The notes under the pieces are model-generated. The model ran no database searches. It worked only from the letters and a program-made list of their open reading frames with translations, and was not told the DNA's origin. Below are positions 1-64,000 of a DNA stretch of 64,000 bases, one piece after another (positions within the stretch are counted from its first letter, which is position 1; each line of letters begins with the position of its first letter). The position numbers were made by a program, and so were the translations under genes. Origin of the DNA: Burkholderia sp. BCC0322 (GTDB lineage Bacteria; Pseudomonadota; Gammaproteobacteria; Burkholderiales; Burkholderiaceae); the NCBI RefSeq assembly GCF_902833045.1, contig NZ_CADFDU010000012.1:62001-126000 (forward strand), given 5' to 3'.

Positions 1-77
1 CCGTCGAAGAGCGGCAGATCCATCTGGCGATGATCGAGGGCCACGACGGCAGGCCGTGGCCGCGGACGCTGTTTCAT
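1..77 (-). CDS. N-terminus of a probable YgjP/M48-type metallohydrolase (runs off the window)
   Basis: Only the first 25 codons are present; the gene leaves the window at its low-coordinate end. The ATG at 77 is preceded by a purine-rich stretch. The peptide is basic and proline-rich and then contains QMDLPLF. In Burkholderia a zinc metallohydrolase of the YgjP/DUF45 family commonly follows plsC; the family name here rests on that synteny only, since the catalytic HEXXH region is outside the window. QMDLPLF resembles the QL(S/D)LPLF sliding-clamp-binding peptide (see findings). Confidence 0.45.
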   Translation of the reverse strand, partial: MKQRPRPRPAVVALDHRQMDLPLFD

Positions 78-123
78 CAGTTCGCTTCTTTTTGTCGTAC
101 GCAACGGCTGCAACCTGGAGGCG

Positions 124-888
124 TCAGACTCGCGCGGCATCGCGCGTGCCGGCATTGCCCGCCTGGCGATACGAATCCGGATCGATCCGGCGCATTTCCG
201 CTTCGATCCATGCTTCGACCTGCGAGTTCAATGCATCGGGCGTCAGCCCCTCGCTGGGGATCGGCTTGCCGATCGACACGGTGACGACGCCCGGGAATTT
301 CGTGAACGAGTTGCGCGGCCACACCCGACCTGCATTGTGCGCGATCGGCACGACGGGTGCGCCGGTTTCGATCGCGAAGCGCGCGCCGCCCGTCTTGTAC
401 TTGCCCTGCTTGCCGACCGGCGTGCGCGTGCCTTCCGGGAACATGATCATCCATGCGCCCTCCGACAGGCGCTTCTTGCCCTGGCGGATCACCGAAGCGA
501 ACGCGTTCTTGCCTTCCTTGCGGTTGATGTTGACCATGTGCAGCAGCCCGAGCGCCCAGCCGAAGAACGGCACGTACAGCAGCTCGCGCTTGAACACGTA
601 GCAGAGCGGCTTCGGCATCAGCGCGGGAAACGCGAGCGTCTCCCACGCGGACTGGTGCTTCGACAGCAGCACGGCCGGGCCGTCGGGCAGGTTCTCGAAC
701 CCTTCGATCCGGTAGCGGATGCCGTTCAGCCAGCGCACGACCCACAGCGTCGACTTGCACCAGCCGGCCGCCATCCAGTAGCGCGCGTCGGGGCGCATGA
801 ACGGAAAGGCGATGAAGCACGCGGTGGCGTACGGCACCGTATACAGGATGAAATAGATCAGCAGCAGCAGGGAGCGGACGAAGCGCAT
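124..888 (-). CDS. plsC: 1-acyl-sn-glycerol-3-phosphate acyltransferase
   Basis: A 254-residue membrane acyltransferase that adds the second acyl chain to lysophosphatidic acid, giving phosphatidic acid for phospholipid synthesis. The N-terminus (MRFVRSLLLLIYFILY) is a transmembrane anchor. The catalytic block reads SKHQSAWET, an HX4E form of the usual HX4D motif as seen in other beta-proteobacterial PlsC enzymes, followed by the phosphate-binding FPEGTR and a PVVPIAHN block. The frame is open further upstream, but the ATG at 888 gives the normal family length and places the hydrophobic segment at the start. It follows gmhB by 43 bases in what looks like a glyQ-glyS-gmhB-plsC transcription unit. 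Confidence 0.95.
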   Translation of the reverse strand: MRFVRSLLLLIYFILYTVPYATACFIAFPFMRPDARYWMAAGWCKSTLWVVRWLNGIRYRIEGFENLPDGPAVLLSKHQSAWETLAFPALMPKPLCYVFKRELLYVPFFGWALGLLHMVNINRKEGKNAFASVIRQGKKRLSEGAWMIMFPEGTRTPVGKQGKYKTGGARFAIETGAPVVPIAHNAGRVWPRNSFTKFPGVVTVSIGKPIPSEGLTPDALNSQVEAWIEAEMRRIDPDSYRQAGNAGTRDAARV

Positions 889-931
889 CGGCGTAAGTCT
901 GGCGTTAGGGAGGATGCGCGCGGCGGCTGCA

Positions 932-1495
932 TCACTCGTGTTCGTGTGAAAGGAAATCGAGCGCGAACGCGCGCAGGTCGTCATGGACCTTCGTGCCGGG
1001 CGGCAGGTTGCCGGCGGCGAGCGTCTTCTTGCCCTTGCCGGTGAGCACGAGGTGCGGCTGGAAGCCGACCGCGACGCCGGCCTGCAGGTCGCGCAGCGAA
1101 TCGCCGACGACCGGCGTGTGACCGGGATCGATCTCGAAGCGCTCGGCGATCATCTGCATCATGCCGGGTTTCGGCTTGCGGCAGTCGCAGTGATCCTCGG
1201 CCGTGTGCGGGCAGAAGAACACCGCGTCGACACGTGCGCCGACCGAGGCCGCCGCGCGATGCATCTTCAGATGCATCTCGTTGAGCGCGGCCATGTCGAA
1301 CAGCCCGCGACCGATGCCGGACTGGTTGGTCGCGACGACCACGCGATAACCCGCGTGGTTGAGCCGGGCGATCGCCTCGAGGGCGCCGGGCAGCGCGATC
1401 CATTCGTCGGGCGTCTTGATGAACGCATCCGAATCGACGTTGATCACGCCGTCCCGGTCGAGGACGACGAGCTTTCGGTTGGGGCTGGTCGGCAT
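932..1495 (-). CDS. gmhB: D-glycero-beta-D-manno-heptose-1,7-bisphosphate 7-phosphatase
   Basis: A 187-residue HAD phosphatase that removes the C7 phosphate during ADP-heptose synthesis for the LPS inner core. The nucleophile loop is LDRDGVIN (DxDx motif) near residue 13, the threonine motif sits in VVATNQSGIGRG, and the zinc-binding loop typical of GmhB is visible as CPH...CDC (residues about 96-109), followed by KPKPGM and VGDSLRDLQAG. Length matches the family. It lies 10 bases downstream of glyS and is probably co-transcribed with it. Confidence 0.96.
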   Translation of the reverse strand: MPTSPNRKLVVLDRDGVINVDSDAFIKTPDEWIALPGALEAIARLNHAGYRVVVATNQSGIGRGLFDMAALNEMHLKMHRAAASVGARVDAVFFCPHTAEDHCDCRKPKPGMMQMIAERFEIDPGHTPVVGDSLRDLQAGVAVGFQPHLVLTGKGKKTLAAGNLPPGTKVHDDLRAFALDFLSHEHE

Positions 1496-1505
1496 CGTGA
1501 GGCCC

Positions 1506-3605
1506 TTATGCGGCGAGCTTCGAGATGTCGGCGACGCAGTTCATCTGCTGGTGCAGCGCGGACAGCAGTGCGAGACGGTTCGCGCGCAGTGCCGGATCTT
1601 CCGCGTTGACCATCACGTCGTTGAAGAACGTGTCGACCGGCACGCGCAGCGCGGCGAGCGCCGACAGCGCGCCCGTGTACGCACGCGCCTCGAGCTGCGA
1701 CTGCACGTGCGGCGTCACGGCCGCGAGTTGCTCGTGCAGCGCCTTCTCGGCGGCTTCGACGAGCAGCGCCGGCTGCACCGCGCCGTTCGCGCCGCCTTCC
1801 GACTTCTTCAGGATGTTCGAGATCCGCTTGTTCGCGGCCGCGAGCGCTTCCGCTTCCACGAGGTGCGTGAATTCGCGCACCGCGTCGAGGCGTGCGACGA
1901 GATCGTCGATGCGCGTCGGGTTCAAGCTCAGCACCGCGTCGATTTCACCGGCCGAATAGCCGCGCTCGCGCAGCAGGCCGCGCAGGCGGTCCATGAAGAA
2001 CGCGAGAATCGCATCGGTCGATTCGGCCACGCCCGGCACGCCTTCGAAGCGCGCGTGGGCCGTGCGCAGCAGCGACACGAGATCGAGCGGCAGCTGCTTC
2101 TCGAGCAGCAGGCGCAGCACGCCGAGCGCGTGACGGCGCAGTGCGAACGGATCCTTCTCGCCGGTCGGCGCGAGGCCGATGCCCCAGATGCCGACGATCG
2201 TCTCGAGCTTGTCGGCGAGCGCGACGGCGGTCGACACGGGCGTGGTCGGCAGTGCGTCGCCGGAGAAGCGCGGCTGGTAGTGCTCGGCGCACGCGAGCGC
2301 GACGTCGTCGGCTTCGCCGTCGTGGCGCGCGTAGTACGTGCCCATCGTGCCCTGCAGCTCCGGGAACTCGCCGACCATGTCGGTCAGCAGGTCGGCCTTC
2401 GCGAGGCGCGCGGCGCGCTTCGCGAGCGTGGCGTCGGCGCCGATCGCGGGCGCGATCTCGCCGGCCAGCGCTTCGAGGCGCTCGACGCGTGCGAGCGCCG
2501 ATCCGAGCTTGTTGTGATACACGACGTTTGCAAGCTGCGGCACGCGGTCGGCGAGCGGCTTCTTCTTGTCCTGCTCGAAGAAGAACTTCGCATCGGCGAG
2601 GCGCGGGCGCACGACGCGCTCGTTGCCTTCGATGATCTCGCCCGGCGTCTTCGTCTCGATGTTCGACACGATCAGGAAGCGCGAGCGCAGCTTGCCGCCG
2701 ACGTCGGTCAGCGCGAAGTACTTCTGGTTCGTCTGCATCGTGAGGATCAGGCATTCCTGCGGGACCTGCAGGAATTCGTCCTCGAAGCGGCACGGGTAGA
2801 CGACCGGCCATTCGACCAGCGACGTCACTTCGTCGAGCAGCGACTCGGGCATCACGACGGTATCGCCGTTCGCGTGTTCGTTCAGTTGCGTGCGGATCGT
2901 TTCGCGGCGATCGGCGAAGTGCGCGATCACGCGGCCCTTGTCGCGCAGCGTGTCGGCGTACGCGCGCGCATGCTGGATCACGACGAGGCCGTCGGACAGG
3001 AAGCGGTGGCCGAGCGTGGTGTCGCCGGCATCGACGCCGAATGCGGTGACGGGCACGATGCGATCGTCGTGCAGCACCGTCAGGCGATGCACCGGGCGCA
3101 CGAACTTCACGTCGGAGCCGTCCGGGCGCTGGTAGGTCATGAACTTCGGGATCGGCAGCTTCGCGAGCGTTTCGTCGAGCGCAGCCTGCAGCCCGTCGGC
3201 GAGCGTCGCACCGGCTGCCGAATAGTTGATGAAGAACGCTTCGGCCTTGCCGTCCTGCGCGCGCTCGAGATCGGCGATCGACAGGTTCGGGTGGCCGAGC
3301 GCCGCGAGCTTCTTCGCGAGCGGGGCCGTGGGCTTGCCTTCGGCGTCGAGCGCGACCGACACGGGCAGGACCTTTTCGCGGACCTGCTTGTCAGGCGCGA
3401 CGGCGCGCACGTTCTGCACGACGACGGCGAGGCGGCGCGGTGTGGCGTAGCGTTCGAACACGAGTTCGCCTTCGACGAGGTCGCGCGCCGCGAGGCGTTG
3501 CGCAAGACCTTCGGCGAATGCGTCGCCGAGGCGCGCGAGGGCCTTCGGCGGCAGTTCTTCGGTCAGCAGCTCGACGAGCAGGGGGGCGGGATGATTGTGC
3601 GTCAT
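1506..3605 (-). CDS. glyS: Glycyl-tRNA synthetase beta subunit
   Basis: A 699-residue beta subunit of the alpha2beta2 bacterial glycyl-tRNA synthetase. It starts [15 protein letters not shown], the diagnostic N-terminus of GlyS, and contains the FIEEGNERV-like block ([19 protein letters not shown]), the [13 protein letters not shown] region of the HD-like domain, and the [13 protein letters not shown] region before the C-terminal anticodon-binding domain. It begins 22 bases after glyQ ends, in the normal subunit order. Confidence 0.97.
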
Positions 3606-3627
3606 GTTTGGAGGAAATCTCGTCTCG

Positions 3628-4632
3628 TCAGACCTGGTCGATGTTGCGTTCGACCTTGAGCGGCGGCACCCACGCCGGTTGCGCGGCGTCCTGGGCGTCG
3701 GTGGTGAGGCCCGGCACGCCCGGCGGGTTGCCGAGCATCGGGAAGCCGAGCTTCTCGCGCGAGTCGTAGTAGGCCTGCGCGACGAGACGCGACAGCGCGC
3801 GGATGCGGCCGATGTATGCCGCGCGCTCGGTCACCGAGATCGCGCCGCGCGCATCGAGCAGGTTGAACGTGTGGCCGGCCTTCAGCACGAGCTCGTACGC
3901 GGGCAGCGCGAGCTGCGCGTCGATCATCTTCTTCGCTTCCGCCTCGTAGCTGTTGAAGAACGTGAACAGCAGGTCGACGTTCGCGTGCTCGAAGTTGTAG
4001 GTCGACTGCTCGACCTCGTTCTGGTGGTAGACGTCGCCGTACGACAGGCGGCGCAGCTCGGGGCCGTTCGGGCCGTGCTCTTCCCACTCGGTCCACACGA
4101 GGTCGTACACGTTCTCGACCTTCTGCAGGTACATCGCGAGGCGCTCGAGGCCGTACGTGATTTCGCCGAGCACGGGTTTGCATTCGAGGCCGCCGACCTC
4201 CTGGAAATACGTGAACTGCGTGACTTCCATCCCGTTCAGCCACACTTCCCAACCGAGGCCCCACGCGCCGAGCGTCGGGTTTTCCCAGTCGTCCTCGACA
4301 AAGCGCACGTCGTTCTGCTTCAGGTCGAAGCCGAGCGCTTCGAGCGAGCCGAGGTACAGGTCGAGGATGTTTTCCGGCGCCGGCTTGAGCACGACCTGGT
4401 ACTGGTAGTAGTGCTGCAGGCGGTTCGGGTTCTCGCCGTAGCGGCCGTCCTTCGGGCGGCGCGACGGCTGCACGTACGCGGCGCGCCACGGCTCGGGGCC
4501 GACCGCGCGCAGGAACGTGTGGACGTGCGACGTGCCCGCGCCGACTTCCATGTCGATGGGCTGGAGCAGGGCGCAACCCTGCTTGTCCCAGTAGGACTGC
4601 AGCGTCAGGATGATTTGCTGAAACGTAAGCAT
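3628..4632 (-). CDS. glyQ: Glycyl-tRNA synthetase alpha subunit
   Basis: A 334-residue class II aminoacyl-tRNA synthetase subunit that makes glycyl-adenylate and, with GlyS, glycyl-tRNA. The sequence is near the family consensus: [17 protein letters not shown] at the start, [31 protein letters not shown] and [16 protein letters not shown]. Residues after about 300 form a slightly extended tail with [17 protein letters not shown]. It is the first gene of the glyQ-glyS-gmhB-plsC unit, and its start faces the divergent gene at 4954. Confidence 0.97.
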
Positions 4633-4953
4633 GAAGAGCCTTCGTGGCGCTGGCGCTCCGTTGCGGGCGGCGCTCCGGGCGGGGCCCGGAGGGTCGGCTC
4701 GCGCGGCGGCGCGGCTTGTTAGTGTGCTGAAACGCGTAATTTTACCGGATCGGCGAGCGGATGCGGCCGGAACGCGGGCGGGCGCACCGCCGGCACCGTT
4801 CCGGCGGCCTGCACGGGCGTGACCGGCGCGCGCCGGGCGGCCGCGCGCGGCCTGTCGAGACGCGCATGCCGCGCGGCTTCGCGCGGGCGTTAAGATGCGC
4901 GTATTGCGGTGCGCGCGACGCGTGCCGCGCCACCGCTAGCCGATCTCGACTGC

Positions 4954-6609
4954 ATGGACGATTCGACCGACATCCTCATTCCGCTCCTCCCGCCGTTCCT
5001 CGCAATGCTCGGGCAGGCCGCCGATGCGCAGGCGCGCGGCGAGCACGCCGCGCACGATCTGTGGCTTGCCGCCGCCGCGCACCTGCATGCGGTCGACGCC
5101 GATGCGCTCGCGCAACTCACCGGCGCGCTCGTCGCGCGGCAGCGTACGGCCGATGCGATCGCGCTCGCCGAATGCGCGGCGCGTGTCCAGCCGGGCGCGA
5201 CCGCGCACTTCAATCACGGCTACGCGCTGCAGATGGCGGGCCGGCACGCGGATGCCGTGGCGCCGTATCGCGCAGCACTGGCGCTCGATGCCGACCGGCC
5301 ATCGCTGCGCAACAACCTCGCCATCGCGCTGCGGCTGTCGGGCAGTGACCGCGCGGAGGAGGTTGCGCTGCTCGAAGCGGCCGTGCGCTTCGATCCACGC
5401 GACGTGCAGGCGTGGATCAACCTCGTCGTCGCGCGGATCGCGACCCACGACCTGGACGCCGCACTCGCGTGCACGGCGCGGCTCGTCGAGCTCGCGCCCG
5501 ACAACGCGCTCGCGATGAACAACGTCGCGCTGGCGATGAAGGAGGCGCAGCGCTGGGACGACGCCGAGCGCTACGCGGCGCGCGCGTGCGAGCTGGCGCC
5601 CGACGACGCGTCGTACCGTTTCAACCTGGCGATCATCCAGCTCGTGCGCGGCAACTTCGCAGCCGGCTGGCGCGGCCACGAGGCGCGCTGGGACGGCGCG
5701 GGCGAGTTGCGCGGCCGCCGGCCGGTGCTGCCTGGCCCGCGCTGGCAGGGCGAGCCGCTCGCCGGCAAGACGCTGCTCGTGTGGGGCGAGCAGGGGCTCG
5801 GCGACGTGCTGCAGTTCTGCCGCTTCGTCGCGCCGCTCGCCGAGCGCGTGCATCGCGAGGGCGGCCGGCTCATCTGGAATACGTTCCCGCTGGTGGGCAC
5901 GCTGATGCAGCGCAGCCTCGGCGCGCATGCGGATGCGTTCAGTGCGGGCGGCGGCGTCGAATTGCTGCCCGCCTTCGACTACGAAGTACCGCTGATCGGC
6001 CTGCCGCTGATGCTCGGCATGGAGGCGTCGACGCTCGCGTCGTCGGTGCCGTACCTGCGGGCCGATCCGTCCGCGCGCGATGCGTGGCGCGCGCGACTCG
6101 CGGGCGAGCGCCGGCTGAAGGTCGGGCTCGTGTGGACGGGCAGCGCGGGGCACCAGCGCAATCCGTTCCGGCGCGTCGGGCTCGAGCGCTATACCGACGC
6201 GTTCCGCGGAATCGACGGCGTGGCGTTCTATTCGTTGCAACCGGGTGCGCAGGCGGATGTCGCGGCGGCGCGCGCGGCCGGCTTCGCGATCGAGGATTTC
6301 ACGGCGGAACTAACGAGCTTCGACGATACGGCCGCGTTCATCGGCGCGCTGGATCTCGTGATCACCGTGTGCACGTCGGTCGCGCACCTGGCGGGTGCGC
6401 TCGGCGCGCGCACCTGGGTGCTGCTCGACGTGAATCCGCACTGGCCGTGGCTGCTCGAACGCAACGACAGCCCGTGGTACCCGACGGCGACGCTGTACCG
6501 GCAACCCGTGTTCGGCGCATGGGAGCCGGTGATGGAGGCCGTGGGCCGCGACCTGCGACGCCTGGCCGCGCAGCCGGCTCAATCGGTGGAGTCGTCCCGC
6601 CAGGCCTGA
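4954..6609 (+). CDS. TPR-repeat protein with a C-terminal glycosyltransferase-like domain
   Basis: A 551-residue protein. Residues about 20-250 are tandem TPR units (for example ARVQPGATAHFNHGYALQMA and AVRFDPRDVQAWINL). After a WRGHEARWDG linker the C-terminal half resembles the GT9/GT41-like fold, with WGEQGLGDVLQFCRF, KVGLVWTGSAGHQRNPFR and DLVITVCTSVAHLAGALG. Proteins of this design are usually putative O-linked glycosyltransferases or surface-glycan enzymes; substrate cannot be predicted. The ATG at 4954 is chosen over an in-frame GTG at 4909 because the upstream stretch is low-complexity. It is the only plus-strand gene in the first 15 kb and separates lnt from glyQ. Confidence 0.85.
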   Translation: MDDSTDILIPLLPPFLAMLGQAADAQARGEHAAHDLWLAAAAHLHAVDADALAQLTGALVARQRTADAIALAECAARVQPGATAHFNHGYALQMAGRHADAVAPYRAALALDADRPSLRNNLAIALRLSGSDRAEEVALLEAAVRFDPRDVQAWINLVVARIATHDLDAALACTARLVELAPDNALAMNNVALAMKEAQRWDDAERYAARACELAPDDASYRFNLAIIQLVRGNFAAGWRGHEARWDGAGELRGRRPVLPGPRWQGEPLAGKTLLVWGEQGLGDVLQFCRFVAPLAERVHREGGRLIWNTFPLVGTLMQRSLGAHADAFSAGGGVELLPAFDYEVPLIGLPLMLGMEASTLASSVPYLRADPSARDAWRARLAGERRLKVGLVWTGSAGHQRNPFRRVGLERYTDAFRGIDGVAFYSLQPGAQADVAAARAAGFAIEDFTAELTSFDDTAAFIGALDLVITVCTSVAHLAGALGARTWVLLDVNPHWPWLLERNDSPWYPTATLYRQPVFGAWEPVMEAVGRDLRRLAAQPAQSVESSRQA

Positions 6610-6697
6610 GCGGCCGGCCGGTTCGCGGCCGGGGGCCGCCGCTGCATGCTGCATTGGGCGGCGGCCGCCACGCACTGCGCAGCGGCCGCCCGTCACG

Positions 6698-8386
6698 TCA
6701 TTCCGGCTCGCCGTCGCCGTTCTTTTTGCCGTTGCGGCGGCGCAGCCCGGGGCCGAACGTGAAGCCGAACGCAAGCAGCACGAGCGACACCGCGAGCACG
6801 AGGTTGTTGCCGCTCGTCACGTAGGGCGTGAAGCCGCTCGTGCCTTCGATCCGCACGTCGAGCGAGCCGATCGTGAACGGCTTCAACTGGCCGAGCACGC
6901 GGCCGTGCGCATCGATCGCGGCCGTCATCCCCGTGTTGGTCGAGCGCAGCATCGGCCGGCCCGTCTCGAGCGAGCGCATCCGCGCGATCTGCAGGTGCTG
7001 GTCGAGCGCGATCGTGTCGCCGAACCACGCGAGGTTCGTCACGTTGACGAGCACGCCCGGCGGCTGCGGATTGTCTCGGATCGTCGCGGCGATCTCCTCG
7101 CCGAACAAGTCCTCGTAGCAGATGTCGGCCATCACGGGCTGGTTGTGCACGAGGAACGGCTTCTGCACGGGGGCGCCGCGCGCGAAGTCGCCGAGCGGCA
7201 TCTTCATCAGGTCGACGAACCACCGGAAGCCCCACGGGATGAATTCGCCGAAGGGCACGAGATGGTGCTTGTCGTAGTGATAGATGTCGCGCGAGTTCGG
7301 CGTCACGCCGTACAGGCTGTTCGTATAGTCGACGTAGTGGCCGTCCTCGGTCACCGATGCGCCGACCGCGCCGAACAGCACGGCCGAGCCCGTCGTGTCG
7401 CTGAACTTGCGGATCGCGACGGCGAACGGCTCGGGCAGCTCCTGGATCATCACCGCGATCGCGGTTTCGGGTGTGACGATCAGGTCGGCCGGCTTCTCGA
7501 CGATCATCTGCGTGTACATCTTGATCGCCGCGTCGATGCCCGCTTCCTCGAACTTGATGTCCTGCTTCACGTTGCCTTGCAGCAGCCGCACGGTGAGCGG
7601 CTTGTTTGCGGGCACCGTCCACGTGACCTGCGACAGGCCGAGACCGGCCGCGATCAGCGCGACCGCGATGCCGGCCGGCGCGGCGATGCGCATGCGCGCA
7701 TTGCCGGCGTGGGGTTCGGCAAGCGGCGACGGCCGGGCGGCGGCGAGCGCCTGCACGACGAGCGCGGTGAACAGCGCGAGCACCCAAGCGATCCCGTACA
7801 CGCCGGCGACCGGCGCGAAGCCCGCGAACGGGCCGTCGACCTGTGGATAGCCGCTGGCGAGCCACGGAAAGCCGGTGAACATGGTGCCGCGCAGCCATTC
7901 GCCGAGTGCCCATGCACTCGCGAACGCGAATGCGCCGTGCCAGGTCGGCGAGAACGGCCGCGGGTCGGGCGTGCGGCGATGCCACGCATGGCCCGCGCAG
8001 AACGACCACAGCCCGGCGGAGAACGCCGGGTATAGCGACAGGTACAGCGAGAACAGCACGAGCGCGCCGCCCGCGAGCGGCGCGGCCATCTCGCCGTACA
8101 CGTGCATGCTGATGTAGAGCCACCAGATGCCGGTGATGAAGTTGCCGAAGCCGAACGCGCCACCGGTGAGCGCGGCGCCGCGCCAGCTTGCGGTGCGCGT
8201 GAGCTGCGCGAAAAACCAGACGAATACGACGAGTTGCAGCCAGCCGCCATGCGGCGTCGGTGCGAAGCTGAGCGTATTGGCTGCGCCGGCGAGCAGCGCG
8301 GCCGGGTAGTGCCAGCGCGGCAGCGCGCGGCCGGGTGCCGGCGCGAAAAGGCCGCCAGCCGGGCGGGACAGGATCGGATCGTCCAT
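6698..8386 (-). CDS. lnt: Apolipoprotein N-acyltransferase
   Basis: A 562-residue inner-membrane enzyme that transfers an acyl chain from phospholipid to the N-terminal cysteine of lipoproteins. Several hydrophobic helices fill the first half (FAPTPHGGWLQLVVFVWFFAQL and onward) and a carbon-nitrogen hydrolase domain follows. The catalytic triad is visible as Glu in VTPETAIAV, Lys in YDKHHLVPFGEF and Cys in ADICYEDLFGE. A final helix (NNLVLAVSLVLLAFGFTFG) anchors the C-terminus. Start at ATG 8386, 52 bases after corC ends. The corC-lnt pairing matches E. coli ybeX-lnt. Confidence 0.96.
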   Translation of the reverse strand: MDDPILSRPAGGLFAPAPGRALPRWHYPAALLAGAANTLSFAPTPHGGWLQLVVFVWFFAQLTRTASWRGAALTGGAFGFGNFITGIWWLYISMHVYGEMAAPLAGGALVLFSLYLSLYPAFSAGLWSFCAGHAWHRRTPDPRPFSPTWHGAFAFASAWALGEWLRGTMFTGFPWLASGYPQVDGPFAGFAPVAGVYGIAWVLALFTALVVQALAAARPSPLAEPHAGNARMRIAAPAGIAVALIAAGLGLSQVTWTVPANKPLTVRLLQGNVKQDIKFEEAGIDAAIKMYTQMIVEKPADLIVTPETAIAVMIQELPEPFAVAIRKFSDTTGSAVLFGAVGASVTEDGHYVDYTNSLYGVTPNSRDIYHYDKHHLVPFGEFIPWGFRWFVDLMKMPLGDFARGAPVQKPFLVHNQPVMADICYEDLFGEEIAATIRDNPQPPGVLVNVTNLAWFGDTIALDQHLQIARMRSLETGRPMLRSTNTGMTAAIDAHGRVLGQLKPFTIGSLDVRIEGTSGFTPYVTSGNNLVLAVSLVLLAFGFTFGPGLRRRNGKKNGDGEPE

Positions 8387-8438
8387 GTGAAGCGAAAGTG
8401 GGCGAGCGGTTGTGGAACGCGCGGCTGGCGCGCGACGG

Positions 8439-9326
8439 TCAGTCCTCGTGCGAGGCTTCGGCGCGACGGCTGGCGAGCGGATTGCGGCGCACCAGCAGCA
8501 CGTGGACCTGGCGCGCATCGCCGCGCTGGATCTCGAACACGAGGTTGCCGAGCTGCAGCTTTTCGCCGCGATGCGGGACGCGGCCGAAATGATGCGTGAT
8601 CAGCCCGCCGATCGTGTCGACTTCGTCGTCGGGGAAATCGGTGCCGAACGTCTCGTTGAACTGTTCGATCTCGGTGAGCGCACGCACGCGGTAGCGGCCA
8701 TCTGGCCCCGAGATGATGTTGCCGGCTTCCTCGTCGAAGTCGTATTCGTCCTCGATGTCGCCGACGATCTGTTCGAGCACGTCCTCGATCGTGATCAGGC
8801 CCGCGACGCCGCCGTATTCGTCGACGACGATCGCGAGGTGATTGCGGTTCACGCGGAAGTCGTGCAACAGCACGTTCAGGCGCTTCGACTCGGGAATGAA
8901 CACGGCCGGGCGCAGCATCCCGCGCACGTCGAATTCCTCTTCGGCATAGAAACGCAGCAGATCCTTCGCGAGCAGCACGCCGATGACGTTGTCGCGGTTC
9001 TCCTCGTACACGGGGTAGCGCGAGTGCGCCTTCTCGAGGACGAACGGGATGAAATCTTCAGGCTTGTCGGCGATGTTGATCGCGTCCATCTGTGCGCGCG
9101 GCACCATGATGTCGCGTGCGCACAGGTCGGATACCTGGAAAACGCCTTCGATCATCGACAGCGAATCGGCGTCGATCAGGTTGCGCTCGTGGGCGTCCTG
9201 GAGGATTTCCAGCAGCTCGCCGCGGGATTCGGGCTCGGGCGAGATGAAGTCGGTCAGGCGTTCGAGCAGCGAACGCTTTTCTTGCGGTTTGTCGGTTGGC
9301 TTACGACTGGGATACGAATCGTTCAT
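8439..9326 (-). CDS. corC: CBS-domain protein of the CorC/YbeX (HlyC/CorC) family
   Basis: A 295-residue cytosolic protein with two CBS motifs (about residues 70-205, including DIMVPRAQMDAI and HLAIVVDEYGGVAGLITIED) and a C-terminal transporter-associated CorC_HlyC domain (about 215-285, DEVDTIGGLITHHFGRVP). YbeX/CorC proteins are linked to magnesium and cobalt efflux and to ribosome metabolism; the exact role here is not shown by sequence. It sits in the conserved miaB-phoH-ybeY-corC-lnt block, all on the minus strand. Confidence 0.94.
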   Translation of the reverse strand: MNDSYPSRKPTDKPQEKRSLLERLTDFISPEPESRGELLEILQDAHERNLIDADSLSMIEGVFQVSDLCARDIMVPRAQMDAINIADKPEDFIPFVLEKAHSRYPVYEENRDNVIGVLLAKDLLRFYAEEEFDVRGMLRPAVFIPESKRLNVLLHDFRVNRNHLAIVVDEYGGVAGLITIEDVLEQIVGDIEDEYDFDEEAGNIISGPDGRYRVRALTEIEQFNETFGTDFPDDEVDTIGGLITHHFGRVPHRGEKLQLGNLVFEIQRGDARQVHVLLVRRNPLASRRAEASHED

Positions 9327-9619
9327 GGTGGTGCGCCCGGGTCATGCCGGAGCGCGCTGTCACGGAGTAGGCAAGGATACACCAAGGGCACGACGCGCCC
9401 GTGTCACACCGGCCGTACGGCCAGGGTGGGCAGCTCGCGCGGGCCCGCTTGCGGACGGCCGCACCGGGCGACGTCGTCCTCGCGTCCATCCTATCCCAGA
9501 AAAGGGCGGCGGCGCACCAGTGGCCAAAAAACGGGTGCGGGAAGCGCGGGGAGGCGGTCGGCCAATGGGGCGGCGTGACGGCGGCATTCTGCCGCATGCG
9601 GGCGCCGTCGGGCCGCGGA

Positions 9620-9769
9620 TCAGAACCGCAGGCCGGTCGAGCAGCCGCCGGCAGCCGCGCCGTTGGTCGCGGCGCCACCGCAACCGATGATTCCGCAGCC
9701 GGACAGCGCGACGCTCGCGGCGACGAGTAGCGCGGCGACCTTGCAGCGCGACCAGTTGGACGGTTTCAT
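9620..9769 (-). CDS. Small lipoprotein (49 residues)
   Basis: A short gene with ATG at 9769, preceded by a clear Shine-Dalgarno (GAGGAGAT, 8 bases upstream). The product has a positively charged start (MKPSNWSRCK), a hydrophobic segment and the lipobox LSGC, so the mature part is only about 25 residues, starting CGIIGCGGAATNGAAAGG and ending in LRF. It contains two more cysteines. Function unknown. It lies between the chaC-like gene and corC in the same direction, 64 bases after the former. Confidence 0.72.
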   Translation of the reverse strand: MKPSNWSRCKVAALLVAASVALSGCGIIGCGGAATNGAAAGGCSTGLRF

Positions 9770-9833
9770 CGGTCATCTCCTCGTTCGAACGGGCGAGTGG
9801 CGCGGCGCGCGGCAAGCCGGGCGCCGCGTTGCG

Positions 9834-10466
9834 TCATCGGCATCGCGCGAGCAGCCCTTCCAGCGCGCGGTCGGGAATGCCGCTCGCGCGCAGCGCGTCG
9901 ACGGTGCGGCTCACGTAGTCGAGCGTCGTGCCGTAGCGGCCGGCCGCGCAGCCGAACACTTCCTTCACGACGGCGTCGGGCAGCTTGCCCGTATAGGTCG
10001 GCGCGTCGCGGCGCATCACGAACGCGAGCGCGTTCACGCGTTCGCCGTTCTCGAGCGAGCACGGCAGCCACGCGGGCCGGTACGAACCCATCGGCATCTC
10101 GCGCTTCCACAGCGTCTCGAGGTGCGGCTGCGCGGTCGGGCCGGCAAGCCGGAACGCGATGCCCGAGCACGAGCCGCCGCGATCGAGCGCGAGCACGAGG
10201 CCCGGGCGTTCGGGCGTGCCGCGGTTCACGCGCGACCACAGATAGAGCCCGCGATGGTAGCCATGTACCTTGCCGCGCACGGCGGCGACGGTCGGCAACC
10301 CGGGGTTCCAGATCAGCGAGCCATAGCCGAACAGCCAGAGGTCCTGCCGGCCGTCCCAGTCGCGCATCGTATGCGCGAGCGACGCCGCGAGCTCGTCTTC
10401 CGTCAGCAGTCGCCCGTCGCCGATCGACGGCGGGTAGGCAGGCGGGAGCATTGCGGCGTTGCGCAT
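9834..10466 (-). CDS. Gamma-glutamylcyclotransferase (ChaC family)
   Basis: A 210-residue ChaC-type enzyme expected to cleave glutathione to 5-oxoproline and Cys-Gly in the cytosol. The nucleotide-like binding loop FGYGSLIWNPG near residue 46 is the family signature, followed by GYHRGLYLWSRVNRGTPERPGLV and the LWKREM segment, which holds the likely catalytic glutamate. The C-terminus ends in a short helical tail. It starts 12 bases after ybeY ends, so it is probably translated from the same message. Confidence 0.9.
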   Translation of the reverse strand: MRNAAMLPPAYPPSIGDGRLLTEDELAASLAHTMRDWDGRQDLWLFGYGSLIWNPGLPTVAAVRGKVHGYHRGLYLWSRVNRGTPERPGLVLALDRGGSCSGIAFRLAGPTAQPHLETLWKREMPMGSYRPAWLPCSLENGERVNALAFVMRRDAPTYTGKLPDAVVKEVFGCAAGRYGTTLDYVSRTVDALRASGIPDRALEGLLARCR

Positions 10467-10478
10467 CGTGCGGCGGAC

Positions 10479-11255
10479 TTACTGGTACGGGTTCGGGAAG
10501 CCCAGCTTCGCGAGGATGTCGACTTCGAGCGCTTCCATTTCGGCCGCGTCCTCGTCGCTCGTCTCGTGGTCGTAGCCCTGCGCGTGCAGCGCGCCGTGCA
10601 CCAGCAGGTGCGCGTAGTGGGCCGTGAGCGGCTTGCCCTGGTCGTGCGCTTCCTTCTCGATGACCGGGCAGCACAGCACGAGGTCGCCGATCACGGTGCC
10701 GTCGGGCGCCGCGTCGTACGCGAAGGTCAGCACGTTGGTCGGGTAGTCCTTGTGGCGGTAGCCGGCGTTCAGCGTGCGGCCTTCTTCTTCGCCGACGAAG
10801 CGCACGGTGAGCTGCGCGCTGGCGAACAGCGCCGGCTCGATCCATTCTGCGATCAGCTTGCGTTTGGGCAGCGTCTTGCGCACGTCGGTCGTGATTTCGT
10901 CACCGTATTGCACGGAGAGGTCGAGCTCCGGCTCGCGCAGCGCGTCTTCGGTGTCGTCTTCGCGCGGTGCGGGCTCGGCGCCCACGTGCAGCGTCACGCT
11001 GTCGTAATGCTCGGGCTGCAGCGCGAGCTTCGCGCGCATGGCCGGATCATTGTGCTGCGCGACGATCGCGACGGCTGCTTCCCCCGAACTGCCCGACAGG
11101 TCGAACATCAGGCTGCGGCCATCCGGGAAGTCGATTCGCAACCCTTGCGCGTTGACGGTCCGGGCCTTGCCCTTCGCATCGAACAGTGAAAGGCGGGGGG
11201 AGGCGGGCGCGGCGGACTGGGCGCGCCCGGACTTGCGAGAACGGGAGGATTTCAT
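10479..11255 (-). CDS. ybeY: Endoribonuclease YbeY with an unusual 110-residue N-terminal extension
   Basis: YbeY is a zinc-dependent endoribonuclease for 16S rRNA 3'-end maturation and ribosome quality control. The C-terminal about 148 residues carry the whole family, with [28 protein letters not shown] and the zinc motif [11 protein letters not shown]. From ATG 11255 the product is 258 residues instead of the usual 150-185. The extra N-terminus ([13 protein letters not shown]..., [20 protein letters not shown]) looks translated because it is codon-biased like the rest. A short form starting nearer [10 protein letters not shown] has no ATG/GTG with a clear ribosome-binding site that I can see. 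Confidence 0.9.
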
Positions 11256-11325
11256 GACGCGTGCGGCGATTAGGACGCGTTGAGGATACACCAAACGGCC
11301 GATCGCACCCGAATTCACGCAGGCG

Positions 11326-11359
11326 AAAAAAGCCCGGCGCGCCGTCTGGCGGGCCGGGC
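11326..11359 (-). terminator. Rho-independent terminator after phoH
   Basis: On the minus strand a 12-bp GC-rich stem (one mismatch) with a 4-base loop is followed directly by six T residues. It lies 43 bases after the phoH stop and 71 bases before the ybeY start, so phoH and ybeY are at least partly uncoupled, although the genes are an operon in many bacteria. Confidence 0.8.
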
Positions 11360-11401
11360 CGGGATGTCTGGCCGGGGCGGCGTGCAGGTGCCGCTGGCCG
11401 C

Positions 11402-12448
11402 TCAGCCGTCCTGGTGCTGCGCGTGGAATTCGTCGTACGCCTCGACGATGCGCGCGACGAGCGGATGGCGCACGACGTCCGCGCTCGTGAAGCGCGTGAG
11501 CGCGATGCCGCGCACGCCGCCGAGCACCTGCTGCGCCTCGACGAGGCCGCTCTTGTGGCCGCGTGGCAGGTCGACCTGGCTTGTGTCGCCGGTCACCACC
11601 GCTTTCGAGCCGAAGCCGATCCGCGTGAGGAACATCTTCATCTGCTCGGGCGTCGTGTTCTGCGCCTCGTCGAGGATGATGAACGCGTGGTTCAGCGTGC
11701 GGCCGCGCATGTACGCGAGCGGCGCGATCTCGATCATCTGGCGCTCGAACATCTTCGCCGTCTTGTCGAAGCCGAGCAGGTCGTACAGCGCGTCGTACAG
11801 CGGACGCAGGTACGGGTCGACCTTCTGCGCGAGATCGCCCGGCAGGAAGCCGAGCCGCTCGCCGGCCTCGACGGCCGGGCGCGTCAGCACGATCCGCTTG
11901 ACCTGATCGCGCTCGAGCGCGTCGACCGCGCATGCGACCGCGAGGTAGGTCTTGCCGGTGCCGGCCGGCCCGATGCCGAACGTCACGTCGTGCGACAGGA
12001 TCTGCTTCAGGTACTCGCGCTGCGCCGGCGTGCGGCCGCGCAGGTCGGCGCGCCGCGTGTAGAGCTTCGGCGCGGGCTCCTCGTCCGGCTCGCTGGCGTC
12101 GAGCTGCACGACCGGGTCGTCGAACGGATGGTCGGGGTCGCCGCGAAAGCGCACATCGAGCGTGTCCTGGCGGCCGTTGCCGGACGTGTGGCGCACTTCG
12201 ACCAGCGCGAGCTGGATGTCGTCGACCGACAGCGCATCGCGCGCGCGGTTGTAGAAATTCTCGAGCGCGGTGAGCGCGAGCTTGGCGCCGCGCCCGCGGA
12301 TCGCGATCCGGTGGCCGCGTCGCGCCAGCGTGACGTCGAGCGCCTGTTCGATCTGCCGCAGGTTCTCGTCGAGCGGGCCGCAGAGATTGGCGAGGCGCGC
12401 GTTGTCGTCGCGCGGCGCGACGAATTCCAGTGCTTGGGTCGGCTTCAA
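11402..12448 (-). CDS. phoH: PhoH-like ATPase (YbeZ)
   Basis: A 348-residue cytosolic P-loop ATPase of the PhoH/YbeZ family, which partners YbeY and is linked to RNA metabolism. The Walker A motif is GPAGTGKT (about residue 160), Walker B is FIILDEAQN, and the RLGFLPGDL and [12 protein letters not shown] motifs are present. The N-terminal about 130 residues form the KH-like region. It is 29 bases downstream of miaB in the same direction. Confidence 0.95.
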
Positions 12449-12477
12449 AGTGGCGTCGGGTTCCTGTTGAGCGTCAG

Positions 12478-13851
12478 TCAGTGGGTGGCCGCGCTCGCGT
12501 CGTCGCTCACGAGCACGAGCTCGCCGCGCAGCGAATGCGGGTACGCGTGGTTGATCTTCACGTCGATCATCTGGCCGATCAGGCGCGGGTGCGACGCGAG
12601 CGGCGCCGGGAAATTCACGACCCGGTTGTTCTCGGTGCGGCCTGCGAGTTCGTTCGGGTCCTTGCGCGACGGGCCCTCGACGAGGATCCGCTCGACCTTC
12701 CCGACCATCGACTGGCTGATGCGCGCGACGTTTTCCTCGATGGTCGCCTGCAGATGTTGCAGGCGTTTGAGCTTCACCTCGCGCGGCGTGTCGTCGTGCA
12801 GGTTCGCGGCCGGCGTGCCGGGGCGCGGGCTGTAGATGAACGAGAAGCTGGTGTCGTAGCGCATCTCGTGCACGAGCGCCATCATCTTGTCGAAATCCTC
12901 CTCGGTCTCGCCGGGGAAGCCGACGATCATGTCGGTCGACAGCGACAGGTCGGGGCGGATCGCGCGCAGCTTGCGGATCACCGACTTGTATTCGAGCACC
13001 GTGTAGCCGCGCTTCATCGCCATCAGGATGCGGTCGGAACCGTGCTGGACGGGCAGGTGCAGGTGGCTCACGAGCTTCGGCACCTTCGCGTAGGTGTCGA
13101 TCAGGCGCTGCGTGAATTCCTTCGGGTGGGACGTCGTATAGCGGATCCGCTCGATGCCGGGGATGTCGGCGACGTATTCGATCAGCGTCGCGAAATCGGC
13201 GATTTCGGACGAGCCGGCCGTCAGCGCGCCGCGATAGGCATTGACGTTCTGGCCGAGCAGCGTGACTTCGCGCACGCCCTGATCGGCGAGGCCGGCCACT
13301 TCGGTCAGCACGTCGTCGAGCGGGCGCGACACTTCATCGCCGCGCGTGTACGGCACCACGCAGTAGCTGCAGTACTTCGAGCAGCCTTCCATGATCGACA
13401 CGAATGCGCTCGGCCCCTCGACCCGAGCGGGCGGCAGGTGGTCGAACTTCTCGATTTCGGGGAACGAGATGTCGACCTGCGCACGGCCGCTCTCGCGGCG
13501 CGCGTCGATCATCTGCGGCAGGCGGTGCAGGGTTTGCGGGCCGAACACGAGGTCGACGTACGGCGCGCGCGACACGATCGATGCGCCTTCCTGGCTCGCG
13601 ACGCAGCCGCCGACGCCGATCAGCAGGCCGGGCTTCGCTTCCTTCAGCTCGCGCACGCGGCCGAGATCGGAGAACACCTTCTCCTGCGCCTTTTCACGCA
13701 CCGAGCACGTGTTGAACAGGATGATGTCCGCGTCTTCCGGCGTATCGGTCTTTTCGAGGCCTTCGGCGGCATTGAGCACGTCCACCATCTTGTCCGAGTC
13801 GTACTCGTTCATCTGGCAGCCGAAGGTCTTTACGTAAACTTTCTTGGTCAT
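12478..13851 (-). CDS. miaB: tRNA-2-methylthio-N6-dimethylallyladenosine synthase
   Basis: A 457-residue radical-SAM methylthiotransferase that converts i6A37 to ms2i6A37 in tRNAs reading UNN codons. The three domains are in order: an N-terminal UPF0004 domain with its [4Fe-4S] cysteines ([27 protein letters not shown]), a radical-SAM core with CSKYCSYC, and a C-terminal TRAM domain ending before SDDASAATH. Its ATG at 13851 is preceded by a short leader; no other gene lies between it and the LysR gene at 14066. Confidence 0.97.
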
Positions 13852-14065
13852 GGGGGTTCGCCGTTCGCAGTGGTTGACCTGGGGGCGTCGTCAAGAGTGA
13901 ATCGGGACGGCCGTGCGCTGCACGCAGATGGCGCGCAGCCACCCTGAAAAGCCGTCGGGAAAGCCTTCCATTATAGCTTTTCATGCCGCCCGGGACGCGC
14001 GGCGGGTTGTGGCCGCGCGACGCCACGTGCCCGGTTCCGACCCCTGAACGGCGGCGCGCTGGCCG

Positions 14066-14998
14066 TCAGTGGCACGCGTTCAGCAGGTCGTCGTGCGCGG
14101 CTTCCTCGCGCGCGAAGCGCTCGGCGAGAAAGTCGAGCAGCACGCGCACGCGTGGCGCCATGTAGCGCTTGCCGGGATAGATCGCGTGCAGCGGCGCGCT
14201 CTGGTGCCGCCAGTCGGGCAGCAGGACCTTGAGCCGCCCGGCGCGGATGTCGTCGGCGACATCCCAGATCGAGTTCAGCACGATGCCGCGGCCGCGCAGC
14301 GCCCACTCGCGGGCGAGGCCGCCGTCGTTGGTCTCGAACGCGGTGGCGAGCGGTACCGTGCAGGTCTGCGCGTCGTCGCCGCGCGTGAAACGCCACGTGT
14401 TCATCGGCCCGGACGCCACCGTGATCACGTTGCACGGAAAGCCGGCCAGATCGTGTGGATCGCGCGGCACGCCGTGGCGTTCGATGAAAGACGGCGCCGC
14501 ACACGGCACGCGCCGGTCCGCGGCGAGCCGTCGCGCGATCAGCGCGCCGTCGGGCGGCGCCGCGAAGCGGATCGCCAGATCGATCTCGTCCTGCCACAGG
14601 TTGACCGTCGAGTCGGATGCCGTCAGCGAGAACGTCACGTCCGGGTAGCGCGCGGTGAATTCGTCGAGCCAGTCGAGCAGCCGCCGGCGGCCGAAATCCG
14701 ACGTCGCCGACAGCCGCACCCGGCCGCCGACGACGTTGCGGCCGGCCTGCAGCAGCGCGTTCGCGTCGTCGAGCGCCTGCAGCGCCTGCCGGCAGCCGGT
14801 CAGGTACAGGCGGCCCTCGTCGGTGAGCCGCAACTGCCGGGTCGAACGGTCGAACAACCGGGTGGCGACCGCCGCCTCGAGCTTCGCGAGGCGCGCGCTC
14901 GCGGCGGCCGGCGTGAGGTTCAGCTTGCGCCCGGCGGCGGACAGGCTGCCCAGTTCGGCCGCCTCGACGAACAGCCGGATATCGCCCAGTCGATCCAT
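14066..14998 (-). CDS. LysR-family transcriptional regulator (probable repressor/activator of the divergent MFS gene)
   Basis: A 310-residue LTTR with an N-terminal winged helix-turn-helix (FVEAAELGSLSAAGRKLNLTPAAASARLAKLE, residues about 8-40) and a type 2 periplasmic-binding-like effector domain. The ATG at 14998 is used rather than one 15 codons upstream, because family members start MDRLxDIRLFV. It diverges from the MFS gene at 15144, and the gap holds strong inverted repeats, the usual LTTR arrangement. Confidence 0.9.
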   Translation of the reverse strand: MDRLGDIRLFVEAAELGSLSAAGRKLNLTPAAASARLAKLEAAVATRLFDRSTRQLRLTDEGRLYLTGCRQALQALDDANALLQAGRNVVGGRVRLSATSDFGRRRLLDWLDEFTARYPDVTFSLTASDSTVNLWQDEIDLAIRFAAPPDGALIARRLAADRRVPCAAPSFIERHGVPRDPHDLAGFPCNVITVASGPMNTWRFTRGDDAQTCTVPLATAFETNDGGLAREWALRGRGIVLNSIWDVADDIRAGRLKVLLPDWRHQSAPLHAIYPGKRYMAPRVRVLLDFLAERFAREEAAHDDLLNACH

Positions 14999-15013
14999 GG
15001 GATTTTTCAGAAA

Positions 15014-15053
15014 TATTTGAAAATGGTTCAAATGCCACGCCAATTATCAAATA
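15014..15053. promoter_or_regulatory. Inverted-repeat operator between LysR and MFS genes
   Basis: ATTTGAA and TTCAAAT form a perfect 7-bp inverted repeat separated by 5 bases (15015-15033), a classic T-N11-A LysR site. A further TCAAATA copy at 15047-15053 pairs with TATTTGA at 15014. The region is AT-rich in an otherwise GC-rich neighbourhood, so it probably also contains the divergent promoters. Confidence 0.65.
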
Positions 15054-15143
15054 TAGGCATCTTCGGGACAATGCGCAGATCCTGCACTCTTGTGCGGTGC
15101 GGCACCGACCGGGCGCCGCGTCCGCCGCCTTCCGGAGACCGTC

Positions 15144-16319
15144 ATGCCCATTCCATTGCTGGCGCTTGCGATCAGCGCCTTCTCCATCGGTACCACCGAG
15201 TTCGTCATCATGGGCCTGCTGCCCGAAGTCGCGCACGACCTGGCCGTGTCGCTGCCGTCGGCCGGCCTGCTGGTCACGGGCTACGCGCTCGGCGTCGCGG
15301 CCGGCGCGCCGCTCCTCGCGGTGCTGACGAGCCGCATGCCGCGCAAGGCCGCACTGCAGCTGCTGATGGCGATCTTCATCGTCGGCAACGTGCTGTGCGC
15401 GACCGCGTCCGGCTACGCGATGCTGATGGTCGCGCGGGTCGTCACGTCGTTCGCGCACGGCTCGTTTTTCGGGATCGGCGCGGTGGTCGCCGCGTCGCTG
15501 GTGCGGGCCGACAAGCGCGCGAGCGCGATCGCGCTGATGTTCACGGGGCTCACGCTGGCGAACGTGCTCGGCGTGCCGTTCGGCACGTTCGTCGGCCAGC
15601 TGCTCGGCTGGCGCGCGTCGTTCTGGATCGTCGCCGCGCTCGGCGTGCTGGCGCTCGGCGGCGTCGCCGCGCTCGTGCCGAACCGTCACGACAGCGGGCC
15701 GGTCGGGCTTGGCCACGAAGTGCGCGTGCTGAAGGAGCCGCAGGTGTGGCTCGCGCTGCTGATGACCGTGCTCGGCTTCGGCGGCGTATTCGTCGTGTTC
15801 ACGTACATCGCGCCGATTCTCCAGTCCGTGTCGGGCTATTCGCCGCGCGCGGTTGCACTGATCCTCGTGCTGTTCGGCGTGGGCCTGACGATCGGCAACA
15901 CGCTTGGCGGCAAGCTCGCCGACCGCGCGCTGATGCCGTCGTTGATCGCGATCCTCGTCGCGTTGATGGCCGTGATGGTCGTGTTCGCCAAGACTAGCCA
16001 CCATCCGGTCGCGGCGGCCGCCACCGTGTTCGTATGGGGGATCGCCGCGTTCGCGACGGTGCCGCCGCTGCAGGCGCACGTGGTCGAGAAGGCCGCGAGC
16101 GCGCCGCATCTCGCATCGACGCTGAACATCGGCGCGTTCAACGTCGGCAATGCCCTCGGCGCGTGGCTCGGCGGCCTGGCGCTCGACCACGGCTTCGCGC
16201 TCGATGCGCTGCCGTGGGTCGCCGTCGCAGTGACGTTCGCGGCGCTCGTCGTCACGTGGTTCGCGATGCGGCTCGACGCGCGCGGGCCGGCACGCGGCGC
16301 GGCGTCGGCGGCGCAATGA
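15144..16319 (+). CDS. MFS drug/sugar efflux transporter (DHA1, AraJ/YdhP-like)
   Basis: A 391-residue inner-membrane permease with about twelve hydrophobic helices. The N-terminus LALAISAFSIGTTEFVIMGLLPEV is the signature of the AraJ/YdhP/PbuE type of DHA1 efflux carriers, and the motif-A-like loop is LLAVLTSRMPRKAALQ. It should export an amphiphilic drug or sugar by proton antiport; the substrate is not predictable. Start at ATG 15144. Expression is probably controlled by the divergent LysR protein. Confidence 0.9.
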   Translation: MPIPLLALAISAFSIGTTEFVIMGLLPEVAHDLAVSLPSAGLLVTGYALGVAAGAPLLAVLTSRMPRKAALQLLMAIFIVGNVLCATASGYAMLMVARVVTSFAHGSFFGIGAVVAASLVRADKRASAIALMFTGLTLANVLGVPFGTFVGQLLGWRASFWIVAALGVLALGGVAALVPNRHDSGPVGLGHEVRVLKEPQVWLALLMTVLGFGGVFVVFTYIAPILQSVSGYSPRAVALILVLFGVGLTIGNTLGGKLADRALMPSLIAILVALMAVMVVFAKTSHHPVAAAATVFVWGIAAFATVPPLQAHVVEKAASAPHLASTLNIGAFNVGNALGAWLGGLALDHGFALDALPWVAVAVTFAALVVTWFAMRLDARGPARGAASAAQ

Positions 16320-16526
16320 GCTGTGCAATGAGCGACGCGATAGCGGCGGGAAAAGGTTCGCGAGGAACGCATTCCTCCGCGATGCTGATAACGGTGTGAA
16401 GATAACTTCGTTTGCCGGCGCGAGGCCGGGTGATAGCGTCTCGATACGCGCCGTTGCTGGCGCAACCCGATTCCGATCCCGGCTTACCCCATACGCAGGG
16501 CTGCACAGCGGCCCGGAGGCAATGCT

Positions 16527-17228
16527 ATGTCTTCATCCCTGACGCTCGTGCGCGACGTGTCTTCCTTCGAGTCCGGCAATGGCGCCGATGCGCGGGCGTC
16601 CGCGTCGCTCGACGTTCTCGAGCAGGTCGTCGGCGTGAACCTCGCACGGCTGCGCGCCGAGCGGCAGTTGTCGCTCGATGCGCTCGCGCGGCTGTCCGGC
16701 GTGTCGCGTGCGATGCTCGCGCAGATCGAGTCGGCGCGCAGCGTGCCGTCGATCAAGGTGCTTTGCAAGATCGCCGCGGCGCTGAAGGTGTCGGTCGCCG
16801 CATTCCTGCGCCGCCATGCGGTGAACGGCTTCGAACACCTGGCGGCCGAGCGCGCGTCGCGTGTCGTCAGCTCGAATGGCCGCTTCTCGGCGCGCGCGCT
16901 GTATCCGGAAGGCGAGCCGGCCGCGGCCGAGTTCCACGAGCTGCGGATCGCGCCGCTGCATACGGAGCCCGGCGCCCGCCGCGCGCCCGGCACGACGGTC
17001 AACCTCGTGGTCAGCGAGGGCACGCTCGAAGTCAGCGTGCATGAGCGCCGCCAGTTGCTCGCGACCGGCGATGCGATCGTGTTCGATGCCGACCAGCCGT
17101 ACAGCCTGCGCAACCCGGGTGACAGCGAGGCGCGTGCGTTTCGCGTGACGGTGAGCCCCGAGGTGCCGCCGCGCTGGCTCGTGCCCGATGCGGCGCACGC
17201 CGCACATGCAGCGCACGCGGCCGGCTGA
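16527..17228 (+). CDS. XRE-family regulator with C-terminal cupin domain
   Basis: A 233-residue regulator with an XRE helix-turn-helix (LARLRAERQLSLDALARLSGVSRAMLAQIES, about residues 39-70) and a cupin sensor domain (about 135-205, TTVNLVVSEGTLEVSVHERR...GDAIVFDADQPYSLRNPG). Such proteins repress or activate amino-acid or polyamine genes in response to small ligands. The C-terminus ends with an AAH repeat (HAAHAAHAAG) that is rare in the family and could bind a metal or be neutral. No target gene lies directly downstream; the next element is the FMN riboswitch. Confidence 0.88.
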   Translation: MSSSLTLVRDVSSFESGNGADARASASLDVLEQVVGVNLARLRAERQLSLDALARLSGVSRAMLAQIESARSVPSIKVLCKIAAALKVSVAAFLRRHAVNGFEHLAAERASRVVSSNGRFSARALYPEGEPAAAEFHELRIAPLHTEPGARRAPGTTVNLVVSEGTLEVSVHERRQLLATGDAIVFDADQPYSLRNPGDSEARAFRVTVSPEVPPRWLVPDAAHAAHAAHAAG

Positions 17229-17422
17229 GCGTGCAGGCGTTGCGAAAGCGGGCCGCTTTCCCGTCGTTCGGGCGAGATCGCGGCGCGTTTATCGGCTGTT
17301 TGGACGATGCCGTTAGACGGGGTTGTCGGTAAGGTTTTAGGTCGGGTTCGCTGCGCCGCGCGCGCAGCTGTTGTATGCTTGGCCCGCCGTTGATGGGGTT
17401 GGCCCATCCGGCAATCAGTGCG

Positions 17423-17565
17423 TCTTCAGGGCGGGGCGAAATTCCCCACCGGCGGTAGGCTGGCGTAAGCCGGCGAGCCCGCGAGCGCCCGCGCATTCGC
17501 GCGGGGTCAGCAGATCTGGTCGAATGCCAGAGCCGACGGTCATAGTCCGGATGAGAGAAGATGTG
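17423..17565 (+). ncRNA. FMN riboswitch (RFN element) upstream of ribB
   Basis: The conserved RFN core is readable: a TCTTCAGGGCGGGG start, GGCGAAATTCCCCACCGGC, GTAGGCTGG..GTAAGCC, a variable GC hairpin, GGTCAGCAGATCTGGT, GCCAGAGCCGACGGT and the closing CATAGTCCGGATGAGAGAAGA. It binds flavin mononucleotide and lowers expression of the downstream ribB when flavin is plentiful. Confidence 0.95.
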
Positions 17566-17587
17566 CAGATAGTCATGTCCGCCAGGG

Positions 17588-17622
17588 CCGCTTCGCCATG
17601 TGTGCGAAGCGGATTGTCGTTC
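17588..17622 (+). terminator. Probable riboswitch expression platform hairpin
   Basis: CCGCTTCGC and GCGAAGCGG form a perfect 9-bp stem with a 7-base loop, followed by a T-rich stretch (ATTGTCGTTCTGTCTGTTT). It sits between the FMN aptamer and the ribB start and is placed where a flavin-controlled terminator would be expected. The T-tract is interrupted, so efficiency is uncertain. Confidence 0.55.
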
Positions 17623-17684
17623 TGTCTGTTTGCAATGCCCTGAAACGTTTTTCGCCCAAATCGTATTAGCGAGGAGCGTTTCAC

Positions 17685-18395
17685 ATGTCCTTGATGTCCA
17701 TTTCGTCGGCACCCGCCGACGCCTTTGCCGATCTCCCGTTGCTGGATTCCGAACCGGTGCCGCCGCGCATCGCCGCCGCGCTCGAAGCGATGCGCGCAGG
17801 CCGCGCGGTCGTGTTGCAGGACGACCACGACCGCGAGAACGAAGCCGACCTGATCGTTGCCGCCGAGCGCATCACGCCCGAGACGATGGCGCTGCTGATC
17901 CGCGAATGCAGCGGCATCGTGTGCCTGTGCCTGACCGACGACACGGTGCGTGCGCTCGAGCTGCCGCCGATGGTGCAGACCAACGAGAGCCGCAACGGCA
18001 CCGCGTTCACTGTCTCGATCGAGGCACGCGAAGGCGTGCATACGGGCGTATCGGCGGCCGATCGCGTCACGACGATCCGCGCGGCGATCGCGGAAGGGGC
18101 GAAGCCGCACGACATCGTGCGTCCCGGCCACGTGTTTCCGTTGCGTGCGCAACCGGGCGGCGTGCTGGCGCGCCGCGGTCACACCGAAGGCACGGTCGAC
18201 CTGTCGATCCTCGCGGGCCTGAAGCCGGCCGGCGTGCTCTGCGAGCTGATGAATCCGGACGGCACGATGACGCGTGGCGACGATGTCGAGCGTTTCGCGC
18301 AACAGCACGGGCTGCCGATGCTGACGATCGCGGAACTCGTCGAGTTCCGCGAGGCGCTGGCCGCCGCGCGCGAGCGCTGCTGCGAACCGGCTTGA
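17685..18395 (+). CDS. ribB: 3,4-dihydroxy-2-butanone-4-phosphate synthase
   Basis: A 236-residue enzyme making the four-carbon riboflavin precursor from ribulose 5-phosphate. The acidic metal-binding signature [12 protein letters not shown], the [22 protein letters not shown] block and [11 protein letters not shown] are intact. It is the stand-alone form (no GTP cyclohydrolase II domain). The ATG at 17685 has an excellent Shine-Dalgarno (GAGGAG) and the gene is separated from its FMN riboswitch by about 120 bases. Confidence 0.96.
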
Positions 18396-18407
18396 GGGAA
18401 GGGAAGG

Positions 18408-18427
18408 CGGGCGCGTTCGCGCGCCCG
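18408..18427 (+). terminator. UUCG-capped hairpin after ribB
   Basis: A perfect 8-bp GC stem (CGGGCGCG / CGCGCCCG) capped by a TTCG tetraloop lies 13 bases after the ribB stop. There is no T-tract, so it may be an RNA-stability or Rho-assisted end rather than an intrinsic terminator. Confidence 0.45.
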
Positions 18428-18495
18428 TGGCACGGCGTGCGTGAACCGGCGCACGCCGGATTGGCCCGATCAGCCCGATCGGGCCGGTGCGACCG

Positions 18496-19182
18496 TCAGG
18501 ACTGCACGTCCCCGAATTCACCGCGTATGCCGGCTTCGACGAACGCCGGCAGTTCGTCCATCTTGCGCATGATTCGCGTGATGCCCATCGCGCGCAGCGC
18601 GTCCGCGTAGTTGTCGGGGATGTGGCTCGCGCCGACGAATGCGATCGTCTTCATGCCCGCCGCACGCGCGGCATTCAACCCCGACACGCTGTCCTCGACG
18701 ACGATGCAGCGCTCCGGCGCGACGCCGAGCGTGTGCGCCGCATGCAGGTAGACGTCGGGGTAGGGCTTCGGCCGCGCCACCTGCTCGGAGCTGAACACGC
18801 GATCGCCGAAGATCTCGGTGAGCGACGCGCGCTTCAGCGAGCTGCGCACGCGCACGAGCCGGCTGTTCGACACGACGGCCGCCGGCAGGCTTACCTTCAG
18901 CAGCGCGTCGCGCACGCCGGAGATCGGCGCGAGCGACTGGGCCAGCGCGCTCTCGATGTTGTGCTCGATGGTCTCGATGAAGTCGGCGGGCATCTCGATC
19001 CCGAAGCGGGATTCGATTCCCGCCAGGAAGCGCGACGTCTGCTGGCCGAACGCCGACTTGGCGGCGGCTTCGAAATCGAGATTCGGGAATGTGGCGGACA
19101 GCGTGTCGAGCAGTACGCGGTCGGCGATGACTTCGCTGTCGACGAGCACGCCGTCGCAGTCGCAGATGAGGTGATCGAGCAT
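18496..19182 (-). CDS. HAD-family (subfamily IA) phosphatase
   Basis: A 228-residue hydrolase of the beta-phosphoglucomutase/YieH-like group. The nucleophile motif is CDCDGVLVDSE at residues 7-17, motif II is VVSNSR, and motifs III/IV are KPYPDVYLHAA and VVEDSVSGLNAARAAGM. It should dephosphorylate a small sugar phosphate or phosphogluconate; the substrate is not predictable. It converges on ribB, with about 100 bases between the stops. Confidence 0.85.
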   Translation of the reverse strand: MLDHLICDCDGVLVDSEVIADRVLLDTLSATFPNLDFEAAAKSAFGQQTSRFLAGIESRFGIEMPADFIETIEHNIESALAQSLAPISGVRDALLKVSLPAAVVSNSRLVRVRSSLKRASLTEIFGDRVFSSEQVARPKPYPDVYLHAAHTLGVAPERCIVVEDSVSGLNAARAAGMKTIAFVGASHIPDNYADALRAMGITRIMRKMDELPAFVEAGIRGEFGDVQS

Positions 19183-19405
19183 GGTGGTGAAAAAGCGGGA
19201 TGTCGGCGACGCAGATCAATTCGTCATCATACGTGCTTTCACGCGCATGCCGCGCGCCGCTTCGGCAAATTTTCCCGACGCGGCCGCGCTCGCCGCGCCT
19301 CGTCGAGGCGGGCTGCCGATCGTCCGGCGGCGGCCCGCTTGCGCGGTTCGCCGCCACTTGCGACCGGTGATGTTACAGCGCGATTACGCGCCCCGTTTTC
19401 CATGA

Positions 19406-19717
19406 GGTCATCGTGGCCTCGGCCAGTTCGAGCGCGGCGAGCCCGTCGTCGCGACGGTCGAGCGAATCGATCCGTGCGCACGTGAGGTGCGCGTGTCGGT
19501 CGCGCGCGTGCTCGGCGACGACGCGGAAATCCATTTCCATTTCGACGCCGGTGCGCGGCTCGTCGCTGCGAGCGGTTTCGGCCGCGCGTCGGAGTTCGTC
19601 AAGGACATGCGCGTGGCGAGAGCGCTGGTCGAGCGCGGGATCGACGTGAGCCCGGCGGCCGTGGCGGATAGGGGGGTGAAGCTGAAGTCGCTGATATCGG
19701 CCGAGGGCGACCGGTAG
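19406..19717 (+). pseudogene. Remnant of the C-terminal domain of a ferredoxin reductase
   Basis: A reading frame opened by a stop at 19403 and closed at 19717 encodes about 100 residues that match the end of FAD/NAD ferredoxin reductases of aromatic-ring dioxygenases: DAEIHFHFDAGARLVAASG, FGRASEFVKDMRVARALV and ADRGVKLKSLI. The FAD- and NAD-binding domains are missing, and no good start codon lies at the front, so I read it as a decayed 3' fragment, not a working gene. A GTG at 19487 could start a 76-residue product but has no clear ribosome-binding site. Confidence 0.6.
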
Positions 19718-19797
19718 CGGAAACGAAGCGGCGAAGCGCGAGAGAAGGGGAGGGAAACGCGCGGCGATGAATGCCGCGCGCTTCGCTCAAGCGACGA

Positions 19798-20514
19798 TCA
19801 GATCGTCGTGTGCAGGTGCAGGTACAGGCCGGCCGCCGCGGCGCCGCCGAGCAGCGGACCGACGACGGGCACCCATGCATAGCGCCAGTCGCTGTCGCGC
19901 TTGCCGGGGATCGGCAGCAGCGCGTGCATGATGCGCGGCGACAGGTCGCGTGCGGGGCTCATCGCATAGCCGGTCGGGCCGCCGAGCGAGATGCCGATGC
20001 CGAGCACGAGCAGGCCGACGGGCAGTGCGTCGAGCGCGCCGAGGCCGACCTGGGGCGACGCGAGGTACAGCACGCCGAGGATCAGCACGAACGTGCAGAT
20101 CGCTTCGGTCAGCACGTTGTGCGTGACGCTGCGGATCGCCGGCGCCGTGCAGAACACCGCGAGCTTCAGGTCCGCATCGGCTTCCTTCGCGAAGTGCTGG
20201 CGATACGCGAGCCACACGAGCAACGCGCCCGCCATCCCGCCGAGCATTTGCGCGAGGATGTAGCCGCCGACTTTCGACCACGCGAACTTGCCCGCGAGCG
20301 CGAGACTGATGGTGACGATCGGGTTCAGGTGCGCGCCGCTGAACGACGCGGTCACGTAGACGGCGACGAATACGGCCATCGCCCAGCCCATCACGATCAC
20401 GATCAGGTCCGCGCCTTTGCCCTTGGTCTTTGCAAGCAGCACGTTTGCGACCGCGCCGTTGCCGAGCAGCACGAGGATCGCTGTGCCGATGAACTCTGCA
20501 ATATAAGGTGACAT
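19798..20514 (-). CDS. glpF: Glycerol uptake facilitator (MIP family)
   Basis: A 238-residue inner-membrane channel with six helices and two half-helices that lets glycerol diffuse into the cell. The two pore motifs are non-standard: the first reads HLNPIVT (NPI for NPA) and the second AMSPARD (SPA for NPA). The aromatic and arginine selectivity-filter context (SPARDLSPR) is retained. It is the last gene of the glpD-glpK-glpF run, 81 bases after glpK. Confidence 0.93.
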   Translation of the reverse strand: MSPYIAEFIGTAILVLLGNGAVANVLLAKTKGKGADLIVIVMGWAMAVFVAVYVTASFSGAHLNPIVTISLALAGKFAWSKVGGYILAQMLGGMAGALLVWLAYRQHFAKEADADLKLAVFCTAPAIRSVTHNVLTEAICTFVLILGVLYLASPQVGLGALDALPVGLLVLGIGISLGGPTGYAMSPARDLSPRIMHALLPIPGKRDSDWRYAWVPVVGPLLGGAAAAGLYLHLHTTI

Positions 20515-20595
20515 GGTTGTCTCTCGTATGTCATCGCGGACTCGCGCGTTGCGCGGTCCGCCGGTGTTGTTGTATTTCGTCTGGAAGTCTCGGGG

Positions 20596-22098
20596 TTACT
20601 GGGCGTCGTCGGCCCATGCCTTCGCGGCACGCACCGCTCGCTGCCAGCCCGACATGCAGCGTTCGACCTGCTCCTTCGGCATCGACGGCGAGAAGCGGCG
20701 ATCGAGCTGCCACTGGTCGCGCACTTCGTCGAGGTTCTTCCAGTAGCCGATCGCGAGGCCCGCGAGGTAGGCCGCGCCGAGTGCGGTCGTCTCGGTGATC
20801 TGCGGACGCACCGCGTCGACGCCGAGCAGGTCCGCCTGGAACTGCATCAGCAGGTCGTTCGCGCTCGCGCCGCCGTCGACACGCAGCTCGCCGATGCTGA
20901 TGCCTGAATCGGCTTCCATCGCGGCCAGCACGTCGAGCGACTGGTACGCGATCGAATCGAGCGCCGCGCGCGCGAGGTGTGCGGAGGTCGTGCCGCGCGT
21001 GACGCCGAACACCGAGCCGCGCGCCCGCGGGTTCCAGTGCGGTGCGCCGAGGCCAGCGAAGGCGGGCACCAGGTAGACGCCGTCGGTGTGCGGCACGCTC
21101 GCGGCGAGCGCCTCGATTTCAGCGGCCGACTTGATGATGCCGACGCCGTCGCGCAGCCACTGCACGACCGCGCCCGCGATGAAGATGCTGCCTTCCAGCG
21201 CGTACTGCACGTTGTCGCCGATCTGCCAGGCGATCGTCGTGACGAGGTTGTTCTTCGATTCGATCGGCTTGTCGCCGGTGTTCATCATCAGGAAGCAGCC
21301 GGTGCCGTAGGTGTTCTTCACCATGCCGGACTGCGTGCACATCTGGCCGAACAGTGCCGCCTGCTGGTCGCCCGCGATGCCCGCGAGCGGGATCTTCGAC
21401 GCGAACACGGTGGTCTTCGTGTGGCCGTAGATTTCCGACGATGCCTTCACTTCCGGCAGCATGCTGCGCGGGATGTCGAGCAGCTCGAGCAGTTCGTTGT
21501 CCCACTCGCGCGTGTGGATGTTGAACAGCATCGTACGCGACGCGTTCGTCACGTCGGTCACGTGCAGTTCGTGCTTCGTGAAGTTCCACACGAGCCAGCT
21601 GTCGACGGTGCCGAACGCGAGCTTGCCCTGCCTGGCCTTCTCGCGTGCGCCCGGCACGTTGTCGAGAATCCAGCGGATCTTGGTCCCTGAGAAGTACGAA
21701 TCGATCGGCAGGCCGGTCTTCGCGCGCACCTTCGCCTCGAGGCCCTGTGCTTTCAGCGAATCGCAGAAGTCGGCCGTGCGGCGATCCTGCCAGACGATCG
21801 CGTTGTAGACCGGCTGGCCCGTCTCGCGGTCCCAGACGATCGTCGTTTCACGCTGGTTGGTGATGCCGATCGCCGCGATCGACGTGCCGTTCAGGCCCGT
21901 GCGCGTGACGGCTTCGGCGGCGACGCCGGCTTGCGTCGACCAGATTTCCTGAGGGTCGTGCTCGACCCAGCCGGGTTGCGGGTAGATCTGCTCGAATTCC
22001 TTCTGGGCGATCGAAACGATATTGCCCTGGCGATCGAACAGCATCGCGCGGGAACTCGTGGTGCCCTGGTCAAGCGCGAGGATGTACTGATCCTGCAT
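20596..22098 (-). CDS. glpK: Glycerol kinase
   Basis: A 500-residue FGGY kinase that traps glycerol as sn-glycerol 3-phosphate. The start [16 protein letters not shown] is the phosphate-binding loop, followed by [27 protein letters not shown] and the FGGY C-terminal block [23 protein letters not shown]. The ATG at 22098 has GGAG upstream; in-frame ATGs further upstream would add basic residues not found in the family. It lies between glpD and glpF. Confidence 0.97.
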
Positions 22099-22204
22099 GT
22101 CTCTCATCTCCATCCGTGGATTTGGCTTAGTTGTGATGCGCGCCGCATGTGGGGCGGCGCGTCGGTGAGTCAACGTCGGTACGGCAACTGCAACTGCATT
22201 CCGA

Positions 22205-23728
22205 TCAGGCCTGCGGCGCGTGCGCGGCGGCGAACCACGCGTCGACCGCGGCGGTCACCGCGTCGAGCGTGCCGGGCGCCACGTGCAGGCCGAGCTTCGA
22301 GCGGCGCCACAGCACGTCCTGCGCGCGGGTCGCCCATTCGGCGTCGCGCAGGTAGCGCAGTTCGGCGTCGTAGATGCCCGGTGCGATTTCGGTGCCGAGA
22401 TCGGCGAGCGACTTCGCGCCGTCGATCACGCGCTCCGCGCGCGTGCCGTATGCACGCGCATAGCGGCGGGCGAGCGGGGCGGGCAGCCACGCGTGGCGTT
22501 TGGCGAACGTATCGGCGAACGCGTCGAACTTCGCGTTCGCGATGTCGCCGCCCGGCAGCGGGACGCCGGCCGTCCAGGTCTTTGCGTCGCGGCCGAGTGC
22601 GCGGCACAGCATGTCGCCGGCTTCTTCCGCGAGCTTGCGGAACGTCGTGATCTTGCCTCCGAACACCGACAGCAGCGGGGCGCCCGCGCCGTCGTCCAGC
22701 TCGAGGCGGTAGTCGCGCGTGACGGCCGATGCGTTCGCGGCGTTCTCGTCTTCCAGCAGCGGGCGCACGCCCGAGTAGGTCCAGTGCACGTCGGCCGGCG
22801 AGATCTTGCGCTTGAAGTAGCGGTTGATCGAGTCGCACAGGTACTGCGTCTCGTCGCGATCGATCGCGACCTTCGCGGGATCGTTCGTGTATTCGACGTC
22901 GGTCGTGCCGATCAGCGTGAAATCGTGCTCGTACGGAATCGCGAAGATGATCCGCTTGTCCGGGTTCTGGAAGATGTATGCGTGGTCGTGATCGAACAGC
23001 CGGCGCGTGATGATGTGGCTGCCCTTCACGAGGCGCACGCTGTGGTGCGCACCGCGGCCGAGCGCGCCTTTCAGCACTTCGCCGACCCACGGGCCGGCCG
23101 CGTTCGCGATCGCGCGCGCATGCACGACGCGGATCGAGCCGTCGGCGTGCTGCAGTCGCGCTTCCCATTCGTCGCCGCGACGTTCGGCACTGACGAGCTT
23201 CGTGCGCGTCAGGATCTCGGCGCCGCGCTCCTTCGCATCCATCGCGTTCAGCACGACGAGGCGCGCGTCGTCGACCCAGCCGTCCGAATAGACGAAGCCG
23301 CGCTTGATCGAATCGATCAGCGGTGCGCCGGCCGCATGGCGGCGCATGTCGATGCCGCGCGAGCCGGGCAGCAGTTCGCGTTTCGCGAGGTGATCGTAAA
23401 GGAACAGGCCGATGCGGATCAGCCAGGCCGGACGCAGGTTCGGCATGTGCGGCATCACGAAGCGCAGCGGCCACATGATGTGCGGCGCCGCGCGCAGCAG
23501 CGTCTCGCGCTCCTGCAGCGCCTTGCGCACGAGCCCGAACTCGTTGTACTCGAGGTAGCGCAGGCCGCCGTGAATCAGCTTCGTGCTGGACGACGACGTG
23601 TGCGACGCGAGATCGTCCTGCTCGCAGAGCATGACCGACAGGCCGCGGCCGGCCGCATCGCGCGCGATGCCCGCGCCGTTGATGCCGCCGCCGACGACGA
23701 GCAGATCGTAGCGATTCGGTTGGGTCAC
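22205..23728 (-). CDS. glpD: Aerobic glycerol-3-phosphate dehydrogenase
   Basis: A 507-residue membrane-associated flavoprotein oxidising glycerol 3-phosphate to dihydroxyacetone phosphate and passing electrons to quinone. The FAD-binding [17 protein letters not shown] at residue 12, [20 protein letters not shown], and [17 protein letters not shown] are diagnostic. It is transcriptionally first in the glp run; its 5' region holds TTCGAA-type GlpR sites. Confidence 0.97.
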
Positions 23729-23767
23729 CTGCTGTCCTTATCGTCTGATGGAAATGGCTGAACAGAA

Positions 23768-23818
23768 AATGTTCGAATTCGAAATTTAACGAACGAAATC
23801 GAAAAAGTAAAGTTCGAA
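23768..23818 (-). promoter_or_regulatory. Probable GlpR operator cluster upstream of glpD
   Basis: A perfect 12-bp palindrome TTCGAATTCGAA (23772-23783) within AATGTTCGAATTCGAAATT resembles GlpR sites of enteric bacteria and pseudomonads (ATGTTCG..CGAACAT). Further TTCG/CGAA half-sites follow, including TTCGAA at 23813-23818. The block lies 40-90 bases upstream of the glpD start, is AT-rich and is the obvious promoter region. Confidence 0.6.
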
Positions 23819-23890
23819 AAAGCGGGGCCAGTAGCGCGCGGCGCGATCCCGGACGATACTGGCGGAATCGACCGTTTCACGAGGTGAATC

Positions 23891-24259
23891 ATGCGTATTG
23901 GGATGTGGGCCGGCGTATGCGCCGTCCTTCTGGCGGGGTGCAGCGCCGGCATGCCGCCGCTCGTCGGCAACTGGCGCACGCCGTCGTTCGTCGACCTGCA
24001 GACGTCGTGCGGCGGTGCGGCACGGGACTGGGGCGCGGACGCGCAGCCGGTCTACTCGACGCTGGTCGACGCGTATGTGGCGAAGCGGTATCGCGGGCTG
24101 ACCGACGCGAACTATTGTGCGTTCGTAAACGAACTTTCGACGCACTACGCGGCGCCTGGCGCGGCGACGCGCGCCGACTGGATCACGTATTTCAACGGCG
24201 CGCGTGCGCAGGCCATCAGTTGGCGGGCGGCGGTCGATCCGACGCTGCGCGGCGGCTGA
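23891..24259 (+). CDS. Small lipoprotein of unknown function
   Basis: A 122-residue protein with a lipoprotein signal (MRIGMWAGVCAVLLAGC, lipobox LLAG|C at residues 14-17). The mature part has three further cysteines and no domain I can name. It is divergent from glpD, and the ATG at 23891 follows GAGGTG. It could share the glpD promoter region without being part of glycerol metabolism. Confidence 0.75.
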   Translation: MRIGMWAGVCAVLLAGCSAGMPPLVGNWRTPSFVDLQTSCGGAARDWGADAQPVYSTLVDAYVAKRYRGLTDANYCAFVNELSTHYAAPGAATRADWITYFNGARAQAISWRAAVDPTLRGG

Positions 24260-24300
24260 AGCAGGCTGCGGCGGGGCGGCGAGCGGGAAGCAGGAATGGA

Positions 24301-24327
24301 CGCGCCGCCCGGAATCCGGGCGGCGCG
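24301..24327. terminator. Strong 12-bp hairpin between convergent genes
   Basis: CGCGCCGCCCGG and CCGGGCGGCGCG are perfectly complementary across a 3-base loop. It lies between the stop of the lipoprotein gene and the stop of the convergent small gene and could end both transcripts; neither side has a long T-tract. Confidence 0.5.
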
Positions 24328-24352
24328 GTCAGGTTACGAGCGGTGTGGTCTT

Positions 24353-24550
24353 TTACGAATAGCGGTATTTGATGGATCGCAGCGCGGCGTCGCCGGTTTC
24401 GGTCACGCAGTATTTGCGCCCCGACCCGAGTCCTTCCAGACGAACGAGCTGCTGTTCGAGCAGTGCGTCGATTTCGTCCCGATCCATGTTGGTTTGATCG
24501 GGGGCGTCCTTCACAAGCAATAGCGTGGCGAATTCATGCGGACTCAGCAT
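24353..24550 (-). CDS. Small protein, possible winged-helix fold
   Basis: A 65-residue protein (MLSPHEFATLLLVKDAPDQ...). The ATG at 24550 is preceded by GGAGAG; an in-frame ATG at 24562 would contain that site. The pattern of a helix pair, LLEQQLVRLEGLG and a GRKYCVTETGDAAL hairpin looks like a minimal winged helix, in which TETGDAAL corresponds to the usual LT..G..L end of wing proteins. No named family is recognised. Confidence 0.65.
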   Translation of the reverse strand: MLSPHEFATLLLVKDAPDQTNMDRDEIDALLEQQLVRLEGLGSGRKYCVTETGDAALRSIKYRYS

Positions 24551-24562
24551 CGTTCTCTCCAT

Positions 24563-24853
24563 GGCGACCAGTCAGCCCGCGCGGCCGGCGCGAAAGCCGG
24601 TGCGCGATACCCATCGGGGTATGGCTTGGGGGGAAAAGCTGCATTCGCCGGCCATGCCATTCGTCCGCGCCCTGGCACAGGCGGAACGGTCGAATGGGCC
24701 GGGGAACTGGAGTCTAGTCGAGCACGCAGCCAACGACAAATCGTGCCCCGTTAATTTTCCCTTTGACAGCCGGGCCGCGCGCAAGCGGTTTGCTCGCGAC
24801 GCCAACTTCTTGATTTCACTTGAAGTTTAGGGTGCGGCGCAGCATCGGCGCCG
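24563..24853. other. Gap without a gene
   Basis: Between a small minus-strand gene and the end of glpR. I see no credible coding frame; short frames on both strands have shadow-like composition. Confidence 0.5.
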
Positions 24854-25633
24854 TCACTCCGCGACGTACACCTGGGTGCCGGCGGCCGCCACGGTGTCGG
24901 CCATCTCGGGCGGCAGCGGCTTGTCGGTGAACAGCGCGTGAACCTGGCTCAGGTGGCCCTGGCGCACCAGCGCGGGGCGGCCGACCTTCGAATGATCGGT
25001 CACGAGATAGACGGTGCGTGCATGCTGCATGATCGCCTCGGCCACGCGTACTTCGCGCGTATCGAAGTCGCGCAGCGTGCCGTCGGCCTCGATCGCCGAC
25101 GTGCCGATGATCGCGTAGTCGACCTTGAACTGGCGAATGAAGTCGATCGCGAGTTCGCCGACGATGCCCTTGTCCCACGGCCGCACGATGCCGCCCGTGA
25201 TCAGCACCTCGCAGTCGGGGTAGCCGCTCATCATCGACGCGACGTTCAGGTTGTTCGTGATCACGTGCAGCCCGTGGTGGCGGTTCAGCGCGCGCGCGAC
25301 TTCCTCGGTGGTCGTGCCGAGGTTGATGAACAGCGATGCCTGGTCGGGAATGTGCGACGCCGCGAGCGCCGCGATGCGCCGCTTCTCGTCGTGGAACATC
25401 CGCTGGCGTGCCGTGTACGACACGTTCTCCGAACTGGTCGGCAGGCTGGCGCCGCCGTGGTAGCGGCGCAGCAGGTTCAGGTCGGCGAGCCAGTTCACGT
25501 CGCGGCGGATCGTCTGCGGCGTCACCGCGAAGTGTGCGGCGAGATCGTCGACGGTCACGAAGCCGTCGCGCTGCACCCATTCGAGCAATTCCTGCTGGCG
25601 CGCGTTGAGGGTGAGGCGGGGATCTCGGGTCAT
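24854..25633 (-). CDS. glpR: DeoR-family repressor of the glycerol regulon
   Basis: A 259-residue regulator. The N-terminal DeoR helix-turn-helix is ARQQELLEWVQRDGFVTV..LAAHFAVTPQTIRRDVN (residues about 11-46), and the sensor domain has LFINLGTTTEEVARAL and TDHSKVGRPALVRQG, typical of GlpR, which responds to glycerol 3-phosphate. It lies 1.1 kb upstream of glpD with two small genes between, and probably binds the TTCGAA sites at 23768-23818. Confidence 0.92.
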   Translation of the reverse strand: MTRDPRLTLNARQQELLEWVQRDGFVTVDDLAAHFAVTPQTIRRDVNWLADLNLLRRYHGGASLPTSSENVSYTARQRMFHDEKRRIAALAASHIPDQASLFINLGTTTEEVARALNRHHGLHVITNNLNVASMMSGYPDCEVLITGGIVRPWDKGIVGELAIDFIRQFKVDYAIIGTSAIEADGTLRDFDTREVRVAEAIMQHARTVYLVTDHSKVGRPALVRQGHLSQVHALFTDKPLPPEMADTVAAAGTQVYVAE

Positions 25634-25855
25634 GGCTCGATGGTCGTGTCGTGAGACGGAGCGGGTATTGTAAGGGCGGCAACGGCGTTAGGCCGGCCCG
25701 GCCCGCATGGTCGCCCGTTATTCATGCGGAAATGGCATTGATTCATGTGATAAATGAATTTGTGCGATTGCGCCGATCGCGCTGCAATGGCGGCTTGCCC
25801 GCGCACGCGGGCGCGCGTCCGGCGCGTTCATTCAGCTTTCGACGAGGTGGAATCG

Positions 25856-27496
25856 ATGACTGGCTTCAACTGGCACAACCCGTATCCGACGACCCGCATT
25901 CCGGTGTTCGCGCGCAACGTCGTGTCGACGTCGCACCCGCTCGCCGCGCAGGCCGGGCTGCGGATGCTGTGGAAGGGCGGCAACGCGGTCGACGCGGCGC
26001 TGGCCGCTGCCGCCGCGATCACGGTCGTCGAGCCCGTGTCATGCGGGCTCGGCGGCGACGCGTTCGCGCTCGTGTGGGACGGCGAGCGGCTGTCCGGGCT
26101 GAACGCGTCGGGCGTCGCGCCGGCCGCATGGAACGTCGACTATTTCCGCAAGCGCCACGGCGAGGCGGGCAACGGCATCGCGAACAAGCCGACGCGCGGC
26201 TGGGACACCGTCACCGTGCCGGGCGTGATCGCGGGCTGGGAAGCGCTGCATGCGAAGTTCGGTTCGCTGCCGTTCGCGGACCTGCTCGAACCGGCGATCG
26301 AGATCGCGGAGCGCGGTTACGCGGTGCCGCCGATCGTCGCGCACAAGTGGGCGGCCGCGGTGCCGGAACTCGAGGGGCTGCCGGGTTTCGCGGACACCTT
26401 CATGCCGCACGGCCGCGCACCGCAGGTGGGCGAGCGCATGTGCCTGCCGGGCCATGCGCAGACGTTGCGCACGCTGCAGAAAGAAGGTGCGCGCGCGTTC
26501 TACGAAGGTGCGCTCGCCGAGCGCATCGCTGCGTTCTCCCGCGAAGGCGGTGGCGCGCTGACCGCAGCCGACCTGCATGCGTACCGGCCCGAATGGGTCG
26601 ACCCGATCGGCAGGCGCTTCGGCCGTCACACGATCCACGAGATTCCGCCGAACGGGCAGGGCATCGCCGCGCTGATCGCTCTCGGTATCGCCGAGCACGC
26701 GGGCGTGACCGAATGGCCAGTCGACTCGGCCGACTCGCAGCATCGGCAGATCGAGGCGATGAAGCTCGCGTTCGCCGATGTCTATCGCTACGTTGCCGAT
26801 CCGCGCGCGATGGAAGTCACGCCCGAACAGATGCTCGACGATGCGTATCTCGCCGAACGCGCGAAGCTGATCGATCCCGCGCGCGCGACGCATTTCGGCG
26901 CCGGCCGGCCGCATTCGGGCGGCACGGTCTACCTGTCGGCGGCCGACGAGCGCGGGATGATGGTGAGCTTCATCCAGTCGAACTACATGGGCTTCGGTTC
27001 GGGGCTCGTCGTGCCCGGCACCGGCATCGCGCTGCAGAACCGCGGGCACGGCTTCTCGATGGATCCGGCCTCGCCGAACGTCGTCGCAGGCGGCAAGCGG
27101 CCGTTCCACACGATCATCCCGGCGTTCGTCACCGAGGAGGTCGATGGCCGCACCGAGGCCGTGATGAGCTTCGGCGTGATGGGCGGCGACATGCAGCCGC
27201 AAGGGCATCTGCAGACTGTCGTGCGGATGCTCGGCTACGGGCAGCAACCGCAGGCGGCCTGCGATGCGCCGCGCTGGAAGGTCAATCGCGACTTCACGCT
27301 CGACGTCGAGGCAACGATGAATCGCGCGACCGTCGATGCGCTGGCCGCACGCGGCCATACGATCAAGTCGATCGACGATCCTTACATGGATTTCGGTTCG
27401 GGGCAGTTCATCTGGCGTCTCGATCGCGACGATCGCGAGCGCGGCTACGTGGCCGCGAGCGACAGCCGGCGTGACGGTCTGGCGGCCGGTTTCTGA
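25856..27496 (+). CDS. Gamma-glutamyltransferase family protein, cytosolic form
   Basis: A 546-residue Ntn-hydrolase of the GGT family. The start MTGFNWHNPYPTTRIPVFARNVVSTSHPLAAQAG and GGNAVDAALAAAAAITVVEP are typical. The self-cleavage nucleophile should be Thr in HSGGTVYLSAAD, followed by SFIQSNYMGFGSGLVVPGTG and the GMMGG-like MGGDMQPQGHLQ. Unlike the periplasmic Ggt there is no signal peptide, so it belongs with the YwrD-like cytosolic group that may act on gamma-glutamyl amides. The ATG at 25856 has GAGGTGG upstream. Confidence 0.88.
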   Translation: MTGFNWHNPYPTTRIPVFARNVVSTSHPLAAQAGLRMLWKGGNAVDAALAAAAAITVVEPVSCGLGGDAFALVWDGERLSGLNASGVAPAAWNVDYFRKRHGEAGNGIANKPTRGWDTVTVPGVIAGWEALHAKFGSLPFADLLEPAIEIAERGYAVPPIVAHKWAAAVPELEGLPGFADTFMPHGRAPQVGERMCLPGHAQTLRTLQKEGARAFYEGALAERIAAFSREGGGALTAADLHAYRPEWVDPIGRRFGRHTIHEIPPNGQGIAALIALGIAEHAGVTEWPVDSADSQHRQIEAMKLAFADVYRYVADPRAMEVTPEQMLDDAYLAERAKLIDPARATHFGAGRPHSGGTVYLSAADERGMMVSFIQSNYMGFGSGLVVPGTGIALQNRGHGFSMDPASPNVVAGGKRPFHTIIPAFVTEEVDGRTEAVMSFGVMGGDMQPQGHLQTVVRMLGYGQQPQAACDAPRWKVNRDFTLDVEATMNRATVDALAARGHTIKSIDDPYMDFGSGQFIWRLDRDDRERGYVAASDSRRDGLAAGF

Positions 27497-27823
27497 TGGA
27501 TTGCCGCCGGCTTTCGCCGGCATTTCGTGCGCTTCGCGGGCGGCCGAATGGCCGCCCGTTGCGTTTGCGGCAGCCCGTATCACCGAGCGGGCGCAAGCGG
27601 TTTGAAGGACTCGTCTAACGAACGGCAACAGACGCCGTGGAACTGCGCTTGTCGGGTATGGTCAGTGCTCTGGAGCACGAACGTCAAAGTCCGGCTAAGA
27701 TGCCAGCATGGTTCGGCCGGACCAATCCACTATAAACGCAAGTAAAGCGCCGCCTGCGGGTCGCTTGGCGCCTGTGCCGAAGGCATGGGCCGGCCCCCGC
27801 GCGACGACTGGGAGCGCACTACC
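27497..27823. other. Intergenic region upstream of the ferritin-like gene
   Basis: No convincing gene. The composition shifts to AT-rich at about 27,640-27,760, which is probably the promoter and leader of the gene at 27824; I cannot assign -10 and -35 elements with confidence. Confidence 0.4.
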
Positions 27824-28651
27824 ATGGACACCAAAACGACGCATGTGATGCCGTGGCGCATCGAGGACATCGACCTGAACCGGATCGATCGTCAGCGTGC
27901 CGCCGCGAACGAGGATCTGTTGCTGCTGCTGTGCGCGTCGTCGTTCATCGAAAGCGGCTCGGATCTCTACACGAGCAATCTGAGCCAGTTCTTCAACGAC
28001 GATCCGGAAGTCTCCGCATGGCTCAACAATGCATGGGAGCACGAAGAATTGCAGCACGGGCGCGCGCTGAAGGCGTACATCGCGCACGTGTGGCCGGAGT
28101 TCGACTGGGATACCGCGTTCGCGAATTTCTTCGCCGAGTATTCGAAGACCTGCAAGGTCGAGGCGTTCGAGAAGACCCGCGCGCTCGAGATGGTCGCGCG
28201 CTGCGTCGTCGAGACGGGCACGGCCACGCTCTATCGTGCGATCAACGAGTGCTCGGACGAGCCCGTGCTGAAGGAAATCACCGACAACATCCGCACGGAC
28301 GAAGTGCGCCACTACAAGCACTTCTTCAAGTTCTTCAAGAAGTACAACCAGCTCGAAGGCAATGGCCGGCTCGCGGTGCTCGGCGCGCTGGCGCGCCGCG
28401 TGATGGAAATCAAGAACGAGGATTCCGAGATCGCGCTGCGCCACGTGTTCGCGGTCCGCTATCCGGATCGTGTCGGCGACAGCCAGTACAACCGTGAGCG
28501 CGCCGCGCGCATCAGCACGCTGGTGCGGCGCAACCTGTCGGCCGACATGTGCGTGAAGATGCTGCTCAAGCCGCTCGACCTGCCCGCGAAGATCCAGCCG
28601 GGCGTCCACTATCCGCTGACGAAGATCACGCGGCACGTGTTCCTGCGCTGA
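27824..28651 (+). CDS. Ferritin-like di-iron protein
   Basis: A 275-residue, mostly helical protein. Two ExxH pairs expected of a four-helix di-iron bundle are visible: EHEELQHGRAL (about residue 72) and DEVRHYKHFFKFFKK (about residue 163), each preceded by a glutamate-bearing helix (LLCASSFIESGSDLY and RCVVETGTATLYRAINE). It may be an oxygenase, a desaturase-like enzyme or an iron-handling protein; the sequence does not decide. The ATG at 27824 has GGGAG upstream. Confidence 0.78.
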   Translation: MDTKTTHVMPWRIEDIDLNRIDRQRAAANEDLLLLLCASSFIESGSDLYTSNLSQFFNDDPEVSAWLNNAWEHEELQHGRALKAYIAHVWPEFDWDTAFANFFAEYSKTCKVEAFEKTRALEMVARCVVETGTATLYRAINECSDEPVLKEITDNIRTDEVRHYKHFFKFFKKYNQLEGNGRLAVLGALARRVMEIKNEDSEIALRHVFAVRYPDRVGDSQYNRERAARISTLVRRNLSADMCVKMLLKPLDLPAKIQPGVHYPLTKITRHVFLR

Positions 28652-28721
28652 CCGCCGCGGCGCGGCCCGTCGCGCGTATGCTGCGGCTTCTTCATCCGCT
28701 CTCCACCGGGGCCCCGCCATC

Positions 28722-29228
28722 ATGACCGATACCCATCGCCACGCGCTCGAACAATGGACGTTCGATGCGTGGCCGCCGGCCGTCGTTGCGTTGTTCGACG
28801 GCACTGCGCTCGAGCGACATGCCGACTTCGCCGCATCGCTGATCGTCGCGACCGACGACGGCCAGTTGCGCACGACGCTGCTCGGCGTCGGCGAAATCTA
28901 TGCACACGATGCGCGCACGCTGCTGCTGGCGCTCTGGCCGCAATCGCGCGCGGCGCGCGCGATTGCGCAACGGCGTACGGCCGCGTTGACGCTCGTCGCG
29001 GACGGCGCGTTCTTTCAGGCGCAATTGAGGATGGAGTCGCTCGACGGAGACTTCGGCGGACTGGCCGGATTCGCTGCGACGATCGCGCACGGCGATGCGC
29101 AGCGGGTGGGCTATGCGCGTCTCGCGACAGGGGTCACGTTCACGCTGGAGGGGGAGCGCGCCGCGGTGCTCGCGCGCTGGCAACGCCAGGTCGAGCACCT
29201 GCGGCGCGCAGCCGCGCGGCTTCAGTGA
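28722..29228 (+). CDS. Possible flavin-binding split-barrel protein (PNPOx-like)
   Basis: A 168-residue protein. The pattern [27 protein letters not shown], then [10 protein letters not shown]-like ([24 protein letters not shown]), recalls the FMN-binding split barrel of pyridoxamine-phosphate-oxidase-like proteins, but no firm catalytic motif is seen. It starts at ATG 28722, 70 bases after the ferritin-like gene, and its last 7 bases overlap the end of the convergent rhlE. Confidence 0.6.
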
Positions 29229-30685
29229 CCGCGCTGGCCGCTGCGCGACGAACGGTTGCGGTTCGCGTGCGCGGCGTTGCCGTTTGCCGGGCGGGCGCTG
29301 TTGCCGCCGCCAGCCGGACGCCCGCCGCTGCCGCCGGCGCCGCCTTGCCCCTGCGTGCGTGGCTTCGCGGCCTTCTGCTGCGATGCCTTCGGTTGAGACG
29401 CCTTCGGTTGCGCGTTGCCGTCGCGTTTCGCGGCCGGCTGGCCTGAGCCGCCTGCGCGCGGCTGGCGATTGCCGCCACCACCGCCGCCGCCGCGCGGCTG
29501 CTGCTGCCCGCGGCGCTGCTGGATCGGCTCCGGCTTCGCGTTCGGATCGGGTTCGAAGCCCGCGATCACTTCCTGCGGAATCTCGCGCTTGATCAGCCGC
29601 TCGATATCGCGCAGCAGCTGCTTTTCGTCGACGCACACGAGCGACACGGCTTCGCCGGTTGCACCCGCGCGGCCCGTGCGGCCGATCCGGTGCACGTAGT
29701 CTTCCGGCACGTTCGGCAGGTCGAAGTTGACGACGTGCGGCAACTGGTCGATGTCGATCCCGCGCGCGGCGATATCGGTCGCGACGAGCACCTGCAGCGT
29801 GCTGTTCTTGAACTCCGCCAGCGCGCGCGTGCGGGCCGACTGGCTCTTGTTGCCGTGGATCGCCATCGCGCTGATGCCGTCCTTCGTCAGCTGCTCGGCA
29901 AGCCGGTTCGCGCCGTGCTTCGTGCGCGTGAACACGAGCACCTGGAACCAGTTGTGTTCGCGGATCAGGTGCGTGAGCAGTTCGCGCTTGCGGTCGCGGT
30001 CGACCGGGTGGATCTTCTGCGCGACGCTTTCGGCGGTCGTGTTGCGGCGTGCGACCTCGATCAGCGCGGGCGAGTCGAGCAGGCTGTCGGCGAGCGCCTT
30101 GATCTCATCGGAGAAGGTGGCCGAGAACAGCAGGTTCTGGCGCTGCGGCGGCAGCTTCGCGAGCACGCGCTTGATGTCGTGGATGAAGCCCATGTCGAGC
30201 ATCCGGTCGGCTTCGTCGAGCACGAGGATGTCGAGATCCGACAGGTCGATCGTCTTCTGCTGCATGTGATCGAGCAGGCGGCCCGGCGTCGCGACGACGA
30301 TGTCGACCCCGCGCTTGAGCGCATCGATCTGCGGATTGATGCTGACGCCGCCGAACATCACGGTGGAGCGCAGCTTCAGGTACTTGCTGTACGCACGCAC
30401 GCTTTCCTCGACCTGGGCGGCGAGTTCGCGCGTCGGCGTGAGGATCAGCGCGCGCACCGCGCGCTTCGCGCCGCGATGCTCCGCGTAAAAAGTATGCAGG
30501 CGTTGCAGGATCGGCAGCGTGAAGCCGGCGGTCTTGCCGGTGCCGGTCTGCGCGCCGGCGAGCAGGTCGCCGCCGCCGAGGACGGCCGGGATGGCCTGCT
30601 GCTGGATCGGGGTCGGCGACGTATAGCCGAGCTCGTTGACCGCCTTGACAAGCGGTTCGGCCAGGCCGAGAGATTCGAAAGACAT
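29222..30685 (-). CDS. rhlE: ATP-dependent DEAD-box RNA helicase RhlE
   Basis: A 487-residue helicase acting on rRNA and mRNA. Motifs in order: Q motif [10 protein letters not shown], Walker [22 protein letters not shown] in [28 protein letters not shown] and HRIGRTGR. The last about 110 residues are a disordered Gly/Gln/Arg/Lys-rich tail ([26 protein letters not shown]) typical of RhlE. ATG 30685 is preferred to a GTG nine bases upstream. Confidence 0.96.
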
Positions 30686-30735
30686 AGATACCACTCTTCA
30701 GTTTTATGATCGGCGACACCTCGCGCGGCCCGCGC

Positions 30736-30795
30736 GGGGACTGGCGTCGCAAAAAGCAAAGGGGCGCGGCTGCGGTTTCCCGCAGCCGCGCCCCG
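30736..30795 (-). terminator. Rho-independent terminator of the cytochrome genes
   Basis: A perfect 15-bp stem (30761-30775 with 30780-30794) with a TTTC loop is followed on the minus strand by TTTGCTTTTT. It lies directly after the stop of the triheme cytochrome gene and before the rhlE promoter region. Confidence 0.8.
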
Positions 30796-30812
30796 TTTGC
30801 ATCACGCGTTAT

Positions 30813-32111
30813 TTAGTCAAGCGGCGCGGAACGCAGGTCGCTCACCTGTTGCGGCGAGATCGGCGTACCGTTGTTGCCCCACGACATCCGGATATACGTT
30901 ACTACGGCTGCGACTTCCTGGTTCGACAGCGACTGTGCGAACGGCGGCATCCCGTACGGACGTGGATTCTTGAACGTGCTCGGCGGATAGCCACCATTCA
31001 GCACCATGCGGATCGGGTTGACCGCCGATTCCATCACGATCGAGTGGTTGCCCGCGAGCGGCGGATACGCCGGCGGCTTGCCCGCACCGGTTTCGGCGTG
31101 GCAGGTCGCGCAGTTGTCGGCGTAGATCTTCTTGCCTTGCTCGAACAGCGCATTGCCGAACTGCTTCGACGGCTCGTATTGCATGTTCTTCGGCGCTTCA
31201 GCCTTCTGCGGGATCGACTTCAGGTACGTCGACATCGCGCGCGTATCTTCGTCGGTCATGTACTGCAGGCTGTTGTGGACCACGTCCGCCATCGGGCCGA
31301 ACACCGCGCCCTTCTGCGACACGCCAGCCTGCAGCAGGTCGGACAGCTCCTGCACGTGCCAGTCGCCGAGGCCGAGTTCCTTGTCGTTCGTCAGCGACGG
31401 CGCGTACCAGTTCTGCAGCGGGATCAGGCCGCCGGCGAACGCCGACGAGTTCACCGGGCCGCCCATCATGTTGATCGACGTGTGGCACATCGAGCAGTGG
31501 CCGAGGCCTTCGACGAGGTACGCGCCGCGGTTCCATTCGACCGACTTGGTCGGATCCGGCTTGTACTCGCCTTCCTTGAAGAACAGCGTGCGCCAGCCGA
31601 TCAGCAGGTTGCGGTTGTTGAACGGGAACTTCAGTTCATGCGGACGGCTCGGCACCGACACCGGCGCGACCGAGCGCAGGTAGGCGTAGATCGCGTCCGA
31701 ATCCGCACGCGTGACCTTCGTGTAGCTCGCGAACGGGAAGCCCGGGTAGAGCAGGCTGCCGTCCTTCGAACGACCGGTGTGCATCGCCCGGTAGAAGTCG
31801 TCCGACGTCCACTTGCCGATGCCGTCCTTGTCGTCCGGCGTGATGTTCGGCGTGTACATCGTGCCGAACGGCGTCGCCATCGGCAGGCCGCCCGCGAACG
31901 GCTTGCCGCCGCGCACGGTGTGGCACGCGATACAGTCGCCGACGCGCGCGAGGTATTCGCCCTTCTTGACCAGCGCGGCTTGGTCGGCCGGCGTGGCCGC
32001 GACGGCGGAGGCGCCGTGCAGCGTGTCGTTGCCCGGCCACAGGACCGGCACGAGGGCGGCAGCCGCGACGATCGCGACGGCCGAGAGTGCAAACAGGGAC
32101 TTGCGTTTCAT
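30813..32111 (-). CDS. Triheme cytochrome c (alcohol/aldehyde dehydrogenase subunit type)
   Basis: A 432-residue exported cytochrome. A signal peptide (KRKSLFALSAVAIVAAAALVP) precedes three haem-attachment sites, CIACH (about residue 60), CSMCH (about 207) and CATCH (about 333). This arrangement is that of the cytochrome subunit of membrane-bound PQQ or molybdo-flavin dehydrogenases, which passes electrons to ubiquinol oxidase. No dehydrogenase gene is next to it. It follows the diheme cytochrome by 19 bases, so the two are an operon. Confidence 0.9.
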   Translation of the reverse strand: MKRKSLFALSAVAIVAAAALVPVLWPGNDTLHGASAVAATPADQAALVKKGEYLARVGDCIACHTVRGGKPFAGGLPMATPFGTMYTPNITPDDKDGIGKWTSDDFYRAMHTGRSKDGSLLYPGFPFASYTKVTRADSDAIYAYLRSVAPVSVPSRPHELKFPFNNRNLLIGWRTLFFKEGEYKPDPTKSVEWNRGAYLVEGLGHCSMCHTSINMMGGPVNSSAFAGGLIPLQNWYAPSLTNDKELGLGDWHVQELSDLLQAGVSQKGAVFGPMADVVHNSLQYMTDEDTRAMSTYLKSIPQKAEAPKNMQYEPSKQFGNALFEQGKKIYADNCATCHAETGAGKPPAYPPLAGNHSIVMESAVNPIRMVLNGGYPPSTFKNPRPYGMPPFAQSLSNQEVAAVVTYIRMSWGNNGTPISPQQVSDLRSAPLD

Positions 32112-32130
32112 TGTGTCTGTCTCCCTTGCC

Positions 32131-32895
32131 TTATTGCGGTTCGCTGCCGCAGGCGAGCGGAGTCTTCATCGAACGCGCCGGAGCCGGCACGGGGTTGGCG
32201 GGCGCCGGTTGCGCGGCGAGCCATGCGGTTACGGCGGTCACGTCTTCGTCGGAAAGCTTCGAAGCGACTTCATGCATGCAGTCAGGCGCCTTCGCGTGAC
32301 GGTTGCCCGAACGCCATGCACCGATCTGCGCGCTCAGGTAATCGGCGTGCAGGCCGACCAGACCCGGGATCGCCGGCTGCATGCCGGTCAGCGTCGCACC
32401 GTGGCAGGCCACGCAGGCCGGCAGCTTGCGGGACGGGTCGCCTTGCGTGACGAGCTGCTTGCCGCGCGCGAGCGTCGCGGCCGGCAGCGTCGGCTTCGCC
32501 GGCGCCGGGTACGGCGGGCGTTCGGCCGAGAAGTGCTCGGCCATCTCGCGCAGGTAGTCGTCGTTCAGGTACGTCAGCAGGTAGTTCATCGGCGGGTACT
32601 TGCGCCGGCCGTCACGGAAGTTGACGAGCTGGTTGTACAGGTACTCGGCCGGCTTGCCGGCAAGACGCGGGAAGTAGTCGTTGTCGGTGCCCTGGCCATG
32701 GACGCCATGGCAGGCCGTACAGCCGCGCACGCGCTCGGCCATCGTATCGGGTGCCTTGAGCGGCGCCTGCTGGGCGTGCGCTTGCTCCGTGGGCTTGGTC
32801 TGCGCTTGGGCAGCGCTCATAAGGCCCGCGCCGCCGAACATCAGAACGGCGAGCAGCGGACGGAAGAGGCGTCTTGAAGACACACGAGACTCCAT
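32131..32895 (-). CDS. Diheme cytochrome c (cytochrome c4-like)
   Basis: A 254-residue periplasmic cytochrome with a signal peptide ending at SAAQA, and two haem sites, CTACHGVHGQG and CVACHGATLTG, in the duplicated c4-type layout. It should shuttle electrons between the bc1 complex or a dehydrogenase and the terminal oxidase. ATG 32895 is chosen because it places the signal peptide at the start. It is the first gene of a two-cytochrome operon. Confidence 0.9.
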   Translation of the reverse strand: MESRVSSRRLFRPLLAVLMFGGAGLMSAAQAQTKPTEQAHAQQAPLKAPDTMAERVRGCTACHGVHGQGTDNDYFPRLAGKPAEYLYNQLVNFRDGRRKYPPMNYLLTYLNDDYLREMAEHFSAERPPYPAPAKPTLPAATLARGKQLVTQGDPSRKLPACVACHGATLTGMQPAIPGLVGLHADYLSAQIGAWRSGNRHAKAPDCMHEVASKLSDEDVTAVTAWLAAQPAPANPVPAPARSMKTPLACGSEPQ

Positions 32896-33271
32896 GTTTA
32901 TTCGACGGGGACCTGTTGTCCGGGCTACGATCGGCTCGGCGCATGACGGCAAGGCAGCCGGGCTGCTGCGACGCGGCATTCTATCATCGATGGGTAATGA
33001 CGGCTATTTGGCAAAAGGACATCGGTTCCTGTCCGTTTGCGACTTGCGACAATTTGACGCGCATTGCGACGCGTCGGTGTGAACCGGCGTGCGTTTTCAC
33101 CATCGAAGACCGTACACTCGCGGGTTGCGCGGCGCCGCCTCCGCCGCAGGTCCAGTCATTTCTCCCGTTTCCGGATTCATCGATGACGTTTTCTACCGTG
33201 CCGTTGCCTTCCTCACGCTGTCCGTCCCGTTGCCGCCTCGTCGGCCTGCCGCTATCGGGAGGGGGTGCGCG
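32896..33271. other. Divergent intergenic region
   Basis: No gene seen. The heptamer TTGCGAC occurs three times at about 33037-33070, the first two directly in tandem, and GTGAA..TTCAC forms an inverted repeat near 33080-33100. The region must hold the promoters of the cytochrome operon and the CopD-like gene. Confidence 0.4.
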
Positions 33272-34204
33272 ATGAAGTTCGACAGCTTGTGGATCGGTCA
33301 GGTCGCGCTCGCGGCGCTGATGGACGCCGCGTTCGCGATGGCGGTCGGCTCGGCGCTGCTCAAGGCATGGCTCGGCAAGGACGGTGCACGTCCGGTCGTC
33401 GCGCCGTCGCATCCCGCGTGGCTGCGCGCGCAACATTCGCTGGTCGCGGCGGCGCTGGCGCTGGTGCTCGCGGATCTCGGCTGGCTCGTCTACGAGGCCG
33501 CGACGATGAGCGGGGCAGGGCTCGGCGGCGCGTTCGCCGCGATTCCCGTCATGCTGACGCAGACGCATACGGGCTTCGCATGGAGCGTCGCGTTCGCCGG
33601 CGCCGTGATGCTCGCGATCGTCTCGCTGGCGAAGCCGGAGGGCCCGGTTGCACACGCGGTGCTGTGGCTCGCGGTGATCGTGGTCGCGGCCGGCAAGGCG
33701 TCGCTCGGCCACGCGGCCGATACGGGTGCGCTGTCCGCAGCGGTCGGCGTGCAGACGCTGCACCTGCTCGCGACGGCCGTGTGGGGCGGCCTCGTGCTCG
33801 CGGGCGGGCTCGCGGTGCTGCCGGCGCTCGGTTCGTCGGTCGCGCGTGGTGCGCTGATCCGCATCGGCCAGCACCTGTCGCGTACGTCGATCGTCGCGGT
33901 CGTCTTCGTGCTCGGCACCGGCGCGCTCAACGCGATCCGCGGGCTCGGCGGTTCGCTCGCGCCGCTCGACGGCAGCACATGGGGGCGCGTGTTGCTGCTG
34001 AAGTTGCTGCTCGTCGCGCTCGCGCTCGTGCTCGGCGGCCTGAACCGCTTCGCGGCGCTGCCGCGCCTGCGCCGCACCGCGTCGACCGAGGATGCGCACA
34101 CGTTCCGCAACATCCTGCATCTCGAAGCGCTGACGATGATCGGCGTGTTCGTCGCGGCCGCCGTGCTGTCGTTCAGCGTGCCGGGGTTCGCGGCCCTCGG
34201 CTGA
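33272..34204 (+). CDS. CopD-family membrane protein
   Basis: A 310-residue integral membrane protein with about eight hydrophobic helices. Conserved histidines lie in TQTHTGFAW, ASLGHAAD, VQTLHLLATAVWGG and RNILHLEALTMIG, the pattern of the CopD (PF05425) copper-import/resistance domain. No copC gene is next to it. The ATG at 33272 has an ideal GGGAGGGGG ribosome-binding site. It may serve copper or haem-copper supply, which would fit the cytochrome genes beside it; that link is inference. Confidence 0.83.
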   Translation: MKFDSLWIGQVALAALMDAAFAMAVGSALLKAWLGKDGARPVVAPSHPAWLRAQHSLVAAALALVLADLGWLVYEAATMSGAGLGGAFAAIPVMLTQTHTGFAWSVAFAGAVMLAIVSLAKPEGPVAHAVLWLAVIVVAAGKASLGHAADTGALSAAVGVQTLHLLATAVWGGLVLAGGLAVLPALGSSVARGALIRIGQHLSRTSIVAVVFVLGTGALNAIRGLGGSLAPLDGSTWGRVLLLKLLLVALALVLGGLNRFAALPRLRRTASTEDAHTFRNILHLEALTMIGVFVAAAVLSFSVPGFAALG

Positions 34205-34275
34205 CGGCAGGGCTCGTACGGCGCGGCGCAAGGCCGCCGTTCCGCACCCGGCACGTGCCGGATATCGCACCGCGC

Positions 34276-34308
34276 ATGTAAAAACGGCTGCCTGTCGGGC
34301 AGCCGTTC
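34276..34308 (-). terminator. Rho-independent terminator after dgoD
   Basis: AACGGCTGCC and GGCAGCCGTT form a perfect 10-bp stem with a 5-base loop. On the minus strand it is followed by TTTTTA, 38 bases after the dgoD stop. Confidence 0.8.
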
Positions 34309-34345
34309 TCGCATCGATACTTGCCGCGCGCGCCGCGCATCGCGT

Positions 34346-35494
34346 TCACCACTCGGCGACGCTGCCGTCCGCGTGACGCCACACCGGGTTGCGCCAGCGG
34401 TGCCCCGTCTTCGCCATCTCGCGCACCTTCTCCTCGTTCACGTCGATGCCGAGCCCCGGGCCCTGCGGGATCGCGACGAAGCCGTCCTCGTAGCGGAACA
34501 CCTCGGGGTTGCGCAGATAGTCGAGCAGGTCGTTGCCCTGGTTGTAGTGGATGCCGAGGCTCTGCTCCTGGATGAACGCGTTGTAGCTGACCGCGTCGAG
34601 CTGCAGGCACGCGGCAAGCGCGATCGGGCCGAGCGGACAGTGCAGCGCGAGCGCGACGTCGTAGCTTTCCGCGAGCGTCGCGATCTTGCGGCACTCGGTG
34701 ATGCCGCCCGCGTGCGACGCGTCGGGCTGGATGATGTCGACGTAGCCGCCCGCAAGGATGTGCTTGAAATCCCAGCGCGAGTAGAGCCGCTCGCCGAGCG
34801 CGATCGGCGTGTTGGTCTGGTTGACGATGTCGCGCAGCGCCTCGGCGTTTTCCGACAGCACCGGCTCCTCGATGAACATCAGCTTGTACGGGTCGAGCTC
34901 CTTCGCGAGCACCTTCGCCATCGGCTTGTGCACGCGGCCGTGGAAGTCGACGCCGATCCCGACGTGCGGGCCGACCGCGTCGCGCACCGCCGCGACGTTC
35001 GCGATCACCTGCTCGACCTTGTCGTAGGTGTCGACGATCTGCAGCTCCTCGGAGCCGTTCATCTTCACGGCCTTGAAGCCGCGCTCGACCACCGCGCGCG
35101 CATTGTTCGCGACGTCGCTCGGCCGGTCGCCGCCGATCCACGAATACACCTTGATGCGATCGCGCACCTGGCCGCCGAGCAGTGCATGCACGGGCACGCC
35201 GTGATGCTTGCCCTTGATGTCCCACAGCGCCTGGTCGACGCCCGCGATCGCGCTCATCATGATCGGGCCGCCGCGGTAGAAGCCCGCACGGTACATCACC
35301 TGCCAGTGATCCTCGATCAGCAGCGGATCGCGGCCGACGAGGTAGTCGGCCAGCTCCTGCACGGCTGCCTCGACCGTGTGCGCGCGGCCTTCGACGATCG
35401 GCTCGCCCCAACCGACGATGCCCTCGTCGGTTTCGATCTTGAGGAACAGCCAGCGCGGCGGGACGACGAAGGTTTCGAGGCGGGTGATTTTCAC
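34346..35494 (-). CDS. dgoD: D-galactonate dehydratase (enolase superfamily)
   Basis: A 382-residue enzyme, the same length as E. coli DgoD, converting D-galactonate to 2-keto-3-deoxygalactonate. The metal ligands are in [16 protein letters not shown] and [10 protein letters not shown], and the acid/base histidine in [16 protein letters not shown]. The N-terminus [32 protein letters not shown] matches the family. The rest of the De Ley-Doudoroff pathway is not adjacent. The divergent GntR-type regulator at 35661 probably controls it. Confidence 0.93.
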
Positions 35495-35660
35495 GATGCG
35501 GGTCTCCAGAATTGACCGGCGCGGGCGCTCGGGCGCGGCGCACGGTCGCGTGCTTTCGCGGTTATCCTAGCGCAGCCCGATAAAAAATAGTATTAATAGC
35601 ACTATTGTGCAGATAGTGGGCAGCCGGCCCGCCCGGGTACCGGCATAACGGAGAACGATC

Positions 35661-36341
35661 ATTCGACGCGACCTGCATGGACAGACGGCCTTCCGGCTCG
35701 CCACGGCGATCCTGCGCGGCGACTACCCGCCCGACTCGCTGCTGCCGAGGGAGCCCGACCTGATGGAGATGTATGGCGTGAGCCGCACGGTGATGCGCGA
35801 GGCGCTGCGTACGCTCACGTCGAAGGGGCTCGTCGAGTCGCGGCCGAAGATCGGCACGCGCGTGCGGCCGCGCGGCGTATGGAACCTGCTCGATGCCGAC
35901 CTGCTCGACTGGTATGCGCGTGTTGCGCCGCCGCTCGCGTTCGCGCTGAAGCTGCAGGAGATGCGCGAGATGGTCGAGCCGTACGCGGCCGCGCTCGCCG
36001 CGCGCATGCATACGCCGGACACGTTCGACGCGATCGACGGCGCGGCGCGTGCGATGGCCGCCGCGCGCAACGTCGACGAATGGGTGCGCGCCGACCTGCG
36101 CTTTCACCTGGGCGTGCTCGAGGCCGGCGGCAACGAGCTGCTGGTGCCGCTCGGCACGCTGATCGATCGCACGCTCGAGGCGCAACTGCATTTGAATGCA
36201 CGCCGCGCCGACGTATACAACGCATCGCTCGCCGAGCACATCGCCGTCAGCGACGCGATCCGCGTGCGCGACGAGGAGGGTGCGCGCCGCGCGATGGCGG
36301 CGCTGCTCGCGGTGACGCGCGCACGGATCGAGATGTCCTGA
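35661..36341 (+). CDS. GntR/FadR-type regulator (probable DgoR), ATT start proposed
   Basis: A regulator with an N-terminal winged helix (LATAILRGDYPPDSLLPREPDL, MEMYGVSRTVMREALRTLTSKGLV) and a C-terminal all-helical FCD effector domain (ADLRFHLGVLEAGGNELLV). The first ATG, at 35763, would remove the first helix of the DNA-binding domain. Reading upstream, the frame stays open to a stop at 35646, and ATT at 35661 lies 7 bases after GGAG and gives a full-length 226-residue protein. CTG at 35673 is another possibility. It faces dgoD across about 170 AT-rich bases. Confidence 0.85.
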   Translation: MRRDLHGQTAFRLATAILRGDYPPDSLLPREPDLMEMYGVSRTVMREALRTLTSKGLVESRPKIGTRVRPRGVWNLLDADLLDWYARVAPPLAFALKLQEMREMVEPYAAALAARMHTPDTFDAIDGAARAMAAARNVDEWVRADLRFHLGVLEAGGNELLVPLGTLIDRTLEAQLHLNARRADVYNASLAEHIAVSDAIRVRDEEGARRAMAALLAVTRARIEMS

Positions 36342-36386
36342 CGGGGGCGTTTTCCCTGGTTTGGGCAGGGCCCCGACGCCCGGCCG

Positions 36387-39300
36387 TCAGGACGGTTGCG
36401 CGGCAGCGGCACCCGGCGCGGGCGTGCCCGCCTGCGGGGCGGGGCCTGCGGTGCGCGCGCCGGCCGGGCGTTCGATCAGCGGCGCGAGCGCCGGGGCCAT
36501 CGACTTCAGCAACTGCACGGCCATCGCGCTCGTGAAGTCGTAGCGCGCCGCATACGGCTCGTGCGCCGTTGCGGTCAGGACCCCGAAGAACCGGTCGCCG
36601 AGCACGAACACGAAGGTGCCGCTGCGGTTCACCTTGCGCGATTCGATCAGCCGCGCGCCGCGCGCATAGACGTTGAAGCGCTGGTCGCCGGTCCCCGTCT
36701 TGCCGTACACGTCGAGCGTCTTGCCGTCGGGCAGCGTGAAGCCGCCCGCGAGGCGGCGCGCGGTGCCGTTGAGCACGACGTCGCGCAGCAGCGTGTGCGC
36801 CACGTTGACGATCTCCGGCGACAGCATCGGCTGCGGCTGGGCGACCGCGCGCACGAAGCGCGTTTCGTACGGCGTGCCCTTCGCGAAGTCGAGTCGCGTG
36901 ATCGTCTCGGTCGGCGCTTTCTGGCCACCGTTTGCGATCAGGCCGATCAGTTTCGCGAGTGCGTCGGGCTGGTCTCCCGATGCGCCAATCGCGGCCGCGT
37001 ACGACGGCGTGACTTCCGCGAACGGATAGCCGAGCGCGCGCCACGACTTCGTGATTCCCGCGTATGCGCGCAGCTCGACCATGTGGCGAATGCGGCGGTC
37101 CTGGGTCGCGTGGTAGCGCGTCTTGTACAGCCACGAGTAGGTGTAGAAACGCGCATCGCGGCTGTCGCGCTGGACGTCGGCGAGCGACGCCGCCGGGTGC
37201 GCGCGCAGGTAGTTGAGGGTCCACAGCGCGAGCGGATGCACGCTCGCGATGTAGCCGCGATCGTTGAGGTTGAAGCGGTCGATCGCGTACTTCGCGTAAA
37301 GCCTGGCGAGGTCGTCGTCGGACAGCGTCGCGGCGGGCGTGCCCTTCAGTTGCACGCGCATCTGCGCGTCGAACCACGCGAGCGATTCGTTCGGCGCGAC
37401 GCTGCGCAGCACCGTCGCGATCTTCGGCGGCGACTTGCGCACGTCCTTCAGCATCAGCGCGAGCGCGTCGTCGGGCGCCTTGCCCGCATAGCGCGTGTAG
37501 TAGCGCTTCACGTAGACCTGGCTTTCGCCGTCGACGAACTGCCGCAGGTAGTGCTCGCGCTGCTCGGGATCGCCGAGCCACGACGACGACGGGCCGGCCG
37601 CCTGCAACATCTCGTAGTGGACGATGTCGCGCATCAGCCGCACGAACACGAGGTTCACCGAGTGCTCGAACGCCGTGTGCAGCGTCATGATGCGGCCGTT
37701 GTCCGACTTCTCGAAGTTCGAGAACACCTGCGCGCCGCCGCCCGTGTAGAACACGTCGGGGCTCGCCGAATACTTGCGTTCGACGGCCGCATCGAGCATC
37801 GCCTGCAGCGAGCGGTCGCGCGTATGAGACAGGTAGTCGAGCGCCCAGTGCGACAGCCCGTCGATCGGGTCGGGCTTCACGCGGGCCAGTTCCGTGTTCG
37901 ACAGGTTCGCGTAACGCGCATGCAGGTCGGACACGATCTGCAGGTAGGTGATCAGCGTACGCAGTTTTGCGGTCGAGCCGAGGTTGATGCGGCCGCCGCG
38001 ATTGACGTCGAACGGCTCGTTCACGCTGTCGGTCTGCACGCGCAGCAGGTTTGCGCCGTTGCGGTGTTCGTACAGCGTGAAGCTGTACGTGAGGTGCGAC
38101 GGGTCGTCCTTCGGCGCGAGCATCTCGAAACCGTACAGGCCGGCTGCCTGCGCGCCGGCGCGCGTCGACGCCTGGGCGAGCCGTTCGGCAACCGCCTGCT
38201 GCACGCCGTTGTCGAGCGTGCTGGTCGCCTGCAGGTCGAACTGGTCGAGCTGGTACAGGTCGCTGATGCCGAGCGCCGACAGCAGCGACGCGCGAGCGGA
38301 CGTCACCGCCTTGCGCGACACGAACGACTGTACGTGCGCGACGGCCGGCGGTGCGCTGCGTTCGATCTTCGCGTCAAGCGCGGCGTCGCGCAGCGCGGGC
38401 GAGATCACGCCGCCGTTCGACAGCAGCCGCAGGTAGCTGTCGGTCAGCCTCTGCAGCGCCGGATAGCCGCGGTTGAGGAAGTACGACGGCGCGCGCTGCG
38501 CGATGATCAGCGACAGCACTTCGCGGAACGTCTTGCCCTGTTCGTCGACGTTGTCGCCGGTCGTCGGCGCGGACAGGATCCGGTTCGCTTCGTTGAAGTC
38601 GCGGCCGTACCACGCGGCGAGACCGTCGCCGATGCCGGTGATTTCGCCGATATGCGGCCGCGCGGCGAGCGGTACCGAGTTCAGGTAGCGCACGACGATG
38701 GTGCGGCGCGCGAGCATCGTCTGCGGACCGTTCAGGTACGCGCGCACCGACGCGGACGCGATCTGCCGCAGCTTCTCGGGCGGCGTCGCGGTGCGGCCCT
38801 CGGGCGAATGGCGGAACTTCTCGATCTGCGTCGCGAGCGTGCTGCCGCCCGGGCGCGCCTGATGGCGGTTGACGACGTGCAGTGCCTGGTCGGCCAGCGC
38901 GCGGCCGAAACGCCCCCAGTCGATCGCCGGGTTGCGGTTCGGCTCGTTCGCGTCGAGCAGGTAGCGATCCTCGATGAACAGCAGCGAATCGGTGACCACG
39001 CGCGGCACCATGTCGAAGTCGGCGTAGACGCGCTGCGGGAACACGGTCGCGAACAGCGGCGCGCCGGTCGAGTCGAACAGCATCAGGCCGGCCTGGTCCT
39101 TCTCTTCGAACGGGAGGAACAGCCCGCGATCGCCGAGCGACAGCATCCGCTGCGAATCGCGCGCCTGCTTGCCGACGACGAAGCCGCGCGCGAGCAGCCG
39201 CTCCTGGAACGCCGGAATCATCGCGTAGCCGAGGCGCTGGTCGTACGGGCCGTTTGCGGGAAAGCGGATGTGATCGCTCGGGCCCGTCTCGACCGTGTAG

Positions 39301-39488
39301 CCGACGTCGCGGGTGAGCTCGGACAGGTAGCGCGCCTGCAGCCGGGACGTTTCGATCTCGCTCTGCACGAGTCGCGCAACGATCGCCACGGCGATCAGCA
39401 GCGCGGCCAGCAAAGACCACTTGACCCACGTCCAGACCGATGCGGGACCGGTCACACGCGGCAGGATACGATTCAGCGGCCGATTCAT
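36387..39488 (-). CDS. Very large class A penicillin-binding protein (transglycosylase/transpeptidase)
   Basis: A 1033-residue inner-membrane protein. One N-terminal anchor (WVKWSLLAALLIAVAIVARLV) is followed by a GT51 peptidoglycan glycosyltransferase domain with the catalytic IEDRYLLD and RPGGSTLATQIEKF. The transpeptidase domain has SxxK in NLGSTAKLRT, SxN in FEHSVNLVFVRLM and the KTG box in YGKTGTGDQR. Long insertions between these motifs make it larger than PBP1a/1b, and some GT51 residues are changed from consensus (LATQ for ITQQ). The C-terminus is a Pro/Ala-rich tail. Confidence 0.88.
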   Translation of the reverse strand: MNRPLNRILPRVTGPASVWTWVKWSLLAALLIAVAIVARLVQSEIETSRLQARYLSELTRDVGYTVETGPSDHIRFPANGPYDQRLGYAMIPAFQERLLARGFVVGKQARDSQRMLSLGDRGLFLPFEEKDQAGLMLFDSTGAPLFATVFPQRVYADFDMVPRVVTDSLLFIEDRYLLDANEPNRNPAIDWGRFGRALADQALHVVNRHQARPGGSTLATQIEKFRHSPEGRTATPPEKLRQIASASVRAYLNGPQTMLARRTIVVRYLNSVPLAARPHIGEITGIGDGLAAWYGRDFNEANRILSAPTTGDNVDEQGKTFREVLSLIIAQRAPSYFLNRGYPALQRLTDSYLRLLSNGGVISPALRDAALDAKIERSAPPAVAHVQSFVSRKAVTSARASLLSALGISDLYQLDQFDLQATSTLDNGVQQAVAERLAQASTRAGAQAAGLYGFEMLAPKDDPSHLTYSFTLYEHRNGANLLRVQTDSVNEPFDVNRGGRINLGSTAKLRTLITYLQIVSDLHARYANLSNTELARVKPDPIDGLSHWALDYLSHTRDRSLQAMLDAAVERKYSASPDVFYTGGGAQVFSNFEKSDNGRIMTLHTAFEHSVNLVFVRLMRDIVHYEMLQAAGPSSSWLGDPEQREHYLRQFVDGESQVYVKRYYTRYAGKAPDDALALMLKDVRKSPPKIATVLRSVAPNESLAWFDAQMRVQLKGTPAATLSDDDLARLYAKYAIDRFNLNDRGYIASVHPLALWTLNYLRAHPAASLADVQRDSRDARFYTYSWLYKTRYHATQDRRIRHMVELRAYAGITKSWRALGYPFAEVTPSYAAAIGASGDQPDALAKLIGLIANGGQKAPTETITRLDFAKGTPYETRFVRAVAQPQPMLSPEIVNVAHTLLRDVVLNGTARRLAGGFTLPDGKTLDVYGKTGTGDQRFNVYARGARLIESRKVNRSGTFVFVLGDRFFGVLTATAHEPYAARYDFTSAMAVQLLKSMAPALAPLIERPAGARTAGPAPQAGTPAPGAAAAQPS

Positions 39489-39904
39489 GGCGGCGTCTCC
39501 CTGAAGGCGCGGGCTCCGGCCGCACCCCATTAAGGATTAGTGTAGTCCTCCGCAGCGGGCTGCCAAGGGCGTTCACTACCGAGATGCGTCGCCGCAACGG
39601 GCGTGCCTGCGACGCGCTGTAACCCGCGTTGCGTTGCGGTGGTGCATGCCGTCGCAGCGTAACGTTTGCGCGTGTCGTGCCGGGTCACCCGCATGGCGGG
39701 TATGTCGGCGGGCAGGCCCGAACGGCCGGGCGGGCGATGCACCGGTTTCGTGCGGGGCGGCGCCACGACAATTGGGATCGGAACCCGACCGTAAAATTGT
39801 GTCCGCCGCGCGATGCTGCTGCGGGTTTCCGTGATAGCCGCGCGTGTCGGCCACGGGTACGATCGCCGGATGTGCCGCGTATGTCCGCTTTTGCCGGGAG
39901 TCCC
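39489..39904. other. Intergenic region between the PBP and MAPEG genes
   Basis: No gene supported. Frames crossing this stretch are shadows or 5' extensions of the MAPEG frame. Confidence 0.45.
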
Positions 39905-40297
39905 ATGCCGATCCATCCCGTCGCGCTTGCTTGTACGGCCATCCTTGGGCTGCTGCTGTTCGGGCTCGGGCTCGTCGTCTCCGTCACACGCTTCCGGTGC
40001 ACCACCGGTTGCGGATGTGCGCCCGATCCGGCGAACGGGTTGCACAAGATCGTGCGCGCGCACGGCAACACGGCCGAATACGCGCCGTTTCTCGCGGTGC
40101 TGTTTCTCTACTTCGGCACACACGATCCATCGCGCGCGATCCTGGCACTGATCGTCGCGGCGACCGCGTGCCGTTGCCTGCTCGTGATCGGCTTGCTCGC
40201 GTGGCCGACGATGGCCAACCCGAATCCCGTGCGTTTCGTCGGCGCGCTCGGCACGTATCTGTGCGGTGCTGCGCTGTGTATCGCGTTGTTCGTCTGA
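39905..40297 (+). CDS. MAPEG-family membrane protein
   Basis: A 130-residue protein with four hydrophobic helices. The motif RAHGNTAEYAPFLAVLFLY (residues about 49-67) is the MAPEG signature (RAHxNxxEYxP), shared with microsomal glutathione transferases and the YecN-like bacterial proteins. Function in bacteria is uncertain. The ATG at 39905 follows GGGAG. Confidence 0.85.
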   Translation: MPIHPVALACTAILGLLLFGLGLVVSVTRFRCTTGCGCAPDPANGLHKIVRAHGNTAEYAPFLAVLFLYFGTHDPSRAILALIVAATACRCLLVIGLLAWPTMANPNPVRFVGALGTYLCGAALCIALFV

Positions 40298-40322
40298 ACG
40301 GCGGCTCGCGTCGCCATACGGC

Positions 40323-40577
40323 ATGGGTCCTGATCCGGTGGAGCGGCTGCGGCGGGCGGTGATATGCTCGCGGGACGCCCGCGAACTCGCCTATCTCGGC
40401 GCACCGGTGTTCTGCGCCGCCTGCAAGTCGCCGGGCGTGATCGTGTCCGACGGCGGCGAGCGGACGATGACCGTGATGGGCAAGGTCGTCGCGCTCGAAC
40501 ACGACTTGTGCCAGTGCCTGTGCACGCCGCAGCCGAAACTGATCGCGTCGCAGGCCACCGGGACCATCACCGGATGA
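40323..40577 (+). CDS. Orphan PAAR-motif protein
   Basis: An 84-residue protein whose body, ELAYLGAPVFCAACKSPGV...MMGK-like (TVMGKVVALEHDLCQC) and PKLIASQ, matches the Cys-rich PAAR proteins common in Burkholderia, which cap the VgrG spike of type VI secretion systems. The N-terminal strand region is shorter than usual, so either the start is elsewhere (a GTG at 40266 is in frame) or the first repeat has decayed. No vgrG or effector gene is adjacent. Confidence 0.65.
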   Translation: MGPDPVERLRRAVICSRDARELAYLGAPVFCAACKSPGVIVSDGGERTMTVMGKVVALEHDLCQCLCTPQPKLIASQATGTITG

Positions 40578-40628
40578 AACCCGCCGCGCGGAGGCGGTTG
40601 CCATCCGCGCGGCATCGACACCCGGCCG

Positions 40629-40940
40629 TCAGACGCTGCCCTCGGTTTCGATCACGAGGATGCGTGCTTCCCCGAGCGGATGCGCGACGTGCTCGGCACC
40701 GGCCGACGCGTGGAACACGTCACCCGTTTCGAGCATCGTCGCGTGCTCGGCGCCTGCTTCGCGATAGCGCATCTCGACGCGACCGTCGAGCACCGCGAAC
40801 ACTTCCTCGCCGTCGTTCACGTGCCACCGATACGGCTGGTCGGTCCAGTGCAGGCGGACCGTGATGCCGTTCAGGTTCGCGATGTCGAGCGCGCCCCACG
40901 CGCGGTCCGCGGTGAACGCGGCGCTGCGAATGATGTTCAT
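40629..40940 (-). CDS. Small cupin-domain protein
   Basis: A 103-residue single-domain cupin. The beta-barrel motifs are YRWHVNDGEEVFAVLDGRVEM and GDVFHASAGAEHVAHP; two histidines and a glutamate could bind a metal. Such proteins are often enzymes of small-molecule metabolism or sensors, and no specific role is evident. It is immediately downstream of the DJ-1-type gene (67 bases) in the same direction. Confidence 0.82.
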   Translation of the reverse strand: MNIIRSAAFTADRAWGALDIANLNGITVRLHWTDQPYRWHVNDGEEVFAVLDGRVEMRYREAGAEHATMLETGDVFHASAGAEHVAHPLGEARILVIETEGSV

Positions 40941-41007
40941 CGATGTGTTCTCCGGCGCGGATGCGCGTCGTCTGCCAGTCTTCCAGTCGATTTTCCGGTG
41001 TCCGCAT

Positions 41008-41691
41008 TCAATGCGACATCGCGCGCAGCGCCTGCTCGATCGTCGCTTTGCGCTTCGCGAAGCCGGCCGCCGAACGTTCGGTGACGCGCTCCACGATCGC
41101 TGCCGGTGCCGTGTCCGGCGAACCGGCGTCGAACGGCGGGGCGGGTGCGTATTCGAGCTGCAGCTGGATCGCCTGCGCTGCTTCTTCGCCCGCCAGCTCC
41201 GCGGCGATCGTCAATGCGAAATCGATACCGGCCGTGACGCCGCCGCCCGTGATCAGGTTGCCGTCGCGCACCACGCGCTCGCGCACCGGCACCGCGCCGA
41301 GCGGTTCGAGCAGCGAGTGGAACGCCCAGTGCGTCGTCGCGCGCCGCCCGCGCAACAGGCCGGCAACGCCCAGCAGCAGCGCACCCGTGCAGACCGACGT
41401 CACGTAGCGCGCGGCGGCCGCGCGCTGCTGCACGAACGCGATCGTTTCGGCATCGAGCAGCAGCTCGTTGACCCCGATCCCGCCCGGAATGCAGATCACG
41501 TCGAGCGGCGGGCAGTCGTCGAACGTGCAGGTCGGCGCGAGTGCGAGCCCGCTGCTCGATGCGACGGTGTCGCGCGACTTCCAGACCAGATGAACGGTTG
41601 CGTCGGGCAGCGAAGCGAGCACGTCGTGCGGGCCGGTGAGATCGAGTTGCTGGACGCCCGGAAACACGAGAAAGCCGATATGCACGGTCAT
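41008..41691 (-). CDS. DJ-1/PfpI-family protein similar to isonitrile hydratase
   Basis: A 227-residue protein of the length and pattern of Pseudomonas isonitrile hydratase InhA: FLVFPGVQQLDLTGPHDVL, ICIPGGIGVNELL and the nucleophile elbow SVCTGALLLG with the conserved cysteine (about residue 101). GGGVTAGIDFALT completes the family set. Activity on isonitriles is inferred from similarity only. It is divergent from the AraC-type gene at 41809, which shares the same DJ-1 domain. Confidence 0.82.
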   Translation of the reverse strand: MTVHIGFLVFPGVQQLDLTGPHDVLASLPDATVHLVWKSRDTVASSSGLALAPTCTFDDCPPLDVICIPGGIGVNELLLDAETIAFVQQRAAAARYVTSVCTGALLLGVAGLLRGRRATTHWAFHSLLEPLGAVPVRERVVRDGNLITGGGVTAGIDFALTIAAELAGEEAAQAIQLQLEYAPAPPFDAGSPDTAPAAIVERVTERSAAGFAKRKATIEQALRAMSH

Positions 41692-41808
41692 GCGAAGACT
41701 CCTATTGGAAGGGGAACGGGCCGTAGCCGGTACGGGATGGACAGATCGATTCTAGGCGCGTAGTGTTTGGCGAAATTGCCATATCGCCCACGTTTTCAGC
41801 CAATCGCC

Positions 41809-42780
41809 ATGCCTGCCGCGCCGCGTTCGATCCTGGTCCTCGCGTTCCCTCGTACACAGCTGCTCGACGTGTCGGGGCCGCTGCAGGTGTTTGCGTCCGT
41901 CAACGAGCTGGCGCTGGAGCGCGGCCAGCCGGAGCCGTATGCGCCGCGCGTCATCGCGGCCGAGGCGGGGCCCGTCGAGACGTCGTCGGGCCTGGTCGTG
42001 ATGGCGCAATCGCTGCGCTCGGCTCCGCGCCATCCCGACACGCTGATCGTCGCCGGCGGCAAGGGCGTGCATGCGGCATCCAGGGATGCGCGGCTGGTGC
42101 GCTGGGTGCGGCAGCAGGCGGCGCGCACACGGCGCGTGGCATCGGTCTGCACGGGCGCGTTCCTGCTCGCCGAGGCTGGCCTGCTCGACGGACGGCGTGC
42201 GGTCACGCACTGGGCGCGCTGCGATGAATTTGCGGCGCGCTATCCGAACGTGCGGGTCGAATCCGATCCGATCTTCATCCGCGAAGGCGCGTTGTGGACC
42301 TCGGCCGGCGTGACGGCCGGCATCGATCTCGCGCTCGCGCTGGTCGAGGAGGATCTCGGGCGGGCGACCGCCCTCGACGTCGCGCGCGAACTCGTCGTGT
42401 TCCTGAAGCGCCCGGGCGGGCAGGCGCAGTTCAGCACGATGCTGTCGATGCAGCGCACCGACGACCGGTTCGGCGAACTGCACGCATGGATGGCCGAGCA
42501 CCTGACGGCCGACCTGTCGGTGCCCGCGCTGGCCGAGCGCGTGCGCATGAGCGAGCGCAGCTTCGTGCGCCACTACCGAGCCGGAACCGGCCGCACGCCC
42601 GCGCGCGCGGTCGAGCAGATCCGCGTCGAGGCCGCGCAGCGCCTGCTCGGCGAAACGGCATGGCCCGTCAAGCGGATCGCCGCGCGCTGCGGCTTCGGCT
42701 CGGAGGAGACGCTGCGGCGCTGTTTCGTGCGCGTGCTGGGCGTGTCGCCGCAGGGGTATCGCGAGCGATTCGTGCGGTAA
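41809..42780 (+). CDS. GlxA-type transcriptional regulator (DJ-1 domain plus AraC HTH)
   Basis: A 323-residue regulator. The N-terminal DJ-1/PfpI-like sensor (LVLAFPRTQLLDVSGPLQVF, SVCTGAFLLAEAGLLDG) is followed by two C-terminal AraC helix-turn-helix motifs (LSVPALAERVRMSERSFVRHYRAGTG and WPVKRIAARCGFGSEETLRRCFVRVLGVSPQGYR). It probably controls the divergent DJ-1/cupin pair. ATG 41809 is chosen over a TTG at 41767. TGGCGA and TCGCCA around 41768-41809 form an inverted repeat near the start. Confidence 0.9.
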   Translation: MPAAPRSILVLAFPRTQLLDVSGPLQVFASVNELALERGQPEPYAPRVIAAEAGPVETSSGLVVMAQSLRSAPRHPDTLIVAGGKGVHAASRDARLVRWVRQQAARTRRVASVCTGAFLLAEAGLLDGRRAVTHWARCDEFAARYPNVRVESDPIFIREGALWTSAGVTAGIDLALALVEEDLGRATALDVARELVVFLKRPGGQAQFSTMLSMQRTDDRFGELHAWMAEHLTADLSVPALAERVRMSERSFVRHYRAGTGRTPARAVEQIRVEAAQRLLGETAWPVKRIAARCGFGSEETLRRCFVRVLGVSPQGYRERFVR

Positions 42781-42959
42781 CGCACGGCGTGCAGCCGTGA
42801 TCGGGCCGGAACGATGGCCGTGTGGGACTGAACGGAAATCGATCGCTTTCCAGTCCGAAACGCCAAAATTATTCGGGATCGGATAACAATGGGTGGGGGC
42901 TTGTGCCGTGTCCGTCGCGCGCTCTATTCTGTCCCGTTGGCGATTCGAAGGGGGGCAGC

Positions 42960-43934
42960 ATGGACCGAATCCAGGCAATGGAAGTTTTTACCCGCGTGGT
43001 CGACGCGAACAGCTTCACGCGCGCGGCCGACACGCTCGCGATGCCGCGCGCGTCGGTGACGACCATCATCCAGAACCTCGAGGCGCTGCTCGGCGTGCGC
43101 CTGATGCACCGCACGACGCGCAGGCTGTCGCTGACGCCGGAAGGCGCGGCGTACTACGAGCATTGCATGAAGATCATCTCGGAGATCGCGGAGGCCGACG
43201 CAAGTTTCCAGACCGGCAACCGCAAGCCGAGCGGCGTGCTGCGCGTCCACATGCCGAGTTCGCTCGGGCGGCGCGTCGTGCTGCCGTCGCTGTCGATTTT
43301 CCGGCAGCGCTACCCGGACATCACGCTCGAACTGGGGCTCTCCGATCGTTACGTGGATCCGATCGAGGAAGGCATCGACTGCATGATCCGGGTCGGGCCG
43401 CTCGAGGATTCGTCGATGGTCGCGCGGCGGATCGGGATGCTCAAGCGCGTGACCTGCGCGTCGCCCGATTACCTCGCGCGTCACGGCGAGCCGCACGAGA
43501 TTGCCGATCTCGCCGAACATCATGCGGTGAATTTTCGATCGAGCCACGGCGCGCGGCCGATTCCGTGGGTGTTCATGATCGACGGCAAGCCGTTCGAGGT
43601 GCGGATGAACGGGGGCGTCACGGTCAACGATTCGGATGCCTACGTGACGTGTGGGCTCGAAGGGTTCGGGATGATCCAGCCGACGCTGTTCATGGTGCTG
43701 CCGAACCTGCTCGACGGCTCGCTGGTCGAGGTGCTGCCGGACTGCAATCCGAAGCCGAAGCCGATTTCCATCGTCTATCCGCACAACCGGCATCTGTCGC
43801 AGAAGGTACGCGTGTTCGCCGACTGGATCGCGGAGGTGTTCGAGTCGACGCCGTCGCTGGAAGGTGGGGAGAACTGGCGCGGGCGGGTGGAGGCGCAGGC
43901 GGCGAAGCTGCAGAGAGGGGCTGTAGCGGCGTGA
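42960..43934 (+). CDS. LysR-family transcriptional regulator
   Basis: A 324-residue LTTR of the CrgA/AaeR-like group (MDRIQAMEVFTRVVDANSFTRAADTLAMPRASVTTIIQNLEALLGVRLMHRTTRR is the winged helix). The effector domain has LPSLSIFRQRYPDITLELG and CGLEGFGMIQPTLFM. The ATG at 42960 follows AAGGGGGG. No divergent target gene lies next to it, so the regulon is unknown. Confidence 0.92.
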   Translation: MDRIQAMEVFTRVVDANSFTRAADTLAMPRASVTTIIQNLEALLGVRLMHRTTRRLSLTPEGAAYYEHCMKIISEIAEADASFQTGNRKPSGVLRVHMPSSLGRRVVLPSLSIFRQRYPDITLELGLSDRYVDPIEEGIDCMIRVGPLEDSSMVARRIGMLKRVTCASPDYLARHGEPHEIADLAEHHAVNFRSSHGARPIPWVFMIDGKPFEVRMNGGVTVNDSDAYVTCGLEGFGMIQPTLFMVLPNLLDGSLVEVLPDCNPKPKPISIVYPHNRHLSQKVRVFADWIAEVFESTPSLEGGENWRGRVEAQAAKLQRGAVAA

Positions 43935-44019
43935 AGTGCCGGGGCGCGGCCGGGGGCGCCGTGGCGCCGGCCCCCGCAGTTTTGGCGTCCAGGAGAAGCG
44001 GAGCGTCGATGCCGCGGCT

Positions 44020-46212
44020 TCAATTGTGGGATTGATCCGGAGCAGCGCCTCGCGTCGCACGATCGCGCAGCGCGGCGGGCAATTTCCACAGCATCAGTTC
44101 ACGCGTGCCGATTGCCCACAGCGCCGAACCGTCCCACGAAAAGGCCAGCGCCTTGATCTCGCTGTCTTTGGGTAGCGACGATGCGTCTAGCTGCACTGGC
44201 GTGCGGCCCTGTGCGACGTCCCAGAGTGTCACGCGATGCTTCCAGCCGCCTGTGCGGTAGGTCGTGCCCATCGCAAGGAAGCGTCCGTTCGCCGAACGGG
44301 CGGCAGCCTTGAGGTCGTTGGCAGTGCCCAGCAGGGCCGACAGCACGTGCCCGCTCTTGAGATCCACTACGTGCATGCCGACGAAGCGCGCCCGTTTCGT
44401 GCCGGTGTACTTCATGGCAGGAGGCATGCTGCCGTCGTCGTCGAGCAGCAGCACAAAGCCTGTCGCGATCCATTGACCCTGCGGTGAGCCGAGCGGCTTG
44501 GGCACCCATTGCGCGATGCCGGCGGCGCTGACGGAATCCGGTGTGCCGAAGCGCTGGGGTAGGGCAATCGTACGCATCGCTCGGCCGGTGCGGGCGTCCA
44601 GCTCGGCGAGCCCTTGCGAGTCCTCCGTCCAGTAGCTTCCGGAAGGCCGCCAGCGTACAGGCCAGATCAGCGCATTGCTGCCGTTGCTGATCTCGTCCAT
44701 CAGCGACTGGCGTACCGACGACAGCGTGGTGACGAACGGCCATGGATTGTCGGTGCCCGGCGGCGCTGACGCCGGGCGCTGTACGGTCAGAAACTGGGAG
44801 CCGACCGGATTCGCGTCCTTCTTGCTATCCCGGAGGTCATGCCAGAAATTGGCCGGCAGATCGTCGTCGAGAATCCAGTACATATCGCTCATCTGATGAT
44901 CTCGCCAATCGGTCTCGCTCGGCCAGACGACTTCATGACGATCGACCTTGCGGCTCGCGATGTCATATCGGTACAGGCACGGCTTGCTCTTGGTGTCCGG
45001 CTGGCCGTCGAACCAGACGGCGCTGCCGTCGCCGTTGATCATCATCCGTCGGGGGCCATCCTGGCCGTGCCAGACTTCGTCCGCCTGCAACTCGCCGTTG
45101 ACCGCGTGCAGCCGCCACACATACTCGTTCCAGCCGCCGTTGTCGGCGACCTGGGCGCTAAATAGCAGGCTGCCATCCGGCAGGCCGAGGATGTCGTGCG
45201 GGTACAGCAACGTGCGTTGGGACGGATCTGTCACGAACTTGTCCCAGCGGATGATCGAGGGCTTGATTACGGGGGCGCTCTGGTCCGGCACAACCAGCTT
45301 GATCGCGGGCGGCGGCATCGACGGTGTCGACGGTAACTGCCATGCAGCGGGCGACGTGGCGATTTCCAGCTTGGCCGGCAGTGCGGACAACGCGTCGGTC
45401 AATGCCGTGAACACGTCGCCCGGGACGACGGAGATGCCGGTCCTGCTGGATTGGGTCCGGTTGCCGCTGAACACGTCCAGGTCCTGAAGTGTCAGTGCTT
45501 TCCACAGGCTGTAGTCGGGGTTGGGCCGGGAGTCGATGCGACCGAACTGAACGACCGTGGCCGGATGCCCGAATATGGCGCTGGCGTCCTGCACCCGGAC
45601 GAACAGCGCACTCCGGTACTGACCGGTGATGCCATCGCTGTGGTCTTGGCGGGCCTCCCAGAAGGAATAGGTGGTCTGCAACGCTGGCAGGTTGGAACCT
45701 AGGAACAGCCGGTCGACGCGTGCCCGTGCCTGATCCATGCGCCAGTCCAGTTCCTGTCGGGTGATCGCGCCTTGTTGTAGCGCTTGCTGCAGTTTCGGCA
45801 GCGTAGAGTGGTCGGCGATGGCCGCGCGCAGGTCCGGCCGGTGCGACAACAGCACATGGCTCCAGGGGGCCGGCAAATTCTGCAACGGCCAGCTATTGGC
45901 ACTGGCTTCTACCGGGCTCGTCCGTTGCAGCACGCGCTGCACCAGCGGCTGCACCTGATCGTAGGAGGCGGAGGCCAGCAGGAACACGGCTTCCGCATAA
46001 GCTTGCCGGTTCTTGCCGTTGTCCCAGATCAGGACCTGTTCGCCTCGGCGGGCGGCGACTTCGTAATCGTCGTCGTGCCCGGTATCGTGCAACTGCTCGA
46101 ATCTCCAATGCAGGCCGTCGACGGTGGTGTCGGGCAGAGGGTCGGCCTGGCTCGTGAGCGGGAGTGCCAGGCCGATCAGACACAGCAGGAAGCATGCGAG
46201 GCGTTTTTTCAT
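44020..46212 (-). CDS. Exported beta-propeller-like protein of unknown function
   Basis: A 730-residue protein with a cleavable signal peptide (KKRLACFLLCLIGLALPLTSQA). The C-terminal half has WD/propeller-like blades, for example LLGLPDGSLLFSAQVAD-type repeats, RVTLWDVAQGRTPVQL and ALAFSWDGSALWAIG, with repeated DG turns. The N-terminal 300 residues have no family I recognise. Codon use is less GC-rich than the flanking core genes, suggesting acquisition separate from the island that follows. Confidence 0.72.
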   Translation of the reverse strand: MKKRLACFLLCLIGLALPLTSQADPLPDTTVDGLHWRFEQLHDTGHDDDYEVAARRGEQVLIWDNGKNRQAYAEAVFLLASASYDQVQPLVQRVLQRTSPVEASANSWPLQNLPAPWSHVLLSHRPDLRAAIADHSTLPKLQQALQQGAITRQELDWRMDQARARVDRLFLGSNLPALQTTYSFWEARQDHSDGITGQYRSALFVRVQDASAIFGHPATVVQFGRIDSRPNPDYSLWKALTLQDLDVFSGNRTQSSRTGISVVPGDVFTALTDALSALPAKLEIATSPAAWQLPSTPSMPPPAIKLVVPDQSAPVIKPSIIRWDKFVTDPSQRTLLYPHDILGLPDGSLLFSAQVADNGGWNEYVWRLHAVNGELQADEVWHGQDGPRRMMINGDGSAVWFDGQPDTKSKPCLYRYDIASRKVDRHEVVWPSETDWRDHQMSDMYWILDDDLPANFWHDLRDSKKDANPVGSQFLTVQRPASAPPGTDNPWPFVTTLSSVRQSLMDEISNGSNALIWPVRWRPSGSYWTEDSQGLAELDARTGRAMRTIALPQRFGTPDSVSAAGIAQWVPKPLGSPQGQWIATGFVLLLDDDGSMPPAMKYTGTKRARFVGMHVVDLKSGHVLSALLGTANDLKAAARSANGRFLAMGTTYRTGGWKHRVTLWDVAQGRTPVQLDASSLPKDSEIKALAFSWDGSALWAIGTRELMLWKLPAALRDRATRGAAPDQSHN

Positions 46213-46735
46213 CGACGTTATGCCCGGATGCAGCGGAAATTTGGACGTACCGATTCTAAGCGCGGCTTGGCGCTCATGCTGCGGTGTGCCGGGCGTCGTT
46301 GCATGGGGTATCAACTTTTGCGCCGTTCGGTATCACTGCATACAGGCATCGGCGCGTGGATCGACTTTTTACGGAGGGATGCCGGCATCGGTTGCGTATC
46401 CCCTCGGATCTCGAAATCAATGGCTCGATCATTGTTGCCACGAAAGCGTGGGCCGGTACCTTAGCGCTGAACTGAAAGCGCGTGTCACCGGATGGCTGCT
46501 GTGTTCAACCGTTCTTGCTGGCGCAGGTCATGTGCAGACACTGGTGTCGGGACGCGTGACGAGCCCGAAAGAAAGAACCGCGGCCATTCAACGCGACCGC
46601 TCGCGTTGGCGAACTCAAGTCGCGGATCGATTTCAACCGGAAGTGTGCGATGGCCGATTGATCGTCGCATTCGACCAGGGAGGTCCAAACGGTCAATGCG
46701 ATGTGACGGTATGTGTTTTCCGGGTGGGGCAAATG
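46213..46735. other. Gene-poor region left of the island junction
   Basis: No frame here has convincing coding properties or a recognisable product. The base composition is intermediate. Confidence 0.4.
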
Positions 46736-46768
46736 AAAAAGCCGCTGTTCCTTTCGAAACAGCGGCTC
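46736..46768 (-). terminator. Rho-independent terminator of a former tRNA transcript
   Basis: AGCCGCTGTT and AACAGCGGCT form a perfect 10-bp stem followed on the minus strand by TTTTTC. It lies 8 bases beyond the tRNA-like CCA end at 46776, the usual position for a tRNA gene terminator. Confidence 0.75.
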
Positions 46769-46775
46769 TCGCATT

Positions 46776-46797
46776 TGGTGGCGAATCAGGGACTCCG
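46776..46797 (-). repeat. tRNA 3'-end remnant, candidate att site at the island's left edge
   Basis: On the minus strand the sequence reads GAGTCCCTGATTCGCCACCA, which fits the end of a T-loop, the 3' T-stem, a 7-base acceptor strand (ATTCGCC), a discriminator A and an encoded CCA. The bases upstream do not fold into the rest of a tRNA, while a normal terminator follows. This is the pattern left when an integrase inserts an element into the 3' half of a tRNA gene. The tRNA identity cannot be read from 20 bases. Confidence 0.55.
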
Positions 46798-46841
46798 ACC
46801 GCATCGGCCGCAAACCCTTGTGCTACCGTGACTCCGCCAGG

Positions 46842-46877
46842 CTGTAGCAGCAGTATCGGGGCAGCTCACTGTAGCAG
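46842..46877. repeat. Direct repeat CTGTAGCAG near the island junction
   Basis: CTGTAGCAG occurs at 46842-46850 and 46869-46877, about 60-100 bases inside the presumed att site. The position is that of arm-type integrase or excisionase sites; this reading is inference. Confidence 0.35.
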
Positions 46878-47273
46878 TCAAGTCTCCCTGCGGCGAACGG
46901 CGAAGGCCGTTGCCCATAACTTGCATCAGTATCCGGATGACCGCTAGGCTTTCGTACGATACATGGCCGATAAAGGGGCACCATGCTAATGAGACGAGTC
47001 CCAGAACTGCGCGGAGCCGCTGAGACACCGACATCGTTATGGAAGTTGTGACCCTATTATGTGGCGCAATATCTTGTGTCGCACCATGTTGTGGGTGGCA
47101 TATAATGTGTATTTCGCGCTGAAATGACTGCCGTGAACGGTTCGCTGGCAGAACGCTTAGAACCCGAATCTTGGTGTGAGTCACACGGCGTGGTGTGATA
47201 TTTCAGATTTGCGGCGCCAACTTCCATTCCGCGAGTCGTGTCACGGGATGCAGGCTCGCTAAAGGGGTTGCCG
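46878..47273. promoter_or_regulatory. Leader and promoter region of the HipA-like module
   Basis: No gene seen. TATAAT at 47101-47106 is a good -10 candidate with a weak -35. GTGTGA and TCACAC form a perfect inverted repeat (47174-47186) around a single G, with a second GGTGTGA at 47192, a possible operator between the promoter and the ATG at 47274. Confidence 0.4.
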
Positions 47274-48089
47274 ATGTCGGGTCAGAACTGCCCTTTCGAG
47301 GAAGGGCGCCTTAATCGTGCACCAATTTTCCCGGTATCTGGCGTTGCCAATCCGGTTGTTCAAGCGCGTATTCACGTACCAGTTCGCATCGGCACGGTCG
47401 ATGCGTATGTCAAGCTGTTGAGGCCGAAGGCGTTCGCCGCCGAGTCCGTCTGCGCTTGGCTAGCCATTCGCGTAGGTTTGCCAATCCCTACACCTTTTTG
47501 GGTAACGGTTCATCGGCGCCTGCTGCAGAATCTATGGCCCTTTGGAAGTACGGAGGCGCACTTGTGCTTCGGGTCCGAAGCTGTACCGTCTGCGATGGCG
47601 CTCAGACTAGACGCGCAGTCGGGTGACGTGCTTGCGCGCCATGGCCTGCATCTCACAATGCTCGGACAAATCGCCCTGTTCGACGAGTTGGTCGGCAATG
47701 ACGACAGGCACGACGGGAACTTGCTGTTGACGTACGATGGGTCTGTTTTCCTTATTGACCATGAGCGTGCTATCGGCGGCACAGGCTTGGGTCTATTCTC
47801 GACCGACCCGCCGCTCGGACCCAATCGACTGCTCGAGCGCGTGCGCAAACTTCCGGCGAGTGACCGCATGGCGCTCGCCAAGCCTCTGCGCGAGTTTTGC
47901 GCAAATTGTGAAAGGGCGGTTTGGGCCGCTCCGTTTGAAGCGTTGGTCGAGGACGCGTCGATGCGGGCACTCGTTCAAGACTATTTGATGCGCCGAGCTG
48001 AGAGACTGCGAGACACACTGGAAGCCGTCCTCGGCATCCCGGACCTCTCAGGATTGCGCGAGTCCTCGCGCCCATCATCCGTGCTGTAA
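47274..48089 (+). CDS. HipA-like kinase-fold protein
   Basis: A 271-residue protein lacking the HipA N-terminal subdomain. The kinase core is recognisable: LKLLRPK-like (YVKLLRPKAFAAESVCAWLA, probable ATP-binding Lys), the catalytic loop LVGNDDRHDGNLLL (D..N pattern) and the metal motif FLIDHERA. This is the HipA_2-like minimal family rather than classical HipA with HipB. No HipB-type antitoxin is beside it. The ATG at 47274 follows AAAGGGG. A partner gene starts 7 bases after the stop, so the two are probably translated together. Toxin or defence function is inference. Confidence 0.72.
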   Translation: MSGQNCPFEEGRLNRAPIFPVSGVANPVVQARIHVPVRIGTVDAYVKLLRPKAFAAESVCAWLAIRVGLPIPTPFWVTVHRRLLQNLWPFGSTEAHLCFGSEAVPSAMALRLDAQSGDVLARHGLHLTMLGQIALFDELVGNDDRHDGNLLLTYDGSVFLIDHERAIGGTGLGLFSTDPPLGPNRLLERVRKLPASDRMALAKPLREFCANCERAVWAAPFEALVEDASMRALVQDYLMRRAERLRDTLEAVLGIPDLSGLRESSRPSSVL

Positions 48090-48096
48090 TTCGGAT

Positions 48097-48978
48097 ATGC
48101 AGACAGATTTTTTCCTTGATGAACTTCCCGCGGAAACCGCAAACGCTCGACTGCTAAAGCTGCAGATGAGCGCGACCGGCGAGTCAATCGCTATTGCAGT
48201 CGTTGGGTGTTTCGAATCCGGGAAGCCGTTTGCGCGGACCGTCACGTCCAGGATTCTGCGCTGCCTGCCGCGTGATTTGGGGCGCGCTTGCCACGCTTTC
48301 GGCAACTTGCTTGTCGCCGACTACATGTCGTCCAGCTTGGTGGCCGAAGGGCGTGGGAGCGAGTGGAAACCCCCATTGGTGGGTATCGAAATCGGACCTG
48401 AATTCCTGGTGGAGGCCGACGACGAGGAGTCGGCCATTGTCTCCGCACTTGAGCGTTGTGCTTTGTTCAGTCCACCTGGCGAACAGGTGGGGACTGTCGT
48501 CGAAGAAGCGGCGCCTCGCTCGACTGACGAACGGCGATTCGTTCAAGCGGTGAAAGCTGAAGTCCTCCACCGCAATCCTAGTTTAGGCGTGGGATTCAAT
48601 CGTACCTTTAGTCTGACGCATGCAAGTCGCGAGTTCTCGATTGACTACGTAGGTCATGCCTATGCAACATGCTACGCTGCTATCAATCCAAAGGGACGTA
48701 GCCGTGTCCGGCTGAATACCGCGTCCGCTGGACTATGGCGGCTCGCGCGCGCACGGGACGCTTTTGGCTTTGCCGCGCCGGAACAGATTGAACTCACTGC
48801 GTGGGTACCAGCACCTGGGCTTCCAATTTACAGAGAAAGCGAATACGCGGCGCTGAATGATGTCGTCGCCGAACTCAGGGAGCAAGCTCGCCGCGAGTCC
48901 CTTAGTGTATTCACCGCGCATGACATTCACTCGGCGTCGAGCCGGCTGATATCCGAGGAAGTTGCAGCGCTGAATTAA
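48097..48978 (+). CDS. Unknown protein coupled to the HipA-like kinase
   Basis: A 293-residue cytosolic protein (starts MQTDFFLDELPAETANARLL). No family is recognised. It contains an acidic central stretch (EADDEESAIV) and two lysine/arginine-rich patches. It has almost no ribosome-binding site of its own and follows the kinase stop by 7 bases, which suggests translational coupling. It could be the substrate, antitoxin or effector of the kinase. Confidence 0.6.
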   Translation: MQTDFFLDELPAETANARLLKLQMSATGESIAIAVVGCFESGKPFARTVTSRILRCLPRDLGRACHAFGNLLVADYMSSSLVAEGRGSEWKPPLVGIEIGPEFLVEADDEESAIVSALERCALFSPPGEQVGTVVEEAAPRSTDERRFVQAVKAEVLHRNPSLGVGFNRTFSLTHASREFSIDYVGHAYATCYAAINPKGRSRVRLNTASAGLWRLARARDAFGFAAPEQIELTAWVPAPGLPIYRESEYAALNDVVAELREQARRESLSVFTAHDIHSASSRLISEEVAALN

Positions 48979-49161
48979 GCCACTTCTGCCTCCGCAAAGG
49001 ATTGGGCCGCCTGCGTCCCGACCTGTGGGTCCTTCATTGCGGAGAACTTCACGTACATTCCGGGGCCGACGCCCCAAGCCCTTGAGTGTTGCGGTTTCGT
49101 GCGACTGCAGCCGCCCATACGTCCAAGGTATACAAAAGCGCCGCCTTGGCGTACGGCAACG

Positions 49162-49632
49162 TCAATATTGGCGCTGATAGTCGGCCTCGTAACCCGCAAG
49201 CCGAGCGAGTGCGTCTAGAACCGCAATACTTTGGCTTAAGAGAAATATAACGCGCGTCGGCTCATCCCAGCCCGCGGCGTTGTGTTTTCCCCCGTGAAAC
49301 AAATTATTCCTTGTCGTCTTTACGGCAAGTAGAACCTTATTCAGCTCGCTATCTTCCTCGTCGAACCTGAGTGGGCTCCACTCCCAGGACATTGGCCCAT
49401 TGAACGTCTGAAGGTCGGGAGGCGATGCCAGAAGCTCTCTTGCCGCATGGCACGCTTGGTAGCGTGTCTCGTGTTCCCTGATGAACGCAGTCCAGTCTGG
49501 CAGGGCGGAGCCCCGCGGCCCCCTTCTCACTTTGCCATTCTCCTTCAGCGCGAACTCAAATCGAGAAAAGCGATAGAAGAAGTCGAAGGCCAAGTCTCGA
49601 ATTTGGTCTTGAATTTCGTCGCGACGCGTCAT
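49162..49632 (-). CDS. HEPN-domain protein, possible ribonuclease
   Basis: A 156-residue all-helical protein. Near its C-terminus VKTTRNNLFHGGKH contains the Rx4H motif that defines HEPN ribonucleases, preceded by a helix with a conserved acidic residue and followed by a long final helix (VIFLLSQSIAVLDALARLAG). HEPN proteins are common toxins and defence effectors. There is no MNT nucleotidyltransferase antitoxin next to it. ATG 49632 is used; a TTG lies two codons upstream. It is convergent with the HipA pair. Confidence 0.68.
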   Translation of the reverse strand: MTRRDEIQDQIRDLAFDFFYRFSRFEFALKENGKVRRGPRGSALPDWTAFIREHETRYQACHAARELLASPPDLQTFNGPMSWEWSPLRFDEEDSELNKVLLAVKTTRNNLFHGGKHNAAGWDEPTRVIFLLSQSIAVLDALARLAGYEADYQRQY

Positions 49633-49878
49633 TTGCAAGCAATTCGTCAGGCAGAAGTAAAAAAGCGCTTGCCTAATGTCGTGGCGTCAGCTCCATCGGC
49701 CGTGAAAGACGCTCCACAGGTGAAGGCGGCAATCATAATAGTCGCTTTTTGCAGGTGGCGGCTGCTTTTGCACAATAGCCCCACGTTGTCGAAAATGTAA
49801 CGTCTTTCTCGACAGTCAGTAAAATCTCGCCTTACAAGAGAGGGTTGGCAAAAACTGCGAGTAACGGGGAGCCCACAG
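49633..49878. other. Divergent promoter region
   Basis: Between the HEPN gene and the OLD-like chimera. AT-rich, no coding frame supported; it must contain both promoters. Confidence 0.4.
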
Positions 49879-50412
49879 ATGCATCTGGCGAAGCTAACGG
49901 TCAAAGGGTTTCGAAAAATTGAAGAGGCGGAGATGCTGTTCCGTCCGGGACTCAACATAGTTATTGGAGAAAACAATGCGGGCAAGACGGCGGTCATAGA
50001 CGCTTTGCGCGCGCTGCTCTCGACTACCGAGGAGGGCACGCTGCGCCTTGACGAGTCTGACCTGCACGTTGCCGCGGACGGTAAGCGCCCCAGTTGGTCT
50101 ATGAATGTGACCATCAAGGAGCTAGGGACGAGCCCGCTCGTTCAGGTGAGTCTGGTCGCCGCGACGGGGCATGACATCCGCGTGTCCACTGTCCATAGGG
50201 TGAAGGGAGAAAGTATCCCTGCCGTTCTGTATGTCACAAATCCGAAGTCACTCAATAGTCTGCTGACGGGCACCGCCGATGAGGAGGGGCGAATCGGGTA
50301 TGTTGCCGTTACGCGGGCTAGTGACTTGCTTATTCTTGCGATTCCCAAGTCCACTAAAGTGGAGAAGACAAAGGAGCTGAAAACAAAGGGCTTCACTGAA
50401 TGGCCAAGTTGA
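49879..50412 (+). pseudogene. In-frame chimera of an OLD-family ATPase N-terminus and a UvrD-helicase C-terminus (Gabija-type scar)
   Basis: A 177-codon frame joins two unrelated pieces. Codons 1 to about 80 are the start of an OLD-type overcoming-lysogenisation ATPase: MHLAKLTVKGFRKIEEAEM, then Walker A IGENNAGKT. Codons about 90-170 are the end of a UvrD/Rep helicase: motif V-like VSTVHRVKGESIPAVLYV and motif VI YVAVTRASDLLILAIP. Walker B, the Toprim nuclease and helicase motifs I-IV are all absent. The simplest reading is one internal deletion that fused gajA-like and gajB-like genes in frame. It is unlikely to be functional. Upstream promoter bases and the ATG appear intact. Confidence 0.72.
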
Positions 50413-50546
50413 TGCGCGTGCTGCCGAACGCGAACCGAGCACTTCGCGTTCCTGACCGCAAGAAGCTTGAAACGAGCAAGCCGCTCGGCATAAACGTGAC
50501 AAGCAAGGGGCAGGGCTATTACCCTGCCCCTGAATCACATCGGTAG
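50412..50546 (+). pseudogene. Truncated gene resembling the start of DUF6883 proteins
   Basis: An ATG overlaps the stop of the chimera (TGATG at 50410-50414) and opens a 44-codon frame beginning MRVLPNANRALRVPDRKKLE, which recalls the LPNAxRAxVxxxKL start of DUF6883 proteins. The similarity stops after about 20 residues, so it is probably a remnant of the third gene of the deleted locus. Confidence 0.35.
50506..50531. terminator. 10-bp hairpin
   Basis: AGGGGCAGGG and CCCTGCCCCT pair perfectly across a 6-base loop. It lies between convergent frames and could be a terminator, although no T-tract follows on either strand. Confidence 0.4.
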
Positions 50547-50732
50547 TCTGCCCCCCGCCTGTCTGCCGACTTCCCGGAGGGCGAGTAAGCGCAGATGCCG
50601 GACTATCGTCCTGTAGCTGCCCCTCCCGAGTTCAAGCCGGACGTTCGTCGGCCCTAGCTTCCTGCGTTGCTTCTTCAGCGACACGCACGCGCGCACGACA
50701 TCTGCGGCCGATATGCCTTTTCTTCCCCTCAT
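50535..50732 (-). CDS. KfrA-N-like small DNA-binding protein
   Basis: A 65-residue product containing ISAADVVRACVSLKKQRRKLGPTNVR and LGRGSYRTIVRHLRLLALREV. This is the pattern of the KfrA N-terminal DNA-binding domain (a helix, then pT..VR..LG.GS..TI...L), without the long coiled coil that normally follows. The ATG at 50732 follows GAGG. It may be a truncated kfrA or a stand-alone regulator of the element. Confidence 0.6.
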   Translation of the reverse strand: MRGRKGISAADVVRACVSLKKQRRKLGPTNVRLELGRGSYRTIVRHLRLLALREVGRQAGGRLPM

Positions 50733-50879
50733 CGATGACCTCGCAAGAATGCGCCGACCGGCTTTGGCCGGACGCAACACGTGTAGTCACCCCTCGGAAT
50801 TTGGTAAGCGAAACTGCGTGCGAAACGGCAAACGCTGATTCATCCTGGTTGTGTTTCATCAACCAGGGAGCGCGTCCAT

Positions 50880-51296
50880 ATGGATAACGCATCGCTTGAC
50901 ACAAAATCGCCCGGCGTTCGTACAGTCCTGCATTTGTCACCGGCCGTGATGGTCGCAGCACTTCTTTCGGCGCAAAAGAACGGATTGAGTCTGCGCGAAT
51001 GGCTTGACCGGGCCGTTGCCGACCGGATTGCCGACGACCACCCTGAGGGCGCGGCACCTTGGTCGGTACAGTCAGCCGACCTGTTTGCCCACGTTGCTAA
51101 CTGCTCGCCCGAGTTGCTGCATGGTCGGTGGTCGCTGCTGTTCGAGCGAGTGCTGCTGGACCGGTCCCTGTGGCATGAGCCGACCACGACCGTCGGCGAA
51201 TTTGAGGACGGAGAGCCGCTGAGGGAGCCGTTTATCGTGCCTGCCAGGCTGAGAAAAGCATGGCCGCGGTTGGTGGCGGAAGTCTTCTGTCTGTAA
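50880..51296 (+). CDS. Unknown protein with a possible ribbon-helix-helix start
   Basis: A 138-residue protein. Residues about 15-50 (VLHLSPAVMVAALLSAQKNGLSLREWLDRAVADRI) have the spacing of a short strand and two helices as in RHH/Arc-type proteins. The rest (LLFERVLLDRSLWHEP, PARLRKAWPRLVAEVFCL) matches nothing I know. The ATG at 50880 has GGGAG nine bases upstream. It is the first of a run of small plus-strand genes to 52163. Confidence 0.6.
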   Translation: MDNASLDTKSPGVRTVLHLSPAVMVAALLSAQKNGLSLREWLDRAVADRIADDHPEGAAPWSVQSADLFAHVANCSPELLHGRWSLLFERVLLDRSLWHEPTTTVGEFEDGEPLREPFIVPARLRKAWPRLVAEVFCL

Positions 51297-51340
51297 GCGA
51301 GAGCAACGGAACGCAATCGTTTCACGAGAGATATAGCGGC

Positions 51341-51469
51341 ATGAATCGCTATGAGGCAGAGAAATTATTGATGGTCGAAACGGGCATGGTATGGCCGAAA
51401 TTTCGACGTCGAAACTGTCGCCGAGCGTTTCTTGACAAGTCCACTTGCGACGTCGAAACGAAGACTTAG
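51341..51469 (+). CDS. Possible small protein (42 residues)
   Basis: Starts MNRYEAEKLLMVETGM and ends in CDVETKT. It fits the spacing of the run of small genes but has only a weak ribosome-binding site. A perfect 14-bp palindrome TTTCGACGTCGAAA lies inside it at 51401-51414. Confidence 0.35.
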   Translation: MNRYEAEKLLMVETGMVWPKFRRRNCRRAFLDKSTCDVETKT

Positions 51470-51487
51470 TCGGGAGGCGAACTGCTG

Positions 51488-51709
51488 ATGGAGTTAACAC
51501 GCGTGCATGCCGCGGTTGATGCTGCCTGCGCCTGCTACCCGCACCTAGAGTCGCTGGCGGTGCTTGAGCTGACTCGGTAGATACCGCACGTCTGAGTAAG
51601 CTTAGCCGCTTGGGCGCTGAATGTGGCGCCGCTGGAGCCGCTGCTGATGTCGGCGGACGAGCGATTGCTCTGACGGAGCGACTTCACAAAGCAATTGAGG
51701 GCAGTTGAT
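51488..51709 (+). pseudogene. Frameshifted small gene
   Basis: ATG 51488 opens a frame MELTRVHAAVDAACACYPHL...LAVLELTR that stops at 51580. The frame +2 relative to it continues from there with coding character (VDTARLSKLSRLGAECGAAG, ADVGGRAIALTERLHKAI) and ends with TGA overlapping the next ATG (TGATG at 51707-51711). Joined, the two give a product of about 73 residues that fits the operon, so a small indel near 51,575 has broken it, unless a programmed shift occurs. Confidence 0.5.
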
Positions 51710-52013
51710 GTTGAGAATAACAGTGGAGCTATGGCCAAGCGGACGTGAGTCCGGGTGCCGCGTGATTGCAACGGCGGACATCGGACGGATACAAAACGGC
51801 GCGCACGCCGACTACGAGGTGCGTCTCGACGAGAGCCCGCTCGGTAATGTTGGCGACGTCGCAACAGTGCGGGAGTATCCGCGCTGGTCAGCGTCGATGT
51901 GGGACCTCGTGGCTAGATGCATTGCTGCTGCCCTGTCTAGCGGCCGCGAGGAGCTACCGCCTCGCCCTGTGCTCCCGGAAGTGCCGGTGCACAAGTGCGA
52001 CGGCCTGAGCTAA
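51708..52013 (+). CDS. Conserved-looking small protein of mobile elements
   Basis: A 101-residue protein starting MLRITVELWPSGRESGCRVIATADIGR. Small proteins with this LRITVELWP..R start occur in phages and integrative elements of beta- and gamma-proteobacteria in my knowledge, function unknown. Its ATG overlaps the stop of the preceding frame (TGATG), so translation is coupled. Residue pattern EYPRWSASMWDLVARCIAAAL suggests one amphipathic helix. Confidence 0.6.
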   Translation: MLRITVELWPSGRESGCRVIATADIGRIQNGAHADYEVRLDESPLGNVGDVATVREYPRWSASMWDLVARCIAAALSSGREELPPRPVLPEVPVHKCDGLS

Positions 52014-52163
52014 GTGCGGGTGAGCGAAATCCCCGAGCCGGCACAGACCTTTTTCAGGCAGCGCATCGCATACAGCAGTCGGCCGGTCATCGACGACGAC
52101 CCCGAGCCAATGGATTGTGCGTATCCGTGGGATTGGGAGGACTTCGTGGGTAGTCGACGGTAG
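52014..52163 (+). CDS. Small acidic protein directly after the previous stop
   Basis: GTG 52014 follows the TAA of the previous gene with no gap and is in the same frame. The product (VRVSEIPEPAQTFFRQRIAYSS..., then DCAYPWDWEDFVGSRR) has a Trp/Asp-rich end that looks coding. It is either a separate short gene or the tail of the 51708 protein cut off by a nonsense change at 52011. Confidence 0.45.
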   Translation: MRVSEIPEPAQTFFRQRIAYSSRPVIDDDPEPMDCAYPWDWEDFVGSRR

Positions 52164-52225
52164 CGGTTCTTCTCACGCTTTCTCAACGAAAGTGAGAAAA
52201 ATCCAACGATGGACTGACCCCAAAT

Positions 52226-52255
52226 GTACTGCACTTTTTGTCAAAAGTGCAGTAC
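52226..52255. repeat. Perfect 13-bp inverted repeat
   Basis: GTACTGCACTTTT and AAAAGTGCAGTAC are separated by TGTC. The perfect stem in an AT-rich setting could be an operator, a recombinase site, a terminator or the cap of a small RNA. Confidence 0.6.
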
Positions 52256-52310
52256 CGGGAAAGCCTCGTCCGACAAGGCTCAGCGCGGACTGTATGTGTG
52301 CATGTCCACC

Positions 52311-52326
52311 CTGTTTTTTTGTACAG
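52311..52326. promoter_or_regulatory. LexA-box-like sequence
   Basis: CTGTTTTTTTGTACAG matches the SOS operator consensus CTGT-N8-ACAG. No gene start lies close downstream on either strand, which weakens the call. Confidence 0.35.
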
Positions 52327-52580
52327 ATTTCGCGTCTGCCTTTCTCGTGTTCAAGTTTTTGCAAGCTTTAATTACCAGCGGTATCGCAGATACAGAGGCT
52401 CGGCTTACGTCCGACGGGAATGCCCACGTCCACGAGGGAGACCAGCACACGAAGCGAAATCTCCGGCGTGCCGGCGGCTGGCGTGACGCGAGAGGGAAGG
52501 GAGCTCACAGCGTGAATTGTGCCCCTTGCGTATTCGATGTCCGGGCACCGATGGCGTCGTGTGAGACATTCGCTCGTCAG

Positions 52581-53039
52581 TTATTTTTCGTACTTTACTG
52601 TTTTGCTCCCGACCTGAATTCTGCGGTGTATCCGACGCCTGCCCGTGCGCACGACGCCGTCCATTGGGATTTGAGTCGTAGTCCCCGCGTTGTACTCACG
52701 CGCGAGTCGTCCCGGCTGCACGTCGATGCCGAGCTTACGGAACGCCTCGGCCGCGATGTTCTCAAACGGCGCCGCCGGTGCCGGCCTGCCCGTGAATTTG
52801 TTGACACGCGTCTTGGCGTATACGCCCTTGCTGACACGCACAAGGCGTCCATCGCTGACCATTTTTGCGAGCACCCGGCCAACCTGGGCGGCACTGCCAA
52901 GCGGGGCGACCTCTGAGCGCAGAATGACGACCCCTGCTCCTCGTTCGATAAAGAGCACGAGTCGGTCTTCAATTTTTGCTCGCCTTCCTTTCCGTGTGCC
53001 ATCGTCTACATGCGTTTGCAGAGGTTCGTTCTCGTTCAT
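52581..53039 (-). CDS. DUF6088/AbiEi-like winged-helix protein
   Basis: A 152-residue protein. RAKIEDRLVLFIERGAGVVILRSEVAPLGSAAQVGRVLAKMVSDGRLVRVSKGVYAKTRV is the N-terminal winged helix seen in DUF6088 proteins and in AbiEi-type antitoxins, followed by the DUF6088-like FENIAAEAFRKLGIDVQPG..AREYNAGTTTQIP and a basic end (GRRRIHRRIQVGSKTVKYEK). No AbiEii nucleotidyltransferase toxin is beside it. ATG 53039 is tentative; an in-frame ATG at 53063 is as likely. Confidence 0.68.
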   Translation of the reverse strand: MNENEPLQTHVDDGTRKGRRAKIEDRLVLFIERGAGVVILRSEVAPLGSAAQVGRVLAKMVSDGRLVRVSKGVYAKTRVNKFTGRPAPAAPFENIAAEAFRKLGIDVQPGRLAREYNAGTTTQIPMDGVVRTGRRRIHRRIQVGSKTVKYEK

Positions 53040-53405
53040 GGACTTATCGATTGGCGTGTACATCGTGCGCGGATGCGTTCGTAAGCCAGCAACTGCCGAC
53101 GTGGTCAACGGGCCGCAAGCGTATGCATCCCGATGCCCGCCATATCGCGCAAGTTCGCTGGGACGTTTGGCGAGTGCACCATCGCTTGCAACGACAGATG
53201 TCGGCGATTGACTGGCCGTAGACTTCCGCACGGTACCCACCGGCACAAGTTTGGCACAGGGCGGCCCTCGCTGGTAATCACGATTTCGCGCTCTCGTCTC
53301 CGATTGATTGCCGGAGATTGCCAGTGGACGTCAATGTAAAGGGCGAGCGAACTTCCTGGCGCTACACGCATTGCGCGACATCGCGCATACGTGAGGACAG
53401 AGAAC
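53040..53405. other. Divergent intergenic region
   Basis: No gene supported between the DUF6088-like gene and the gene at 53406. Confidence 0.4.
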
Positions 53406-54041
53406 ATGCTTTTTGAACCGATGGTAATTGATGGGGTGCTGGTGAGCAGTGGTCGCGTCATGCGGCCCGAGCAGGTCAAGGAAAGCCTGGCGGACCGCCC
53501 GGCTGTGCGAAAGGAGGTCGGCGGCTGGTACCTATGCGGGGACGTGCAACGAGGGATGTTCGATGCGCTGGTCGGCAGTCAAGGTCACTGCACGATGCAG
53601 ATGACCGTGTTCCGGGGAGCGTCGTCGGGCAATTATGGCGTCTTCACGCAGCAGGTGGAGGGCTTCCAGCATCGCTTCGTGCTGCCCCTGTACGAACCGC
53701 GCGTAGTTGAGTTGCTTCGCTCGCTGCGGGACGAACCGGTCCAACTGTCGCTGGGGAGGCAGAACGAGGACGCTGCACTGTTGGTTCGGCAGCGTCTGCC
53801 GTGGCCTCTGGTTGCGGAAGTGTTCCGCTTCACGCAACGGGTGGGCGACATCCGGGTCTCGGATGTATTTGCGGGCGGTCGCCTAATTCTCGATAAGGCG
53901 AGGGCAGCCGACGCGGTTGTGGAGTTTCCCGACATGCCGCGCCCGACGGAAATATGCGTTTCGTTTGTCGTGCCCGAAGAGGCGCTGCTCGCGCACGAGC
54001 AGCTCGGCGGCGCGGCTTCAGTCGGGAAGGCAGTCCACTAG
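53406..54041 (+). CDS. Unknown island protein
   Basis: A 211-residue protein (MLFEPMVIDGVLVSSGRVMRPEQ...). No domain recognised. The stretch RLPWPLVAEVFRFTQRV vaguely repeats the end of the 50880 product. ATG 53406 follows AGGA by 8 bases; a GTG five codons upstream is possible. A hairpin follows the gene at 54081. Confidence 0.6.
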   Translation: MLFEPMVIDGVLVSSGRVMRPEQVKESLADRPAVRKEVGGWYLCGDVQRGMFDALVGSQGHCTMQMTVFRGASSGNYGVFTQQVEGFQHRFVLPLYEPRVVELLRSLRDEPVQLSLGRQNEDAALLVRQRLPWPLVAEVFRFTQRVGDIRVSDVFAGGRLILDKARAADAVVEFPDMPRPTEICVSFVVPEEALLAHEQLGGAASVGKAVH

Positions 54042-54080
54042 CAACCGGTGCCGCGCCGGCGCACTGGAGGGCATCGTCGA

Positions 54081-54100
54081 AATCTGATTAGGGCTCGCTG
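54081..54100 (+). terminator. Terminator-like hairpin
   Basis: GGGCTCGC and GCGAGCCC form an 8-bp stem with loop TGTC, followed by GTTTCCC. It lies 40 bases after the stop of the 53406 gene. Confidence 0.55.
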
Positions 54101-54195
54101 TCGCGAGCCCGTTTCCCTGGCGCGCCGCCCCTTATGCCAGTGATGCTCACGCTGGCGAGCACCTCGACGGTCGGGCTCCTCCTCACGTCGTCGCG

Positions 54196-54702
54196 TTATT
54201 CGGGAGGCTGCGACTTGGTGACGCGGGGTGTAGCAATTCCATTATCGCGGTAAGGACGCAGAAGCGGAGGATACGGACAATCGGGTGCGAGCGGCATCAG
54301 TTTCGCCGCCAGAGCTTTTGCGTCCTCGCGCTTCCCATGCGCAATTGCAAGCGCGTAGTTCTTCCATACATCGGGCCACTCCCGCGTCATGTATTCGAAC
54401 GCGTCGGGACGACGCACTGCACGGTTGACGAAGTCGCCCATGTAAATTGTGCAGAACTGGTACGCTTCAACCAGAACGCTCAATGTGTTGTGCTCAACGC
54501 GAAGGCGCAGTCCGAAGCGTTCGAAGAGTGTGTTCAGCTTTTCTTTGTCGTTCGGTAAGAACGCAGGATAACCATCGGCACCGACCTCGCATTCGGGAAA
54601 GAACATTTCCAGCATGGCGGCGAGTTCCGGTTCACGCGGGGAACCGAGCAACGGCTCCTGCTTCAACGGTCTCAATGCTTCTTCAAACTTTTTGGGGTCC
54701 AT
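54196..54702 (-). CDS. Unknown protein
   Basis: A 168-residue protein from ATG 54702 (MDPKKFEEALRPLKQEPLL). It is mostly helical with LNTLFERFGLRLRVEHNTLSVL and a Trp-rich segment (MTREWPDVWKNYALAIAHGKRED). The frame is open 78 codons further upstream with less convincing composition, so the start is uncertain. Not recognised. Confidence 0.5.
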   Translation of the reverse strand: MDPKKFEEALRPLKQEPLLGSPREPELAAMLEMFFPECEVGADGYPAFLPNDKEKLNTLFERFGLRLRVEHNTLSVLVEAYQFCTIYMGDFVNRAVRRPDAFEYMTREWPDVWKNYALAIAHGKREDAKALAAKLMPLAPDCPYPPLLRPYRDNGIATPRVTKSQPPE

Positions 54703-55147
54703 TAACGTCGGTGCTAAGTCGGCGTGCGTTGACGCGTATGGCGATAACGCGGTCAAGAAAAAAACGTCGGGAAAAGCGACTACCTGTGAAGCATCGCGAA
54801 CGTTTACCGGAAACGACAGATAGGACGTTCGATTCACGAGCAAGCCACAAATGAGTGAGAGCGTTATTGCGTGTATGTTTCCAGGAGAAAGGTCGGGGAC
54901 AAGAGACACGCGCTGAGTTCGTGGCTCTCGTCTCAACCATTCGTTTAACGCCTATTCGAATTCTGCCATCCGAGCCAAGGCATCGGCAATTGAAGGGCAG
55001 GTAACTGTATCGTCCTCTACGAAGCCCACAGGCTCGGCACTTTGCCAACACGCAGGTTTACGGCGCCAACTGCCAAACCTTGAATGTCAGCCGGAGCACG
55101 GCCCGCGTATCTTGCCTCGACTCTATCGGGAGGGGGCTATGCGCTCG

Positions 55148-55441
55148 CTACCTGGGGCTGATGCGGTTTTGAGCGTCGGCCTGTGCCTCCTTCTCAAACC
55201 TTTGGAAATCACATGGATTTCCTGCCAGCCCGTCCTCGAACCCCACTCGGGAGGGGTCATTCTTTTTGACGATTTTCGCTCCTTTTTCGTCGAACCCGTA
55301 CTTTTCTCCGTGGTAACAACGACGGAGGCCGTGGCAATAAGCATAGGCATAGTCGAACTGCTCAGCCGTTTGACAATATTTCAGAAGTAGGCTGCCGGCT
55401 GTAAGGTGTCTGACAAATTCGGCATGGGTAATCGTAGTCAT
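55148..55441 (-). CDS. Small unknown protein
   Basis: A 97-residue protein (MTTITHAEFVRHLTAGSLLLKYCQTAEQFDYAYAYCHGL...). Tyr/Cys/His-rich centre (YAYCHGLRRCYHGEKYG). The ribosome-binding site is weak. No family recognised. Confidence 0.5.
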   Translation of the reverse strand: MTTITHAEFVRHLTAGSLLLKYCQTAEQFDYAYAYCHGLRRCYHGEKYGFDEKGAKIVKKNDPSRVGFEDGLAGNPCDFQRFEKEAQADAQNRISPR

Positions 55442-55727
55442 GAGATGTTTTCTGTATGTTGAGCGTTACAGCGACAAACTGTGGATTCCCGCTTCAGTGG
55501 CCAGTCGCAGCTCGGGCTTCGGTCGGCGAGTTCAATTTGCCATCAAGCCAGGGGGCGGGCGGCGCTCGCAAGCTCGTCAGTTCGCTTTGCGTCCACGGCA
55601 TATAGCGACGGGGTGTTTATACTGGCGGGCGAATCGTTTTAGAAAGCCTCATTGCGTGCCTCGACGACCTGGTATTCAGATGCAGTGCCGATAGGCTGAC
55701 TGAAGATGAGGAGGGGGCATCGGTGTC
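55442..55727. other. Gap upstream of the small gene
   Basis: No gene supported. One TATAGCGACG box (55601-55610) occurs here; the same motif recurs upstream of other island genes. Confidence 0.4.
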
Positions 55728-55754
55728 AAAAAAGAGCCACCCCAACGGGGTGGC
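55728..55754 (-). terminator. Rho-independent terminator after the SSB-like gene
   Basis: GCCACCCC and GGGGTGGC form a perfect 8-bp stem with a 3-base loop, followed on the minus strand by CTC and TTTTTT. It lies 20 bases after the stop at 55774. Confidence 0.85.
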
Positions 55755-55773
55755 CGAACTGAACGATTCGTGT

Positions 55774-56100
55774 CTAGGCGTTCTGCGCTGCTTCTGTCGT
55801 GGCCGCCTGGGGTGCCGGCTTCGCAATCTTCGCTGCTTCAAAGGCGATGATGAGCAATGTGCCGGTCGGCTTGCCTTCGCGCGACAAATAGTAGTCTGCC
55901 TTGAGTTTCCCGGTGACCTTTACGAAGTCGCCCTTCGCGAGGCCTAAGTCGGCGTCTCGCATTACGCGGACCGAATACCATGTGGGTTCGGCGTCAGTAC
56001 CGCGCTGACTTTCGCACATGCGGAACTCCCAGTAGCCTCGACCGGTCGCCTTCGTCTCCTTTCGGACCGGCGCCGTTGCCACGTTTCCAAATGCTTGCAT
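55774..56100 (-). CDS. SSB-like OB-fold protein of the mobile element
   Basis: A 108-residue protein with the strand pattern of a single-stranded-DNA-binding OB fold: GYWEFRMCESQRGTDAEPTWYSVRVMRDA, then KGDFVKVTGKLKADYYLSREGKPTGTLLIIAF. SSB-like proteins of this size occur in integrative elements and plasmids and protect single-stranded DNA during transfer or replication. The C-terminus is Ala/Pro-rich and lacks the acidic DDDIPF tip of housekeeping SSB. It has its own terminator. Confidence 0.7.
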   Translation of the reverse strand: MQAFGNVATAPVRKETKATGRGYWEFRMCESQRGTDAEPTWYSVRVMRDADLGLAKGDFVKVTGKLKADYYLSREGKPTGTLLIIAFEAAKIAKPAPQAATTEAAQNA

Positions 56101-56149
56101 CGTATGTCCTCAATCGCGATTGATGATGTGAGGGGGCCCCCACCTCCTC

Positions 56150-56166
56150 ATATAGCGAGCGCTATG
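56150..56166. promoter_or_regulatory. Palindromic box upstream of the SSB-like gene
   Basis: ATAGCG and CGCTAT form a perfect inverted repeat around AG (56152-56165). A related box with TAGCG-A-CGCTA occurs at 57524-57534, and single copies at 55601 and 58288. It is a plausible operator of an element regulator. It overlaps the 3' end of the gene that follows. Confidence 0.5.
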
Positions 56167-57439
56167 AGCCGAACCCGGCGGGCGGTGTGCGAAGTGGCGA
56201 GGTGGGGCGCGGCCACGGGCCGAGAGAGCTTGGTCGGCGGTAGGGGAGGTAATTCTCTCGAAGCCAGCCGGTCAGTGGATGCTTGTTCGTTGCATCAAGG
56301 CGGACCTTCGGGAGCCAAGTGGTAATGAGCTGCAAGACAACGTGTCCGACGCGTTGATTTTCCATGCCGATTCGACCGTCAGACCGTTGCTGTTCAAGCT
56401 CAGTCCACACCTCGAAGATGCCTTCGTCGACTTCGCGAAACGTTCTGGCGGTCGGCGCATGAGGCCGGTCCGATTCTTTGACGTGGTCTCGCAGGATGGC
56501 AAGGGCTCGCTTCAAAATGCGTTCATTTTTCGCATGCACGACCACGCGCCGTAGTACGTCACCTGTTACCAACTTGCTTCCAATGCACCGCACGAGTTCG
56601 GCGAGCGCGGCTTCCCGGTCCGCGCCGCGCTTGCTGCGGTCGATTTCGTACCAAGTGACGCCGTCCGGTTCGTAGCAAATGACGTCGGGGCGGAGAATGC
56701 GTTTTTTGCTGCCGGCAACAACCGTAACGAAACCTTGTTTCACGGCGGCCTCTTCAGCGCGGTCGCGATTCAGATGCTGAAGCGCTTCCGATTCCGTTTG
56801 TGCCATCAGGCCTCGTGCCTCGCACGCGAGCGTGATGAAATGCATCCAAAGGCTATGCTCCGGATTCGACATGTCGGCGACGCGCCGCACGGACGGAGCG
56901 GCTTCGACACCGTGTTCATCGAGCCATTGCGCGCCGGCGACGGTCAGTCCGTAGACATGCTGAAAACGGTCCGTGCGGTAGCGAAGAAGCAGTTTTTCCT
57001 TTGTCATCGACCTCATCGCGCGCTGCGCTGCCGTCAACGCTGCCTTGAACGGACGCTCCGGGAAACAGGCGATGGCGACATCAATGGTGCGAATCACGCG
57101 AAACCGGTTTGCCAGCGAAAGGGCGCGGAAGCGGATGGCGTCGCGAAGTTCGTTGGGCGGAATGATGGCAACAAGGCCGCGGTCGATTTTTCGCGGCGCG
57201 CGTTTACTGCGCGCCCGTCCAGTGGATGCCGATGGAAGCATCTCGGTGGCGCCGGCAAGTGTCGCAATGGATGCGGCCGCCGGTGTCTCGTGGTTTCCGT
57301 GCGTTGTGGCGCTCGACACGCGAGACGATGTCACGGCGTTACCGGAGGTCGTATCCGTGGTGACCGGCGGGGGTGTCTCCGTGATACCAATGTCGGTATC
57401 GTCGGAGACAGCGTTTGGTACTTCGTGAGATGGTCGCAT
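56162..57439 (-). CDS. Replication-relaxation-like protein
   Basis: A 425-residue protein. The first about 85 residues are Thr/Ser/Pro-rich and probably disordered. From about residue 95 it has a winged-helix-like region (LSLANRFRVIRTIDVAIACFPERPFKAALTAAQRAM...YGLTVAGAQWLDEHG) and then RPDVICYEPDGVTWYEIDRSKRG, a PD...E.D pattern like that of replication-relaxation (Replic_Relax) proteins of plasmids and integrative elements. ATG 57439 follows GGAG; an ATG at 57505 lies inside the inverted repeat. Role in replication is by family only. Confidence 0.65.
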   Translation of the reverse strand: MRPSHEVPNAVSDDTDIGITETPPPVTTDTTSGNAVTSSRVSSATTHGNHETPAAASIATLAGATEMLPSASTGRARSKRAPRKIDRGLVAIIPPNELRDAIRFRALSLANRFRVIRTIDVAIACFPERPFKAALTAAQRAMRSMTKEKLLLRYRTDRFQHVYGLTVAGAQWLDEHGVEAAPSVRRVADMSNPEHSLWMHFITLACEARGLMAQTESEALQHLNRDRAEEAAVKQGFVTVVAGSKKRILRPDVICYEPDGVTWYEIDRSKRGADREAALAELVRCIGSKLVTGDVLRRVVVHAKNERILKRALAILRDHVKESDRPHAPTARTFREVDEGIFEVWTELEQQRSDGRIGMENQRVGHVVLQLITTWLPKVRLDATNKHPLTGWLRENYLPYRRPSSLGPWPRPTSPLRTPPAGFGS

Positions 57440-57496
57440 TGGCGTGCTCCAGTAGGTGGGCGTTTTCCAAGCCGCCGTTCCATCGCGTGTCTCGTC

Positions 57497-57572
57497 GGCG
57501 CACATGGTGGGCGGTGCCTCCTATAGCGACGCTACGCAAACGTCCCCCAATAAGCTGCCCACCATGTGCGCC
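57497..57572. repeat. Perfect 16-bp inverted repeat with 44-base spacer
   Basis: GGCGCACATGGTGGGC (57497-57512) and GCCCACCATGTGCGCC (57557-57572) are exact reverse complements. The spacer contains the smaller palindrome TAGCGACGCTA. The element is upstream of the replication-relaxation gene and may be an origin, an oriT-like or a regulator site. Confidence 0.7.
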
Positions 57573-58331
57573 CGGCCGATGTTGGTCGCTTCAAGGATTC
57601 GACGCCCGGCCGGGCGAGGGCAGGGGGCAACTGTCTCTTCCCCTCGTCCAGCCTTGCGCGCCAGGGGCGCGCAGCACCGATGTTTCCGTCGCGACGTCCG
57701 TCAATGCGGCTGTGCTTTCCGACCGGCTGCGCCGGTGCGAACCCCGCCGCCGCCCATACCGTTTTTTTCGATGCCCGATGTCCCTCATGGTCGGCGACAC
57801 CAACTCTTCTCTCGGCATGCCGTGCGTTCCCGGCTGCCCCGCGCTGCGTAATCAACTGTCTCATCGACGCAGCGCGGGGACCCCGCGCCGATACGGTGCC
57901 GTGCGCTGTCGCGCTTGCACGCATGTCCTAGGTCGGCACGCGCTGGGCCGGCGGCGGGGTTCGCCCCGCCTTGCCGGTCCCGGTCGCGAGCAAATGTTCT
58001 CCCATAGCCGTGCACCAATGCCATCGCGACCCATACACGCGGCAGTACACCTCCGCAATGCCCGCGGCTGCACGCCGCGCCATCCGTCCGCTCGTCCATC
58101 GACGTGCGCATGTTTGGCGCCATCAGGCCAGGCGTTTCCTGATTGATGCACTGACCGACGCCGAGGGTGCTCTCATCGCGTACCTCTGTGACGCTCGTAA
58201 TCGAGCGTGGCTTCATCCCGCGGGCGAGACTGCGAAGCACGCAGGATGCGTTTTAGACGGCCTCCGTGTTACCAACCGCTTTGTCACGCGTCGCTATACC
58301 GTGCATCCCCTAACTCGTGGAGACACGAAAA
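57573..58331. other. 760-base GC-rich region without a clear gene
   Basis: Short frames occur on both strands but none has a ribosome-binding site, a recognisable product or consistent codon bias. One TATAGCGACG box (minus orientation, 58288-58299) lies 33 bases upstream of the next gene. The region may be a replication or transfer origin or a structured RNA. Confidence 0.4.
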
Positions 58332-58964
58332 ATGCACGCAAAGAAACGCAACGGCCGCTTCTCCCTGTACCGCTCGCAATATGTCCGCAAGGGCGCGAAG
58401 GACAACTCGCACGGTTACAGCACTCAGGAGTTTGTTGGCAGCTTGCCCGGCGACGCCCTCGAAGTTCCTGACGACCTGCACGCTAAGCTATCGGACGACG
58501 AGATTGAATACGTGGAGAGGAAGGTCATACTTCCGGCACGGCGAGCCGCGGAGCAATCGCGTCGGCTTTTGGAGGAAGAGCGCCGCGCGAGAGAAGACCG
58601 GGAACGCGACCCGCAGTGGCGTCTTGACGAAGCGCTGAAATTGCTCATGGACGCAGGCAGACTGGCTTCCGCGGCTGGGCGCGGCATCGACGCAGCAAAG
58701 GTTAACGCCCTCGGCGCGGCTCTCGAGACGCTGGCCGTCGCGGGAAAGGTTCAGCGCGACCCGCTCGACGCAGTCGTTACCGCAGTGGTGTCCGCAACGG
58801 CTGCGGTCAAGGCCGGTCACTACGGCGCCGCACCAAACGGGAGATTCCGCGACACGCCGGTTTATAGGCGTTGGCAGCGTATCCGTGAAGTTGTCGAATC
58901 GGGTAATGACAGCCTGCTCAAGGCCTTGCAGGCAAAAGGCTGGGCCGCTGTTCGAGGTCAGTGA
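58332..58964 (+). CDS. Unknown island protein with a coiled-coil centre
   Basis: A 210-residue protein. The N-terminus is basic (KKRNGRFSLYRSQYVRKGAKDNSHGY), followed by LPGDALEVPDDL and a charged helix rich in R and E (RRAAEQSRRLLEEERRAREDRERDPQWR, residues about 75-103) that should form a coiled coil. Proteins starting RNGRFSLYRS are found in integrative elements of beta-proteobacteria to my knowledge; function unknown. ATG 58332 follows GGAG. Confidence 0.62.
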   Translation: MHAKKRNGRFSLYRSQYVRKGAKDNSHGYSTQEFVGSLPGDALEVPDDLHAKLSDDEIEYVERKVILPARRAAEQSRRLLEEERRAREDRERDPQWRLDEALKLLMDAGRLASAAGRGIDAAKVNALGAALETLAVAGKVQRDPLDAVVTAVVSATAAVKAGHYGAAPNGRFRDTPVYRRWQRIREVVESGNDSLLKALQAKGWAAVRGQ

Positions 58965-59229
58965 TAGCGCGGGCGCGGAGGGGGCGCCCGATGTCTAATT
59001 GAGCATCTCCATCATTCCCCCAGAGCGCGGCTTGAGCGCTGGCTCTCGCGTTGCGGCGCGAATTCTGATGGACGTCGGAGACAGTACATCGATGACCATG
59101 GACGTCATCTGCGGCAGCGTCTGGAATCGTCCACGCATTACTGTGCCGTGAGTCGACTGCATGCGTCCCGGGTATCATCGTGCCTGTGCGTCGCCCGTCG
59201 GCATTCTTCCGTTTTTCCCCGGTCAATCG

Positions 59230-61005
59230 ATGTCCCAGTCTGCAACGCTCTCCGAGGTTCTCACTTTTGCCGAAGTACGGTCGCTTACCGACACGAAGAC
59301 CTTTGCGCGCGGAAAAGCCTATTTCCACGAGGGTGTGGTTTCCCGTCTCGAGGAGCGTGGCGGTGTCGTTCACGCCACTGTACGTGGCAGGCATCGTTAC
59401 CGGGTTGAACTCGCCGTCGATGACGATGGCGAACTCGCTTACGACTGTACCTGTCCGGTGGGAGACGATGGCGTTTTCTGCAAGCACGCTGTCGCTGTTG
59501 CGCTCGCCTGGCTCGAGAATTCCGGTGAAGAGGTGTTTCATGCCGAAGAGGCGGCTCTCGGCAAGCCACGCAAGAAGCGGAAGACCTACGAGGAAGTGAT
59601 TCGCGAATACGTCGCGACGCTCGACAAAAATGAGCTTCAGGAATTGTTGCTCGAAGCCATCGAACGCGACCTGTCGTTTCGTGACAAGCTGCTGTTCGCC
59701 ACGCGTGCGACGGGGGCCTCCGACTTGCCCGGCATGAAGGCCGCCGTCATGCAGGCGACACGCCTTTCCCGGCCACTGGACTGGCGGGAGGCTAGCGCAT
59801 ACGGCGATGGCCTGATGTCGCTGGCCGACATGCTGCGCCGGAGGCTTCACGGACCTCACGCCACACAGGTAGTCGAGCTATCCGAACTGGCGATTGCGGG
59901 CGCCGAAGCAAGCCTCGAACAGATTGACGACTCCGGTGGCGACGTGATGCCGGCGATTCTCGAACTGGCGTCTGTGCACCTCGATGCCTGCAAGTTGACG
60001 GGCCCCGACCCAGTGAAGCTCGCGGAGCGGCTATTCCGATTTCAGACAGAAGGCAAGTGGGACACCTTTTACAACGTTTTGCCGGCGTATGCGGAGCCAC
60101 TGGGCAAGAACGGTTTGAGCCGCTACCGCGAGCTCGTCAACGAGGCTTGGGAAGCGCTGCCCGCGCTCGCGCCGGACAAGGAATATCGACGGTCATACGA
60201 CTCGCCGCGCATGCAGCTCGAACGCGCGATGGGGGCGCTGGCCGAACTCGATGGAGACGTTGATGCGTTGATTCGCATTTACTCGAAGGACCTGTCGAGT
60301 CCGTACCGCTTTCTGCTGGTGGCGGAGCTTTGTGTCAAGCACGGTCGCCCGGATGAGGGGCTCGCCTGGGCCGAGCGCGGCATCAAGGAGTCCGGCAAGA
60401 GCCATGACCAGCGCCTGCTCGACTTCTGTATCGACGCGTATCTGCGTCGCAGTGAATTCGACAAGGCCGATGCGTTCGCGTGGCGCCGCTTCGAAATGCG
60501 CCCGACAGCCGAGGCGTTTCCCGCCTTGATGAAGGTTGCCACGGCTACTGGCTGGCATGATGAGACGCGGGAGCGCGCTCTTACGCACCTTTGGGCGCTG
60601 GTCAGGGAAGAGGAGGCCGCTGCAAAATCGAAGCGAAATGTCTGGCAGCGGTCGACGCGGACCGAACTGGTCAAGATTTTTCTTGCTGGACAAGAGAACG
60701 ACGCCGCATGGGAAACGTTTACCGGCGGACCGGTCGCAACGCAGCTATGGCCGGAAATGGCCGCTGTCCGTGGCAAGACCCACCCGCACGACGCCATTGC
60801 CCTCTATCACAGGCTGCTGCCGGTTGCTGCCGAAAGCGGTACGCGCAACGCCCGATATGACGAGGCGTTTGAAATCGTGCGGGCAATCGGCATGTTGCGG
60901 GCGAGGTTGGATGAACGTCCGGAATTCACCCGTGAACTGGAAGAGATTCGGGCAGCGTATCGCGCAAAGCGCAACTTCATCAAGCTGCTGGCCAAACTGT
61001 CCTGA
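59230..61005 (+). CDS. SWIM zinc-finger protein with helical repeats
   Basis: A 591-residue protein. The SWIM motif CxC..CxH is visible as YDCTCPVGDDGVFCKHAVAVALAW near residue 80, after a sensor-like strand region. The remaining about 480 residues are alpha-helical repeats (for example YRFLLVAELCVKHGRPDEGLAWAERGIKESG), as in DUF6880 proteins. SWIM proteins bind DNA or other proteins and occur beside helicases in defence loci, but no partner gene is adjacent here. ATG 59230 is used; the frame extends upstream with poor composition. Confidence 0.82.
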   Translation: MSQSATLSEVLTFAEVRSLTDTKTFARGKAYFHEGVVSRLEERGGVVHATVRGRHRYRVELAVDDDGELAYDCTCPVGDDGVFCKHAVAVALAWLENSGEEVFHAEEAALGKPRKKRKTYEEVIREYVATLDKNELQELLLEAIERDLSFRDKLLFATRATGASDLPGMKAAVMQATRLSRPLDWREASAYGDGLMSLADMLRRRLHGPHATQVVELSELAIAGAEASLEQIDDSGGDVMPAILELASVHLDACKLTGPDPVKLAERLFRFQTEGKWDTFYNVLPAYAEPLGKNGLSRYRELVNEAWEALPALAPDKEYRRSYDSPRMQLERAMGALAELDGDVDALIRIYSKDLSSPYRFLLVAELCVKHGRPDEGLAWAERGIKESGKSHDQRLLDFCIDAYLRRSEFDKADAFAWRRFEMRPTAEAFPALMKVATATGWHDETRERALTHLWALVREEEAAAKSKRNVWQRSTRTELVKIFLAGQENDAAWETFTGGPVATQLWPEMAAVRGKTHPHDAIALYHRLLPVAAESGTRNARYDEAFEIVRAIGMLRARLDERPEFTRELEEIRAAYRAKRNFIKLLAKLS

Positions 61006-61382
61006 AGTCGCTCGCAGGTCGTTTCGGGCCGAAGTCGACCGTAATGAACCCATAAGGCGAGACCTCTCGCCACGCATTGCAAGCTCCTCCTGAGAAGGGA
61101 CGCATCGCAGGAGATATCGCGCTGCATCAGGTGAGACTTTTGGCGTTTAACAGGCGCGGCCGGGTGAAGGTGCGAGGGTAAGCTAAGAAGGTATCGGCGC
61201 GGATATAAATTGCCTCTCTATTCTCTTGTGAACGCAGCGCACGGGTGGTAACCGCCGGATAGGCGGCTTAGAAAATACGCAGTCTCGTCGTGGCCCTTGT
61301 CCCGCTCATCGGACAGCCGGACGTCTCCGTGAAGTCGCTGCGTTCCGTTAGCCGCCGTGCAGGCGGGTTGAACGTAGTAACG
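61006..61382. other. Gap after the SWIM gene
   Basis: No gene supported. A small hairpin (CCGCC/GGCGG, 61252-61266) is present. Confidence 0.4.
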
Positions 61383-61417
61383 AAGAGAGAGCCCGCCTGG
61401 TGGCGGGCTCTCTCTTT
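61383..61417. terminator. Strong 15-bp terminator hairpin
   Basis: AAGAGAGAGCCCGCC and GGCGGGCTCTCTCTT form a perfect 15-bp stem with loop TGGT and a short T-run on the plus side. It most likely ends the minus-strand nuclease/HhH operon, whose last recognised stop is at 61582. Confidence 0.65.
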
Positions 61418-61581
61418 CAATCGCTTGTTACGGTCCGTCACTCCTCGCCAAAGTAGTCGAGGTCTATCTTCTTCACGACGTACTGCGTTGTGGCGGCGGC
61501 GCACGTGAGCGCACGGGGGGCATTGGGCCGACGAGGTCTCGCGGTATTTCGGGCGGCGGGGGCGCCCTTGCCACTTAGCAG

Positions 61582-62472
61582 TTAGAACGAAAGCATGACG
61601 TCGTGCGCGCTCGCATAGAGGAGGACGATATCGACCTCTCGATGGATTTTGCCGTTACTGCTAGGAAGTGAGGTGACCTTGGCTGCCAGCTCGCGCGCTG
61701 CATGGACGACATTCGCGGGACCGTTTGGCGAAGCAAGGTAGTTGCGTGTTTTGCGGCATGCGGCCTCGCTCTTTGTAAGCGCGTTGAAATAGGCAAGAGT
61801 GCGCGTCGTGTGGATATCGGGCTTAATGACCTCGAAGCCCGCGTCGACCAGGCCGTGAAATACCGTCGTCTGTCCCCAGCCGATGCCCAAGGTCGAGCAC
61901 AACGGGGCAATCTCCTGTCGCAAGGCTTTGACATCCGCACACCTTCCGAGGTCTATGCCAATTTTGAACTCGGCACCGGTTTCCTTCGACCGTTGGTCGA
62001 GCCAGCGAGCCGCACTTCGCATTGCGTAAAGGCGTGCCACGGAGACGCTCGGGTACCGCGCGAGCTTCAACTTATGACGCAATTCATCTACGGTAAGGCG
62101 GTTGTAGTGAAAGCATGCGTCTGCACGCCAGCCCCTTTTCTGACGCGGCAAATAACTCATCTTCCACTCGGGCGACAAGAACTCTTCCATCGACGGAAAC
62201 AGCCCCGCCGACCATGCTTGCGTATAGAGGCCGGCTGTAGTCAGCGCCATGTTCGAGAAGAGGGGCTTCGAGCCGAAGGCGTCCCAGGCCGTGCTCAAGC
62301 TCAGCGGTCCGCTGGGTAGACTGGAGACCGCACGAGCGAGCTCGTCCTGCACGAGAGGGTTTTGAAGTACCCGGTCGCGCAGGCGTGCATAGCTCTCGGC
62401 CGTAAGGGTTTGGTTTGATGGCGTTATCGGCTTGAGCGCTTTGCGGCGCGCACTGGTCTTGCAAGTATGCAT
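61582..62472 (-). CDS. Helix-hairpin-helix/DNA-glycosylase-like protein (third gene of the operon)
   Basis: A 296-residue protein. Its centre has LCSTLGIGWGQTTVFHGLVDAGFEVIKPDIHTTRTLAYF, the layout of the HhH-GPD/OGG fold (hairpin LGIGWGQTT in place of LPGVGxKTA, then a conserved KPDIHT in the position of the glycosylase Asp region). The N-terminal 130 residues are unknown. I call it glycosylase-like with caution. ATG 62472 has GGAG 11 bases upstream. It is transcribed with the two genes before it, 57 bases downstream of the second. Confidence 0.6.
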   Translation of the reverse strand: MHTCKTSARRKALKPITPSNQTLTAESYARLRDRVLQNPLVQDELARAVSSLPSGPLSLSTAWDAFGSKPLFSNMALTTAGLYTQAWSAGLFPSMEEFLSPEWKMSYLPRQKRGWRADACFHYNRLTVDELRHKLKLARYPSVSVARLYAMRSAARWLDQRSKETGAEFKIGIDLGRCADVKALRQEIAPLCSTLGIGWGQTTVFHGLVDAGFEVIKPDIHTTRTLAYFNALTKSEAACRKTRNYLASPNGPANVVHAARELAAKVTSLPSSNGKIHREVDIVLLYASAHDVMLSF

Positions 62473-62529
62473 CGTGGTTCTCCGAGCGATATGCAAACGC
62501 GGCGTCAGTTCGCCGATTGACGGCAATGG

Positions 62530-63135
62530 TTATTTTGTTTCTATGTGGTCAAGAATGCGGCGAGCGACCGAGCGAGCAGCGGATGGGTCAGCGAATTCGG
62601 CTAGGTTGATAGCAAGCCGCGATACGCGGACGGATTCGAAGGAGGACGTCCTATGCCATCCGCCGTCAGACGTCGGGTAATCGGTGTTCATCCAAATCTT
62701 GTGATACCAGTTGGTCCCTTGTGGAAGCGTTTCACGCGTCTGGAAGATGTACACGAGAAGCAGGCTCTCTGCAGTGTCGGCTGGAGCCGGTGTGTGTCCC
62801 TCAAGTTCGTTCGTGTCAGATATCAGCCGAAATTCGAGCAGGAAGTCGCCTGCTTCCGGATTGTTCTCGGGCTCCTGATTGTCGCTGCTCACAGCCAGGA
62901 ATAGATACGATGCCCCGAGCATTGGAAGGAAATGCTTTCCCGTACGTTTGCCGAACGGGTTGAGGTTATAGCTTCTTGGCGGCGAGTTTGGATAGTTTGC
63001 AGTGTAATAGTTCGCACCGACCTCCCGGGCGATATCGTTCACGAGCGTCAGGAGCGCAGACTGATAGTCCGCGAGGAGACGATAGGCCTTGCGTACGTCC
63101 TGCAGGACGTCGACCAGTTCATCGCGCGATGTCAT
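62530..63135 (-). CDS. Unknown protein, second gene of the nuclease operon
   Basis: A 201-residue protein. Its N-terminal helix LVDVLQDVRKAYRLLADYQSALLTLVNDIA is followed by a mixed-strand region (SYLFLAVSSDN, DFLLEFRLISDTNEL, LLLVYIFQTRETLPQGTNWYHKIWMN). No family recognised. Its ATG overlaps the stop of the nuclease gene by 4 bases (63132-63135), so the two are translationally coupled. Confidence 0.65.
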   Translation of the reverse strand: MTSRDELVDVLQDVRKAYRLLADYQSALLTLVNDIAREVGANYYTANYPNSPPRSYNLNPFGKRTGKHFLPMLGASYLFLAVSSDNQEPENNPEAGDFLLEFRLISDTNELEGHTPAPADTAESLLLVYIFQTRETLPQGTNWYHKIWMNTDYPTSDGGWHRTSSFESVRVSRLAINLAEFADPSAARSVARRILDHIETK

Positions 63136-63953
63136 TTGTGAAAGGAGAAGCTCTCGTAGTTAATGTTCAACCGCGGTAGGGCGGAAATTGGCGGGTGGGC
63201 GCGAACAGGCTGCCGGTCTGCCGATGCCGTGGAACAAGCATTTTGGGGGACTGCAAATGCGAGCTCGAACGCTTCTACGCCAAGATTGGCACTGTGAAGC
63301 TCGTGCAGACGCAAATCCGGCTCGCGGAGAAGCCCGTGGAATTTCAGTCCGGCCTCCACATCGTCCCGCATTCGTTGATATCCCGAATGCAAAAGCGCCA
63401 CCACACCGAACGCCTCGAGCATGTCCGTCCACTTGACGGCACGTATCGTTGCTTCGGCGAAGAGCCGCTCGCCAACAAGTTGTTCCTGCACTACTGCTTC
63501 GAACGCCGACGTCGATTCGGGCGACGTGTCCTGTCGGCCGCCGACAAGAAGCAGCACGAGGGGCAATTCGTCAGCTCGCGGTTCCCCAGCAGCTACGGCA
63601 AGTAGCTCTTGAACTGCCTGTGCTGCATATTGCAGGTCGGCTTGGTCCCAACGCTTCGCTTCGACGACAATCAATGCGTTCTCTGTCTCAAGAAGCACGT
63701 CCGGCTCTACGAGCCGTCCTTCGAGTTCGAAGCGCGGCCAAAACTCGATGCGTTCGATTCGCCCGAAAGGGGCGACGTCCTCTGGCAAGAGGGCTGTCCA
63801 GAACACCGAGAGCGCGTCGTCCGAGAGATATGAAACCCGCTCAAACACAAGAGAGGTCAGCAAGTCCTCCGAACCGGTAGCGTTGGAAAGCTGCTGGGCC
63901 ATTCCCTCTAACCCAGAGCCTCTGCGCTTTCCCTGCAAAATTGCGGTCAACAT
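63132..63953 (-). CDS. PD-(D/E)XK nuclease-like protein, first gene of the operon
   Basis: A 273-residue protein. The catalytic pattern is readable as EPDVLLETENALIVVEAKRWD: an Asp after a Pro, then E-A-K 12 residues later, flanked by strand-like segments (RIEFWPRFELEGRL and LPLVLLLVGGRQD). This is the PD-(D/E)XK fold of restriction-type nucleases. An in-frame TGA 45 bases upstream shows that the gene is complete in the window. It shares a 4-base overlap with the next gene. Confidence 0.65.
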   Translation of the reverse strand: MLTAILQGKRRGSGLEGMAQQLSNATGSEDLLTSLVFERVSYLSDDALSVFWTALLPEDVAPFGRIERIEFWPRFELEGRLVEPDVLLETENALIVVEAKRWDQADLQYAAQAVQELLAVAAGEPRADELPLVLLLVGGRQDTSPESTSAFEAVVQEQLVGERLFAEATIRAVKWTDMLEAFGVVALLHSGYQRMRDDVEAGLKFHGLLREPDLRLHELHSANLGVEAFELAFAVPQNACSTASADRQPVRAHPPISALPRLNINYESFSFHK

Positions 63954-64000
63954 GTGGTGTCTCGGCGCATTGGGCGCTTGTGAGTTTCTTGTTCAGCAAA

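What the first reader, a model, noticed from the sequence alone, without database searches (positions are those of the whole stretch)
61582..63953. Compact three-gene operon: PD-(D/E)XK-type nuclease, unknown protein, HhH/glycosylase-like protein
Seen: three minus-strand genes with a 4-base overlap and a 57-base gap, a strong terminator downstream, at the edge of an island full of toxin- and defence-like genes. The first has an E-P-D...E-A-K nuclease signature, the third a helix-hairpin-helix followed by KPDIHT. Known: HhH-GPD proteins excise modified bases, PD-(D/E)XK proteins cut DNA, and glycosylase-based anti-phage systems exist. Inference: the trio could recognise modified phage DNA, expose abasic sites and cut. 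I do not recognise the middle protein or this gene order as a named system.
Basis: partly seen in the sequence, partly recalled or inferred. Interest (0 to 1): 0.78.

Follow-up and report, generated by a model that had tools for sequence, protein, structure and literature searches.

The report
Known nuclease pair plus unrelated neighbour
Two of the three genes form a widespread, already catalogued but untested pair that probably protects bacteria from viruses by cutting DNA, and the third looks like a rare, DNA-repair-like gene that merely sits next to them here.

Summary
The three minus-strand genes are real and placed as described: A 63132-63953, B 62530-63135 (4-base overlap), C 61582-62472 (57-base gap). 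The trio is not a conserved system. A and B match PADLOC's candidate PDC-M15 (1.3e-32, 3e-28). A genome scan with B gave 27 loci: A lies beside B in 27 of 27 (overlapping 19, fused 1, short gap 7), C in 0 of 27. In the closest, Paraburkholderia fynbosensis, homology to the window ends at B's stop codon. A is a PD-(D/E)XK nuclease by invariant residues and, with weak E-values, by fold. B has a confident model (pTM 0.80) but no solved relative. C occurs intact in three other genomes, none with B; its C-terminal part resembles PADLOC's OGG proteins, but Pfam's glycosylase model does not find it. In four loci A-B sits between hsdS and hsdR of type I restriction operons. Best reading: a two-gene nuclease defence candidate beside an unrelated glycosylase-like gene. 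Ordinary for the trio; moderately interesting for A-B.

The parts
63132..63953 (-). Gene A, 273 aa: PD-(D/E)XK nuclease, PADLOC PDC-M15A
   Evidence: PADLOC PDLC04456 1.3e-32; E29, D30, P84, D85, E98, K100, Q112 in 24 of 24 aligned rows; fold search of the natural A-B fusion L025
62530..63135 (-). Gene B, 201 aa: partner protein, PADLOC PDC-M15B; long N-terminal helix with D-V-R-K-A-Y-R, then a beta sheet and a C-terminal helix
   Evidence: PADLOC PDLC04468 3e-28; AlphaFold2 pLDDT 83.1, pTM 0.80; no PDB match better than E 0.21
61582..62472 (-). Gene C, 296 aa: rare protein with a KPDxH motif, OGG-like in its C-terminal part; judged a neighbour, not part of the A-B unit
   Evidence: homologues in G590, G450, G1097; hhalign against two PADLOC-OGG proteins probability 77.8, E 1.9e-5; no Pfam HhH-GPD match
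61384..61415 (-). 14-bp hairpin downstream of C, possible terminator without a T run
   Evidence: not listed on this strand by the terminator scan

Best explanation
A and B are a self-contained two-gene nuclease module, the uncharacterised phage-defence candidate PDC-M15. Shown: they are adjacent and same-strand in 27 of 27 genome loci, mostly overlapping and once fused; A keeps the whole PD-(D/E)XK active site. Inferred: the two proteins form one complex; A cuts DNA; B, a protein with no solved relative, recognises the trigger or holds A in check until infection. C is an independent, rare, OGG-like gene, probably a glycosylase without lyase activity that acts alone, and its place behind B is a chance arrangement of a defence island.
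For: PADLOC A 1.3e-32 and B 3e-28. A next to B in 27 of 27 loci: 19 overlapping, 7 with gaps of 2-59 bases, 1 fused (L025); starts chosen by me from the alignment. Also together on an Ochrobactrum plasmid (L006) and inside a phage structural gene cluster (L007). Catalytic residues 24 of 24. The 18 best PDB matches of the fusion model are titled as restriction or nicking enzymes, R2 endonuclease-bearing proteins, Can2, AF1548 or XPB-Bax1 complexes. C absent from all 27 A-B loci and from L006, L007 by blastp and profile. Window-L008 DNA homology (70.4%) runs 62530-63967 and ends at B's stop; window-L043 homology covers 61606-62274, inside C only. Defence-type neighbours of A-B: type I R-M genes, DruH in L015, HamA in L008.
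Against: No fold match of the fusion reaches E 0.001 (best 2.2e-3, low TM-scores), so the nuclease call leans on the motif. No evidence of physical A-B contact was computed (no complex prediction). The 27 loci are not independent (two Vogesella, three Zoogloea, near-identical Stutzerimonas pair, two loci of one MAG). Flanks are cut short at several contig ends. Nothing in the calls shows antiphage activity. The defence neighbours were 10 proteins that I picked by eye; no random-locus control was run.
Confidence: 0.65

Rival explanations
1. One reading: C excises a modified phage base, leaving an abasic site that A (with B) cuts.
For: The three genes lie in one direction with a 57-base gap and no promoter-like site was found there; C is OGG-like; restriction glycosylases and the anti-phage glycosylases Brig1 and Brig3 exist (PMC10273834 listing; PMC11078745 and PMC13160076 passages).
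Against: C in 0 of 27 A-B loci, absent from the P. fynbosensis genome; B absent from the 3 genomes with an intact C; DNA homology to L008 ends at B's stop; no HhH-GPD-type gene beside A-B elsewhere except one MutY-like ORF in L017.
Confidence: 0.08
2. A-B is an add-on of restriction-modification systems: a back-up effector kept silent by the host system and released when a phage blocks restriction, in the manner of PrrC.
For: 8 of 27 loci carry relatives of type I HsdM/HsdS/HsdR within the fetched flanks (L009, L022, L023, L026, L027, L032, L033, L034) and in 4 (L027, L032, L033, L034) A-B lies between hsdS and hsdR on the same strand (PADLOC names); in L032 hsdR starts 10 bases after B. PrrC is silenced by a linked type I enzyme and activated by a phage anti-restriction factor (start of the abstract of PMC2610378).
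Against: 19 of 27 loci show no such genes, nor does the window among the 13 proteins scanned; the L009 match is weak and partial; no random-locus control.
Confidence: 0.2
3. Toxin-antitoxin pair: A is a nuclease toxin and B its inhibitor.
For: Two small translationally overlapping genes, found on a plasmid and in a phage cluster (L007), in an island.
Against: The A-B fusion L025 is unusual for a toxin and a labile antitoxin; no antitoxin family matches B.
Confidence: 0.12

Closest known systems
PADLOC candidate PDC-M15 (PDC-M15A + PDC-M15B)
   Same: Both proteins match over most of their length and lie in the same order, adjacent, on one strand
   Different: Here a further gene C follows B; PDC-M15 has no published function that I could find in the held library. 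The likely source, Payne et al. [quoted passage not shown]
PD-(D/E)XK nuclease superfamily (MspJI, N.BspD6I, McrC, Can2)
   Same: E29, P84-D85, E98-x-K100, Q112 invariant; best fold matches
   Different: Fold E-values only 2.2e-3 or worse; no family in Pfam reaches its cut-off (Mrr_cat 0.21)
OGG protein of type IV CBASS (PADLOC PDLC00910; link to type IV CBASS recalled)
   Same: KPDxH...R motif and a C-terminal V-D-x-h-L motif; hhalign probability 77.8
   Different: C itself scores only 0.026; no cyclase, TGT or QueC partner named among the 13 window proteins scanned
Brig1 / Brig3 anti-phage DNA glycosylases
   Same: a glycosylase-like gene in a defence island
   Different: the passages seen do not mention an HhH fold (0 occurrences); Brig3's partner is a glucosyl hydrolase, not a nuclease pair
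Hachiman (HamAB)
   Same: nuclease effector with a partner, two genes; a HamA lies about 4 kb from A-B in L008
   Different: B is no helicase; hhalign of A against that HamA gives probability 0.2

Membership tests
PADLOC PDC-M15 | A matches the PDC-M15A models | tested here: met
   PDLC04456 1.3e-32, residues 1-224
PADLOC PDC-M15 | B matches the PDC-M15B models | tested here: met
   PDLC04468 3e-28, residues 1-198
PADLOC PDC-M15 | A and B adjacent on one strand | tested here: met
   4-base overlap; 27 of 27 relatives
PADLOC PDC-M15 | protects against phage | not testable with these tools
   bench experiment needed
PD-(D/E)XK nuclease | motif of acidic residues and E-x-K | tested here: met
   24 of 24 aligned rows
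PD-(D/E)XK nuclease | fold | tested here: met
   top 18 PDB matches of the L025 fusion model, best E 2.2e-3, Can2 probability 0.99; no match at E <= 0.001; window A itself was not modelled alone
HhH-GPD DNA glycosylase | Pfam PF00730 match | tested here: not met
   no match for C, best Pfam is SAP at 0.23; none for the other three C proteins
HhH-GPD DNA glycosylase | profile similarity to known glycosylases | tested here: inconclusive
   OGG pair 77.8, EndoIII, MutY and AlkA sets 0.2 each; OGG pair itself against EndoIII only 1.1
HhH-GPD DNA glycosylase | catalytic Asp after the hairpin | tested here: met
   D219 of C, kept in 4 of 4 C and 2 of 2 OGG rows; identification as catalytic is by motif
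HhH-GPD DNA glycosylase | Lys of the bifunctional (lyase) subgroup, 18-19 residues before the Asp | tested here: not met
   Q, Q, V or none in the C rows and no Lys in the OGG rows at that place; fits a monofunctional enzyme or an inactive one
HhH-GPD DNA glycosylase | fold | not tested
type IV CBASS | cyclase and partner genes next to OGG | tested here: not met
   none named among the 13 window proteins scanned with PADLOC
three-gene A-B-C system | conserved co-occurrence | tested here: not met
   0 of 27 A-B loci hold C; 0 of 3 genomes with an intact C hold B

The most novel reading that the evidence does not exclude
A-B is an uncharacterised immune module built from a PD-(D/E)XK nuclease and a partner of a fold without any solved relative, recurrently plugged into unrelated defence loci (type I restriction operons, Druantia- and Hachiman-bearing islands, a phage structural cluster), where it works as a back-up effector set off when the host system is blocked.
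Probability: 0.2. Interest if true: 0.65.

Novelty: new member of a known kind. Interest (0 to 1): 0.33.

Why it matters
The trio reading would have been a new kind of base-excision immunity; the comparison removes that claim. What is left is a clean, testable pair: a catalogued but, as far as I found, unstudied candidate whose B protein has a confident model and no solved relative, and whose nesting between hsdS and hsdR suggests how nuclease modules are added to restriction systems. C, if a glycosylase, would be a small unrecorded branch of OGG-like proteins in defence islands.

Tried and rejected
Rejected: the trio as one system; B as a member of a Pfam, NCBIfam or PHROGs family (nothing significant); A as a close relative of HamA or HsdR (probability 0.2, 0.6, 0.1).

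Led nowhere: C in viral contigs (90 pattern matches, none confirmed), plasmids and phages; B in phages and, with 4 rows, in viral contigs (20 pattern matches, none confirmed; yet the A scan found L007, where B is present); A, B and C profiles against PDB sequences (none; only kinase matches at E 0.6); L044 OGG against PDB (none); C in 369 genomes of the class (none) and 379 of the order (G450 again and one broken copy). B in viral structures gave only weak matches, E 0.13 and up, 21 of the 50 listed being named coat or capsid proteins of ssRNA phages; not used. Literature: no paper naming PDC-M15 in the held library; the CBASS-OGG search gave nothing useful. Genomes searched overlap and are not to be added up.

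Controls: hhalign of C against 40 random ORFs, one of which was C itself; the other 39 reached at most 5.6, but these were single sequences, and the OGG set holds only two. One search had no positive genome in it; the same profile found 34 ORFs in my loci.

Full report
Observation. The ORFs, overlap, gap and strand are as described. C most likely starts at the ATG at 62472 (296 aa) rather than the listed TTG at 62526. GC is 0.58, 0.551 and 0.586 for A, B and C against 0.653 for the window, as expected of an island. The hairpin downstream of C is strong (14-bp stem, z -7.29) but lacks a T run and the scan does not list it on the minus strand.

Identity of A and B. Pfam and NCBIfam give nothing above threshold. 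PADLOC names A as PDC-M15A (five models at 9.2e-13 or better) and B as PDC-M15B (best 3e-28). PDC stands for 'phage defence candidate' (passages of PMC11514479). The family is rare: B's model rings in 2 of 299 genomes of the phylum, A in 1 of 101 relatives, there only as a fragment (residues 1-93, L001).

A-B is the unit. A lies directly upstream of B in 27 of 27. With starts chosen from the alignment, 19 pairs overlap by 4-19 bases, 7 have gaps of 2-59 bases, and in L025 the two are one ORF of 459 aa. They also lie together on an Ochrobactrum plasmid (L006) and, on the opposite strand, inside a cluster of phage structural genes (L007). The loci are not all independent: Vogesella twice, Zoogloea three times, a near-identical Stutzerimonas pair, one MAG twice; L002 and L003 repeat L023 and L020.

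C is not part of it. Neither blastp nor a profile of four C proteins finds C in any of the 27 loci or in L006 and L007. The P. fynbosensis genome, which has the nearest A-B (66% and 69% identical), has no C. Its DNA homology to the window, 70.4%, begins just upstream of A and ends at B's stop codon; the only DNA homology of C is to L043 and lies within C. None of the three has B (no positive control inside that call). Their neighbours differ: a helicase-like protein matching PDC-S37 and MkoA in L043, a SIR2 protein in L035, a WYL regulator in L036.

Structure of A and B. I modelled the natural fusion L025 with 46 A and B relatives: pLDDT 81.6. Its 18 best PDB matches are R2 proteins, Can2 (probability 0.99), AF1548, MspJI, N.BspD6I and R.BspD6I, and XPB-Bax1 complexes, all with PD-(D/E)XK nucleases as far as I recall; but no match reaches E 0.001 and TM-scores are low because the query is a fusion. 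The alignment of 24 A rows keeps E29, D30, T33, P84, D85, E98, K100 and Q112 without exception. B alone, with 23 relatives, gives pLDDT 83.1 and pTM 0.80: a 35-residue helix, five longer strands and a C-terminal helix. No solved structure matches (best E 0.21, probability 0.03); among viral models only weak matches, many to ssRNA phage coat proteins. D13, V14, R15, A17, Y18, R19, Q25, L70 and D107 are kept in 24 of 24 rows, which points to the helix as the functional or contact surface (inference).

Neighbourhoods of A-B. Ten neighbours picked by eye were scanned with PADLOC: type I R, M or S subunits in L026, L027, L032, L033 and L034, DruH in L015, two weak or empty results in L031, none in L014. 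Using these as queries over all loci, type I-like genes turn up in 8 of 27 loci; in L027, L032, L033 and L034 A-B lies between hsdS and hsdR, in L026 just before hsdM. Five of the eight Bacteroidota loci are of this kind (phylum recalled). No control with random loci was run. In L008 a HamA gene lies about 4 kb away.

What C is. PADLOC's OGG model gives 0.026; PADLOC's CBASS models derive from Millman et al. (passage of PMC8565338). Profile comparison with two OGG-model proteins gives probability 77.8 over 85 columns, against at most 5.6 for 39 random ORFs and 0.2 for EndoIII, MutY and AlkA sets; the OGG pair itself is not linked to EndoIII by the same test (1.1). K-P-D and a following R are kept in 6 of 6 rows. 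The lysine that human OGG1 uses (K249 with D268, passage in PMC13160076) has no counterpart. If C is an enzyme it should be a glycosylase without lyase activity. Its fold was not tested.

Mechanism. Most likely A is the DNA-cutting effector and B its obligate partner, sensing or restraining; C acts on its own. Shown: adjacency, fusion, active-site conservation, C's independence. Inferred: complex, cleavage, trigger, defence. The nesting in restriction operons allows the bolder reading of a back-up effector in the manner of PrrC (start of the abstract of PMC2610378). Recurrent acquisition of a nuclease-protease pair by unrelated immune systems has been reported (start of the abstract of PMC12799240 in a listing; the paper was not read).

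Verdict. A-B is a new member of a catalogued candidate; C is a rare neighbour.

Noticed in passing
window 49879-50412 (+): A 177-aa ORF whose residues 1-78 match the start of GajA (2.7e-26) and 71-175 the end of GajB (4.9e-35): the remnant of a Gabija system after an internal in-frame deletion.
   Followed up: partly
window 59161-61005 (+): A 614-aa protein with SWIM and DUF6880 domains matches PADLOC candidate PDC-S62 (4.3e-57), convergent with the A-B-C genes.
   Followed up: no
window 47238-48089 (+): HipA-like kinase domain (PF20613 5.1e-10), also PDC-M66A 4e-10.
   Followed up: no
window 55774-56100 (-): Weak SSB-like match (0.00021, below Pfam's cut-off).
   Followed up: no
L007 5950-7507: An IMG/VR contig carries A-B on the strand opposite to surrounding phage structural genes, so phages may carry the pair as cargo.
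   Followed up: partly
L025 1566-2945: Natural A-B fusion of 459 aa in a Thiotrichaceae MAG that also holds an unfused pair, L024.
   Followed up: yes
L026 10407-11708: A second nuclease-like ORF inside the hsd locus, related to A by profile (hhalign probability 90.7).
   Followed up: partly
L001 1483-1791: Fragment of A (residues 1-93) without B in a genome of the nearest genus.
   Followed up: no
L063: Broken copy of C in G1141, with 2 TGA and 1 TAG in frame.
   Followed up: no
B model, window 62530-63135: Weak similarity of B's sheet to ssRNA phage coat proteins: best E 0.13, 21 of 50 listed matches are named coat or capsid proteins; one such coat also at rank 19 for the fusion.
   Followed up: no
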